Shown here: positions 1 through 64,000 of the stretch, piece by piece
Numbering within the stretch: position 1 is the stretch's first letter
How the letters are laid out: the number at the start of each line of letters is the position of its first letter
Assembly (NCBI GenBank): GCA_029964075.1
Contig: CM057149.1
Location: forward strand, 30,084,197 to 30,148,196
Direction of reading: 5' to 3'
DNA: 64,000 nt
From: Patiria pectinifera
Taxonomy: Eukaryota > Echinodermata > Asteroidea > Valvatida > Asterinidae
Translations under genes and position numbers: made by a program
Notes under the pieces: model-generated
The model's input: the letters and a program-made list of their open reading frames with translations, nothing else
What the model was told of the DNA's origin: nothing
The model's database searches: none

Positions 1-81
1 TGGTGCAGACCAGGGTGCAGCAAATAGTCGAATCGGCTTCTTGGACATGGCTAGGGATCGTTGGATGATGGGAATCTGGTG

Positions 82-660
82 ATCAAGTCAGTCACTAGTC
101 AATCGCAAGTCAATTGCAAGTCAATCACAAGCCAATCACAAGCCAATCGCAGGTCAATCACAAGTCAATCACAAGCCATTGACAGGTCAATCACAACTCA
201 AATCACAAGTTAGTCACAAGTCGATTGTATGTCAATCACAAGTCAATCACAAGCCATTGACAGGTCAATCACAAGTCAAATCACAAGTGCATCACAAGTC
301 GATACAAGTCAAATCATAAGTCGGTCACAAGTCAATCACAAGTCAATCAGAAGTCAAATCACAAGCCATTGACATGCCAATCACAAGTCAAATCACAAGT
401 TGGTCACAAGTGTATCACAAGTCGATACAAGTCAAATCATAAGTCAGTCACAAGTCAATCATAAGTCAATCACAAGTCAATCAGAAGTAAAATCACAAGC
501 CATTGACATGCCATCACAAGTCAAATCACAAGTTAGTCACAAGTCAATCACAGATCAATCACAACTCAATCACAAGTCAATCACAAGTCAATCCCAAGTC
601 AATCCCAAGTCATTCACAAGTCAATCAAAAGTCAAATCACTAGCCAATCACAAGCCCAAT
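82..660. repeat. AATCACAAGTC minisatellite
   Basis: A degenerate tandem array of about 10-11 bp units (AATCACAAGTC, CAATCACAAGT) fills almost 580 bases just downstream of exon 4 of GBA copy B, so it lies in that gene's intron 4. Variants such as AGCCATTGACAGGTC recur at longer intervals and suggest a higher-order unit. The plus-strand open frame through it (400-705) is a product of the repeat, not a gene. Short stretches of the same unit also occur near 35275-35350 and 43316-43370. Confidence 0.9.
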
Positions 661-694
661 CTCAAAGGTCCGAGTGACAGACATTTTAGATTAC

Positions 695-2058
695 CTTGTA
701 TTTGATGTCTTCCTTTGCTAAGGAGAAGTTCTGCAGAGCGAAATCGTTGGGCACATCGTCATAGGAGTATTCACCGGGTGAGAAATCAGTACTAGCCATA
801 GGAATGCGCCCAGTCGTGTACTCAATTCCTGCGACAAAACGAAAGAAATGAGAGACATTCGTAAAAACAATGTATGGAAACCGTTAAGGCAAAACTTAAA
901 ATAATCGTGTAAATAGCGTACCACATGATCATGAACCACAGCCTTACATAATACTAACTGGGCTTTTTTGAAAAATGAAGGTGCCAGCCCCAGCCCCCGC
1001 CCCCAAAAAAAGTTTCCAAGATGGCGAATGGATCCTTCCATTTTCTTGGCTGTTTTTGTGATACAAAGTTGTCTCCAAAGAAGCTGTAACCCTTTTCTAC
1101 ACAGTTATAATTTTGTTGGAAACAAATAAAAAGACAAGACAGTGTGGTCCAAAAAAAAAAAAAAAATGCAAAAATTAGACACAAAACAAAAAACATTGCA
1201 ATTTGCGTAGTTAAAATCTCTATCTTACCATCAATGGAGAAGTATGACCTGAGTAGGTTATCCTGAACCTTGCTTGATACGTTCAAGATGTTCATCGTCG
1301 CAGAGTCCGTGAAGGCTCCTCCAAACCCCAAGATGGTTTGATAAACTTCAGAGGAATTCACCGTTATCAACATGTTCTTGTCTGCAAATGAAGAAAATGT
1401 TCAACAAGGTTTTTTTGTCAAACACCTACAATGTTGTTTACATAATGTACATGTACATTCTTTCTTAAATATCGTCAATAAAACCTTTGCTATGTCTTAT
1501 GTTAATTAATACAGGATTTCTTCTACAAAGTTTTAATTGGTATGTTTTCGAGTCGCAACAAATACCACTTTTTCCCCCCAAAATTGGTGAGTCCTTATTT
1601 TTTTTTTTTTTTGCCTTTTTCCCCCCAAAAAAAGGACTCACCTGAATTGTCGGGCCACGAACAATTAAAAATGTGTGCAAGTATAATCTAGGCCTAAAGT
1701 TATGCCCGACTGAGCATAAACAACTCAAGGTCCGGCCCAAGACCTTGACACAGTGCATCCTCCAAAATCAGTCACCCATTTTTGCCATGTAGCCTCAATC
1801 CTGCGAAATCCTCCATTTTGCAAGGAGGATTTTGGAGAATTAGGGAAGGTTTATAGACGATAATACCTGTGATGTTGGAATGCACTGCAATGGCTTGCTG
1901 ATCCTTGCTGAACCGGTGCTGATCTTTGTCACTGGTAACGGACACAAACATCCCAGATTCGGTGTTGCTAATTCCCTGGACGGTGTCACAATACGTAGCA
2001 TTACACACGCAGACGTAGGAAGTCGCCAATGGGAAGGATTTTCTTTTGCACTCCACAG
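695..2058 (-). CDS. GBA: Glucocerebrosidase copy B, partial (exons 2-4)
   Basis: A second acid beta-glucosidase (GH30) gene, which in the family hydrolyses glucosylceramide in the lysosome. Three exons are seen: 2058-1867, 1381-1229 and 828-695. All introns are GT-AG with phases identical to copy A (1, 1, 0 after exons 2, 3, 4). Exon 2 holds the N-terminal Cys-rich motif CVCNATYCDT, matching the human four-cysteine segment, including the N-glycan sequon that is Asn19 in mature human enzyme. Exon 3 holds [16 protein letters not shown]. Exon 4 holds GRIPMASTDFSPGEYSYDD, aligning to human RVPMASCDFS. Exons 5-10, with both catalytic glutamates, would lie left of position 1. The signal-peptide exon should lie between 2059 and 12913 but I could not identify it. 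No stop or frame break is visible in these exons, so the gene looks intact as far as it can be seen. Confidence 0.9.
1640..1850. repeat. Interspersed repeat (CCTCAATCCTGC family), copy 1
   Basis: The segment carries GCCTCAATCCTGCGAAATCC and, next to it, a stretch reading AAGGTCCGGCCCAAGACCTT. Both occur again, rearranged, at 44741-45062, with the first motif there three times. It lies in intron 2 of GBA copy B. No clear terminal repeats or target duplication were found, so the class is unknown. Confidence 0.6.
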
Positions 2059-2101
2059 CTGCAACAAAATTTGACATCTCAATTGTTAATTTGTTTTTGA
2101 T

Positions 2102-2504
2102 TAACCCTAAAGGGGCTAGGGGGGAAGAATCCGCCCCCCCCCCCTTAACTTTTTCCGCGATAGCCTTAAAATTTTTTTCGCGACCCGAGCTGTTCCGACT
2201 GTTTAGCCTCGAGCCTTGCACATCTTTTGATACCAAAAACATAAAATTCGGACCATGGGCTGCTGCGCAGCGAAAAGTTTTCCGGGCTACGCGCCGTGAT
2301 AACTGAATTTTCCCATACATAGTGTACACAGAGCAGAATTACCATTAGTGCATATGAATAATTAATTAGCCATATTCCAAAACCCTTTGACCTATAGTCA
2401 TGAAATGTCTTGGGTATGTTCATGAAGAGTTGTTCTATGCATGTTCTGAGTTTCAAAATTCTTAGGCTGAGAGATGGTCGAAATAACTCGCCCCTTTTAG
2501 GGTT
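2102..2504. mobile_element. Small inverted-repeat element (TAACCCTAAAGGGGC ends)
   Basis: About 400 bp bounded by TAACCCTAAAGGGGC on the left and its near inverse GCCCCTTTTAGGGTTA on the right. There is no coding potential, so it is probably a non-autonomous DNA transposon (MITE). It lies just upstream of exon 2 of GBA copy B, in its intron 1. Confidence 0.7.
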
Positions 2505-3799
2505 ACAGAAGGCAGAACTCGGCTCATATTCATTAGGCTACTGATTTTCCGTTTCAACACTGTCAGGCCCAGAGGAACAACCAACTGTGATTGGTCAGTG
2601 TTGAAGGCGTGAGCTTGAAATCTTGATTCCGATTGGCTAATATTGGCAGGGTGATCATATTCACATTTGTTAGACATGAAACGTGTATTTAGAAAAATGG
2701 ATTCCCAAAACTTTCTTCATTCTGATAAGCTAAAAAAAGAGAGAATTTTACAATAATTATATTTCAAATTAGACCTGCATATGTACCAAATTATTATCAC
2801 TGAATTCTTGATACAATGAAGAGGAATCATATGAAAGTTTAACTGGTTCACAGCCCCATAGGTTCGTGCACAAATTGCCTGGTTGGTTTGTCATCCATGC
2901 CCAAGAAGCATTGCGAATATTGACAAATGTCGTTGCCTTGTTGTTTGTGGTTGTGTAATTTTAGAGAGTTTTGTTGTCTAAAAAGGGAGTACTCAGTTGA
3001 GCTAGTATAGCCCTACACTACGGTCCCGCACTGGAGTAAACTCTGCACTCTGGGCCATACGCATGTCAGCACAAAAGGTCGGTTATTGATATCATTTTTT
3101 TTCAAGGAAATTATTTGGACTTGCTTGGTGAAATACTGAGGACATTTTCTTTGCCCCAGTGGAATTTTTTGAGAAATTTGCTGGCTAAACTGTGAGTAAA
3201 GTGGGCCTGAATTAGTTTTGCACGTTTCAGAGCACTCCAGAGCCCTGTCTGAGCCATACCTTGCATTTGATGAGAGAGTACTGGATACGTCAGTTGGAAT
3301 ATGAGATGCGTCCAGAAAGACATCCACGTCAACCAAATCAACCTGCCGGCCATCATCAATTCATTCACTGCCTCTTCAAATTATTAAAAATGCTGCAAAA
3401 GAAACACAAATTGTAATTATGATCAGTTCGTCTTCTTTGAAAATAAGTCTTATTATATTCCTTCTTGTATATTTCTGGGTGTTGTTTTCCTGTGTTACCT
3501 GTCACAACTTTGCTATCAATGGAAAGAGAATTGCAAGACAGATTTAATGGCATTAAAATTAGCTCCGTAGGAGCTTGTGTTTCGGAGTTATGCCACTAGC
3601 TGCATGAAAGGGTAAATTTTGGGTGTCGGTGTCCGTTGTGTAACTGGGGCGATTGCGTGCTTCAAACGTGCTGGATAAGTGTGTTAAGAAAGCTAAAGGT
3701 TTATGTATGAATGTACTACTGCTTAGTTAGTACTACTAGTTCTGTACCACCTTTTGTTCAGATGTTTTATTCTAAGAAAAACTTCAATTACGGTATTAA
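2505..3799. other. Non-coding stretch without recognised features
   Basis: About 1.3 kb between two small elements. The short open frames here (for example on the minus strand at 3013-3553) have no recognisable domain, no coding-type composition and no convincing splice context. It should be intron 1 or the upstream region of GBA copy B. Confidence 0.5.
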
Positions 3800-4167
3800 G
3801 GCCAAAAAAAATAAATAAGTCGGTCTCTGGTCAGCGCGCGCGTCGATTTTAATCATGCGCGTTGACCTTTTTTTTATCCAAAATGTTCTGCGGTAGCTCC
3901 AACAGCGCCCTCTATTTCCGCACCTCCTCAATTTTTTTTTAACAAAGAGCACAAGGAATAGGAAATTGAGCCAAGGCAAATGATCGAAAGCACCAAGGCA
4001 AATTATGGAGGACACCAATGTACATGAGGACACCAAAAAAGCAAAATAGTACCCCACCTTGTCTGTACAATCCAAGCTTGAAGAAATAAAAAAAACAAAA
4101 AAGCCACGTCGCCGCGTCAATTCCGGAACTTTGGTCTGACCAGAGACCGAATATTTTTTTTTTGGCC
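3800..4167. mobile_element. GGCCAAAAA-ended MITE, family 1, copy 1
   Basis: A 368-bp element with terminal inverted repeats: GGCCAAAAAAAA followed by GTCGGTCTCTGGTCAG on the left, and CTGACCAGAGACCGA followed by a T-run and GGCC on the right. It is flanked on both sides by TAA (3797-3799 and 4168-4170). A 3-bp TWA-type target duplication points to the PIF/Harbinger superfamily, which is inference. Other copies are at 29757-30071 and 41095-41423. Confidence 0.82.
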
Positions 4168-4410
4168 TAATATTTGAATTTTTATCTCAAAATCATCATG
4201 GCAACATTGACTGTAATTTGTAAGTTGTGAATTGATATTTCCAGTGATAAGATAGGGGCCTAGACTTCTTTTTCTTTCAATTATTGTTTTGGAACATGCT
4301 CAAATACTAATTTAATTATCATCGTTTGAATTTTGCTACTTTTGCGTGGTTATTATACAATGTTATAATCATGATAATAGAACTAATACTACTACTAGTA
4401 TAGAACTTAT

Positions 4411-5000
4411 GGTAATCCTTACTTTTAGGACCCCGTTCCTATAGGAAGGGAAAGACTCACCAAAACAGTTGACTAAATGACACTCAAAATTGACATTCTG
4501 ATGTTTCTTGGCACATCTGAACAATTGGCAATGACACCTTCTTGAATATCAGCAGGTTTAATTTTGTGGAAAGGGGGCAGGGCTTTGACTTATGAGGGAA
4601 ATTCGGGGGTAAAGGGCGACGATGACAACCAGAAAACAGACTCAAAAACCAAGATGGCAAACGTGAAAGCTTGATGCGATGAAAGCTCGATGCTGATTGG
4701 ATGATAAAAAATAAACATCTTATTTTTTTTTTTTAGCAGCCAATCAGCATCGGGCTTTCATTATGTAAGGCTTTCACTTGTGTTGTGAGAACTACAACAT
4801 GACGTCTGACTGCGAAAAAAGGTAGGAAAGTCACATTTTCTTTGAAAGTGCTTTCAAAATTACAACTAACATGAGTTTATATGGAAAAAAAAGACTGCTT
4901 TAGCCTGCAAAAGTCACTTTGGTACTGGACAGTCATCTGCTAAAGTCAGTTTTGAACAGAACTCGTAAAAAAAAGAGGTGTCCTAAAAGTAAGGATTACC
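4411..5000. mobile_element. 590-bp MITE with perfect 8-bp target duplication
   Basis: Terminal inverted repeats GGTAATCCTTACTTTTAGGA (4411-4430) and their inverse (4981-5000) enclose a non-coding 590-bp element. The flanks are an exact 8-bp duplication GAACTTAT (4403-4410 and 5001-5008). An 8-bp duplication is typical of hAT, P and Merlin elements. A second inverted pair sits inside, around 4680-4760 (CGATGCTGATTGG and CCAATCAGCATCG), separated by an A/T-rich spacer. No transposase is encoded. Confidence 0.9.
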
Positions 5001-5008
5001 GAACTTAT

Positions 5009-6370
5009 ACTAGTGGGCCATAGGCCTAATTAATTAGGTGGTGTTTCCATTGATTGGATGTACCATGGATGAACTATCATGTACCTTACATTAAATATCA
5101 CGTGCACGTAATGGAGAGAGAGGCGTGAATTTGTTTTTTCTGTAGGCCTAGGCTACACACATTGACATAATCGACCATCATGACCATTATTGAAGGGACA
5201 CTAGGTCCTGAAACAGCCCAATCGGGCTACAAAACGCGCTTTGAACGAGATGATGTTAATCGAAATAACCTTTAAAACTAGGATATAAACATCCACACAA
5301 CTATCCTTTCAAAGCTGGGCGTTTTTGTGTTATTCCTGTATTATGCGTGAGAGAAGAATTCCGAAGTCCACTTTTGCGACCCCATAAATTCGAGCCGTTT
5401 GGATGCTAGTTGTGATTTCATTCGTACGCATATTATTGTGTTCGCCTTTTGCGGATGATGAAGAAACCACAATTTTGTTTGCATCGGCCGGGTGATTAGT
5501 CACCGCTGTTCCCGAGACACACAACGTGTATATAGTACACTGTATGAGAACGACACGAAAAGCGTATTCGTACTCCGTCATCAGTCTTGTCCGATGTAAA
5601 CAACCAGGGATTTTTCGTCTTTTTGGGGGAACGGTAAGACATTAGGTTGGTTTCCTTTCAACCACATGTTTGAAATAGGCTAAGTAAACAGGTAAACAAT
5701 CCAAAACATGAAAATTTCGGGGATTTCAGGAAATTGCTGTGAATGTAATTAAATAATAACATGTGTAAACAAAGTTTATTTTCGTCTGACTTGAGCTTTA
5801 TAACTTTTTTGCAACTTACCTCTGTTACAACTTACAATGAGCCTTCCTTCCCGTGGTATTAGTAATAATTTAGTAGTACTCGAGTACACATGACATACTC
5901 GATCGGTATGCAATTGTGTGTGGTGTGCATGTGGCCTGTGGCGCAGCAGCTCAGCTCATCATGTCGGTGTCAGTACTCAGTGCAGTGGCGTGATCCAGTT
6001 GTGAGTCACGTGCACGTCATGTGTCCTTTGATGTAAATGAAAACTAGATTTTCTTCAAGCTTATGAGCTCACTTGTGTTTGCCCCCAACTTAATTGGGAC
6101 TTTATTTCAAATTGTGTCCTTTATGTCACTTGTCAGATGAAGTGAATGGTAAGTATAAAGTGAGGCCAAAATTTACGGTAATTTATTTGATTTTGGCACT
6201 AAGAACTCGAACAATTATTCTGGATCCACAGGTAAAGCCGAAGTAGACGGAGCCGAGATTTGGAAATACTCGCATTGCAACAGCCAATCAAAATTTTGTT
6301 TGAGAGTAACAGTGTGGGCCCCTGCGCGTTTTCATTACACTACAATAGTTAAATGTGAACGGTGACAGAC
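5009..6370. other. Non-coding stretch; one weak signal-like ORF
   Basis: About 1.36 kb with no domain-bearing frame. The minus-strand frame 5581-5330 starts with a hydrophobic segment (FRVVLIQCTIYTLCVSG) and was considered as the missing signal-peptide exon of GBA copy B. However, no consensus phase-1 donor follows it, so it is not called. Confidence 0.4.
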
Positions 6371-6379
6371 GATTTGCAT

Positions 6380-7089
6380 TAGTCTGGTTCCCCGACCTGA
6401 CAATTTCCCCCGACGTCTACATGTCTAAATTGTAGGTCAGGCAGCCTCCGTGGCTAAAAATAAACATGACGACATTGACGGCCCTTTTTCAAAGCTCGAC
6501 TTCGTTTCCGAATTCGCTTTATCACATAAAGCTTTTAATGTTCCGATACTTTTTTCAAAAATAAATCACTTGCTTTATATATCATACAGTTATGATACTT
6601 CTGTAAAAAAAAGAAAGACTAATTTTAACCTGGAATCTTCAAAGTTGGACACCCAAACAGCACTGTTAGCAGGCGGAGCCGAATTGAGACCACGCCGCGT
6701 TTTGGAAAATGCCGGTAACGGTCGTCAAATTCAAACTAGTGCATGACGCAGCAAAAAGTTCGCCCCTCGTATACGATCCGAGTGCAAAATCGTCGTTGAA
6801 TTTCAAGTTTTCTAAATAAAAGCAATGGATATTAATTATCAACAAGTTTTTTAAAGTTTTTAATAAGCAATTAGCAGTTAATAAAACCTATATTATACTT
6901 GGAAATACTCGGACACTATCCGATTGTCGACGAAATGAATTCGGCAAACTTCGGACAGTTTCGGAAAAAGGAGGAATTCCTCCCGTTTTAGTCACGTGAT
7001 GTAAATTGTAATACATTGTATTACCGGAGGCTACCTGACCTAAGATTCATCAGGAATAGTCGGAATCTTTTGGTCTGGGAACCAGACTA
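6380..7089. mobile_element. 710-bp element with perfect 9-bp target duplication
   Basis: The ends are TAGTCTGGTTCCCCGACC and its near inverse GGTCTGGGAACCAGACTA. Further inside, a second inverted match pairs AGGTCAGGCAGCCTCCG with CGGAGGCTACCTGACCT. The flanks are an exact 9-bp duplication GATTTGCAT (6371-6379 and 7090-7098), which suits Mutator-like elements among others. The open frame inside (6450-6746) has no recognised domain. The same terminal sequence forms the inner hairpin of the TTAA-target elements elsewhere in the window. Confidence 0.88.
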
Positions 7090-7426
7090 GATTTGCATAT
7101 GCATTGCTATGCTTCGGCCGCGCCGCCGCGGAAAAGTCAAAATGGATGTGTTACGTGTGTGCATGGTGTGTGCGAAGGTTAACTGTACTTGTTTATCATA
7201 TCAAGATTCTTTGTGTTACTGTTAATTTTTTATCGAGAATGTATTTTGCAGTAGTACGAAACTGCGAAACTGGGTTAACACATCAAAATGGACAAGAAGT
7301 TGGCTCTGACGGAAACGCTGGTTCAAGCCATTCAGCAGGACATGTTCGGGTAAGTAGTCTGACTGACAGTGAGTGACACCTGACACTTCCTTACCTACCT
7401 TGGCTTGGCTTGAGTCGAGTCGAGTT

Positions 7427-8178
7427 AGACCCGTGAACGTGGCTATATACATGTGTATAGGTCATAGCCACGTTTCAATCTATAGTAAAAACTCTCTAAT
7501 GTGATCCGCGGTTACTACGCTGGATTGACCGTTCTAGCCGAATTTCGGCTACATTTGACAGAATATTTGCATACAAAAATGAGTTGTACAGAAAATCCAG
7601 CAGAATATTTTTTCGGCAGAATTATGAACACTGTCACTGAATGACTGAATCACTGATGAAGATGAACATGAAGGAAAATGAAAAAGATTAGAGAAATATG
7701 GCACATTTGGTTTGAAAAGCCTTTATTTATTGAAAGATCCCTAGAACAAATCTTTAAACAAATAATGGACCAGCAAATATACTGGGCATGCTGGGTGATT
7801 TGGCAGACCTTCAAAGTGGATTTAGCAAAATTTTCAGCCTACTATGTAAGACGGTTAGTCGGGTAGGCACTGGTGGGACTCTTACCGTTTTACGCATGCA
7901 GAACTCGGGGTACCAGAGTTGGCATGCCTGTCTTTGATTTTCTGATCATTTTGAAAACGTTCGTTGTGACAAAGTTGTGCCGTAATTTACATAAAATATC
8001 TCGGCAATGACAGATCCAACACTTGCGTGAATTCACAGGAAGTCTAACAAGTAAGTGATTTACGTACGGGCAAAATTATACATGGTTATATGTAGTGGAT
8101 CAAAAGATAGAATGACTTCGCTAGTATTTACCCGAGGGAGGCGCGTGGCGTTGTATACAACGCCACGTTCACGGGTCT
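7427..8178. mobile_element. Element with AGACCCGTGAACGTGGC ends
   Basis: AGACCCGTGAACGTGGC (7427-7443) and its inverse GCCACGTTCACGGGTCT (8162-8178) bound about 750 bp of non-coding sequence. Both flanks carry GAGTT/GAGTC-rich sequence, so the exact duplication cannot be fixed by eye. Probably a non-autonomous DNA element. Confidence 0.65.
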
Positions 8179-8570
8179 AGAGTTGAGTCAGTGTACATGT
8201 CTGATCGACCTTTGAAGTTTGAACATCAGTCAGGCCCATGACACAGTCATCATCACTGATACTTCGTCAACTCCGTCAACTAGCCCGACTGGTACGGCCA
8301 GACGCAGTCGGGCTATCCGTCAACCAGTTCTAGCATGGTGATTTTTCGGGGGTCAGCACTCTATGGCTTTTGGAAATGCCCTTTGATAGACGAAATACCT
8401 TTGTCTGAAATGCCACTTTGTCTGAAACACAAATCCACCGAAAAAGTTTAGCAGGTTGATCTATAACTAACTCTGAAATGTTTTAGAACGATTGACATTT
8501 GAATCGTGGGACAATTTTTTGGGTTGAAAATCTGAGTTTTTACTCACCAGTCTCGCGTTGCCGATGTTGC

Positions 8571-8793
8571 AATGTTGCAACCTGACACCACTTGTGCGAT
8601 TGTGTACAAAGTCTATGGAGACCGAGAGTCAACAAAAATTTTCTCAGTATTTCCTAACCAAATTGGACACATGTTGGAAACGTTTCTCATTCCCAGATTT
8701 ATGTCTTATCATCATTTTTTTGCAATGAATGACCTTCAAGGCTTCATTGAGATGAATATGATTAAGAAAAAAGTGGCGTCAGGTTGCAACATT
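8571..8793. mobile_element. Short inverted-repeat element (AATGTTGCAACCTGAC)
   Basis: AATGTTGCAACCTGACACCA on the left is mirrored by GGCGTCAGGTTGCAACATTT on the right, enclosing about 220 bp. The plus-strand frame through it (8572-8832) begins in the left repeat and has no recognisable domain. Confidence 0.6.
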
Positions 8794-9039
8794 TTTCCCC
8801 AAATTAGAGTCAAGGGCGCTTTTTATTACTAAAAAATGACATTTTCAACATACCGGTAGAGCAGACTTCTCTCAATACAATGACACATTTTTTGTAATTA
8901 TTGAAATTTTCTTGGGGTAGAAATTACGATTTTCCTCTGGGTTTAAAATTACGGTTGGTGCCGTGCGATTCAGCGCGCCTTGCGCGTTCACGGTACATCG
9001 CGTGCTAATCCGAATCGCCATCTTTATTTTCGTGTTGTG

Positions 9040-9300
9040 TTTTGTCATTGTTAGAGATAGCTCATTCGTTGTGGCCGCCCCTCGCTTGTGGAATGAGCTT
9101 CCTTCTTGTCTGAGAGAGGCGGTCTCCCTGCCTGTATTCAAACGTCTCCTTAAGACATTCTTGTTCCAGGTCCAGTCATTATCATATTGTGTCTGTTTCG
9201 CTTTCTGTTATTTTTTTTGTGGATGAGTGTTAAGAGCTTTGTTCTTTGTAAATTGCTATACTTTGTATTATTATTATTATTGTTATTATTACTACTACAT
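9040..9300 (+). mobile_element. LINE 3' end fragment (RT C-terminal tail)
   Basis: The plus frame around 9047-9225 reads SFVVAAPRLWNELPSCLREA, then VSLPVFKRLLKTFLF. This is the well-known conserved tail just after the reverse transcriptase of CR1/L2/Jockey-type non-LTR retrotransposons. It is followed by a TTATTATTATTGTTATTATT simple-repeat tail at about 9260-9300, as such LINEs have at their 3' end. Only the last 60 or so codons remain, so it is a 5'-truncated insertion. Not a host gene. Confidence 0.8.
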
Positions 9301-10410
9301 TTGTACTAGTGTGGCCCGGATATTGCTCCCATGTATACTTGGCCGAGAGAGAGTCACATTACATTCGCTTTTTTTTTGCTGTCTTCTTGTGCATGGACGA
9401 AAGTACTAGGCCAATACCAGCGCAGCAACCCAAGTAGAAGTACTATAACCGTAGCAACCAAAATACAACTGAAGTACAATACGCATAGCAACCCAAGTAC
9501 AATACGCATACAATATCAACCAGTATTGTGTGCAAATGCGGTTACAGGTGAATACTTTGCGCGTATTGTTCCCAAGCACTAGAGCTAGCACGCTAGGGTC
9601 TTACATTTTGTGAAAGGGTGGTTTGGAAAAGTTCTTGAGTAAATTTTGAACTTACATACGTGTACACATGTATACATTTGCTATTGAAATAGAAATTTAC
9701 ATTTTCATTGTGTAAATTAATCAGTTATTTTTTTTTTAAATCAAGCAGAATCTGTGGGTGAGGTGTTCTAAAACAAATATATTTGGGTGTCTAACTCGAG
9801 GTGCAATGTTTGTGTACATAACTTTTTTTTTTATTAACAGATCTATACCACTGCTAGCAAGGAATGATTTATCAAAGGTTGCTTTAAATCAAAAGTAAGA
9901 AATACAAACCTGTTTCAATATTTCAATAAAAATTGTTTCTCCTTTTTTAAAAATTTAACACCTACAATGTAACAGATGCCATTTCTGAATATTTAAATTA
10001 GGGTGTGCATAGGCCTACATTGTGTTAGGAACCGGGTACCTGAGTGCCCTACCCCAGATGTCAGGAACCGGTTCCAGATTATGAGATCGGGTACCCGTAA
10101 CCAGCAACTCTACAAACTACTTACCGGTACATTGTAGTAACTTCTCAGACAATGAAAAAGAAAAGGTTTCTGATGTCATTTATGGAGAATTTGAAAATGA
10201 AAACCAGGCTAAATACAATGGAAGTGCAAAACAGATTCACTGCTATGACGCTTGCGAAAATGCAAAGAGCTTCATGGGCTTACTGTACACATAACAATGT
10301 AAATTGTATCTTGCTGCACGATATCGATGCACCAATGGTTATAATCGTGCAGGTCCTTTTGGACAATCTGTACAGCAACTTCCAAGATTTGTATTTTGGG
10401 GTTCGTTCTT
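9301..10410. other. Non-coding intergenic stretch
   Basis: No gene is recognised. At 9410-9510 short motifs of the type AGCAACCCAAGTACAATACG repeat three to four times. The rest is A/T-rich without domain-bearing frames. Confidence 0.45.
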
Positions 10411-10414
10411 TTAA

Positions 10415-10957
10415 AGGGAAGATACCACATTTGCAAACATCGAAAAATAAAACTACCAAGTGTACGAAATACCTTACTAGGATGTTGGTAAATGCCAGCC
10501 TAATTAAACATGTTAAAGCATCCTTTAAAATTATGGCACCTGGTGTGAAGTCATTTTCAAGAAAATTGTATTTCTGTATACATTTCCAATGGTGGTCGGC
10601 CGACCACCATTGGAAAAACCCAACTATTTTTCAACCACTGCCCCGAATTTACAATTTTTTTCAGTCAAAATTTTGTTTGCTATTGGTTACATGTTCATGA
10701 ACCGGTACAGGCCAACTAGACTGGTTCCCTTACCTTACAATTTTCTGACATCTATAAATTGATCCATTTTATCTTTAGTGGAGTCAGGGAACCAGACTAC
10801 TCAAACGTTTTTGTTTTTCTTGGTTTTTCAAGCATTTTCGTAACACAAAACTTCAAACACGTCAGTTAAACAATATTTGATCTATTATAGGCCTACTAAC
10901 CCCTCAACTAGTTCATTTCTGAAAATTGCAGCAAAAGCCAATGATGTGTAATTCCCT
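10415..10957 (+). mobile_element. TTAA-target MITE, copy 1
   Basis: A 543-bp element starting AGGGAAGATACCACATTTGC and ending with TTCCCT, flanked on both sides by TTAA. TTAA duplications are typical of piggyBac and Kolobok transposons; the superfamily is not resolved here. It contains two internal palindromes: one around TGGTGGTCGGCCGACCACCA, and one from TAGACTGGTTCCC to GGGAACCAGACTA at 10717-10799. The long plus frame 10152-10700 runs into it by chance. Confidence 0.85.
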
Positions 10958-11696
10958 TTAACGGGTAACCATGTTTTTTTCAATCGGGTACCCGGTTCCC
11001 GACTACCCGTCCCGTTCACCCCTAATTCAAATATGTATTTAAAAAAAATCTATAATCAGCTCACTTTCTGATCAAATGATTTGCCATATTAGCATTACAT
11101 TGCACAGGTCTACATGTACACATGTGCGTGTACATACCCACTACCGGTAGCAAGCTGAAAGTTTTTTTAAGAAACGTTTGTCTACTAGATGCATATGCCA
11201 AAAATACCCTACTGGATACATCATGTACGATACACTGACAAACAATACATTTTATATGAAACAATGAGTAATTACAACTGAAATTCGGGAAGAAACAAGG
11301 GATCCATGAAAATGTAGGTTTTTTCTAACCACCTTTTTTTTTTGTCAACAGTATCAATCACACTTTTTGTAGTAAAAACCTTTTCATAACTTTTTTTTCC
11401 TATCAACTTTATAACATTTGGAAACAAAATATAGGCCTATTTACAAAATGTAGGTCCATGATGAAATGACATTCGGACATATTGAACTGATAACTGCACT
11501 GATTAATACCGGTACATAAATTTGTAAAAAACCCAACTTTTTTGTCCGTGTCTAAGTGTACATGTACGTGTACCGGTATGTGACAGCTACTACCTATGTT
11601 AACATTAATTGTGCACGGTCATTTTCGTCAAATATTTTCAAAACAGTTGATTTAATTCAAGTGAATTTACAAAATTGAAAATTGGTATGCATTTAA

Positions 11697-12190
11697 AGGT
11701 ACAATAATTGCAAACATCAGAAAACAAAACTGCCAAATTAATATTTACATGTATCATACTGCAGTTGTCAGTGAATGATAGTCTCAAGCGTCCTGTAAAA
11801 TCATGGCACCTGCTGTGCTGTCATTTTCAAGAAAAGTGGAATTTTGTATAAATTTCAAACGATGGTTGGATTACTTCTTTTCAAACACTGCTTCCAATTT
11901 ACCAAATTAAGTTAGCTCTCCACATTTGGTTTGCAGATGCAAACCAGCTATTCTGGTTCACTGACCTGCCAATTCCCCGCCGTCTACATGTAGCTACGTT
12001 TATTTGAAGTGGGGTCAGGAAACCAGACTACAAGAACAGCATTTTTTTTTTTTCCTGCATCAACGAACACAAAACTTTAAACAGGTCAGTGTTAAACAAT
12101 AATTTGCTACAATGTACACATGCCTAAAATTCTAGTCCCAGAATCCATCCAATTCTGAAAATTACAGAAAATGCATAATGATTACCAAAG
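11697..12190 (+). mobile_element. TTAA-target MITE, copy 2 (old)
   Basis: A diverged relative of the element at 10415-10957, in the same order: TTGCAAACATCAGAAAA, then AAAATCATGGCACCTGCTG, then TGTCATTTTCAAGAAAAGTG, then a TCTGGTTCACTGACC/GGTCAGGAAACCAGACTA pair. The ends are degraded and the first palindrome has lost its symmetry, so it is older than the copies at 25603 and 27111. Confidence 0.75.
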
Positions 12191-12624
12191 GTACACAGGA
12201 TCATTTGCTTTTTGTGAATTTTTGTGTTTGAAGCAACAAAATAGCTCAATTTCTTAAGAAGGGTGCATTTTTAACTCGTTAAAGTTTGAGCTCAGAAAAT
12301 GTATGCAAAGTTTTTTGGGTCTTGTAACTAGATTCCGTTGCTAATGCACGTAAAAAAATGTGCCCATGGGCACATTTTCTTAAACCATCTGCAATGAGTG
12401 TTTTCCTCCAAATGATACCATTGCAGGCTGACTAACTCAGGGTATTTAATACTAGGCCTATCTTCACTTTTAGCAAGGATTCTCTCTTTGAATGATACCA
12501 ACTGGTACATGTACATTTCTGGGTAAATGTTCCTTATGTACATAAAAAGTACATACTTTTTTATAAAGATGAGTTGTCTTTAAATACAAACCTCCTTGAA
12601 TTTGATCAGTGCTGATTGCGACAT

Positions 12625-12898
12625 GGTCCTTATTCACGAGTCGGCCAAATTGAATTGAAAGTTAGGTAAAATCTTAATTTTTGGAACTTGGGAAGAGAAA
12701 TGAAAGTAACTTAATTAAAAATGTGTAAATAATTAAACATTCCCTAATGATTAAAGCCATACATGCCATATTAAAAAAAAATGACAGTAAAATAAGGCTG
12801 CATTGTGTCTGCATAAATAGTCATCCCATTCAACAGTTAGCAATTAATGAAATACATTCAGGGAACTGGACAAATATGGCCAACTCGTGAATAAGGCC
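12625..12898 (+). mobile_element. MITE at the end of GBA copy A (GGCCTTATTCACGAG family, copy 1)
   Basis: 274 bp bounded by GGTCCTTATTCACGAGTCGG and CCAACTCGTGAATAAGGCC, an imperfect inverted pair. The family is repeated at 46511-46806 (inverted) and 50438-50678. All share the internal block ATTTTTGGAACTTG followed by AGAAATGAAAG. It starts 16 bases beyond the stop codon of GBA copy A, so it probably forms most of that gene's 3' UTR. Confidence 0.82.
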
Positions 12899-12913
12899 TG
12901 TTTTGTTTTAAAG

Positions 12914-15900
12914 TCAACCCAAAGAAAAGATTGCACTGATCCAAGCCATGACCAGCACCCATGCCAACCCACTCCTCACTCTCCTGCCTCTTGAAGACTC
13001 TGTGGAGGATTCTGTGGGATCAGCCATCTTCCACAAGTAGGTTTTGATGGTGCGCGCCGGAACCGATGAGTTAAAGTAGCCGTCTTGGGTGGCTTCACGC
13101 ATGCTGAATGGTACCTCACTATCTCCCCTGATAAAAAAGAAGTATCGGTATACATGGTGGATAAAAAAAAAACCCGAAACGGAATATTATTGCTAATTGG
13201 AACAGAAGTAGGGCATTTTTGAATCGAAAGGAGATAGGCCTACCCTCTGTTAGGGGTTGAATCTCCTCTTTAAAATGACACCCTGATCATGTCCTTACAT
13301 TCACAGTTGACTGAGCAGTGACCAATTTTATGAGAGGGTCTATTTAGAGAATTGTGCCAGGACTACCCAGCTAAGTCCAACAGAGTCCAACCGGAGATCC
13401 TGTTCAATCCATCAGTCCACTGTGCCTTATTTTCAGTTGTCTGCTGAATCCAACGGTGTCCAACTTGGCATTATAATGCGGTTCAGTTGCCTGCTGAATC
13501 CAACATTTTGCATCAAGAATGTACACTTGTAAGGGGTTTACTGCTCAATCTAACAGGCTCCATCGGGTAAATAATATCGTTAGATCCTGTTGGATTCAGC
13601 AGGATTACATGTACCGGTAGGGTTAAAAAAGTGTATCGTGTCTCATACCTGTTTAGGAGTACAGTTACCAGTGTGCCATCTGGACGTTTGAATGCAATCG
13701 AGTCCAGCTGGCTGGCATTATTAGCGGAGCTGTGCAGCCCAATACGCACTGATCCTGCCGGAACAAATTTACTGTGGACAAAAACATGCAGATTTGGCTG
13801 ATTCAAATATGTTCGTGTCAACGTTGATTGATAAACATCATTTAAATTGCAATTTAAATCAAATGATGAATTTATATTTAATCACTAATTTAAATATTAT
13901 TTTTTTTGTAAAAATCTTATTTTTGGCAAAATTAATTGATTGAGGGTCATCAGAACAACTGTGTGTATATACTTGTACAGAAAAAAAAATCCGTTTTGGT
14001 TTGGAATTTAAATCAGATTTGGAATTTGAAAACCCGATATCGGAGCAAGCATTAAATAAAAAAAACATTTCAGAGTTTAGACAGCACGAGCAGGTATGAG
14101 GAGTTTGATAAGATTTATGCCTTTTTATCCTTAAATATCGTTGTCTGCCGCTGGGCGGGGCAAACAAATACAATGTATGTATGGTCTAGGTTATATTAAA
14201 AATGCGGAGATTGGAAGGGTTAAAAAAATATTTGGTGGGCGGCTACATGCTCAGAATAAAAGCAATAACATCGTTGTCGGCCGCAGGGCGGGGCGAAAAA
14301 AAAATGTATGGTCCATGCAGGTTCTATTAGAAAATGCAGAGATCGGAAGAGTGAATAAAAAAAATTCGTGAGCTACATACTCAGAACTACATGTATCTTA
14401 TTGGTGGTAAATTTCGCCTTCATAGCATAACGATCTGCCCAGCTAGCTGTTGCACTGCGTGATACTATCGACAAATTCCCACGCTGTCCTTACTTGGCAA
14501 GGGGCCAAACTTGTTATCGTCCGCGCCCAGAAGATCCTCTCGTATTTTTATACGTCCCCCCTGTACTGTACGGGCTACCCTGTAGCGACGAGAAAGTTTG
14601 TCGGATACTTTTAGTGCCGATGAGCTCTTCGTGTGTGCACAGACCGTGACTGGCCTTTTGTTGTATAAGAACGCGTTCTGAACGCGATGCCGTGAGCACG
14701 CGTGCGAACGGGAGGTAGATGTAACAAAAGGCCCCGTTCCTAGCGTGCGCACGCGTTCAAACGGTTAATTTATTTATGACGCCTCGCCTTAATGCCGGGC
14801 CGCGGGCAGAGGGTGCCAGCACGGACTCGCGGTGCAACCGTATTGTCGGGCTCCCTGCTGCTTGGCCAGGATCACCCGTTGGCGGCCCCCTCCATTGAGG
14901 AAACCCCAAAGGAGACTCCAGGGGAGACTCCAGAGGGGACCCCAAAGGAGACTCCAGAGGAGACCCCAGACTAGGAGACCCCAAAGGAGACCCCAAAGGA
15001 AACCCCAGAGGAGACCCCAAAGGAGACCCCAGAGGGGACCCAAGAGGAGACCCCAAAGGAGAACCCAGAGGAGAACCCAGAGGAGAACCCAGAGGTGACC
15101 CCAGAGGAGACCCCAAAGGAGACCCCAGAGGAGACCCCAGAAGAGACCCCAGAGGAGACCCCAGAAGAGACCCCAGAGGAGAACCCAGAGGTTACCCCAG
15201 AGGAACCCCAAAGGAGACCCCAGAGGAGGCCCCAAAGGAGACCCCAGAGGTGACCCCGTGGGAGGCGTCGCCTTGTTCAGGGATGAACCAGGGTCCTCGG
15301 AGGGGGCAGTGTAACATCTGTGGCTTACTGGTAAAACCATCCCATAGCGTCCCAAAGGGCACCAGCATAGACTCACGGTGCAGCGGTAGCATCGGGACCA
15401 TATTGGATGACTCGGAGTTGGAATTTTCCAGAGTTTTGGGGAGCCAGCTAGCTACATGAAGGCCTACATGCTAGGTCCCATGGGGAATTCCCCCGCGCTG
15501 TACACGGCAGCGCAGATGCTCCGTTCCACTCAGAATGTTGTCGGGCTGTGCCTGTTGATGCAGCAAGGGCGAGGCTTCGTTTTGGGACGCTACGGGATGG
15601 TTTTACCAGTAAGCCCAGTGCAGAGTCCCACGGGGTATTGCCCCGCGCTGTGCACAGTGGTGCAACAGACGCTCTGTTTCATTTGGAATTCTGCCAAGTT
15701 GCACCTGTTGATGCAGAAGCGGTTGCCGGGCTTGATCGTCCGGAGACACCCCGCGTCTTCTGCACCAACACAAGTGCCAGGGCCAACAATGGGAACAGCC
15801 CCGTAACACACGCATTCATATGACGGACGCACTTTTCTTTTGGAACGGTTCCGTTCCGTGCACGTCCATGTGCCTGATGCGTGTTCCCCTGTGGGTCGGC

Positions 15901-18900
15901 TTCTCAGTGCACAAGTCAATGGAGCGAAGCCGTTGCATGGAGTTGCTCCGCGCGGTAATGGAGGGGAGCTGGCGCAGTTGCTCAGCACGGGATTCTATGG
16001 AGCAGATCCGGTGGAGCCGATGGAGTTGCGCTCGCATGGAGTCGATGGAGCAGAGCCGATGGTGTTGATCTGCACATGAGTCAATGGAGCGGAGCCGGTG
16101 GGGTTGCTCCGCACAGGAGTAAGAGGAGCAGGGCTGGCGCAGTTGCTCCGCATGGGAGTCTATGGAGCAGAGTCGGTGGAGCCAACAGAGCTGCTCCGCA
16201 CGGGAACCTATGGAGCAGGTGCAGTTGCTCTGCACACGAGTCAATAGAGGAAACCCCAAAGGAGAAACCCAGAGGAGACTCCAGAGGGGACCCCAAAAGA
16301 TACCTCAGAGGAGATCCCAAAAGGAGAACCTAGAGGAAACACCAGAGGTAACCCCAGCGGAGGCGCCGCCTTGTTCAGGGACTAACAAGGGTCCTTGGAA
16401 GGGGCGGTGTAACGTTGGTGCCGGACCCCCGGCAGAGGGCGCCAGCACAGACTCATGGAGCAACCATAGGGCTGGGACCCCTGCTGCTTGGCCAGTGAGA
16501 CCTGTTGCCGGTTTGCGCAGACTCAGTACTGTGACGTTTACGTGTCTTTGTTGTGAGTTGTATAAAAAGAGAGCCTCGTGTAAGAAAGTTGAAATAACAA
16601 ATGACCTCGAGCCCCGAAACCCTGAAGAATAGTGTCTGTGGTTTCCTTCGTCTGGCATGTGACAACCCAGGATTCAGTATTAATAGTCTTATTCCTAACA
16701 TTTCTCCATAAAAATTTAGATTGAGATTTATACATGTACATAGTGACAGTGCAAGGCCTGATTCCTGTTCTCCACCTTGTATGAAGGACCATCAGTCAAG
16801 GTTTTGTGCGTGGTTTTTCACTGTCTCCTTGAAAAGTGTAATACTAATATCCACTGACACTGACTGAGCTGAAACGATTAGGTTTTGAACATTTTCTTTG
16901 CATTTAACCGTTATTAAATTATTATTATTATTGGAAACAAACAAAATGCACAAAAATGCCTTCTATTGATGGATTTAGCAGATATTTGTTCTACTGAAGT
17001 TGTACCTGAAATGGCCCATGTGGTAGAACATAGGCTGTTTGTAGAATGCGTCATTCTCAGCATCCACTATGATGGGGCAGTCCACTTCATTCTTGGCCCA
17101 GTTGGGTCCACCTTGCATATTCAGAGCTATGTTCCAGTCGACCCAGCCAGATACAAAGTGGTTCAAGTCCTGATGGTCAAAATTACATTTCCTGTGTCTT
17201 GTTTATTCACTTACAATTGAATGAATATGGCTACATCGTACATGTACAAAATGTACCCACAATTTAGCCAGAAAATTAGACCAAATGACATCAACAGATT
17301 TGTTGCCCCTTTTCCTTAACCTACATGTAGTCATGGTAAAAGGGCTAGGAAATATGTCTGCAGACATAATGATCATGCGTCAGCCTTTTTGAATGTCTGA
17401 ACGGAGCTTACACATTTAAATGGTTCTTAAGATATTTGCTAAACATTTACAAAATTAAATGCAAATGCGTTACTTCAGTGCAAAGTGATTTCGTTGCTGC
17501 AATACGGTGAATGTCGGAAGGAAACTAGAGTTGTAATGACTTTACCTGGATGATGTCATAGCTGTAGGCCTCTCCTCGCTCCCAGCTTCCAAGGATAACG
17601 GGCTCAGCATTGGCCTGGTATCCGTCGCAAGCCTCGGTGGCCAATATAAACTGGTCTGGGTAATGTTCAATGATTTTATCCAGCTGGTCGTAGTCGGCCC
17701 CTGGCCAGTTATCCTGATACCAATGAAGTGCTATACCGGATGTGTACGCCCTAGTCTCTGTATCATTCAAAACCTGTAATTATGTAAAGTAAAAAAGCTA
17801 TCTGTGAGTCCTGTTATACCTTTCGTTAATTACATGTAAGATGTTTGGGGTTCTATCAAACATCTTTAAAACCTACATGTAACGGTACATGTACCGGTAC
17901 ATGTACCGTGTTATATTAGCTTGAGTGTTCATTCACTGTAACAGTTAAGATTTCAGTCTATATTTCTGCTTGCGGACAAGCTTACGGACAAGCTTACGGA
18001 CAAGCTTGCAGACAAGCTGGCCGACAAGCTGGCCGACAAGCTGGCCGACAAGCTGGCCGACAAGCTGGCCGACAAGCTGGCCGACAAGCTGGCCGACAAG
18101 CTGGCCGACAAGCTGGCCGACAAGCTGGCCGACAAGCTGGCCGACAAGCTGGCCGACAAGCTGGCCGACAAGCTGGCCGACAAGATTTCGGACAAGCTTG
18201 CAGCAACAAGCTTGCAGCAAGCTTGCAAGGTACCAAATATGCAAATTAGACAAGCTTGTCTGCAAGCTTTGCGGCAAGCTTGCAGTAGGCTTTCGGTGAC
18301 TGCAAGCTTGCAAGAAACCGATGATTATACAATGCTTGTTGCAAGCTTGCCTGCTAACCTGCGGCAAGCTAACCTGCTGCAAGCTAACCTGCAGCTAACC
18401 TGATTTACAAGCTAACCTGATTTACTTTTCCATTTTTACCAGGTGCATGCATGAAAAGCTTGCCGCAAGCTAAATTTTCTGTAAGGGCAGTCCCTACATG
18501 TATGTTCAGCGACCCCATTCATATGTAACCGTAACCCTAACCCTAGGGGAACACTGGGAACATAGGCAATAGGGACTGGGGAACATAGGGACTGGGGAAC
18601 TTACATGACATAGGCACTGGGGGGGGATACCGGTAGGGACTGGGGAACATCTTGTAACCTACCGTTTCAGTGTCTTCAAATATCCCAGGTAGGTTGTCGT
18701 CATGCGACATGAGCTTGATGTGTCCATAGCCGTTCTCATGCAGGGCAGGTCCCAGATCCATCTTGATGAAGTCCCTCATTATAGGTGGCTGCATGGCCAT
18801 GCACTGCCAACTGTAGAAGGGAACCAGACCGGCCGTGGGCTCGTTCTGTACAGTCAGGCCCCACATCGGTACATTTAGCTTGTCATAAGCTTTGAGAAAT

Positions 18901-21900
18901 CTGTTAAGATCATTTAAAAATGAAATGGAGTACTGTACGTTCACATACATTGTTCCAGCAGGCTCAAGTGATGAACAATATGAGTATTTTCATGTAAAAG
19001 GTAGACACAAAAATGCTCAAAGTGAACTTAAAACACAACCCTGTCTCACAAACTGTGTCAAAATGCATATTGGCGTAGGATGCGACTTCGGGGGCACTTC
19101 CCAGGATAACAAGCATACCTCTTTTCAATGTGTTCCAGCAGATGCACTTGCATGTTGATGATAGCAAACTCATCGCCACTGCATTAGGGGAATACATTTT
19201 GTACTTGTCTAAATCTAGTCTTGGTCTATGGGCTCTGTGTGCCAACAAAAGAAGGCGCGTTTTTACATACATGCATATGTACATCTCTTTTGAGAGCTCC
19301 GTGGATGGAACGCACAGCATGTGCGCATCGTACTGTACTGTACTTTTTTGCGCGCGAAGTACGCACAACTTCCTGAATGTGCAAAAGCTACAGCCATGCA
19401 CCCCGTCTCCGCTTGAGTGTCAGGCGTTGTCAGCGTGCGAATACATGTACGTCCAAATTTATATATATGAATTTAACTTGCGATGGTCTCCTGGACTTAT
19501 TCCTGCACCAATAAGTTTGGATCATTCGAAATATGCAGTGGATGGATCGGGAAGGTCAACTCTTCTTTTCTGGGCGTTGATGGGGTATTTGTGCACGGAG
19601 CCAGATAGGCTTACAGCAATTTGTAACCATGCCTCCTAAGGCTGGAAAGACCACATGGGTCTATGGGAAGTGGCTGCAGCCGCTTCTATTGGGGCGTGTG
19701 TAATTTGCTGCCACAACCGAGTCATTCAGACATGGCCTGTAACCAGGTACATTGTACATGTACATGTAAGGCATACAATTGCAAGGAGTCCCTCAGCCAT
19801 GAACTAATCTGCAAAATACCGGTAGGCCTACATACCTGATGAAATAGTTGGCCCATGTCTTGTAGTACTTTTGGCCAGGTTTACCGATCAGAAAGCCTTG
19901 ATTGAACCCATTGTGCATCATGCCGTTGGTCTTCATCCAGGCCGGGGCAGACCAAGGGCTGGCAAACAGACGGATGTCCCACTCACTCATGGCTTTGGCT
20001 CGCTTGATCACTGGGATCTTCAAGGCAAAGAAATTCAACAATTATCCTTCGTTTCTCGTGTCTGGCCATTCTTCATGTTATTACATTCAACAAGCATTCA
20101 ACAACAGTTTTATGTTCATGAGTGGTTTATTGACAGAGGTACATGTATGTCAAGTTTTCTCTCACATTGCAGCTTTTATACTGAATTAAACTTGGACCAA
20201 TCGCAGCCGAGCTTGTGAAGCCTGTGGAATCCAGCAGAAACTTACAGCTATCACAATTGGTCTTTTATTTATTGGTGCATTGTGAGTTTGCAACCAAATG
20301 TCCAACCAAAGTCCAGCCTGATGTGCGCAAGTTACGCATGACACACAAGTTTGGAACATGCAGTGTGGCATTAGGGAGGTGTTATTGCCCATAGAGGAAC
20401 CACAATTTTGCCACAAGTTGTGAATTTGGTTTGACTAAAGTTTGCTTCAGGGTTACCGTGCCCTTGAAAACAGCCCTACGGATTTTGAAATTTCCAGAGA
20501 GTCATTGATGCCATACGTGTATGTGACATTTACTGTGCTTTATTGGTCTTGCTGTTTGTACCTGTACATGTATGAAGTGTGGGAAGACATTACCTTCAAA
20601 TCCAAATCTTCAGATACCAGTGTAAAGTTGACAAGACCAAAGTCACCATCGTAATCATCGTAGCTGTATTCGGAAAGGGAGAAATCACAGCTGTGGATGG
20701 GCACACGACCCATGTTGTATTCAATGCCTGTGCAAATGAAACAAGATGCACATAAGACAATTGTCAGAGACACTATGGGTTACGTGAACAAGTACCCCCC
20801 CCCCCCCCCCCCCCCCCCCTGGTAAGTGAGAGTTAGGAAGAGTTTGGGAGACCAGTGGGAGAGACATTCAAACGCATTGCCGACTATGCCTGATGCTCAT
20901 GTGAAGACCCTATGGCTTTGTGCACATTCAGAATAAAATTAGACATGCATACTGGTACTTTGTGCTGTAGTAAATTCCCTCCTTTTCTTTTTAACGGTCC
21001 CAAGTATGCAACATGTATTTTGTAAATAAGACAGCTTGTTGCGTGCAGCAGATGCACTAAGTGTTTCTTTTATTCCACTTCGCTTCTTCTTTTCTATCCT
21101 TCTATTGTTAGCTACACAACCAAGAATGTGTTACGTACATTCTAAAGGGGGGTATTCGGTATTTCCTCATCGGCGATCACTCGTGAACTAGTATGGTCAT
21201 CTACCAAGCAGGCTTCAATTTGGGTCCCTGCGGACCTTTGAGTGGCTGATAAGTCTTATCTTTGAACCACATCTGCGGCCGCATACATTGTACATGTACA
21301 TATACACGGCAGGAAGTCCTGAGGTAACAGGATGTCTTTGGAGCTGGGTTCTTTTTTGTTCTTTTCTGAGAGACTGCTTTTCCTCCTGCTGTTGTGCCTG
21401 TTCAAAGTGTTCTATCCCTGCATACAGTAACTTCCTCCAGGAAAGTTGCTCCAGTGCAAGTGTCTCCGAAGTGTTGACATCAATGTAACATTTGTTGAGG
21501 CTAGCTTTCATGGTGTCCTTGAAGCGTTTCCTCTGTCCTCCTTGAACGGAGCCCCTCTCGAAGCTGACCAAAGAGCACTTGTTTTGGGAGGCGAAAGTCT
21601 GACACCCTGAGTACATGTATGTGGCCCGTCCATCTCAGTTGGTTACGGGTAACCATGCCTTTGATGCTCGTGCTGTTCGCTTCCTCCAGAACGCTGATGT
21701 TGGTGCATCTCTCTTTCTATTTTATGATACACATGTACCTCTCCAAAACCTTCAGATGGCGTCTGTACATAGTCCAGGTCTCCGAGCCATAGAGTAGTGT
21801 TGGGTGGACTCTATACTGCCTTGTAGACAAGGATCTCAGTTTTCGTACAGAGGTCTCATTCATCAAAGGCTGTTTTCCTCAGCCAACCGAAGGCACTGCC

Positions 21901-24900
21901 ATCAGACTGGAGGTGGTGTTGGATTTCCAGCATGTCTGCTTTCAATGAAAGGTGGCTTCCCAGGTATGAGAAATGCTCCACGTTGTCAAGGAGTTCTCTG
22001 TTGATTTGGATGGAAGGAGCATCAGGCACATCATTGGGAGCAGGTTGCTGGAAGATCTTGGTCTTCTTGAGATTGAGGCTCAGACCAAGCCTTTGGCATC
22101 CTTCTGTTCAGGATAGCCTAAAGCTTCTCCATGGAGGTGGCCATAACAGCATTGTCGTCTGCATACTGGAGTTCCATGAGGGAAGTTGTCACTGTTTTTC
22201 TCTTGGACTTTAGTCGGCTGAGATTGAACAGCTTTCCATCCATCTGGTGGACGATGTCGACTGTGCTGGGGAGCTTGTTCTTCACAAGATGGGTGAAAGC
22301 AGAACGATGACACATCCCTTCTTGACACCGGTCTTCTCCTCAAAGGCTTTGGTCTCACTGGCGTCCATCAGCCGTATTTTTCTTAGTTTACTGTTGACCT
22401 GTAGGCTTGGATACTGGTTTGGTGGTGTTCCGTTTTTACTTTACTTTTTTTTAGTTTAATATTTTTTTTTAGTTTAAAATTCTTCGAGCCTCTGCAGTAG
22501 CAGGCAAAATTTTTTCAAGCCTTGACAGAATTTCTTCAAGCCTCGACAGTTGCAGGCTAAATTAATTTTCTTGTCCTCACCAAAGTTTGGTAAGATTGTG
22601 TATTTGAGAACTCTTATCACAAATTTAAAGTGCTATTCGTGCATGAACCGGTACGTATGCGAATGCAGTTTGTCCACTGTGCTCTCAATAACTGTAAAAG
22701 TGCACCCTCTCCTGTTTGCGCAGCCATAGACTCTTTAGAGATTTAGGGGATTATCACTTGAAAAGAGATTTAGGGGATTATCACTTGAAAAGAGATTTAG
22801 GGGATTATCACTTGAAAACTTAATTGGTTCATCAGTTGCTTAAGTTTTTGATAGTCTGTTCCCAGCCTTGTGCACTGACGTGTTTACAATACTGTACCTT
22901 GAATGGAGAAGTAAGACCTGAGTAGGTGATCCTGAACCTTGCTTGATACGTTCAAGATGTTCATCGTCGCTGAGTCTGTGAAGGCTCCTCCGAACCCCAA
23001 GATGGTCTGATAGACTACAGAGGAATGCACCGTGAACAGTTCTGCACCCTCTGACATGTCTGAAATGAAACACAAGAGAACATTGATTAACTTCTACCAT
23101 GAAAAAAAATCATTGTTTTTTAAACTGATAAGAAATTTAAAGGATTGTTATTTATTTCATTTGGCAAAATGGAATATAAGAATATTTCAAAACATACTTG
23201 TATTGTGAGATAAGCTACTGAATTTGTTTTTCTTCGAATCCCTTTCAGTAAAGTAAGTTTGTTCAAATGGTTGCAGCTTTAAATTAATAAATTGATCAAT
23301 TAGTTAGCACAATTTTCTGCTACATACCGTAGTAACTATTTTGCTACACCCTCCTGCTGTTTAAACAGTCACACAGTAGTACCTGTAAGTACTACAGTTG
23401 CAGTACAGCTGTTTTATCGCTCACCAAGAGTCGAAGCATAGCTGTGTATCAAGTTGCTAAACACATCGTCCCAGCCAGTCAATCCTGCTTTTTTAAGCAT
23501 ACCGTGCATGTACACGTAGGCTGGGAATTCTTAACCTAGCTTGCTCGGTCACTTGATTGATTTTGACTGACCTCTGCCTCATCCGTGCGTCATGTATTGG
23601 GAGTCAGGTTGGCGTAGCAGTACTTTCCTCGCCTTCCACCACTGTGACCCGGGTTCGAATCCCGCCAGGGCCAATAAGTGGATTTTCAGTCCCTGCCTGA
23701 TTCTGTTGGTTTTCCCCAGAATATTCTTCTGGGCTTTTCCTCCCACGTCTAAAACTGTAACTTCTTCTCATTGTCTTCTCTCCACAGGTTTCTTCAGGCT
23801 TGTGAGCTACAGTGCCTAGGGCACTTTTTAAGGAATCCTTGGTTTCATTACTAGAAATGATTAATGATAATAATACATGTAATATCACAAGTCATCCAGT
23901 CTTAGTCAACTGACAAGCTATATAAAAGTACAGTCAAATGAATTGTGATCAAGGCATTCTTTTGTCGCTGTTCATCCCGTTACCATGGCTACATGTACAT
24001 GTACCTATGATTTGAATTGTGACTGACTTGGGATGCGACTTGAACATGACTCTCATATGATTTAATACTGTCTTGGAAACCCTTCTTTTTTTAACTCTTA
24101 CCTGCTGTGTTGTTATCCATGGCGAGGATCGTCTTTGTGAAGCGGTCACCATCTTTGCTGGAGCTGTACTCGATGACCTCATCTGGTTTCAATTCAGCAT
24201 GTCTCTCCACCGTGTCGCAGTAATTAGCAGAGCATTCGCATACAAACGAACTGTTGCCATCGAAATACTTTTTCTTGCAGGGTTTATCCTCTGCGTCTAC
24301 CAAAAAGAAATGAATACGTATAAAATAAGAACGGTATAATTTTGATATTCAAGTCAGAAAACGAGGTTTTGAAAAATAAAATCCCTGGATGAACTCAAAC
24401 CCCTTAAAGGTACATTGTATATTGCATCATTTGTAATTTGTGCATTTTGTTCGTTTGATTAGCAAAAAAAGTGCTCAAGGTCTAAAGAAGGGTGCTGAAC
24501 AACTAACCTGATGAAGTTTCTGCTCAGCTTCAGCTGTATATTTCGAGAAAAACAACATTCTAGGATCTCGATTCAAATCAAAAGTTGCTGAAACATGTTT
24601 TGAATTGGACCAGAATTCAGCGTCCTATACACGTTTTCACTTAGCCGATTGCAGCTACGCGATGTCATCACACACTGATCCGATGAATTATAGCAACCGC
24701 GCGCGCTTGTGCATCGTGCCAATGCTTGCGCGCGCTTTGCCGAATAACAAAACAGTAATTTGAATTTCCCACGGTGCATTTTAAGAAGCACCGTTGGAAA
24801 GGCCTTCTTTCGTTGATTTCTTCAAAATGACAGCTTGCCAGAAGGAATAATTTCACAGGGAGTTTAGTCCTTTTACTATCTTTCAACCAAGTATGTTTTT

Positions 24901-27855
24901 CAACAATAATTACGCCAGTTACTTTTTGGATAGCTGCAAATGATGGACTCGGGCTTCAAAAAAATAGGAAAAGGCAAGCCTAGTAAAGTTGAGTGACCCC
25001 AGAGTCACACAATTTTATTTAACCCTCCTTTGAGCTCCGGGCGCCTACAAAAGAGGGCTTGTTTTTACCACTTTCAGAGCTCTGTGGACGGGACACTTCG
25101 TGTGTGCGTACTGAACTATAACTGTACTGGTTCGCGGGTGAAGAACGCACGACTTCCTGAATGTGCCTTAGCCACAGCATCTTCATGTGGGTGTCAGGCG
25201 TCGTCAGCGCGCGAATGCGTTAAAATTTAACTTGCGATGGTATCCCAGACCATGGAGGGTCTATTTTCTTCCTCCATGCCCTGACTAATTCCCCCAATAA
25301 CTTTGAATCATTTGAAATATGCAGTGGATGGACCGAGAACCAGTCTAGGTCTCCACCAACTCTCCTTTCTGGCTGTTGAAGGAGCACTTGTGCTCGGAGC
25401 CCATACTTGTAACTATCACAAGCTGTCCAAAAACTTAACCCCTAATGTACCTATGTCAATAGCTTTTGTACAGGCTGATGGTCACCAACTACCAGAAACC
25501 TCTATGGAACACCCTATTACTGGCAAAGCCTGCCTTTTGAAGGCGTTTGATACATGTACATAAGTTGACCAATTGGTACAGCTTGTGTAGCAGGAATTTT
25601 AAAGGGAAAATACAACATTTGCAAACATCAAAAAATAAAACTACATGTACCAAATCATTTTGAAATACCTTGCTGGACTATTAGTGAATGACAGTGTAAA
25701 GCATCCTGTAAAATCATGGCACCTGGTATACTGTCATTTTCAAGAAAAGTGGTATTTTTGTATCAATTTCCAACGCTGATCGGCCGATCAGCGTTGGCAC
25801 TAACTTTTTCAAATACTGGCCCCAGTTGACCATCGCACTTGTTTGCAATCGATTACACACCTATGAACGGGTACAAGCCAGCTAGACTGGTTCCCTGACC
25901 TTACAATTCCCCAATATATGTAAACTGCCCTGTTTCTTCTTAAATGGAGTCAGGGAACCAGACTACAGATAAATGATTGTTTTTCTTGGTTTTTACAGCA
26001 TTTTTGAATCCAAAACCTCAAAAAAGTCAGTGTAACTATATTTGCTATATATTTCCAACCCCCCAATTCCATTCATTTCTGAAAATTACAGCAAAAGCAA
26101 ATGATGTACATGTATATTCCCTTTAACCTATTAGTTGTACCAACATGAGGCCAGTTTATGGACCTGTTAAAAACATAGATTGTGACATTACATAGGATTA
26201 CTCTCTACAGACCGTCATTGAGAGAGGGAGGTTCGATTTAGGATCCATGGCTAATTTTCACCGGAAGTCTGTTCATGCATGTGGCCCACACTCTGGGCTT
26301 GACTTTGGGGGTAATCCTATACGACAGCACTACCTGGTTCTCCTCACCAGTCTACATATGTACATGTGCAATGTGCCATTGTGGGGCGCTGTGGTCCAAT
26401 GGTTACGGTGTTCGATTTGTGTGCCGTGGTACATGAGTTTGAATCCTGACCGTGGGAACATGGTGCTTGTGCTCTTAAGCAAGGCACTTTACCATTATTA
26501 CTTCGTCCTTCGGATGGGACGTAAAGCCATAGGTCCCATGTGTTGTGTTAACGCACGTCAAAGAACCCAGTATTACACTTATCACTAAGAGAAGGGGTTT
26601 GCCCCGGTGTTACTGGCAGTGGCTGCAATATGCGCCGCAGCACCTTGTCAACCCTTATAAGGTGCTATAATGGGTCTCATATTTGTCATATACTTTATTT
26701 ACCTGTCTTTAATAATAGACATAATTTCCAGCGCCTTGAGTACCTAATTGTTGGTAGATACGTGCACTATATAAGACTCCGTTATTATTATTATTATTAT
26801 AGTCATGAGTGACAGTGGTTGTGGTGATTACTGTGTAAACACCTCCTAAGTGGTTATCTCGCACTTGGCGTAGTAAACTAACTGGTTCTAGTGATTACTC
26901 AAACACCTCGAAATTGAGTTAGCCAGTCGTTGAGATACACATGCATACACATGTAGGTACAAATATTTGATACAACCCAACAAAATGAGTCACAAGTTGC
27001 CAGAGCTAGTTTTGAGTAATGAACCTACATGTATTAACAGAATCCTACACCATGAAAATCAATATAGCAACAGTCAACCTTTCTAACCCACATAACATCT
27101 GCATTATTAAAGGGAAAATACAACATTTGCAAACATCAAAAAATAAAACTACCAAATCATTTTGAAATACCTTGCTGGATTAGTGAATGACAGTGTAAAG
27201 CATCCTGTAAAATCATGGCACCTGGTAGGCCTATACTGTCATTTTCAAGAAAAGTGGTATTTTTGTATCAATTTCCAACGCTGATCGGCCTATCAGCGTT
27301 GGAAACAACTGGCTTTTTTTTCAAATACTGGCCCCAATTGACCATCGCACTTGTTTGCAATCGATTACAAACCTATGAATGGGTACGAGCCAGCTAGACT
27401 GGTTCCCTGACCTTACAATTCCCCAATGTATGTAAACTGCTCTGTTTTTTCTTATATGGAGTCAGGGAACCAGACTACAGGAAAATGATCGTTTTTCTTG
27501 GTCTTTATAGCATTTTCGAACCCAAAACCTCAAAAAAGTCAGTGTAACTATATTTGCTATATATTTCCAACCCCCCAATTCCATCCATTTCTGAAAATTA
27601 CAGCAAAAGCAAATGATGTACATTTTGTATATATCCCTTTAAAGATGTCAAAAGGAGTGAAAAATTAAACGAAAAGCAATTGATGTGCTTCATAAGCTGC
27701 ATGCAAAAACTTATTCAAACAAAAATGACTTAAAGACTTTCATTTCGTGGGAACGGGTCACAAATAGAACACTAGCCCTCTGTGACCAGCAAAAACTTAC
27801 CTACAATGCACCAGGGCAGTTGGAGAACTAATAAAGCAAGGACGACAACCTTCAT
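12914..27855 (-). CDS. GBA: Glucocerebrosidase copy A, complete (10 exons)
   Basis: Lysosomal acid beta-glucosidase (GH30), which cleaves glucosylceramide to glucose and ceramide. Exons: 27855-27801, 24296-24102, 23059-22898, 20727-20594, 20017-19836, 18900-18663, 17773-17546, 17169-17006, 13771-13649, 13127-12914. All introns are GT-AG and every junction keeps frame, giving 564 residues (human precursor 536). Residues 1-18 are a signal peptide ([18 protein letters not shown]). Four N-terminal cysteines follow, as in human. The acid/base Glu263 is in TVQNEPTAG and the nucleophile Glu369 in LATEACDG, 106 apart (human 105). GWVDWN and GGPNW motifs and the C-terminal LNR block are kept. Oddities: the human Asn19 sequon (CNATYC) is CSANYC here, though NSS lies just upstream. 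The position of human Asn370 appears to be Asp. After the usual end (IKTYLWKM, residue 528) there is a 36-residue extension ending in a hydrophobic stretch, possibly a GPI-anchor signal. The start is fixed by the signal peptide. Confidence 0.95.
13375..13605. repeat. CTGCTGAATCCAAC short repeats
   Basis: In intron 9 of GBA copy A the motif TGCTGAATCCAAC and variants occur about four times, and once inverted (GTTGGATTCAGCAGGA), giving a locally self-complementary stretch. Origin unknown. Confidence 0.5.
14138..14395. repeat. Two tandem copies of a 130-bp unit
   Basis: A unit starting ATCGTTGTCTGCCGCTGGGC (14136) and ATCGTTGTCGGCCGCAGGGC (14270) is repeated once, each followed by GCGGAGATTGGAAG/GCAGAGATCGGAAG and a poly-A-rich piece. 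It lies in intron 8 of GBA copy A. Confidence 0.7.
14793..16510. repeat. Composite minisatellite block in GBA intron 8
   Basis: Three layers are visible. A 12-bp unit (GGAGACCCCAGA / GGAGACCCCAAA) repeats about 30 times at 14895-15256 and again at 16245-16345. A 36-48 bp unit with TGGAGCAGAGCCGGTGGAG and TTGCTCCGCACGGGAGTC repeats over 15900-16250. Outside these lie duplicated flanking blocks: GCCTTGTTCAGGG at 15268 and 16366, and CAGAGGGTGCCAGCAC at 14809 with CAGAGGGCGCCAGCAC at 16433, in mirrored order. The block is GC-rich against A/T-rich surroundings. The many long open frames on both strands exist because 12 is a multiple of three; none shows a protein domain. Confidence 0.9.
17965..18200. 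repeat. 12-bp minisatellite GACAAGCTGGCC
   Basis: About 19 head-to-tail 12-bp units. The central 15 or so (18012-18183) are almost all identical GACAAGCTGGCC; edge units are variants such as GACAAGCTTACG. AAGCTTGC-rich degenerate sequence continues to about 18470. It lies in intron 6 of GBA copy A. High identity implies recent expansion or ongoing homogenisation. All frames are open through it, which explains the false ORFs on both strands. Confidence 0.93.
19230..19602 (+). mobile_element. GGGCTCCGTGCAC-ended repeat, copy 1
   Basis: About 370 bp beginning GGGCTCTGTGTGCC and ending TGTGCACGGAGCC, an imperfect short inverted pair. Internal landmarks are GCGAAGTACGCACAACTTCC, TTGCGATGGTCTCC and ATGCAGTGGATGGA. 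Related copies in the same orientation are at 25032-25402, 36500-36720 and 43481-43774. Probably a non-autonomous DNA element, here in intron 5 of GBA copy A. Confidence 0.7.
20795..20819. repeat. Poly-C run (25 bp)
   Basis: An uninterrupted run of 25 C in intron 3 of GBA copy A. Length is likely to be unreliable in the assembly. Confidence 0.95.
21215..22385 (-). mobile_element. Non-LTR retrotransposon (LINE), 3' half of the ORF
   Basis: Read on the minus strand, pieces of a reverse transcriptase ORF appear in order: TGVKKGC near 22330 (the GVKQGC motif), [17 protein letters not shown] near 22150 (catalytic YADD box), then LGS and LLYGSETWT blocks near 21780-21950. A C-terminal tail at 21230-21560 reads [19 protein letters not shown], then [18 protein letters not shown], then a cysteine/histidine end. 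This order is classic for the common YADD LINEs with a GGQ-KRYKDTLK tail. It is 5'-truncated and the reading frame is interrupted in several places, for example at the stop codons between the YADD box and the LLYG block. It sits in intron 3 of GBA copy A, in the same orientation as the gene. Confidence 0.88.
22730..22822. repeat. Triplicated 31-bp unit
   Basis: AGAGATTTAGGGGATTATCA followed by CTTGAAA is present three times in a row in intron 3 of GBA copy A, close to exon 3. Confidence 0.85.
23590..23878 (+). mobile_element. tRNA-derived SINE, family A, copy 1
   Basis: A box-like TTGGCGTAGCAG and B box GGGTTCGAATCCCGCC at the head, then a body with CAGAATATTCTTCTGGGC and GTGCCTAGGGCACTTTTTAA, ending in an AATGATAATAATA tail. 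A second copy lies inverted at 51599-51897. It sits in intron 2 of GBA copy A. RNA polymerase III promoter boxes of this kind define tRNA-derived SINEs. Confidence 0.87.
24653..24950. repeat. CTACGCGATG repeat family, copy 1
   Basis: Matches 42253-42506 through GAATTATAGCAACCG, TGGAAAGGCCTTCTTT, TTGATTTCTTCAAAATGACA and ACTTTTTGGATAGCT. Class unknown; no clear terminal repeats. It is in intron 1 of GBA copy A. Confidence 0.72.
25032..25402 (+). mobile_element. GGGCTCCGTGCAC-ended repeat, copy 2
   Basis: The same family as 19230-19602, with AAGAACGCACGACTTCCTGA, GTGTCAGGCGTCGTCAGCGC and ATGCAGTGGATGGACCGAGA in order and GTGCTCGGAGCCC at the right end. It lies in intron 1 of GBA copy A. Confidence 0.7.
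25603..26122 (+). mobile_element. TTAA-target MITE, copy 3
   Basis: 520 bp from AGGGAAAATACAACATTTGC to TATTCCCT, flanked by TTAA on both sides. It is very close in sequence to the copy at 27111, so both are fairly young. It contains the GCTGATCGGCCGATCAGC palindrome and the TAGACTGG...CCAGACTA hairpin at 25883-25965. Confidence 0.9.
26383..26803 (+). mobile_element. tRNA-derived SINE, family B
   Basis: The head has A box TGTGGTCCAATGG and B box-like GAGTTTGAATCC. The body has TTCGTCCTTCGGATGGGACG and AACGCACGTCAAAGAACCCA, and a 3' part GCACTATATAAGACTCCGTT ending in (ATT)n. The body and tail resemble widespread animal SINEs whose tails derive from CR1/L2 LINEs (established pattern; exact family not determined). 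It lies in intron 1 of GBA copy A. Confidence 0.87.
27111..27638 (+). mobile_element. TTAA-target MITE, copy 4
   Basis: 528 bp, AGGGAAAATACAACATTTGC to TATATCCCT, flanked by TTAA. Near-identical in layout to copy 3, in the same orientation, 1.5 kb away in the same intron. It lies 160 bp from the signal-peptide exon of GBA copy A. Confidence 0.9.
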
Positions 27856-28422
27856 TGTGACAGAAACTTTAGTTGCAGAATTTAAGATTTCCCTTTTGTA
27901 GTAAACGTTATTACAGTTACAGAATTCTCAACATTATGCAAAGGGGCTGCTCTGCTGAATGAGCACTGCATTGGAGCTGGCCTGATGTATCGAACGATAT
28001 GCATATTTTTAGGTTGCTACTCCAGTGGATGAATTGTTGCCAAGCTGCCAAGAATGTTATCTCCAATTGAGTGCGTGATCAGGTGATGGCAATTATACAA
28101 ACATGGCCCATATCTTTTTAATATTTAATAACTTCAATTGTTATATCACTGATGAAGACCAACATACATGTATATGAAGAGTTGTATTTGTTTCCTGATC
28201 AGTGAAGTAACAAGGGTCCAAATTGCAGTACCAGGCAGGGAGGGGATATGTCCATTATGTAGAGGGGGCACTCAATAGATTCGTAAGTTACCGGTAGGCT
28301 ACATGTATGATAACGATATTGAACTCTTTTTGCTGGTCCTAGAGAGCCAGACTAGTGTCCTCTTTCTACGTACATGTATATATGTACATGTATCTCACTG
28401 ATTGACTCACTGACTGCTACTT

Positions 28423-28787
28423 GTGAGTCGGGCAGTGCTATCATATAGGATTACCCTAATGCCAATGAATGGGCTAAATAATCCAGCCCACTGTGTAGAC
28501 CAGTTGCATAACCAGACTTCTACTAGTTCTAGTGAATAGCAAGTTATGTAATCAATGAATAGAACTTTGTGTGCTCTTGTACCACCAGCTGTACTAGATT
28601 TGCCTAGTGAGTCGGGCAGTGCTATCATATAGGATTACCCTGTAATGCCAATGAATGGGCTAAATCCAGCCCACTGTGTAGACCAGTTGCATAACCAGAC
28701 TTCTAGTGAATAGCAAGTTATGTAATCAATGGAATAGAACTTTGTGCACTCTTGTACCACCAGCTAGTACTAGATTTGCCTAGTCTT
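28423..28787. repeat. Tandem duplication, two units of about 183 bp
   Basis: The unit GAGTCGGGCAGTGCTATCAT through TAGATTTGCCTAGT occurs at about 28424-28605 and 28608-28785, differing by a few short indels. It lies 570 bp upstream of the GBA copy A start, in the divergent region between GBA and ANKLE1. Confidence 0.92.
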
Positions 28788-29606
28788 AATGTTTTCTCAA
28801 TTATTGTCTTTCTGTATTTTATCCAGATTCTTAGCTCAGAAGACAGGAGTTGTGTCCCCACTCACATTGCTTTGTTTTGTCACTTTTCAAGATGCTTTCT
28901 TGCGGCATAAAATTCATTCCTAGTTTCTAGGAGCATTTGCTGTACATTGCTGTTCCACACATGAGGGTGAGTGGAACTCAATAATCTTGTGCATACTGTG
29001 TCCAATATAAACATGCCACACAGAAATGCCGAAGGCCGAGTGGCACGATGGGTGCGATAATTACAAACTTATCTTCCAGCAAACTTGACGCACAGTAAAA
29101 ATAGAACGCGGTACACACAATTATTCAGGGGCTATCCTATTCATGTGCGTGCAGCAGAAATTTCCCACCCATCAATAGAATTAATTTACTGTGTGCGGAA
29201 TGCAGTGCGGACTGTGCAAATAAGTATGGTACCATAATATTGCACTGTTGTTTCCATGAATCGACCAATCACAGTCGAGGCTTCAAGTTTGCTTGAAGAT
29301 AAAGTACAATGTACTCAAATGTGATTTTACATTTACAATTGCAATGTTTTCCAATAAAGATAAGGTCCTAATCTGTTCTGATTATTTTTAGTTTGTGCAG
29401 GGTACACACTACGGTAGAATGTCAATAAACCACATCATTTATTTTGATGAGTACCCCTGTTAACATGATAAATAATGGTTTTGGAGGATTACAATGTAAG
29501 TTGACTGTCACCTTTGGTCGTTCCATAATTCACAGATCTCTACCGACCTTTATCTGGAAAACTAGAAAGAGAAATATCCTTTGTAGCTTTAATTGGGTGT
29601 CTGCCA
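28788..29606. other. Non-coding stretch in the divergent intergenic region
   Basis: No domain-bearing frame. It could hold promoter sequence or the unseen first exon of ANKLE1, but I found no start codon plus phase-2 donor that I would trust. Confidence 0.4.
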
Positions 29607-29611
29607 ATTAA

Positions 29612-29730
29612 AGGGAATGTACATCATTGGCTTTTGCTGTACATTTTAGAAATTAATGAGAGGTTAGTATAAGAGATCAAATATTGTTACACTGACATGT
29701 TTGAAGTTCTGTGTTCGAAAATGCTGGAAT
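29612..29730 (-). mobile_element. TTAA-target MITE, inverted 3' fragment
   Basis: After TTAA, AGGGAATGTACATCATTGGC and the following 100 bases are the reverse complement of the right end of the elements at 10415 and 25603. The fragment stops just before the MITE at 29757. Confidence 0.75.
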
Positions 29731-29756
29731 TTTTTTTTTTATGTGCAGATCGCTAA

Positions 29757-30071
29757 GGCAAAAAAAAAAAATTAGTTGGTCTCTGGTCAGCGGGCGCGTT
29801 GATTTTAATCATGCGCGTCAACCTTTTTTTCTTCTCCAAATTGTCCGCGATAGCTACAACAGCACCCTCTATTGCTGTACCGGTACCTCCTCAAATTTTT
29901 GTACCAAGGAATGGGGAAATTACACCAAGGCAAATGATGGAGGACCCCAAAGTATATGAGGACACAACAAAAGCAAAATTGTACAATCCAAGCTTGAAAA
30001 AAAAAAACACCCGTGTCGCCGATTCAATTCTGGAACTTTGGTCTGACCAGAGACCGAATATTTTTTTTGCC
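29757..30071. mobile_element. GGCCAAAAA-ended MITE, family 1, copy 2
   Basis: 315 bp with the same order as 3800-4167: GGTCTCTGGTCAG, ATTTTAATCATGCGCGTCAA, CAATCCAAGCTTGAA, then CTTTGGTCTGACCAGAGACC and a T-run ending GCC. The flanks are TAA on the left and TAC on the right. Confidence 0.85.
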
Positions 30072-30183
30072 TACATGTAACCTGTGCATTTGAGGTTTTT
30101 CATATTTTAAGAATCATCAATAAATATATCCAAACCTATGCACATTGCACAATATGTTGCATCTTTGTAATGGAAAGTACTTT

Positions 30184-30510
30184 ATACTATTCATAAGATG
30201 AATTTGCGTAGGGGTGATGTAAATCAATATTAGGTTTAATGCCCTTCACCGACGTATAAACACTGTTATAGTGTATACTCAGTGTGTTACCTTCTGAGGG
30301 AAAGTTGGAAAAAAACTCACTAAGGTGGGACTTGAACCCATGACCTCCTGCTTTCTGGTGGAGAAGTCTTACCACTCGACCACCGAGTTTTCGGGATCGG
30401 TTGGCTTGTTCGAATCTGAAACACGTACATGTACATTGTAGCAGGGGGTACCGCAATATTACACTATTCATAAGATGAATTTGCGTAAGGGTGATGTTAA
30501 TCAATATTCA
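30184..30510. repeat. 48-bp direct repeats around a tRNA-derived insert
   Basis: ATTCATAAGATGAATTTGCG starts both a left repeat (30187-30231) and a right repeat (30467-30510); they differ at only a few sites. Between them a minus-strand tRNA-like SINE head is seen (30340-30400): A box TGGTCGAGTGGT and B box GGGTTCAAGTCCC. Confidence 0.7.
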
Positions 30511-30512
30511 TA

Positions 30513-31135
30513 AATACCTAAGACAGTTTACGCATTCCTATTGGTCGAGAGTCCATCACGTGGCCAGTCTTAAACGGATGATAAAGACATGGCTACCGGT
30601 AGCTGGTCTTAAACACTTTTCCAGTGTCACAATAAAATGTGGACTCCTAAAAATCCAGTGCCTCTTATCGTTTCATTGGTTGAACGTTCACAATCCTCAC
30701 GTAGGCATGCGCAACACTACCAGGAAGTTAGAATTTTATAGTTCTAAATTCCAAAAAACGCACCAGGTGTGCGCGTTCTTCTGCGTCAGCAAAAAAATGA
30801 TACGCGCGCGTCAATCTCCATAAAAGGGTTGTTTACATGTACATCTTACTCGCCAGCTGAACACTCCATTATTTTACAGGAGGGATGTTTCAAAAAGCAT
30901 AAAGTGAATTTGTTGAACAAAATCGGGATGTTTTGAACGAATTATATGATTTTTTTTTACCGAAAAGGTATTTATGAATGGGAATAAATATGTGCTCCGT
31001 CGGTATTTATCACTCTGTTTAGAGTCTGGGTGCTGATAATTACCCTCGCCTCCGGCTCGGGTAATTAGCACCCAGACTCTAAGTGGTATTAAACAGAGTG
31101 ATAAAAACCTCCGTAGCACACATTTATTCCCTTAT
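30513..31135 (+). mobile_element. Hairpin-ended repeat, copy 1
   Basis: Starts near CTAAGACAGTTTACGC with TCCTATTGGTCGAGAGTCCA and CACGTGGCCAGTCTTAAA. It ends with a large hairpin of about 150 bp whose stem arms are GGGAATAAATATGTGCTCC and GTAGCACACATTTATTCCC, with inner arms AGAGTCTGGGTGCT/AGCACCCAGACTCT around CCTCCGGCTCGGG. A second copy is inverted at 48462-49155. Confidence 0.78.
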
Positions 31136-31287
31136 TACAATGTAGGTTAAATTCCCCTTTACCAAAGTATAAACACTCATATCAAATCCTTTGTGGTTAA
31201 AAGAACCCCATGTAAACCGACCAAAGCGCACAGCCAGATGACCTTGGACACATAGAGATAAGAGCTCCCGGGCTCTGTGTATATATA

Positions 31288-32680
31288 TGTGTAAGGACAC
31301 AATACTGCCTAATTTTAGGGTGGAACTGAATGTTGTCACTCCTGATAACTAAATAGTTGGGTAAAGTCTGTTTTGGTGGTTTAACATGTTAGGTACAAGT
31401 ATGAAGGGATAAATAAATTTTTAAAAATCCACAATTTTCATTTTTTAGTGCGTGGTAAAATTCTTGATTTTGGTGAAAATTTACCTCGAAATACCACTTA
31501 AAAACGGGACATAACAAGTAAGCCTTTTTGAATGAATTAAAAACACGCTTACAATTTATTTCCTCAGATGAATATTGTATTGAAGTTGTTAGTAATGGAA
31601 TGAATTTTACAAATACAGGTAACTTGTATTCAAAATATTTCTGGTTTGTGCACAGGGACGCCAGATAAACTATTTAACGTAAGTTACGTTTGGTGTCCAC
31701 CTATTTAGCATATTAACTGGGGTCTTTATAAACCCTTCTTAGTATATCCTACAGTAATTTCAGATGATAGAGTCTTCAGAAGCATAATATCAGTTCCTTT
31801 ATACACAATGACATAAGTTTTTAAACTTGACCTTTCCTTAATTCAGATTTAAGGGTGGGTCACCACTTTGGTGTCCATTTTTATTCAACATAATGAATGC
31901 CTAATTCATTATGTGTTAGGAGGGAAGGCCAAATACTCTAACAGTGATGTTGTACTCTACATGTGTACCAATATATCTAATCACAATTAGGACATTTGAT
32001 CTACCGGTACATAACAAAATCAGTCCCCTTTGGTAGTATGGAGAACAACAATTTAATATCAGTTTTGGGCTCAATAATAATATAAAGTTATGTAAATTAT
32101 GAAGGCCTATGTGGTGTCCACATGTAACTTACGTAACATTTTGATGCAGAGATTGTCAAAAGAGGTCCATATAAGATCGTGAAAGGAACATAATGTTTAA
32201 TGGATGAATTTCCCTCTGAGGTCCTTACTGTGAGACACTATGGTCATAAAATTTTCAATTGATCTGCTATTAAAATGGTTTAACAGCTAAATCTCTCATT
32301 TTATTTAACGTTAGTTACGGTGTCCACTTGTTAAATTTGCGACAAAATATTATATAAAAAAAAAATCGTCTAAATTTTTGATTTTCAGCAATGAATAGCT
32401 TATATTGCAATAAAGAAACTATAATAATGTCCATTTCTGACAATTATGGTCTTGTAACAAGCAAGAAGTGGACACCATGTAACTAACGTTAACTTTCTCT
32501 TTATCACCAACATAAAGCTGCTAATAAAGGAAAGATGCTTTAAAACTTATCTTCTCATTATTATTTTCTATTGAGGGAAGGCCGGTCGAGCATTACAAAA
32601 GGGAAACAAAATTAATATAACCAATTTTATTTTTGATCCCCATGGCCCTAATTTGTTCTCCAGTATTGTGTCCTTACACA
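31288..32680. mobile_element. 1.39-kb TA-flanked DNA element
   Basis: Terminal inverted repeats TGTGTAAGGACACAATACTG (31288-31307) and their exact inverse (32661-32680), flanked on both sides by TA. TA duplication suggests the Tc1/mariner superfamily. The A/T-rich inside has no transposase frame. It carries the motif GGTGTCCAC or its inverse about five times (near 31692, 31871, 32113, 32320, 32468), most copies beside a GTAACTTACGTTA-like palindrome. Confidence 0.87.
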
Positions 32681-33074
32681 TACCGGTACAGTAGTGCTGC
32701 CTAGCACGTGTACAATAAACAGACCGGCAAATTTTATTGGAGTTTAGATGATCAATTCTTTTGTAAATGGGAATGAATACACGCGAGCCTAAACCTCAAC
32801 CAATCACAATCAGGTGAAAGTCAGTGTTTTATTCAGTTTTTCTTTCGTTTTCTGAAAGAGTATGTTGTTAGGGTCATACTGTAGTAAGATCTAAGGTATA
32901 CTCTGTCGAATAATGAAGTGGTGGCGACAGATGTGAAAAAGGGCCCGTTTTTAATGATTTTTTCGCCATGTTCTCTCATAGAGGTTGCACATACATTTTT
33001 TGTAAAAACCGGCCCGGTGGGTTAGTTCCCCAAAGGAATACCTCCTGAGTCAAAGTTGGAAAAAAAAAATACTT

Positions 33075-33290
33075 TACTTTATATTTATTTAAAGGTTGAA
33101 CAAAGAAATTAACTGGAGTGGGGCTTACATTTGTAAACCTGCGCCCTCTGAGCTATCCCACCCTTTGTTGGCCCCATCGTCCGGCTAGATAGCTCAGTTG
33201 GTAGAGTGCCAGAATGGTTTTCCGGAGCTCACAGGTTTAAACCCCACTCCAGTTAATTTCTTTGTTTAACTTTTAGAGTCAGTTTCATTT
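33075..33290. mobile_element. Two tRNA-like SINE heads in inverted array
   Basis: The plus copy (33183-33290) reads TAGCTCAGTTGGTAGAG, then CAGGTTTAAACCCCACTCC, then AGTTAATTTCTTTGTTTAAC. The minus copy (33075-33170) carries the same A-box, B-box and AGTTAATTTCTTTG blocks in reverse complement. They form a head-to-head palindrome. The acceptor stems do not pair, so these are not tRNA genes. Related sequences lie at 36722-36784 and 42930-43027. Confidence 0.75.
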
Positions 33291-33727
33291 GTGGTTCATT
33301 TGAAATACAAATATGTATTTAGTGAATGTATTTTAATTTTGTGTTTGATTAATACAGTGAGCATTCCCTCGCAAGCCATAAGCTACATGCACATACATTT
33401 GTGATGCGATCAAGCTACATGAGTCGCTTGTCGGGAATTTTCATTTGGAAATACAGCCCAAAATAGGACCACTTCATCACATTTCTTGGTGTTCCGACTT
33501 TCATAATTTTCTAACTGAAGATGGTATCAGGATGCATTTTTCACAGCAGCAATGCTGAGATTGTGCTCTTTTCAAATCTGTAATAAACCAAATTTTGACT
33601 GGGGTCGACAAACGACTCATTTAGCATGATCGCATCACATTTGTACCTTTTAGTGTTGAAATTACAGTGTAGTAATAGTGCACAATACTGTATACTTAAT
33701 CCCCTTTGTTCTTTTTGAAAAAAAAAA

Positions 33728-34838
33728 TACTCGAGCTAATCCACCCTGATGCTATTGTCGGGAAGTAAGTCCTTCCCATCTAGCAAAAGGAACAGACTCA
33801 TTGAATGCTGTGCCACTCATCGAGCTACTAACTTTGACTGTTCGTACAGCTCGGACAGGTCTTTACGTAGCAAGCTCCTAATCCCAACCTGATCCTATGG
33901 TCAGGTGTGCATTGTAAGTCCTTTCCACCTAGCCATGCTCTGCCACTCATCAAGCAACTAATTGGCTTATTTTACAGCTCAGCCAAGTCTTTATTGGAGA
34001 AAGGTGCCAATCCCAAACTAGTACTACCGTCTGGCATAAGCCTTTCCATCTAGCTATAGGATTAGACTCGCTGAATGCTCTGCCACTCATCAAGCTACTA
34101 ATATGCTTATTTTACAGCTCAGCCAAGTCTTTATTGGAGCAAGGTGCCAATCCCAAACTGGTACGACTGTCTGCATAAGCCCTGTCCATCTAGCCATAGG
34201 AACAGACTCAATGAATGTTTTGCCACTCATCAAGCTACTACTTTGCTTATTTTACAGCTCAGCCCAGTCTTTATTGGAGAAAGGTTCCAATCCCAAGCTA
34301 GTAATACCGTCTGGCATAAGTCCTTTCCATTTAGCCATAGGATCAGACTCGCTGAATGCTCTGCCACTCGTCAAGCTACTAATATGCTTATTTTACAGCT
34401 CAGCCAAGTCTTTATTGGAGAAAGGTTCCAATCCCAAGCTAGGATACTACCGTCTGGCATAAGTCCTTTCCATTTAGCCATAGGAACAGACTCACTGAAT
34501 GCTCTGCCACTCATCAAGCAACTAATTGGCTTATTTACAGCTCAGCCAAGTCTTTATTGGAGCAAGGTGCCAATCCTAACCTACCGGTAGTCCCACCGTC
34601 CGGCATAAGTCCCTTCCATTTAGCCATAGTAACAGACTCACTGAATGCTCTGCCACTCATCAAGCAACTAATTGGCTTATTTACAGCTCAGCCAAGTCTT
34701 TATTGGAGCAAGGTTCCAATCCCAAGCTAGTACTACCGTCTGGCATAAGTCCCTTCCATCTAGCCATAGGAACAGATTCACTGAATGCTCCGCCACTCAT
34801 CAAGCTACTACATGTACCGTACTTTGCTTATTTTACAG
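33728..34838 (+). repeat. Tandem array of truncated ANKLE1 ankyrin exons
   Basis: Seven units with a clear acceptor (exon starts at 33850, 33978, 34118, 34258, 34399, 34541, 34687) plus a fragment at 33728-33849 precede the real exon at 34839. Spacing is 128 to 152 bp, mostly 140-142. Each unit is a pyrimidine tract plus acceptor (CTTATTTTACAG) and the first 124 or so bases of the ankyrin exon, read as SAKSLLEQGANPKL then LPSGISPFHLAIG then LIKLL. It stops at CAAGCTACTA before the donor. Only the last unit has the exon end and a GT donor. Units resemble each other more than the real exon. Because 141 is a multiple of three, parts of the array read through as consecutive ankyrin-like repeats. 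Confidence 0.93.
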
Positions 34839-37800
34839 CTCAGCCAAGTCTTTATTGGAGCAAGGTGCCAATCCCAACCTGGTTCTTCCGTCCGGCATAA
34901 GTCCCTTCCATTTAGCCATTGGCACGGATTCCCTGAATGCTCTGGCGCTCATCAAGCTTCTACTACAGTATGATGGCAACCCAAACGTTAGGTAGGTACA
35001 TGTATGTTGGTCTTAATGACAACCCAAATGTTTAGGCACGTAGGTCTTAATGGCAACACAAATGTTTAGGTATGTAGATATATTACTCGTGAAAATTGTG
35101 CTGTGTTTGATTTAAACGGCTTGAATATGTACATAGTCTCAGAACAAAGCTGGTTATTTTGTGACTGAAGTGTGACCTCAAGGGTTGCGATTCCAAATTG
35201 AAGACTTTCAGAACATACCAACTGAAATGTAAAGTTAAACCTCTGGCTACTCAGAACCAGAGTTGTGATCAAGTCCATCACAAGTCAATCACAAATCAAT
35301 CACACATGCAGGTAAATCACAAGTCATAAGCTCAAGTCAAGTCACAAGCGATATGAATGAGATGCAACAGACGTTCCTTTCATCCCATGATACTTGTAAT
35401 TGACTTGTGATTAACTAGATTACGTCTCTGCTTCAAACTCTTTCCCTTTTTTAGAGTGTACTCTATTTTCACAAAAGTTGACCAAGTCTAACGCATTTCA
35501 ATATCCCTCTTGTGTCATGCATACAAAAAATGTTATGGTCTTCATTTGTAATCCAAAGGTCTGCTGATGGCATGACACCGGTCCATGTGGCTGCTACTTG
35601 GGGACGCTTCCTGGCTTTGCAACTCCTCCTGCTGAACGGAGGCGACCCTGAGTTGTGTGATGAAGATGGAGCCAACGCCATAGACTTGGCCAAAGAGAAC
35701 GAAAACTGGAACTGCCTGAATCTCTTGACTTCAAACCAGACAGAGGAGGATGAGGAGGATTCTCAACTGGACACATCTGTGACAGGTAAACTGATCTTGA
35801 TTTGTTGTCACATTATGCTGTATATTAGGCCACGTCTGAATCACTTAGCTGCTGCTTGCTTTTACACATGCCGCTATGATAGCGGCTGATTGTCAGGTGG
35901 CATGGGTGGCTTGTGCGTAAGGTGCTCGCCTCTCACCACTGTGGCCCTGGTTTGATTTCCGGCTGTGGAGTAGAATTGTGCGTTGGTTCTCTCCTGTGCC
36001 CCAAGGGTTTTTTTCTCCGAAGGTGCTTTTACATGCCTGCTCCTCGACCCCATTGTAGTCGCGTCCTTCCCAATTCAGCTTCTCAGCTGCGAGCAAGGAT
36101 GATAAGCCTCCCATATCATACCTATTAAGTGTGGTACTGCCAGCTGTAGCGGAGTTACATTGTATTTGTACGTGGCCTTAGGCAGAAAGAAACTGAGTAA
36201 AGCAGGATTCAAACCTCAGATCTCCCGGACACAATACCAGTGCTGTACCAAATGAGCTTTTTTCATGGCAGACGCGAATCCAGAGGGGGTGTTTTGGGGG
36301 TTCAGACCCCCCCCCCCGATCTGACACCAAAAAATGTATAAACTATAACAATAATAGCAAAAAAATATATAAAATTCTGCATGTCCGCAACAATTGGGGA
36401 AAACAAATTCTGACGGGCCTGAACCCCCCCCCCCCCTTGCAAACATTCCTGGATCTGCCTCTGCATGCACTTGTGGTAGAGTGCAGGTATGCATGGTATG
36501 GGCTCGGTGTGTGAACAAGAGATGGTACTTTTCTACCACTTTCGAGAGCCAAGTGGATGGGACACAATCCCATGTTCATGCTGGTTTGTGCCCGTATAGT
36601 GTCAAAGCGTCTCTGTATGAGTGTCTGGCGTCGTCGGCAATGCGTTCGAATGTCTCTCCTAAGTCGCCACCCCAACTCTCCCTTTCTTACCATTAAGGAG
36701 GGTACTTGTGCATGGAGCTCATAGTGTTATGGAGGTGGAAGGTTCGAGTCCTACTCCGGTCAAGTTCCTCGTTAAATCATTTTAATCCTAACCCTCAAGG
36801 GTTCCCTTGAATTTCAGTTTGTCAGTTTCCCTATTTTGATTCATTTGGTCAAATTATGCTTAACTTGAGAACTTTCTTGGATACAAATTTTGTTTTGTCA
36901 GGGTATCTGAACCAGACAAGGAGCAGTTGTGATGTGCATCCCGAATGCAGCCTGGACAGCCATGACTCGACAGACTTCAATCACAACTCCGCTCACGCGT
37001 CCCTAGATTCTACCGGTTTGTTGTCCTACCTCCCAGATGTCTCGTCTTTCTCGATCTCTAGTTTTACTGAGGACAAGCCACGGCCTTCAAGATCCTTCTT
37101 CCCAGATTTGGTCTCACGAATGGAAACACGGGGACAGGGCCTTTCTGAGGAATCTTGTAGCTGCATCAATGAACCGGAGAGACAGGAGCGACTGTCCTTA
37201 GAGGGGAGGTCTAGGGGAAGCTTTGAAAGTCATGGACACAAGTGCGAAGAAGCAACATCGCCGGTGCAGAAGCAGGGGTTGGGTGGTAATGGCAGCAACT
37301 TCAGGAGACGCCATGACAGAGGGTCAACTCATCTTGATCCAATGGACGGCCCTTCGGTAGCAGATGAAGATGGAGTTGGAAGTGAGCAAGATGAGGAACA
37401 TGATCATGACAAAACTCTCTCCAACACGTACTTAGAGGAGGTACTCATGTGTGACAACTGCACTGGCTTGGACGTGACATCTCCAGACCACATATCTGTG
37501 TTCATGAAAGGCTCCCATAATGGTGATACGCCACCCCTGGATAAAACCATCGCCTTTTTGTCGGATCGACGATCAATCAGGCGTTCTGCTGCGGTGATTA
37601 GCCAAACAGAAGTCTCCATTGCGAGTGAGGAGAGTTCAGCATATGTGACCTGTCAAAGTCATGACATGTCTGGTGTAAACGCCCAGCCATCAACGACCAA
37701 GAGGAATCCTAGAAGGGTCACGTTTAGTGATGAACAAGGAGATTCCAGTGACTTGTTCCAACAGTCATCAGAAGCATTTGGCTTTGCTCATGCCAGACAT

Positions 37801-40800
37801 GTCTCTCACGATCCATCCAGAACCACTGAACCCACTACGGACTTTGACGAGTCATTAGCCCATACTGGTGAGTTGAGTGACTTACTGACATCAGACAATA
37901 CTGAGAGTGATCTGCTGACATCTGATGAAAGTTCCCTCTTTCCTCCTTGCAACGGACCAAAAAGAAGCAACCTCCTGAATGGACATAAGCAGCCAGCTCC
38001 TGACACTGTTTGCGCCGAAGCGTTTGAGAGACCAGAAACTAAGGCTTTGGCAACTTGGCGGTTCTCATCCGGTCGTCCACCTTCACGATTAACGGAGGAT
38101 GATTCCACAGCACACGAATCGCACTTTACAGATTGCAGTGAGGCCGACTCTGACACTGAACATGACTCGGTTGAGTACCTGTACCACGACGAAAACACCG
38201 GAGCCATGCTGATTGAACGGCAGTGCCCATCAGCACTGGGTACAAGCTGCCAAGACCTATCTTGCCTAAATTACAGTCACATTTCAACGATTGACGATAC
38301 CGTCCTGTATGACTGGCGAGACTACCAAACAGATGAGGAGTGTGACTCGTCTCCGCCGGCACCGCTGCCCAAGGAGCTGCTTGAATTGTCCAACAAGGGG
38401 ATCCGAGAGATGATGCGAAAGTACGGGGAGGAGGCAGGTCCCATCACGGCCACCACACGTATGGTGTACTTGCATCATTTGAACAAACTCCAGAAAGATC
38501 CGGATTTTGCTAGGAGGGCTGCGAGTAGACAACAGACATTTCAAGGTGAGATACACAAATCGTTCTTGTCTAGAGGTTTCACAGAATTTCAGTACCTTCA
38601 CGAACAACAAGTTGTTTGCATTTTTAACACTGTCAAAATTTTACTTATCTTCGGCTTCAGAAACCAACTGAAATTACAGAAAGGACAGAAACCTCATCAG
38701 TACATTTGTGCACTGTATAGCCCAACAGTAACAATTCCCATGCATGTACATGTACAGTACATCTAAATAATGCATGACATTTGTATACAGTTGTAAATTT
38801 TGGTAGCCTGGTTTGGAGCCTATTTTGGAATGAACACCAAATAACTTAAACGCTTGAAAGCGTTTGATCAGCTGTGCACTAACTGCAACATGGGCAATTC
38901 CAGCGTTCTGAAAGGAAGTGTAATACCCGTGACAGAGCCAAGTAATCATGATATGAAAATGCTTCAGGAAAATGATCCTTGACCATTACTAAATAATGGA
39001 TGTATAAGATTTGTGAAATGTACCAGTATGTGTATTCGCTGAGCTCTGAAAAGCACCGCCACAGATATTACACGTACATCACGCTGGAATTGCTCACATA
39101 CATTCTTTTACCCCTTAGGCCAAAAAAAGTCTCCTGTTTCTGGTATGGAGCTTGCTGAAAAAGTGGTGCGACGACGCAGTTTTTTTTTTTTTTTACCTGT
39201 TTTTTTTTGCTTCAAATGTCGGCTGATGACTGCAAATGGTGCCCGACTAAACTTAGTGCAAATATATGGGAGTCCAGAGAGGCCACATAAAGCTCATTCT
39301 TGATCATAACCCCATCTAAAAACACGTTAAAATTGTGCAGCAGCAGGATTCCAGTCAAACCAGTGAGTTTGGCAGTTTTGAGAAATCATCTTTTATTGAA
39401 AAAAAAACTTTTTTATTTTGCCGACGCGCATGGCTACGGCGACGAGTGCGCATACCAGAAACCGGAGACTTATTATTTTTTTTACCGTAAGCAAGATGCT
39501 ACACATTTCTGTGAATATCAAACTGAACAAATATTTATAAAGTGACTGTTTATTAATTCATTATTTTTGGGAAGGATTCCGTTGGGAGCTTGCGGAGTAT
39601 CTGAACTCCGGCAGCCTACCAGAACCTGAGCACCAGATGGCGCAGCAGGAGAAGCTGATGGTGGCGCCCTTCCAGACACCCGACCCCTCACGCAAGTGGC
39701 GGGAAGGAACGCTCAAGTCGTCCTTCAATTACCTGCTACTGGACCCACGAGTCACCAAAGACTTGCCAGGCCGGTACACACAACTCACCCAACTGGAGGC
39801 ATTTCGGGTAATTGTCAACAGACCTAGAATAAGGGCAATTATGGGAGGCTTTCGTAGTATGACTTTGGACATCACAATTCCCACAAAGTCCTCTCAAGTC
39901 CATCGATAGTCATTCAGGCCCAAGTCAAGCCACAAGCTTTTTAACGTCCCGTAATAAGATCATTTGCAATGACCCAGAAAAGTATCTACTAATTTAATGA
40001 CAGAAACCTTGCTCAAAGTGAAGATAGGATGGTATGAAATATTCTTTGAAATTATTCCTCCTGAAATGGCATGATTCAGGAAAAAAACGAACATTGAATG
40101 TTGTTTTGAAAATAGGGTGCCCGCAAGCGTGCGTTAGCGACGGAATTCTCAATCCAGTCAAAGGACCAATCCTGAACATGTCTGTTTTCTTAAAATGTAT
40201 AGTAGCCACAGAGCTAAAACAAGTACAGTGGAACGCCGCTAAAACAAACATGGTGGGATCCACAGAAAGTGTTCGTAATAACGATCGTTCGGTATAGCGA
40301 TTTTGAACCGCCGGTACCCTCTTTTGACCAATAGTGAAGTCACTGAACTGGCATTTCTCACATCCTGCCGCCGCACGAGGAGTTGTCACAAAACTTTAGC
40401 AACGGGTGGTTTTCGTTTTATTCCTTGGGGAAATAATAGCCATCTATCGCTCTTCGACATTAAAAAAACGATGTAACCATGGATGGTTTGATGTTCGGGA
40501 ATGAAAAGTGGCCCAAACAGTGTTTAATACATGTACAACCGGTAGGTTTTTTTTTGTTCATCTGTTGACTTTTTTCAACAATGATATTCGGTACGTTTTG
40601 TACATTAAAATGGGAGCCAAGGATGATGCTTGGTATAGCCAAATGTTCGGTATAGCGGTGTTCGGTATAGCGGCGTTCCACAGCAGTTACATGTATCCAC
40701 TTTACAATGTACGTAAGATTTTGAGCACTTCTGTTACTTCAACGAATACAAAATTCACAAAAAGCAAAGATCAAATGTATTTTTAAATGTACTGCAACAA

Positions 40801-42707
40801 AGCCATTCCTTTGTTTCATCCCCCTGTATAAACTTGAAAATGAACTGGTGAATTGACTTGAGATTTACTTTTCAGCAGACTTGTGATAGGTGAGTGATGG
40901 GCTTGGGACTGGGAACCATGGGAGAACAGTTCTGATAAAAGGACTGAATGAGCCACCCAGTATAAAAAAGAAATCAATAAATAAACATATTACAGCCACA
41001 TTGGACACAGTGTCCTTGTTAATCCTTAGAGAACACTGTGGCCATTGGCTTCACGGTTACACAATACCGGTACCCTTCCTGAAAATTAAGATTAGGCAAA
41101 AAAAAAAAAAAAATCGGTCTCTGGTCAGCGCGCGCTTCGATTTTAATCATGCGCGTCAATCTTTTTTTTTTTTTCCAAAATGTTCCGCGGTAGCTCCAAC
41201 AGCGCCCTCTATTGCTGCAAAGCCTCCATTTTTTCTACCAAAGAGCACCAAGGAATGGGAAATTGCACCGAGGCAAATTATGGAGGACACCAATGTACAT
41301 GAGGACACCAAAAAAGCAAAATAGTACCCCACCTTGTCTGTACAATCCAAGCTTGAAGGAAAAAAAAAAAGCAAAAAAAAACCAAACAAACAACCGCGTC
41401 GCCTCAATTCCGGAACTTTGGCCTAACAGAAAAAAAAAACCCACAGCACGATATTGATCATTGCATCACCTACTGGTACACATCTCAAGAATGTTCCATA
41501 AGGGGGCCTCACTTAATGTGTGAGATTTGTACTGCTCCAAACCTGGACTTAAAGATTGAATATTTTCAATCAGCTACACGTGATTCATTCATTTATTAAT
41601 TTGCCTTGAAACAGTTTTAAACTGGTTTTCCATTGGGTTCTGCATACACTGCTGCAATTTGAAAGTAAAGTTCAAAAGAAAAAAAGCGCCTTGGTGGAAC
41701 GTACAGACTACAAACAAATACTTTTGAGATATTTACACAAAATTTAGCTATATATACATAAGTTCATTTTAAATATACAAAACTATACGGCATGAATCGC
41801 TGATTACGACATTAGCAAAACCATTTTTGGTGGAAAAAAAATTGGGAAATTCCCAATCAAGAATTCAACTGCACTTCCCTGTATCTCTTCATACCTGCAG
41901 TGTTGATACTCCCTGATAATTGATTTCATGAACCATCACCTGTCTTGTTTCCAGATGTTTGTGGCTGCCATATTTTACATTGGGAAGGGCAAGCGAGGTC
42001 GTCCCTATGCTCACTTTTACGAAGCTCTGTCTTCAACCAAGCCGGTTGATGAGGTCAAGGGCCAAACGCCGAGGAAAGCAGCCAAGAAACAGGTAGGTTT
42101 GACACAGCCACATGATGCCAGTGGCTTTTACGGTATTGGCCAACCACATAAGCCACTCCTGGCTGTCGCTACAAAGAAAGTCAGAAACCTGTCATAAAAT
42201 AAAGAGGCGTATCTGGGTCATGTATATAAATAAGGGGCCCTCTTTTTTTCAGCTACGCGATGTTGCGCACTGAACCAACGAATTATAGCAACCGTACGCG
42301 CGTGCTCCCCCCCCAAAAAAAAAACACCCCAAAAACCAAAAACAAAAACAAAGAACTACTATGGGATCATTGGAAAGGCCTTCTTTTATTGATTTCTTCA
42401 AAATGACAGCCCGCCAGAAAGAATAATTTCACGGGGAGTTTAGTCAAGTAAGCTTTTCAATAATGATTATCAGTCACTTTTTGGATAGCTACAAATGTTG
42501 GACTGTACCAGTACCTTCAATTAATAAACCATTATCAAATTGAACTGAATTGAATTGAAATGACTTCCTGTTTTCAGCCGAGTGCCAAGGTTCGTCACAT
42601 CCTAGACATATGGGCAGCGGGTCTTGGTGTGGTATCACTTCACTGTTTCCAGAGTGTCATCCCTGTGGAGGCATACACTAGAGAAGCTTGTATGGTGGAC
42701 GCTATGG
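34839..42707 (+). CDS. ANKLE1: ANKLE1-like ankyrin/LEM/GIY-YIG nuclease, partial
   Basis: Orthologue of ANKLE1, an endonuclease that in animals cleaves branched or bridging DNA. Exons found: 34839-34991, 35559-35785, 36902-38545, 39575-39807, 41955-42092, 42578-42707, all GT-AG with matching phases (2, 1, 1, 0, 0, 1). Ankyrin repeats lie in the first two (LLEQGANPNLV, DGMTPVHVAATWG, LLLLNGGDPELCDEDGA). The 1.64-kb third exon is an acidic, low-complexity linker ending in a LEM domain (LSNKGIREMMRKYGEEAGPI, then TATTRMVYLHHLNKL). The next three encode the GIY-YIG nuclease: NYLLLDPR (first Tyr), IFYIGKGKRGRPYAHFYEAL (YIG, Arg), and VEAYTREACMVDAMG (putative catalytic Glu). The first coding exon (before 34839, ending in phase 2) was not found. 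The last exon after 42707 is missing, probably in or near the N gap. The Met at 36856 is intronic, not the start. Confidence 0.92.
35895..36130 (+). mobile_element. tRNA-derived SINE, family C
   Basis: The head reads GGGTGGCTTGTGCGTAAGG (A box-like) and CTGGTTTGATTTCCGGC (B box-like), followed by a body with GCCCCAAGGGTTTTTTTCTC and ATCATACCTATTAAGTGTGG. It lies in the ANKLE1 intron before the large exon. Boxes are slightly degraded. Confidence 0.7.
36269..36471. mobile_element. Short inverted-repeat element with poly-C tracts
   Basis: GCAGACGCGAATCCAGAGGG on the left and the inverse-like TCCTGGATCTGCCTCTGC on the right enclose about 200 bp with C-runs on both sides of an A/T-rich centre. 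Probably a small MITE in an ANKLE1 intron. Confidence 0.6.
36500..36720 (+). mobile_element. GGGCTCCGTGCAC-ended repeat, copy 3 (short)
   Basis: Starts GGGCTCGGTGTGTGAACAAG, has GTGTCTGGCGTCGTCGGC, and ends TTGTGCATGGAGCTC. Shorter than the other copies, with an internal deletion. It is followed at 36722-36784 by a B-box fragment (GGTTCGAGTCC) of the tRNA-like SINE seen at 33183. Confidence 0.65.
39118..39487. mobile_element. GGCCAAAAA-ended MITE, family 2, copy 1
   Basis: 370 bp with terminal inverted repeats GGCCAAAAAAAGTCTCC and TTTCTGGTAT on the left, ATACCAGAAACCGGAGAC and a T-run on the right. The internal part (ACTTAGTGCAAATATATGGG, AATTGTGCAGCAGCAG) matches the copy at 53503-53870. 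It sits just before the fourth listed ANKLE1 exon (39575). Confidence 0.87.
40226..40683. mobile_element. pogo-like MITE (GGAACGCCGCTA ends)
   Basis: CAGTGGAACGCCGCTAAAAC on the left; TATAGCGGCGTTCCACAG on the right. GTTCGGTATAGCG recurs several times inside. Inverted ends of the type CAGT-GAAC-CC-TATA are typical of pogo/Tigger elements (established), so a pogo-derived MITE is likely. TA precedes the left end. It is in an ANKLE1 intron. Confidence 0.72.
41095..41423. mobile_element. GGCCAAAAA-ended MITE, family 1, copy 3 (right end deleted)
   Basis: Matches copies 1 and 2 from GGTCTCTGGTCAGCGCGCGC to CCGGAACTTTGG, then jumps directly to CCTAA. The 30 or so bases holding the right inverted repeat are missing, apparently by deletion between two TTTGG repeats. 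Confidence 0.82.
42253..42506. repeat. CTACGCGATG repeat family, copy 2
   Basis: Second copy of the family at 24653-24950, with an A/C-rich insertion around 42308-42350. It is in the last visible ANKLE1 intron. Confidence 0.7.
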
Positions 42708-42929
42708 GTAAGTCTCATATCACAGGTACATGTAATATCTTCCGTCACCCAAGGATAAAGTTCATTCAATGTACAGTTGGTAGCTTTTTAAAAAGAAACA
42801 CGGTGTTCTACACGCAACAAACTGGTTCTTTTCAGAACCACTCTTCTTCCAAGAAGAGATTACTTTCCACATGGTGTTACCCGCAATTTATCTCATCCGC
42901 CATGCAAAGCTTTACATCATATATAGCTT

Positions 42930-43027
42930 TTTAAGAGTTAAACAAAGAAATTAACTTGAGCAGGGTTTGAACCTGCGACCATCAGGTTGCCGCTGGTGCT
43001 CTACCAACTGAGCTATCCAGCCCCATG
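42930..43027 (-). mobile_element. tRNA-like SINE head
   Basis: On the minus strand: a perfect D-arm GCTCAGTTGGTAGAGC and a perfect T-arm GCAGGTTCAAACCCTGC, followed by AGTTAATTTCTTTGTTTAAC. The sequence on either side does not form an acceptor stem and the 3' body is shared with 33183-33290. It is therefore a SINE head and not a tRNA gene. Confidence 0.75.
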
Positions 43028-43480
43028 TTGGAGGTTCCCCATTTTGTCAATGTCTTTGTTCACCGCAAGTCAGAAACCATAAACCTGTGTGCCATGTAGC
43101 CAGGGATCACGCCCAAAGTCACGATGCTATCAATACTAAGAATTTTGCAAACCTGGGAAATATGGCAACAGGGATCACTAACAGACGATAAGGCTTTTTA
43201 TTACAAATTTTCATTACAAATAATTGAAAAGTGTACAACTACATTAAATTTACAGTGCGCTCCTCTCAGAGTTGGACAGAAAAGACAAATAAGTAGCATG
43301 TTTGGCCATTATGTCAATCGCAAGTCAATCATAACTCAATCATAAGTCAGTCACAAGTATAATCACAAGTAATAGGAAGTGAACAGTGTCATATAAATGC
43401 AGCTGCTACAGTTCAGTTGAATAGCTTGTTACAGTGACTTCGGACTGGATGTCTTGTGATGGACTTGAAGCCTTGCCTAT

Positions 43481-43774
43481 GGGCTCCAGCAAAAGAGGGC
43501 ACTTTTTACCGCTTTTGAGAGGCTGCACTGGTTCGCGCGCGAAGTACGCACGACTTCATGAATGTGCAAAAGCTATTAACCACGGCGTCTTCGTGTTAGC
43601 CTTGTCGGCGCTTGAATACATTAAGTTTCATCTTGCGATGGTCTCCGAGACTAATCCCCGTCCCCGATAAGTCTGGATCATTAGAAATAGGCAGTGGATG
43701 GACCGGGAACCTATCTAGGTCTCCTCCAACTCTCCTTTTTTTTGGCAGTTGAAGGCGTACTTGTGCACGGAGCC
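43481..43774 (+). mobile_element. GGGCTCCGTGCAC-ended repeat, copy 4
   Basis: GGGCTCCAGCAAAAGAGGGC to TTGTGCACGGAGCC, with GCGAAGTACGCACGACTTCA and TTGCGATGGTCTCC inside. It ends 7 bases before the N run, so a repeat may have helped break the assembly here. Confidence 0.72.
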
Positions 43775-43781
43775 AATTACA

Positions 43782-44281
43782 NNNNNNNNNNNNNNNNNNN
43801 NNNNNNNNNNNNNNNNNNNNNNNNNNNNNNNNNNNNNNNNNNNNNNNNNNNNNNNNNNNNNNNNNNNNNNNNNNNNNNNNNNNNNNNNNNNNNNNNNNNN
43901 NNNNNNNNNNNNNNNNNNNNNNNNNNNNNNNNNNNNNNNNNNNNNNNNNNNNNNNNNNNNNNNNNNNNNNNNNNNNNNNNNNNNNNNNNNNNNNNNNNNN
44001 NNNNNNNNNNNNNNNNNNNNNNNNNNNNNNNNNNNNNNNNNNNNNNNNNNNNNNNNNNNNNNNNNNNNNNNNNNNNNNNNNNNNNNNNNNNNNNNNNNNN
44101 NNNNNNNNNNNNNNNNNNNNNNNNNNNNNNNNNNNNNNNNNNNNNNNNNNNNNNNNNNNNNNNNNNNNNNNNNNNNNNNNNNNNNNNNNNNNNNNNNNNN
44201 NNNNNNNNNNNNNNNNNNNNNNNNNNNNNNNNNNNNNNNNNNNNNNNNNNNNNNNNNNNNNNNNNNNNNNNNNNNNNNNNN
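43782..44281. other. Assembly gap (500 N)
   Basis: Exactly 500 N, a placeholder length, so the real size is unknown. The last exon of ANKLE1 (expected after 42707 on the plus strand) and the last exon(s) of the arrestin gene (expected below 44340 on the minus strand) are both missing on the two sides, so they may lie inside. Confidence 0.99.
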
Positions 44282-44339
44282 TTGTAGTTCTGTTATTATA
44301 GTGCGGTGAATTAAAGTTTGATCGCAGAGCGAGTATTAC

Positions 44340-47300
44340 CTTAACATAATACCGTATGTCAATGAAGTTGCAGCCTTCCAGATTACATGGTGGCAGCGGT
44401 GGGATGATCATGGGTTTCCTGTCCCAGTGTGCGGAGGCGTACGCCCCGCAGGCCTCAGACACTACGCTGGTGACAACATGCGAGGTTGTCCGGTAACTGG
44501 GCGAGCCCACGCCATCTCGCCTTGCATAGTAATTGACGGACTGCAAAAGAATTGAATGAATCGAGAGATACATCAATTTGGGGTTTATTTTATTCACAAC
44601 GTAAGGGCCAACAAATCTTTGCCAACCCTTGGTAGGCGCTTTTTGCCAAACACGGGTTGGCAAACTATGGAAAGCCAACGTCGCAAAAATATAAAGATTT
44701 CTATTCATGTTTCCGAATATAACTCCCTGCATTTTTGCTAGGATGCAACCTCAATCCTGCAAAATCCTCCAATTGCCTCCATGTAAAAATTGCTTACTTA
44801 CAGCCTCAATCCCGCAAAATCCTCCGTTATTTCTTAAATGTGGTCCTTGGAGGGGTGACCACTGCCTCAATCCTGCAAAATCCTTCAGCAATCACTGTCA
44901 ATATGTTGAGGCAGAGCCAGTGACATCATGGAACAGTGCGGAGGATTTCAATTATAATCTACGCCTAAATGTACGAACGGTTGAACATAAACAACACAAG
45001 GTCCGGCCTAAGACCTTTACAAGCACAGTACATCCTCCAAAATCAACCACACATTTTTTCAAAACTGAAAAGACAAAATAACCAACAAACTCTACCAAAG
45101 GCCTAATACAACTGTCTTCTTCTTACATATTGTTTGTGTTAATATGCAAATGGCAAATCAGTTGCCAACCACGTCTTAAATGGATGCCCTTGTGGCAGCC
45201 CATAGGGTTGCAGACCAGTAAATAAACTTCCATAGACCCCAATGGTAAATGCTCCCACTTCAGAAATTCGGGAAAAATATTCAAAACTCTCCAAGGTGTT
45301 CGAGACACACATTAAATTAAAGCTGGTTTCATCATCTTTCATTTTCTTTTTTAATTTTTGGGGGGTCGACTATGACTTTTAGGAGAAATTTCCATCCGAA
45401 GATGATCACCCCTGAAAATAGCTCATCGCCATTTTAAAAAACGATGCCTACACTCCATTGCAAAATAGAGCGCTTTAAGGGCCCCAATTTCATTCAAATT
45501 GAACGGAACTACAAGCTCACAGTCCTGTGCACGGCTTCTACCCATATTTTTTACAAACCCTCAAGTTCATGGCCCACATCATGCTCATATACTGAAGATT
45601 TTGAGGCCATGCAAATCGTGATTTGGCCGGCGTAGGCAATTTCGGACCGATTTACTGGTCTGCAACCTATAAAGAAGCGAGGTTTTGAAAAAATCCCCCA
45701 AACCACTTGTACGGCACGAGCAAGGATGGATGACTCATATTTCAACAAAAAATTGCGAGAAAAAAAATTTCTGACTGCGACTTCTGGCATGAAAACAAGC
45801 CCTCTGTTTGCGACTGCCTTGCTGTAGGGCGCCCCCAACGGGAGTTAATTGAGTTTTTGCTCCTTTCAACCCCAAATTACACCCCCCCCCCCTTGTTCGC
45901 TCGAAATTGCTGTGATCGGACGACGGTCCATCGGCCCCATTCAGATTTGGGCGCATTTGTTGCGGAACCGCCATTATTGACCCCTTTTGAAACGCTGCCC
46001 CCCCCCCCCAGGTCCCGCCCCTGAAAAACCACTATCGTGGAATGTAAAGCGCAGGCGCACACATTTGACAACAAACGTTGGAAGGCGCCATTTGGAAATT
46101 ATGGGTTGCAGACCAGTAAATAAACTTCCATAGACCCCAATGGTAAATGCTCCCACTTCAAAATTCGGGAAAAATACTCACAACTCTCCAAGGTGTTCGA
46201 GACACACACCAAATTAAAGCTTATTTCAAAATCTTTCATTTTCTTTTCAATTTTTGGGGGGTCAACTGATGACTTTTAGGAGAAATTTCCATCCGAAGAT
46301 GATCACCCCTGAAAATAGTCCTGAAGCCCATTGCCATTTTGAAAAACGATGCCTACACTCCATTGCAAAATAGAGCGCTTTAAGGGCCCCGATTTCATTC
46401 AAATTGAACGGAACTACAAGCTCAGTCCTGTGCACGGCTCCCACCCATATTCTTTACAAACCCTCAAGTTCATGGCCCACAGCATGCTCAAATACTGAAG
46501 ATTTTGAGGCCATGCCATTTTTGATTTTGTTTCATGAATGTATTTTTTAAATTGTAAACTGTTGAATGGGACGGTGCCAGACTATTTATGCATTCCAAGC
46601 CTCACTTTTATTTGTGTAGCTTGTAAACATTAGGGTTTGTTTAAAACATTAGGGTATGTTTAATCACAAATTTTAAAATTATTCATCACAGCAGACTGGT
46701 ATTAATAAACTTTATTGCATTGCTTTCATATCTGTTCGCAAGTTCCAAAAATGAAGATTTTACCTCGCTTTCAATTTAATATGGCCGACTCATGCATAAA
46801 GCCTTTACAAATGGCGCTGAACGTGTACAAACGAAAGTAATAGGTCTAGGGTATACAAAGACAGCGATGATACCGTAGCCAAGACCTCATTGAAATATTC
46901 TTTTTCGTCTGCCAGTCGTTTTGGGAAAAAAAAGATGTTTTCTTCGAAACTTCCAGCACATTATCGTCGAAAGCAAGTCTCAATCTAAAACGTAATTGCT
47001 TGGCCTACCTCCTCGACACAAACGCCCCCACACACACCTGTTTGAGTTAAATGCCAAGTGTAGATGTGTATCCCGTTTACGTTAATAATACCACTCGAAT
47101 ATACTAAGATCAGTTTTACATTCAGACAGCCCCTAGACCCAACCGCAAGTGTTGTGTGTTGAAGGATGCGGCCACCGCTGAATCGAATAGCAATTTGTGG
47201 ATTGACGAATCCAATAATGTTTTTTTTTGGTTATAAGAGTAGTTTCTCGTCCGGCCTTTTAGAAACAATGAAAGAGGCGGGCATTTTGTCCCCTTTTATC

Positions 47301-50300
47301 CCCAAAATGAAGGGTTTCCACAATATGGCGGATGGACTCTTCAATTTTCTCGACTATACACGTATTTTGCTGACACAGAATTGAGTCCAAAGGAGACATA
47401 ACCCTTTCTACATATTGCAATTTTGTTAAAAACAAATAAAATGACAATTATATTGACAAAATAATATTTTGCAAAATATACTGCAAATGTATGAATTTAA
47501 AAAAGAAAAGAAAAAAATAAATAGCCAACTACATATTCCTATTTAAAAGTAAGGATAGGACAAGTGCACATACACTCAAATTATTCTGTATTAGAGAGTT
47601 CTGATCGAGAGCCATGGAATTGGGGAATTGAAGAGATATGGCACTGCACCTCTGGCCTGGACTTGGGGCTTCCACTTCCGAGCATTTCGGATGCAATTGG
47701 CCGGATCCGAAAGTGGCGCTATTTAGCCATATTGTGGAGGGATCCTTTTTCAACATGACTACTTTTCCAGTTTGGGAAACATCATCCGTTGAAGGATTGG
47801 TCTTCTTTCGGTGATAATTTCTCGAAAAGTCGATGGTCAACCCATCAAAAAATGAAAAGAAAATGAAAGACGACGTTTTGATCATCATTTTTCTGTACAG
47901 CCCGAACACCTGTGAGAGTTTTGAGTATAGGAAATTATCACTGGTGTGCACCCCAGTATAATATGTTTAATGTATAACAATTATTCATGAGCTCGGAAGA
48001 AGGATGTTTGGCCTATTTACTTCGTTGCACCCATAAGGCCAATAGATCGTTTGCATTGCAGCAATGTTTTTAAACGGGTAAGCAAGCAGTAGACCTAGTA
48101 TACGGTGCATTTACTGTTACTTTCTTGTTGAATTATAAATAAAAAAAAACACACCTCATTTTCATTCTGTTGGAGAGGCGGTTTGATTCTTGCGGTAAAA
48201 GTGGAAGCGCTTTTACCTGAATTAGTTCGGCTTCAAGCGAGTGGACGCTTCGATTGCTCCTGTTTTCCAACGTCGCAGAAATGTAGACGGTTTCGCCGGG
48301 GAGATAGGCGCGTTTGTCGGTACTTGCACTCACGGAGATTGGTCCAGTTGCACAACACAGGCAACATACAGTCTTCTCGTCTTCATTATATATCGGTGCC
48401 TTTAAAAGATCAATATTACAATAGTTCATCGTAGTACATTGACTTGATAAGAATTGGTTATATTAAGGGAATAAATAATATGTGCTTGGCCGGTTTTAAA
48501 CAATATTAAGTCCTTTGTTGGCTGGGGGAATGGACGCTGATTATACCCCGAGCCGAAGGCGAGGGATATTTGGCAACCTGGCCCCATCCAGACTTGTTTA
48601 ATACCGGCCAAGCACATATTTATTCCCATTCATAAATACATTTTCGGTCAAAAAGTCAAAACAAGACTCAAAGTTACACAATTGGCAACGATTCTGTGCA
48701 ACAATTTTATTTCGTGTTATTTAGAAACACCTCTCTCCCAAAAAGTCGTATAGCAACTCTTTATATGGAGATTGGCGCGCGCGTGGTGCATGCAACTGAG
48801 AAGTCACAAAAAGAGAGGAAATTCAAATAACTCCACGACTTTGTACAGTTATTTTTCTATTTTCAATGACACACATAGGGAAGTAAAAAAAAAAAAAAAA
48901 AGAGGTCGAAAACTTGCATGCCTGGAATTAAGACTATGAAGTATGGACGCATAGGTAGTATTGCGCATGCCTAAGTGAGGACTGTGAACTTCAGGCAATA
49001 GAAGGGCAAAAAATACCAGATTTCATAGCAGTCCATTTCATGTGATATACTGGAAAGTTGTTTAAGACCAGCCAGCCGGTGTTTAATCAACCTTTCAAGA
49101 CCGGCCACGTGACGGGCTCAACCAATAGGAGTTAACTGTCTTAGATACTTATTAATGGCGTATATCATCATGTTTGATAAAAAATTATTGTTATGTACAT
49201 GTAACAAAAATGTATTACACATTTTGATCTTGTTTGATTTCTTTGTTGCATCTGATACATTCAGTCTTTCTGAGCAATTCACATTCACAGATAGTTTGGA
49301 GATTTTCGGATCGTAACAGTATTTAATAAGAATTTTAACTAACATAATAATTTGGAAGGCAGTTCAAACCACTAAGGAAAAGAGCAATTGCCACTCAATT
49401 ACAATACCAAAAACGAAACTGCCTAAAAAATTTGAATAAATAGCATTAATTACTGACAAACCTGCAGAAAATTCACACATTAAGATTGTTCCATCTAATT
49501 GATTGCAAAGAATTGTTGTGAGAAAATCAAATGCCCATAAAACGTTCCCTTTCAAACTTGTGTCCTCTTGAAAAAAATATCAGAAAGTCCTTTGACATGA
49601 TGGAAAGGCCTAACAGCATATTCATTCAACAGACAGGCTTTTTTGTCCTTAACTTTGTTTATAAAACGTAAGCTCCATTTTTTTCCATACAATCAACTTA
49701 CTACATTTAAAATTACATATAATTTGGCCCAATGTAAATAACATATAGTATAGTGTAACTGGGTTTTTTTCTCCGAATTCATCTGGATGCACTCAAGGGC
49801 GGAACCAGAACACAATTTGTTGAGGGCCAAAAAACTTTTTGGACCCCCAAAAAGTGTATCCAAAAAAATTACGGCGTGGGATTCGGGCCCGCTCAAGGGC
49901 CCCGAAAAATGTTTGGATTCTAGATGGTCTGTGGTGCGATCTGAGGCAATTTCCGACCACTTTAACCAAATTTTGTTGAGGAAAAGAGGCTGGTATACGC
50001 ACTGCCTGCCTTTATTGCGACGTCACTTAAAAAAACCCACAACATTAGGTTCGGTTTTTCCGGGGGGGGCAAACTTTTCTTTGTGAGAAATTTGTTACAA
50101 AATTGAGAAACATTTTACTTTCGTAATCCAGGGTGTTTTTTTATATTTTTATTTAAGCCTTACCAAAGGGTTCTGTACTTTGTTCAGGTCATAGGGTATT
50201 CCGGAGATCGTGAAAGCCCTCTTGGTCACGTGATCGAACGTCCAGGGTCGGTCGATGACAGCGCGCGTGAAGAACCGCACGTATCCCAGGGTTCCCTCGA

Positions 50301-53300
50301 ACGAACATGGCAGCGGCCTGTTGGGTAGCTTGAACTTGAACGGGAGACAGTGGGTGCCGGCTGGTAACTCCAACCGATGGTCGTCATTATCTGTTCTGTC
50401 TGAGAAAAAAAATTGGGAATTTAAACAGTTTCGTGCAATGGGCCTCGTGCACGAGTATTGAATTGAAAGCGAGGTAAACTCTTCATTTTTTGAACTTGCG
50501 AAGAGAAATGAAAGCAAGTAAATTACTAGGCCTAATTAATTCAAGTCTGCTTCAATGAAAAATTTGTAATTAAAATGAGAGTATAAATAGTCTGGCGCCA
50601 TCCCATTCAATAGTTAACAATTTATGAAATGCATTCAAGGAACTCAACAAAAATGGCCAACTCGTGCACGAGGCCCATAAAAGTGTTTTATGAAATTGAC
50701 AATTTTTCAGCGGATGAGGGCGCTGTAACAACGCAAATCTGTGAATATTTTTGACAGCTTATTGAAGGATTTTGAGATAAAATTATACAGCTGATAAAAT
50801 CTGCACAAGTCAATAAGAAGATGGAAATAATAGTGCGCACTTGCATAAGTTGCATCAGTCTAAAAGTTTAAACCTATAATTCTATATATGATTCACTCAT
50901 AAACTTTAAGTAAAGGGTGGCTTGGAAACATAAACCCGCTTAAAATTAGGCATAGTCCTCAATTTGGCGGGAACAAAAAAGCCAAATTAACGATAGGAAT
51001 TATCAAAAGTACGGCATCACAAGTTACAAACAGCCAGAACACACTGTGGATACTGAATTTAAAAACAAATCTACAAGACGGCTGCTCAATACAAGATGTA
51101 TATAATTAGATAATTAATAATTATATCCACAATAGGGCGACACTTCCATAGACCTGTGCACAAACTTTACCCTAGCCCTAACCCTAGCCCTAACCCTATC
51201 CCCATCCCCTAACACTAGCCCCTAGCCCTTGTCAAAATGGGTCAAAATGGCGGTTTTCATATTAGGGCGACACATTATGTGTCGCCCTAATAAGGTGTGT
51301 CGCCCTATTAGAGCAAATTTAATAAGAAACTGTCGCCCTATTAGACGTGTTAGTAATATAACACCACAAATTCACGAACAGTGAAGTCAGGCAATTAAAG
51401 TAGCAAGTATCTAAGATAAACCCCTCCCCCTTCTTTTTTGTACCTTTCCCCAAGATTGTGATGTACTGGTCGAAGTAATCTTCCCCTGCCACATACAGAA
51501 CGGTGACTTTTGATTTGCCTCTGGACTCGATCTCGGTCCACGTCACGACGGCTCGGCCTTTCCAGTGCATGTATATCCCTGCAGGACGTCAACAAGAAAT
51601 TATTATTATTATTATTTTCATCATTTATCATTTCTGGTAATGAAACCAAGGATTCCTCAAAAGCGCCCTAGGCACTGTAGCTCGCAAGCCCGAAGAAACC
51701 TGTGGAGAGGAGACAGTGAGAAAGAAGTTACAGTTTTAGAGGTGGGAAGAAAAGCCCAGAAGAATATTCTGGGGAAAACCTACAGAATCAGGCAGGGATT
51801 GAAAACCTAATCCACATATTGTCCCAGGCGGGATTCGAACCCGGGTCACATGCGATGGAAGGCGAGGAAAGTCACGCTACGCCAACCTGACTCCCCTATT
51901 TATATTTATTTTAGGATTACTTTATTTCAACCTTTTAGAATATTAGAGGGCAGAAACGGGGGGGGGGGGGAAGGAGGGGCGCCTTCTGCCATTAAAAGGC
52001 CCCCCTTATTTTTCGAAACTACAACGGCCGCCAGTTGTAAATTGTAATTTAGACCCAGATCCCTAAGAGTTTGGTTAAGGATCCGCCTTTGACTGCTGTG
52101 AACATTAACACTATCAACATTTTTTTCATATGCTAAGGTTTTTCGAAATAAAGTGATTTACGGGTGGGGTTGGATGGGTGGACGCCCTTCAATTGGACTA
52201 CTTGAAAAAAGTCCTTCCCCCGGACTTTAACGCTTACGTTTTGCTGGAGTGACGTAGCTTAATATTATAGACCATTATCATGTTGCGGCCATCTTGAATC
52301 AACGTAACCAAAGCGAGGGTGGAAGGAAAGAATGAGCCTGGTTCCTTTTTGCACAAAAAACATTATCATTCAATAATAATTGGATACAGGGTACATAACT
52401 GAAATGGTGGCAGCATGATAAAGGTCTATAGCTTCGTGGTCTGGAGCGTGGAATTCAAAATCTGTGGGTAATTGCGAAGGTATTGGGTTGGAGTCCAGCA
52501 CGATAGGTCGTCATGCGTGTGTCCTTAGGCAAGACACTTTGTCCCTGTAAACTTGGTTCTCCCTGTACCCAGGAGTAAATGGTAGTCTATGGAATAGCCA
52601 CTTGCACCCGAGCGTATGATATTCGGGCAGATTCAGTGATTTATTGTGAAAAACATGCTCGGATATATCAGACGTTCGTAGTGTGGCTCTGCACACGTCA
52701 ACGTCTGATCCTAAGACTAAGTAAATGGTTAAGGTAAAGGCAACGAAGCTGTGTTCACAGGAACGGAGTGCCCATCTCTCATTCGTTAGCGATTGGGCCT
52801 GACTCATATGCTGAGTGGTGGGATCACCACACCTCCTCCACAGCGAGTCTGTTACCTTCCCAGCATTGAATAATGCCAGTAGGCTATCCATTTAACACCT
52901 GGGTTGAGAGGGGTAATTGAGGTAAAGTGGCTTACTCAAGGGCACAACACGCAAGGCCAAGGCGGGGCTCGAACCCACAACCTCGCGATCATGAATCCTG
53001 TGCTCAGCCGCTAGACCACACGTGCCCTAATGGTTGCCTTTGAGGAGAAATTACTGTGACTGAGTTTAGCTTCTTTGCACCAAAATGACAGTCGAGCTGT
53101 ACTCCCTAGAGAGCTCAGATGGTTTCTGGAATATTTTATGGGCCCAGTGAGCAGGGTAATAATGAGTAGCGCCTTCAGCAGCATTATTTATTTATATCTG
53201 TTACAATGTTAGTTTATATTGCAAAATTCCTTTCACTTCTCAATGCCGTTCGTCTCTGTACGTGTCGACCGCGACGCCCTTATCCCCCCGACCTTGAAAA

Positions 53301-56300
53301 TAATGGACTTGAACATCTGGGGCCAATTTCATAGAGCTGCTTAAGCACAAACTTGCTTAAGCACAAAAACGTCTTGCTTAATAAAATCAGGTTACCGGCC
53401 AAAACTCCATGCGGTTGTTATGCTAAGTAAACAACAGCTAAATACCAGTCACAAGCAATGTACATCACATGGAGTTTTGGCCGGTAACCTAATATTACTA
53501 TAGGCCAAAAAAAAAAGTCTCCGGTTTCTGGTATGGAGCTTGCCCAAAAAGTGATGCGGCGACGCGGCTTTTTTTTTTTTTTACCTGACTTTTTTGCTTC
53601 AAATGTGTGCTGATGACTGCAAATGGTGTCCGACTAAACTTAGTGCAAATATATGGGAGTCCAGAGAGGCCACATAAAGCTTATTCTCGACCATAACCCA
53701 ACCTAAAAACACGTTAAAATTGTGCAGCAGCAGTATTCCAGTCAAACCAGTGAGTTTGGCGGTTTTGGGACATCATCTTTCATTAAAAAAAAAACTTTTT
53801 CATTTTGCCGACGCGCATGGCTACGGCGACGCGCGCGCATACCAGAAACCGGAGACTTTTTTTTTTTGCCTAAGCAATGTTTTTTTTCGTGCTTTAGCAA
53901 ATTTTCTGCTTAAGCAGCTCTATGAAATTGGGCCCTGAGCCCATTGGGCTATTCGGAACCGTCATTTCTACAGTGTAAGTCAAAACGAAAGCGACGGGAA
54001 TTACTTATGTTTCCCTTAAAAAACCCCATTAAATTTGATACGCCAATGAGGCACGTATTCAACGAGCGTGTTCTCCCACTCATCTGCCACAATACTAAAA
54101 TTGATCCTTGAATCACAACTTATACACGTTTTACTAATAGAACCAATTTTGACAGCTATCAAGCTGAGTGCAGTGAGAACCAGATATTACACCCTGGCAT
54201 TCAAATTTAAATGAGATTTAATTTGAGTCATGACTAAAACACTATTTGTTTACTGTCAGATTTTGTGTTTTGTACTTATGAAGAACAAATCAAGTCCTTT
54301 TCCAGAAATGACCATGGCGAATTTCATCTGTTCTCTTTTGCGAGTTTTCGTTCATTGTATTTAAAGGGCATTCCTCAATGCGTATCGGTAAACGATCAGC
54401 GGCGGGCATCTGAATCTTGCGATAGGCCTATTTCTGTTAAAATAGAAACAACTTATGAATTAGGCCTACGTGAAATCTTCACACTTTTGGTTAAAAACAT
54501 GTACTTTATTCCTATGTTATTTTTATTAAAAGGAGCGAGCAACAAATCTTGTGAAGATTTTTTTTTCTAACTTGGTCACCTTCGTTGTGACTCACACTAC
54601 ATAGGCCTATAGGGAAAATCTATGAGTATAGAGAAATATGGTATGTGATGTACGAAACGGAATACAGCTCCGCGTTCAACAGTCACGCCACATAATTTTT
54701 TTTAATCTTCTGTTTGTACCACAACTCTTTGGCCCAACGAAAAATTTTTTTTATCGAACCTCCGGTTGGAAAATCACGATCATAGAATGTCAAACATGCA
54801 TGCATATCATTATTCCTTCGGTCCATTTCGATTCAACAGTAGCCAGTAAACATACAGGTCAAATCAATGTTCAATCTAGTGTTTATTGTTTCAATAAATT
54901 CCACTGCTAGTTGCGCCATGATAAAAGACATGATATAGTGCACATCCGCAATGCCTACAAAAGCTATGTGGTAAAGCCATCTCCAATGTAGCATAACATT
55001 ATATGTGGTCTGCGAAAATGTTGCTGAAACAAGGTTTTTTTTCCAAAATGTATCTCCAAAAAAAAGGTGTGCTATTTTATAGGGCATTCGATTATTTGTA
55101 TCTTCCGATGTTTAACACATTCTATCGTAGCCGAGCTATACTTGTACATGTACATTATACATAACATATATACCATGCATGCTGCATACTCAAGATGCCT
55201 GAATGGAAGGGACATGTCTACTTTCGTTTTAGGGAAGTCGCTACACGAAGAGTAGTTGCGTTTCTTATTTTCATTATAAGCAAATATTGATTTTTAATTT
55301 ATTACTGAGCTTTCTAGTTTGTCTTAGATAGAAAAGACATGCCAATTAACGAATTTATGTGTCTTCTGCAACCAATTCCGTTTACTGGTATCGATACTGA
55401 TTTGCGAAAATACCATGTACTAAATGAGATAAAATTTATGGAACAGAGGTCTTTTCGGCTTTTCGACAAAGGTCGTTTCGACTTGTGCGCTCTATAGTCG
55501 TCACCTGCAAACATTTGTTTAAATACCATTTTAATTGTGTGTTTTTACTCGGTAATTCCAAAGGTAATTTAGAGCGAAAATAATGTAATTTTTGATCGAA
55601 ATACTTTTTAAAAAATCACTTCAGTGGAAACTCGAAATGAAACTCGACCAATTCGACTGAATAGAATAACGAATTGAATAATTTTCACTCGAAATAGTTT
55701 TGTTCACAGTTTCAGTCGGATCATAGTGAATTTGCACTCGAATCGAGTAAAGTTTGTTTGAGCACATATTAAAAGACAGTTACTAATAATTACACCACTT
55801 TTAACCAAAGTTAAAAGCTTGCGATGCGCATCACGAGCTAGACGTTGACCATTTTTGCAGGGATAAATTTGAAGTAAACCTTATATCAAACTCCAACGTG
55901 AAGCTTAAAAGCTTCGCAATTAATGGACCGCCATTATCAGTGTTGTTGCGAGTAAACGCTTTCCGTGTCACCCATAAGATGTGATGATATCATTAAAAGG
56001 TATCAGGCTGGAATGTGTATACGGGGATCACCGCGTTATGCAAGATGCACTTTTGGCGTGGGTCTTCTCACTCTCGAGCAATTAAAGCCGTGACAAGTGT
56101 TGTTTTTGCCGAGGCATCTTCATCCATGGCATTCCATTTGCCGCTCAGAAACCAGAGATAAAACAAAATGGCATACCGACGTTAATCGCCATCACGATAC
56201 AGATCGAGATTATCGGTCACTTTTTACCCAAATAAAAAACCCTGCTGGGATGTTTAAGTTGCCGGTGTACTTTCGGATGCTTTTTAATGCAGCCGAATTA

Positions 56301-59300
56301 TAGCTGAGATGTTCAGAGCAGATGTATAACTTTTAAAAGGAATTATGGAGAATTGTTGTTCTTGCAAGTAAAAATGTCATGTATACAGGGTGATCCAAAG
56401 AGAAAGTGACCTGGAATCATGTTTTTTTCCTTCTTTGAAAGCAGTCAAATTTAATACACCAATAAAGTACAAGTGTGTTCTCCTACTTACCTAAACAAAA
56501 ACAACCAAAAGAGTTACTGAAATTGATTCATTCTATCAGAAGTTATGCATGTTTTTACTAAAATGACCCGTTTTTATAGCTGTCCTTGAAATGCCATATA
56601 GGAAGCTATTAAGCTGAGGGGGAATTACAGATTACACACAGGCATTCAAGTACAAATAAGATCATTTGAGTCAAGACTGAAACTTTGTTATTCTTGTCAT
56701 ATTGTGTGTTTTGAAAATAAGGAACAAGGCGGTCAACTCTTGTTTTCTGAAATATTGATGGTGAATTTTGTCTGTTTTCCTTTGCAATTTCTTGTTTATT
56801 CATGGATGTTGGAAAACGTCCGCGTTTCATTGTGTAATTTAATGGGTATTCATCAGTTTGTAAAACGGTAAATGATCAGTGGTAGACAGCTGAATGTTGT
56901 GATCGTTTTTATTAAAATCAATATAGCTTGGGAATAGAGTATGCAAATTACGCGTAATGTTCACAGTTACACTTTAGTCAATAACATGTACGTTATCCAT
57001 AGGGCCTATGTTGTTTTTATGAAAAGGAGCGAGCCACATATTTTTTTAAGTTTTTTTTTTTATTTTTTTATTCGGTCACTCACTTTTTGACTCACCCTGT
57101 GCGTTTAGACTATACTTTGTTATCGATTCCATGACAGGACTATTATCGCGGTACCAAACCGATAACCAAGAGCTGTTTGCAGTATACGTTTCCGCGATTT
57201 GTTTGCATTTCATTTCGCCTGTACGTCAATCGGTAATCTTTCGAAGCGTGTCAATATTGACATTACAATTGTCTACGTGCTAATAAGAAGCTATTCAACC
57301 AATTTCACTGATTGCTAAATAATTAATTAAACATATATTTGTCTACTTTGTTTTAGTTACGGATTCGTCATGCACGACTTTTGTTAATATCGTGGTGAAA
57401 TTTCGTATGAAAAACATGATGAAAATGCTATAAAAAAAACCTCAAACGAATTTGTTTTTTAATGTTATTTCTTCTTTTTCTAGGCCTATGTATTATTTTC
57501 TGTAACAAAGCTCTCATGATTTCATATAACTGCAAGTATTTGTTTACTATACGACCAATCTATATCGTGCAGTCAAATCCAGTCTGCCTCTATATTTTCG
57601 AGCTGACTCCGTGCATAATATGACCATAAATTAAAAAACAGACGACTTCCTAAAATTTCAATTTAGGCTGATAACGACCATGCATATCCGTCTCGCACGC
57701 CGCATTCAATGGCTTATTTCAGCGCAGTTGACATTCAAACTTGGACTATTTTCCTCGCTCGGATCGTAAAACAGCACAAATTGCTTTGACGTATTAGTCC
57801 GTATGTCTGTGGATACAAAACAAAATATGCAGGCTTTGTCTAGAATGTAAATATATACTCCGCCACACTTTATGTGTGCCGCGCAGAAATTGATGCTGCA
57901 TAATTAAGAGTGTAGGCACTGTATAGATTGAGTAAAAAGAAAGAAAGAAGTAAACCCAAATATCAGGACCATTTTTTCTATAAAGTTCTGCATGTACCAC
58001 TTTCAATATCGTGGATATGAAAGCCCAATTTATAAGCTTTCTTTTAGTACAAGAATCATTCAAATCACTCATGTACTTTTCAAATTACGGAATTTTAAAC
58101 ACAAACACACCATTTTAAACTTCTGTCCACGGATCACCAAAAAAGGTAAGTGTTCTTTCAGCAAACGAAAAAAAATCAACATAGGGATATGTGTGAATTG
58201 TTTTTGTTTTGCTGAAAACAAAACACTTACCTTTTTTTGTGTTTAAAAATGATTCCGAAACTTGAAAAGTACGTGATTTGAATGATTCTTGTACTAAAAA
58301 AAAGCCTATTAATCGGGCTTTCATATTCAAGATTTTGAAAGTGATACATGCAGAACTTCATTAAATAATTGGTCCTGCCATTTGGGTTTCCTTATTTCAC
58401 TCGTCCTGTAGAACGGTTTATCCCACGTTGACCATTTTAATGGTGTGCTGGCTTTTATACCTCTCTTACACTTTGACATAATTCCGCCACAATCTCCACA
58501 AAATCCCCCGTCTCTTAGGAGGATGGCTTAGGACTACTGAAAATAACTGACGGTGCACTGTGAAATTTGGGCATATGGAATACGAAATCTTTAGTTGCAT
58601 TGCGCATGCCTAAGTGAAGATAATGAAGACATAGACAGGTCATGTGTGACGGTAAGTTAGAATCCATGTGAAAGAGACCATATTTTATGAGTCAAAATTT
58701 CATATGACAATGACAGGGCATGCGTTTCATAAAAGAACGATTGAGATGGCAACGCTTAATTCGACGGATAATTTCTAAATACATGTACATGACTTTCCAA
58801 ATAGAGAGAGAAATGTTGCAATCAGGGAAGTTGTCCTCTGAAATCCTTTCAGCTACATTATTTCTGCTGTATTGATTGAAATCCTTCCACAGTTGACACC
58901 ATTCACGGTATTGCTGCATCGCGAATGCAGTCAATGTGACGCATCGACCAACCAACTCGGTCATTATTTCCAAGTCAGGTGTAAAGAGGTCTGCAGTCAA
59001 TATGTCACGACCTTTTCCGCGGTTTTTTTTTTGTATTATTATCATGGCGACCGTGTCGGTGCGGTCACTGGAGCATCCAACTTCGCAGCTATATTGTCGT
59101 TCAATTATATAGTGTATATCGACTTGCTAAATCGAATACTCGACGAATGCTTATCTTCAACAACGTGCATTGAATAAAAGCGCTGATACTCCTATAGGCT
59201 CAATGATATAGCTCTCTCGTAATCTGGGGGGGATTGTAAGCCTTGGGCGTATGTGACCCGTGAAGGCTTTGGAAATTAAGAAGGTATTTAGCTGCTGACA

Positions 59301-61682
59301 TTACAAAAAAAAAAATCAAAAATGCAAAAGGTGATATGATAAGGACGGATCTAATTAGACAAGTTTAGGGCGGACATTAAAACTGTTACGGTAGCCCAAA
59401 TTTGCTCTCGCCATACATTGTTTTAACACAATTCGAATTATTTTTCTCTCCTTACGAATGTCAAGTTGAATATATGATCTAAACGGAAAAAATGAAATTT
59501 TTTTTGCAGATTGAGCGTCCGCAACCCTTTTCCAGAGGGTCACGTGCAACCCTCTCAAAAAGGCTCGTATTTGTGGTTGTTTTGGAACCTCTTACGCAAA
59601 ACAGATCCGACTGAATTATTTCCGGCAGTAAATTTCCTAAATTCAAAATGTGTACAAGTAGTATTATTCCGTGACTGAACGTGTTTTCGTTAGATGACGT
59701 GTTGCAGTCAAAAAAATCTTTCGGAATAAAGGTCGACAAGAAAATGAAGAGACAAACATCAATCAAAAACCAAGCCAGGGCTGAAATTAGGGGCTAATTA
59801 ATCAGGAGCTACGAAGGGCTTTCAATACCACGGTTTACCCTCCATGGATGTATTAATTATCTTAATTTGTAGTCCTATACATAATATAGGCCTACTGCAA
59901 ATAAAATGTCAGTCTCTTTATTAATGTGAAGATCTGAACTTGAAAACAAACGTCAAAATTGTGCTAGTCATCAATCTTCATATCAATCTTCATATCAATT
60001 GCTGGCACCTAATCAAGGTCTGCCAAAACAGCGCGATTTGAGTATTATTTTTGTTGTAAATTGACCGTGAAACGCGCCGTGCAGACCCACAAGGGCCTAG
60101 GGGTCAGTTGCACGTCAACTCAGGCGCCTGGGATCCTCCAGTTTGTTTTAATTATAAAAAAAAAAAGGCTTCAGATGGACGGAAGCTTTTCAACATATTT
60201 ACAAACGCATCACGCAAGGCCATTTCTGAATCTCTTGTACATTGTGCTGGTTGGTCTTTGACAACTATTAATCGTTTTTTTTTCCTTTGGAATTTAGACG
60301 GTGTTGACTATAGACGAATATCATAGCTCTGGTACTGTAGACTGTTACGGACGAAGTCCGAAAATAATATTGTGATGTCCCCATGCATAATATGGCGAAA
60401 AGCTTCCCATCATAACATCCCATGAACTAGATTAAATTGAGGGTGTGTCGGGGTGTGGTGGGGTGGGATGGCTTATCAAGCCTCTTCAATCTACCAGTGT
60501 TGTTTGTCTACATTATTATTTCTGTAAAAACAAGATCAATTCTGTTCTTGGAACATTGTAAAAGGAATTAACTTTTTGGACTTTCACTAAGAAAAGGCGC
60601 CCCATAGGAAATTGCCACACTTTCAAGAATATTCTTATAGTAAATGTATACCCTTTTTATTGATTTGTGTCTTAGATTCATGTTTACTACCTTTACAAAT
60701 TAATATTCAGATAATTCCTTTAATCAAATTGCATACACCGGTGTATATAGCAACAGATTTGGACTCAATGAAATACGGACTCATTGCGCATGAATAGATG
60801 ACGATAATTATAGGACAAGTGATTATAGTTACGTATTATAGCATCCATAGAAGGGAAATGGACCAGACATTTGTTTGGGGGCATCAGAATATATCATGGG
60901 GGGGGGGCACATATCGCAAACGCATATCGATTGACATAAGAACAGAAATTGTAAACAGTTAAGCCATTGGCTGACTGAAAATAAAGTCGAACACCTTTAT
61001 AACGAGGTCCTTGGGACTTTACAAATTACCTTGTTATAACGGGTACCAATACCATGTATTAACAGTAGTGTAAAACCATAAAGAATACAAAGACTTAATT
61101 GGGACCTAAAATTTTGCTTGTTATAAGCATAGCATGACGTTGTATTAACAGTGCTCTCCTTATCAGGGTTCGACTGTATACAACTGATGAGTATTTTGGT
61201 GGGGCACCTGAGGGAACAGAACATTAGGGGGGGATGTGCCCCAGGGCCCCCCACCCGGCTACGCCACTGATCTGATGCTCTAGTAAGTACAGTATAGGCC
61301 TGCCATCTGATCTTATACCCTATAGCTGGCATATAAATAGGCATATAATCAGATAATTATAGGCCTATATATCTCCTTATACCCGGACACACGAGTATAG
61401 AATCGCCATGGCATTAGTAAAATATTAATGTGTATGAAATTTTTAAATAGACACCCGTATTATGTTTATGTCACAACCAGACCATAGAGCTGTTCTTTGC
61501 TCTATGACCAGACTGAATTCACTAAATCTTGCGAGTTATATAAAAAATAAATACTACATACCTCTGAACTGCTTGGTTGCATCCAGTTCCAGCCGCACAT
61601 GTCCCTGTATGATGTCCCCGCCATTGAACACTTCCCGCTCATTTTCGGCAAAGACGATCTGAAATCCGCTGATTTTCCCCAT
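44340..61682 (-). CDS. Alpha-arrestin (ARRDC family), partial: 5 exons
   Basis: Arrestin-domain protein of the ARRDC/TXNIP family, adaptors that link membrane proteins to ubiquitin ligases and endosomes. Exons: 61682-61562, 51578-51444, 50399-50164, 48399-48217, 44540-44340; GT-AG, phases 1, 1, 0, 0, 0, giving 292 residues so far. The start is MGKISGFQIVF, typical of the family. The N-terminal arrestin domain covers residues 1 to about 165 (NGGDIIQGHVRLEL, RGRPY-free, LPNRPLPCSFEGTLGYVRFF, VIDRPWTFDHVTKRAF). The C-terminal arrestin domain starts at CCLCCATGPISVSASTDKRA and continues through PGETVYISATLENRS and IIPPLPPCNLEGCNFIDIRY, aligning to human ARRDC3 CCWFCTSGPISLSA and IPPVSPSILDCSIIRVEY. 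The end of the C-domain and any PPxY motifs are not visible. Nearest vertebrate paralogue not decided. Intron 1 is 10 kb and full of small elements. Confidence 0.92.
44741..45062. repeat. CCTCAATCCTGC repeat family, copy 2
   Basis: CCTCAATCCTGCAAAATCCT or near-identical text occurs three times (44751, 44802, 44864), followed by CAAGGTCCGGCCTAAGACCT, matching 1640-1850. It is in intron 4 of the arrestin gene. The plus-strand frame 44707-45081 is a by-product. Confidence 0.65.
45204..45668. mobile_element. MITE with TTGCAGACCAGTAAAT ends, copy 1
   Basis: AGGGTTGCAGACCAGTAAAT at the left and ATTTACTGGTCTGCAACCT at the right bound a 465-bp non-coding element. A second copy, cut at its right end, is at 46102-46513. 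Confidence 0.85.
46102..46806. mobile_element. Two MITEs joined: TTGCAGACCAG copy 2 and GGCCTTATTCACGAG copy 2
   Basis: 46102-46513 repeats the first 410 bp of the element at 45204 at high identity. At GAGGCCATGCC it switches to an inverted copy of the family seen at 12625-12898, ending with ATGGCCGACTCATGCATAAA near 46806 and carrying CTGTTGAATGGGACG and CAAGTTCCAAAAATGAAGAT. The second element seems to have replaced the right end of the first. Confidence 0.75.
46807..48216. other. Arrestin intron 4 remainder
   Basis: No gene is recognised. Around 47285-47460 the text (ATCCCCAAAATGAAGGGTTT, CATAACCCTTTCTACATATT, AAACAAATAAAATGACA) resembles 990-1150 in GBA copy B, so both are copies of an old interspersed repeat. 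The small frames here show no domains. Confidence 0.5.
48462..49155 (-). mobile_element. Hairpin-ended repeat, copy 2
   Basis: Inverted relative of 30513-31135. The hairpin (arms AATATGTGCTTGGCCGGT and ACCGGCCAAGCACATATT, centre CCCGAGCCGAAGGCGAGGG) comes first. CACGTGACGGGCTCAACCAA and TAACTGTCTTAGATACTTAT are at the far end. It lies in intron 3 of the arrestin gene. A short related piece (GCATTGCGCATGCCTAAGTG) is at 58596-58640. Confidence 0.78.
50438..50678 (+). mobile_element. GGCCTTATTCACGAG-family MITE, copy 3
   Basis: ATGGGCCTCGTGCACGAG at the left and CTCGTGCACGAGGCCCAT at the right form perfect 18-bp inverted ends around 240 bp. The inside (ATTGAATTGAAAGCGAGGTA, AACTTGCGAAGAGAAATGAA) matches the other two copies. 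It lies 38 bp upstream of the acceptor of arrestin exon 3, in intron 2. Confidence 0.87.
51130..51345. repeat. TTAGGGCGACAC repeats with telomere-like tract
   Basis: AGGGCGACACA or its inverse occurs five times (near 51133, 51267, 51283, 51299, 51330), including the palindrome CGACACATTATGTGTCG. Between the first two lies a degenerate CCCTAA/CCCTAG tract (51173-51232) that resembles interstitial telomeric sequence. It is in intron 2 of the arrestin gene. Confidence 0.7.
51599..51897 (-). mobile_element. tRNA-derived SINE, family A, copy 2
   Basis: Reverse complement of the SINE at 23590-23878: GGGATTCGAACCCGGGTC (B box), CTACGCCAACCTGACTCCC (A box side), CAGAAGAATATTCTGGGG, and an (ATT)n tail at 51599-51614. 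It lies 21 bp upstream of the arrestin exon 2 acceptor, so its A/T tail abuts the splice region. Confidence 0.88.
52435..53030. mobile_element. Two tRNA-derived SINE heads facing each other
   Basis: On the left, plus strand: TTCGTGGTCTGGAGCGTGG, GGGTTGGAGTCCAGC, then GTCCTTAGGCAAGACACTTT. On the right, minus strand (52900-53030): GTGTGGTCTAGCGGCTGAGC, GGTTGTGGGTTCGAGCCCCG, then CCCTTGAGTAAGCCACTTTA. The two heads point inwards, in intron 1 of the arrestin gene. The shared middle has no domain-bearing frame. Confidence 0.78.
53319..53935. mobile_element. GGGCCAATTTCATAGAGCTG element, split by another MITE
   Basis: GGGCCAATTTCATAGAGCTG and TGCTTAAGCAC at the left and TGCTTAAGCAGCTC with TATGAAATTGGGCCC at the right form inverted ends. 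An inner inverted pair GGTTACCGGCCAAAACTCCA/TGGAGTTTTGGCCGGTAACC is also present. A 368-bp family-2 MITE (53503-53870) is inserted inside, so the host element itself is about 250 bp and older. Confidence 0.85.
53503..53870. mobile_element. GGCCAAAAA-ended MITE, family 2, copy 2 (nested)
   Basis: GGCCAAAAAAAAAAGTCTCC at the left; CCGGAGAC, a T-run and GCC at the right. Highly similar to 39118-39487 throughout. Inserted into the 53319-53935 element. Confidence 0.9.
53970..54600. mobile_element. mariner-like MITE, copy 1
   Basis: Ends ACAGTGTAAGTCAAAACGAA and the inverse-like TTCGTTGTGACTCACACT, 631 bp. The interior matches 56386-57100 in order (CATCTGTTCTCTTTTGCGAG, GGTAAACGATCAGCGGCGGG, TTAAAAGGAGCGAGCAAC), with heavy divergence, so both are old. 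Ends of this shape (CAGGGTG-CAAAA) are typical of mariner-type elements. Confidence 0.78.
54601..56385. other. Arrestin intron 1, no recognised features
   Basis: About 1.8 kb of A/T-rich sequence. Small open frames at 54638-55529 and 56097-56303 show no domain, no homology that I recognise and no splice context. Confidence 0.5.
56386..57100. mobile_element. mariner-like MITE, copy 2
   Basis: 715 bp, CAGGGTGATCCAAAGAGAAA to TTTTTGACTCACCCTG. TA stands at the left flank but not at the right one. No transposase. Distant copy of 53970-54600. Confidence 0.8.
57101..57950. other. Arrestin intron 1, no recognised features
   Basis: About 850 bp of A/T-rich sequence with no domain-bearing frame and no repeat that I could match within the window. 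Confidence 0.5.
57951..58390. mobile_element. Foldback element, arms about 200 bp
   Basis: AAACCCAAATATCAGGACC at the left and GGTCCTGCCATTTGGGTTT at the right start two long arms. They pair almost to the centre: GTTCTGCATGTACCACTTTC with GAAAGTGATACATGCAGAAC, then TTAGTACAAGAATCATTCAA with its exact inverse, then AAAGGTAAGTGTT with AACACTTACCTTT, leaving a loop of some 60 bases. It is non-coding. Confidence 0.9.
58391..60982. other. Arrestin intron 1, mostly unassigned
   Basis: About 2.6 kb with no recognised gene. A short piece at 58596-58640 matches the hairpin-ended repeat of 48462-49155. Several small frames (58692-59177, 59355-59766, 60061-60326) lack domains. A hairpin GGACGAAGTCC lies at 60349. 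Confidence 0.5.
60983..61182. mobile_element. pogo-like MITE (short)
   Basis: AAGTCGAACACCTTTATAAC at the left; TTATCAGGGTTCGACTGTAT at the right, about 200 bp, with further AACGAGGTCC and TTGTTATAACGGGT motifs. End structure resembles pogo/Tigger elements. It lies in arrestin intron 1, about 380 bp from exon 1. Confidence 0.68.
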
Positions 61683-64000
61683 ATCACAGCTGTCCAAACG
61701 CTAACATTAACAACACAACCGTTCATCCGAAACTCCTTCACTCGAAACTGCCCCCAGCTACCTCCGCAGGCTCCGGTATGATGGTCTCCAGTCAGTTCTT
61801 CCCCTTCGGCAGTTTTCGATGCAGACAGATCGTTACGATTATAGTTACCACGACGCTATTATTATTTATATATTTTTCATTGTCATCTTTTCAGCAGATA
61901 CCATGTTGCGTCGTACGGTTGCTGAACTGTACACAATGTATGCGCCGCGGAGGTCTAGTTCCAATCCATTTAACACAGTCAGTGCTTGTTGCAATCCACG
62001 CGTACTCTTCGCATTATGCACACACCCTCGCACACACTGCATCTCTGCATGTCCTCATCACACTACACAGCATTACCGGGTCACGGACAATCCTCAACAC
62101 ACGTATCATCAGTTTGCAACGTGGAGAGATACACACACTTAGGCCTACAGTCGGCGAGTTATTACTTTTATAGAGCCATTATGGAGCCCTCTCTACGTGA
62201 TGAGCATATGGTAATTAGACAAGGATGGGCCTAAGGCCGTATATTCGCGTCGTTGAGCAGCCATCGGAATCCTACACTCGATGTGCAAATTCCACAGGAA
62301 TGCAAATGCGATGCATGAATGTATGCATGGACGTGAGGATATCACGTCGTTAACTGAAGTGCTATTTATCATGATGTGTCATTAACGTCTCTGATGCATA
62401 CGCTTAACATGTCGGGGTTGGGCAATCGTTTGCAATTTACGGCAACTATAGATAATACCTTCAAAATACCTACCAAACAAGCCAAAACAAAAAGAAACAC
62501 CCCAAACACCCCAAATAAAAAACAACAAATAAAACCGAACAAAAACAAACAAACAAACAAACACCCCAATAATCCAAACCAACTGAACATCAACAAACAC
62601 ACAACCGAAATCATTTACAAAAGCAGCAAACAAACAACCCTACACCCCCAACAAACAAACTAACAAACAAGCCAACACCCCATAACAAACCAACAAACAA
62701 TCAATAACCTGATCGATGTAAATAGCTGCTACAGCCACACGAAGCCTATATACCTTGATGAGCTTTGCTCTTTTGGGCATCTTGTATAATTCAGAATTGT
62801 AAAAAGTATGTCAAGAGACTTTTTCCCCATTGCACTGTCGCCGAAATTACCCCAAATTGTACATGTATGCCCAATTTAAGTACGGCACCCCTAGCCCTGC
62901 GCGTATCTGATTTTGTTGCGACATATGGGCATACGTTTTCAATTGGGCACACTCGGGTTGTGTAAGAAATAAGGACTGATTTTAAACAGAGAGAGGAATA
63001 CATGGATTTTCAATGCAACTACTTGAAACGCTTCATGTGATTTTTTGTTACTTCAATATCTTGTGTTCGATCTATTTCCTGTGGTTCATAGTACTAAAAA
63101 AATATCCCATGTGCCTTAACTATATAATCTGTAGTTGATGTCCCAAAACAGTACGTAACTTTAACATATTGAAATACGTTTCATCATGGCCACTGTGTTT
63201 TCAGTTTCCCATCCGTCTCATTAAAGACAATCACAAAGCCAGGTAAACTATCGTGCCTGATTTCATTTAAATTACTGGTAATCAAAAAGTGATTGACGAA
63301 AACAGAGCATTCGATGTCACAGTGTTCGGTCATATAGGCCACCTTTCTTCGACATTATGTTTCCCTTTTCCGATCGCATAGTGCTTAAAAAAATAATCAT
63401 TATCGCAAAAGGAAAAGCAGGCATTGATTTAAGGCGCTGAAAATTAAAAGAATGTATATGTTTGTTTGCAGGTACCTGTAAACATACATTTTTTTTGTAC
63501 AGGATGCATTTTATGTGCACTGAACTCTTTGAGAAGCAATGGCACGACCAACTTTGAACATGCTGCACTCAATGAAATACCTGATGTATAGTCACGCAGG
63601 CCGACATACACGTGTACGTGTATGGCGCCTGATCGACTGCAAAAAAAAAAAAAACACCACCACTGTGGATTTTTTCCTGAAAACGTCGGTCTGTTTTTTT
63701 TTTTAATAATTTCCACAAAGTGCACTCTCATGTATATTTCGCCAATTAGTCTGCTACTTGCGCAATTAAACATGTATGTCATTAAATGTCACAGTGCACT
63801 GTGAAAGCGAGGTTAATTAGTCAACATCAACGAGCCAATTAAGTTTGACTGGCCTAATCATCAGAGCTCGGCTGTACCGCGCGGCGCGGCGCTGACGGGG
63901 GTTGCTTCGGGGTTTACTTTGTGGATACTACTACTACTACTACTACTACTGCATTTTCTTTTTTCAGCATTTCATTGGGTAATTTCTGTGTTTTTCTGGG
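61683..64000. other. Upstream of the arrestin start; no recognised gene
   Basis: Contains the arrestin 5' UTR and promoter region (not delimited), a CAAA/ACAAAC-rich low-complexity tract (about 62465-62700) and a (CTA)n microsatellite at 63926-63950. The open frames through the CAAA tract follow from composition. No domain-bearing frame was seen on either strand. Confidence 0.55.

What the first reader, a model, noticed from the sequence alone, without database searches (positions are those of the whole stretch)
33728..34991. ANKLE1 ankyrin exon preceded by about seven truncated copies, each with a splice acceptor and no donor
Each 140-150 bp unit begins in the intron's pyrimidine tract, includes the acceptor, and stops 30 bases short of the exon's donor. 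A splice site can therefore be entered at eight places but left only at the last. The units differ from the real exon mostly at synonymous-type sites and are more alike among themselves, which points to homogenisation after one divergent duplication. Spacing near 141 bp lets some neighbours read through in frame, so longer ankyrin arrays or decoy acceptors are possible. Known: ankyrin exons duplicate readily. Inference: the array is a regulatory or evolving structure and not merely junk.
Basis: partly seen in the sequence, partly recalled or inferred. Interest (0 to 1): 0.7.

Follow-up and report, generated by a model that had tools for sequence, protein, structure and literature searches.

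The report
Decayed truncated copies of ANKLE1 exon
In front of an ankyrin-coding exon of the nuclease gene ANKLE1, in an unnamed and probably animal genome, lies a row of damaged, truncated copies of that exon; they look like leftovers of an old exon duplication rather than a working switch, and they pose a testable question of how splicing avoids seven wrong entry points.

Summary
The array is real. Upstream of the ANKLE1-like ankyrin exon (34839-34991) stand seven copies with an acceptor and one partial copy without one (33728-34838), spaced 128-152 bp; u2-u7 are about 84-88% identical to the exon, u0 and u1 about 72-73%.

No upstream acceptor reads through in frame to the real donor: all seven meet a stop after 13-70 codons, so longer ankyrin proteins by read-through are excluded in this sequence. 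Donor-like sites are not confined to the end: u0 and u1 have GTAAGT-type sites.

One claim gains support. The exon differs from the consensus of u2-u7 by 13 synonymous and 3 nonsynonymous changes, while those units differ from their consensus by 18 and 25. The units' ancestor was apparently a constrained coding copy, later amplified and now decaying. The consensus unit is 141 nt, 47 open codons.

Best reading: a dead tandem array from an old coding duplicate, kept out of mRNA by lack of near donors. A regulatory role is untested: no RNA and no relatives were available. New variant of a known kind; modest interest.

The parts
33394..33645 (.). MITE-like element with terminal inverted repeats of about 34-40 nt, about 80 bp left of the array
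   Evidence: inverted repeat I1; genome search lists 39 other near-full copies at 85-91% identity, 40 scored of 1904 candidates
33728..33831 (+). u0: partial, most diverged copy, without acceptor; donor-like GAA|GTAAGT at 33765
   Evidence: nhmmer 33735-33821, E 1e-16; donor score
33850..33960 (+). u1: decayed copy, acceptor at 33850, frame stops after 13 codons, donor-like sites at 33905 and 33914
33978..34100 (+). u2: exon-like part, acceptor at 33978, 1-nt deletion, stop after 24 codons
34118..34240 (+). u3: exon-like part, acceptor at 34118, 1-nt deletion, stop after 19 codons
34258..34381 (+). u4: exon-like part, acceptor at 34258; the only unit 141 nt long, open into u5, stop after 67 codons
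34399..34524 (+). u5: exon-like part, acceptor at 34399, 2-nt insertion, stop after 20 codons
34541..34670 (+). u6: exon-like part, acceptor at 34541, 6-nt insertion, stop after 62 codons
34687..34810 (+). u7: exon-like part, acceptor at 34687, linker 11 nt longer, stop after 70 codons
34839..34991 (+). real ANKLE1-like ankyrin exon (51 codons, donor TAG|GTAGGT at 34992)
   Evidence: open frame; Pfam Ank E 4.6e-6; joins 35559 in frame (read)
35016..35066 (+). two downstream repeats of a 17-nt stretch near the exon's end (35016-35032, 35050-35066); donor-like TAG|GTATGT at 35070
   Evidence: repeat families D7 and D8; score
35559..35785 (+). next exon of the gene (ankyrin repeats), donor CAG|GTAAAC
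   Evidence: Ank_2 E 1.1e-7 in 35482-35889; donor
36811..38766 (+). open frame with the LEM domain of the same gene
   Evidence: LEM E 2.8e-11
41907..42197 (+). open frame with part of the GIY-YIG nuclease domain
   Evidence: LEM-3_GIY-YIG E 4.1e-12; 39541-39909 matches the start of the same model weakly, E 0.004, below its cut-off

Best explanation
The array is a decaying tandem repeat made from an old coding duplicate of the ANKLE1 ankyrin exon. Shown: the unit is the last 16-18 nt of the intron plus the first 124 nt of the exon, in seven acceptor-bearing copies and one partial copy; every upstream acceptor leads to a stop codon before the real donor; frame-breaking indels have accumulated; u2-u7 hold no donor-like site. 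Inferred: the ancestral unit stayed coding and constrained for a long time after it split from the present exon, because their differences are mostly synonymous. It then lost its end or donor, was amplified by unequal exchange, and is now near-neutral. Inferred: splicing normally enters at 34839 because only that acceptor makes a short (153 nt), open exon with the donor at 34992; entry at u7 would make a 305-nt exon with a stop. Any use of the seven upstream acceptors with donor 34992 would give a premature stop, a likely target of nonsense-mediated decay.
For: Array and members. Stops from 7 of 7 upstream acceptors. Six of 7 unit lengths not multiples of three. Exon against unit consensus 13 synonymous: 3 nonsynonymous (dN/dS 0.06); exon against each of u2-u7 dN/dS 0.10-0.19, against u1 0.29; u2-u7 against consensus 18:25 in sum; Fisher p = 0.009. 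With JC dS 0.54 and an assumed constrained ratio of 0.05, a path more than about 12% neutral would give 3 or fewer nonsynonymous changes with p < 0.05. In the 5' part (16 nt of intron and 38 nt of exon) the exon is as near to u2-u7 (0.040) as they are to one another (0.056); in the 3' part it is an outgroup (0.192 against 0.122). Linker types are shared between units that are not neighbours: u1 with u5 and u6, u2 with u4. No second ANKLE1-like match in the genome search. 0 of 40 control regions show the like.
Against: Among u2-u7 synonymous changes still exceed a neutral share (18 of 43, p = 0.04), and 5' exon columns vary less than 3' ones (4 of 38 against 25 of 86, p = 0.037), so some constraint or conversion may persist; u1 does not share this (8 of 38 differences in its 5' part). 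All seven acceptor AGs are intact. The change point along the exon is only moderately supported (permutation p 0.029, 0.058 and 0.022 for three column sets) and its best place is exon position 81, not the position 38 that I chose by eye. The short stretch (41 codons) limits every test, and the consensus has ties at some columns.
Confidence: 0.7

Rival explanations
1. The array regulates ANKLE1 by unproductive splicing: upstream acceptors, or a u1 poison exon (33850-33904 or 33850-33913) with its own donor, are used in some cells and yield transcripts with premature stops that are degraded.
For: All seven upstream acceptors keep AG, and u2-u7 keep a pyrimidine-rich tract nearly identical to that of the real exon. 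Every such transcript would carry a premature stop. u1 has an acceptor and two donor-like sites. CTAAY branch-point-like motifs, formed where exon tail meets intron tail, precede 6 of 7 upstream acceptors and neither u4 nor the real exon (read; motif recalled).
Against: The same features follow from copying without function. Unit lengths and frames vary. No conservation across species could be tested and there is no RNA evidence. Donor weights were recalled.
Confidence: 0.12
2. The array was once coding: units of 141 nt (47 codons) were read through in frame as one long exon that lengthened the N-terminal ankyrin region, and protein-level selection kept the units until frameshifts broke it.
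For: Consensus unit 141 nt, a multiple of three, open through the former intron tail. Few nonsynonymous changes between exon and consensus. u4-u5 still reads through for 67 codons.
Against: A 141-nt open unit arises by chance about one time in four (1/3 for the length times about 0.75 for six open codons; arithmetic, not a tool result). The linker adds a short hydrophobic stretch between partial repeats. Of three unit readings scanned, two match Ank below Pfam's cut-off (15.8 and 16.2 against 21.1 bits) and one matches nothing. An old full exon duplicate explains the same constraint.
Confidence: 0.2
3. Assembly artefact or collapsed or expanded array.
For: Tandem arrays are prone to errors; raw reads were not available.
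Against: The units differ from one another by many substitutions and indels (mean pairwise 3'-part distance 0.122 among u2-u7), which a simple artefact would not create. The genome search with this exon gives matches at this one locus only.
Confidence: 0.04

Closest known systems
Tandem duplicated and mutually exclusive exons (e.g. Dscam PMC3236188, SNAP25 PMC2581893, human events PMC9741552: starts of abstracts in the listing; U2AF1 exons Ab/3 PMC5224494: abstract and outline)
   Same: Local tandem copies of one coding exon with their acceptors; the U2AF1 abstract reports that a duplicated exon is repressed at its acceptor region.
   Different: Here the copies lack the exon end and its donor, none is translatable to the real donor, and there are many decayed copies.
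Intronic VNTR that affects splicing (ABCA7, PMC5954066: abstract and outline)
   Same: Tandem array in an intron near an exon, with a possible effect on splicing.
   Different: The unit here is itself an intron-exon junction with coding ancestry, about 141 bp long.
Tandem (NAGNAG-type) alternative acceptors (recalled; PMC2951375 seen in the listing)
   Same: Several acceptors compete for one downstream donor.
   Different: Acceptors here are 128-152 bp apart and all upstream ones give premature stops.

Membership tests
ANKLE1 / LEM-3 nuclease gene | ankyrin repeats, LEM domain and LEM-3-type GIY-YIG domain in this order | tested here: met
   Pfam hits over their cut-offs at 35482-35889 (Ank_2), 36811-38766 (LEM) and 41907-42197 (LEM-3_GIY-YIG)
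ANKLE1 / LEM-3 nuclease gene | first coding exon upstream of the array | tested here: inconclusive
   no convincing first exon in four motif and donor scans upstream of 33720
mutually exclusive tandem exons | each copy has acceptor and donor and keeps frame | tested here: not met
   u2-u7 hold no donor-like site of score 3 or more and all seven acceptor-bearing upstream copies reach a stop
tandem repeat (minisatellite-like) array | head-to-tail copies with detectable period and mutual similarity | tested here: met
   TRF period 140, 7.1 copies, 87% matches
tandem repeat (minisatellite-like) array | copy number varies among individuals | not testable with these tools
   one assembly only; no second locus or haplotype seen
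poison exon / unproductive splicing | transcripts that include it exist and are degraded | not testable with these tools
   no RNA data

The most novel reading that the evidence does not exclude
ANKLE1 in this lineage once carried a translated tandem array, made by turning an intron end into coding sequence so that 47-codon units were read through as one long exon under protein-level selection. The array has since died, leaving seven acceptor-only relics that the spliceosome must now ignore or that serve as an unproductive-splicing dial.
Probability: 0.15. Interest if true: 0.55.

Novelty: new variant of a known kind. Interest (0 to 1): 0.3.

Why it matters
It is a natural experiment on splice-site choice: seven upstream acceptors, six of them nearly identical to the real one, where only the last makes a short open exon with the donor. 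It also seems to record an exon duplicate passing from constrained coding sequence to a decaying repeat, with the real exon's acceptor end perhaps still exchanging sequence with the relics.

Tried and rejected
Longer ankyrin proteins by read-through: rejected for the present sequence, stops from 7 of 7 upstream acceptors.

A paralogous ANKLE1 as source of the divergent unit sequence: not found. 68 protein matches at E up to 1 (114 candidates scored); those outside this locus are 47% identical or less and were taken for other ankyrin proteins without further study.

More units further upstream: none found by nhmmer in the 64-kb window.

First exon of ANKLE1: not found with simple donor and motif scans. 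It may be short, have an unusual donor, or lie outside the window.

Species: not established. The COX1 search of the assembly gave nothing; a paper search for a sea star assembly listed 3 papers, none usable by title and start of abstract. That it is a marine invertebrate, perhaps a sea star, is my guess from genome size and some 22 large contigs.

RNA folding of the array: no shuffles above 1000 bases, so no conclusion drawn.

Papers: nine answered searches. Among the titles and starts of abstracts listed (lists are capped; e.g. 20 of 886), none describes an array of acceptor-bearing, donor-less truncated exons. Two papers were opened, at abstract and outline level.

Full report
The window lies at 30.08-30.15 Mb of contig C21 of a 613.5-Mb assembly with 1020 contigs and no relatives held. 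The gene is ANKLE1-like: Pfam finds ankyrin repeats in 35482-35889, a LEM domain in 36811-38766 and a LEM-3-type GIY-YIG domain in 41907-42197 (E 4.1e-12; a weak match, E 0.004 and below the cut-off, also in 39541-39909), all on the + strand. The exon in question, 34839-34991, encodes 51 codons, matches Ank (E 4.6e-6) and joins the next exon at 35559 in frame (read).

The array is real. TRF reports period 140, 7.1 copies, 87% matches. A profile made from the units finds nine members in the window: u0 (partial), u1 to u7 and the exon; the next best hit has E 0.3. Seven upstream acceptors, all ACAG|CTC, stand at 33850, 33978, 34118, 34258, 34399, 34541 and 34687. The unit is the intron's last 16-18 nt plus the first 124 nt of the exon. 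BLAST pieces of the exon match six units at 84-88% and two more at 72-73%. As control, 40 regions around kinase matches, 240,540 bases of the same genome, were examined: 0 of 40 had a partial copy of the match nearby, while the ANKLE1 exon gave 9 self-hits; 4 of 40 held some tandem array of period 60 or more, none with 5 copies. With 0 of 40, rates up to about 7% are not excluded.

A 17-nt stretch near the exon's end (34973-34989) recurs at 35016-35032 and 35050-35066, the last followed by TAG|GTATGT at 35070; u0 and u1 have donor-like sites, 33765, 33905 and 33914 (weights recalled). Use of donor 35070 from the real exon would pass a stop at 34993. A high-copy MITE-like element (33394-33645; 39 other near-full copies listed, 40 scored of 1904 candidates) sits about 80 bp left of the array.

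Read-through is excluded at present. From each upstream acceptor, in the phase fixed by the real exon, the frame stops after 13, 24, 19, 67, 20, 62 and 70 codons. Unit lengths are 128, 140, 140, 141, 142, 146 and 152; only u4 is a multiple of three. Relative to a 141-nt consensus, u2 and u3 lost one base, u5 gained two and lost one in its linker, u6 gained six and lost one, and u7 gained eleven.

History. The exon and the consensus of u2-u7 differ by 13 synonymous and 3 nonsynonymous changes, dN/dS 0.06, with 13 differences at third positions and 3 at first. Each of u2-u7 against the consensus sums to 18 synonymous and 25 nonsynonymous; the two ratios differ (Fisher p = 0.009). u1 adds 6:10 and was left out of the sum; u0 was not computed. 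The consensus has ties at a few columns, settled by order. Under JC distances and an assumed constrained ratio of 0.05, a path on which more than about 12% was neutral would be expected to give more nonsynonymous changes than seen. Hence the unit ancestor was most likely a constrained coding copy, either a full tandem exon or a read-through array, that died about when it was amplified. Against a fully neutral array, 18 of 43 synonymous among u2-u7 is more than the neutral share (p = 0.04).

The exon may be a mosaic. Codons 1-12 show 0 synonymous differences from the consensus in 8.7 sites, codons 13-41 show 13 in 25 (third-position Fisher p = 0.0075, with the division chosen by eye); the exon's last 16 intron bases equal those of u4. 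In the 5' part the exon falls within the spread of u2-u7, in the 3' part outside. A permutation test places the best break at exon position 81 with p = 0.029 (0.058 with exon columns only; 0.022 at third positions, after codon 26), so this is suggestive only. Among u2-u7 too the 5' part varies less (4 of 38 columns against 25 of 86, p = 0.037), which fits conversion across the acceptor end or some constraint there; u1 does not share it (8 of 38).

The consensus unit of 141 nt is open for 47 codons through the former intron tail. This would come by chance about once in four, so it only permits the idea of a former coding array. No second ANKLE1-like locus turned up in the assembly, and no first exon was found upstream, which leaves the upstream partner of these acceptors unknown.

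Function. Without RNA data the most economical reading is that exon definition restricts splicing to 34839, and leakage into the array yields transcripts with premature stops. A regulatory role by unproductive splicing is possible but rests on motifs alone. Nine answered paper searches listed no paper whose title or start of abstract describes this arrangement; that is a limited, capped search of open-licence text.

Noticed in passing
window 35006-35073: Two tandem 34-nt repeats just after the donor that copy a stretch near the exon's end and its donor region, so both ends of this exon seem to have been duplicated locally.
   Followed up: partly
window 33394-33645: MITE-like element with inverted ends of about 34-40 nt; 39 other near-full copies listed genome-wide; about 80 bp left of the array.
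   Followed up: partly
window 84-654, 35270-35304, 43313-43370: The same 11-bp motif (CAAGTCAATCA or a rotation of it) forms tandem arrays at three places, one of them in the intron right after the exon.
   Followed up: no
window 954-1400 and 13513-18989, minus strand: Open frames that look like glucosylceramidase exons (recalled resemblance, not searched; frames), in an order that suggests two neighbouring copies.
   Followed up: no
window 17975-18184: Near-perfect 12-bp tandem repeat (17.5 copies, 97% matches) that is open in at least three frames.
   Followed up: no
window about 43780-44283: A run of N (X in the translations), so the assembly has a gap or a masked stretch just after the gene's nuclease exons.
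   Followed up: no
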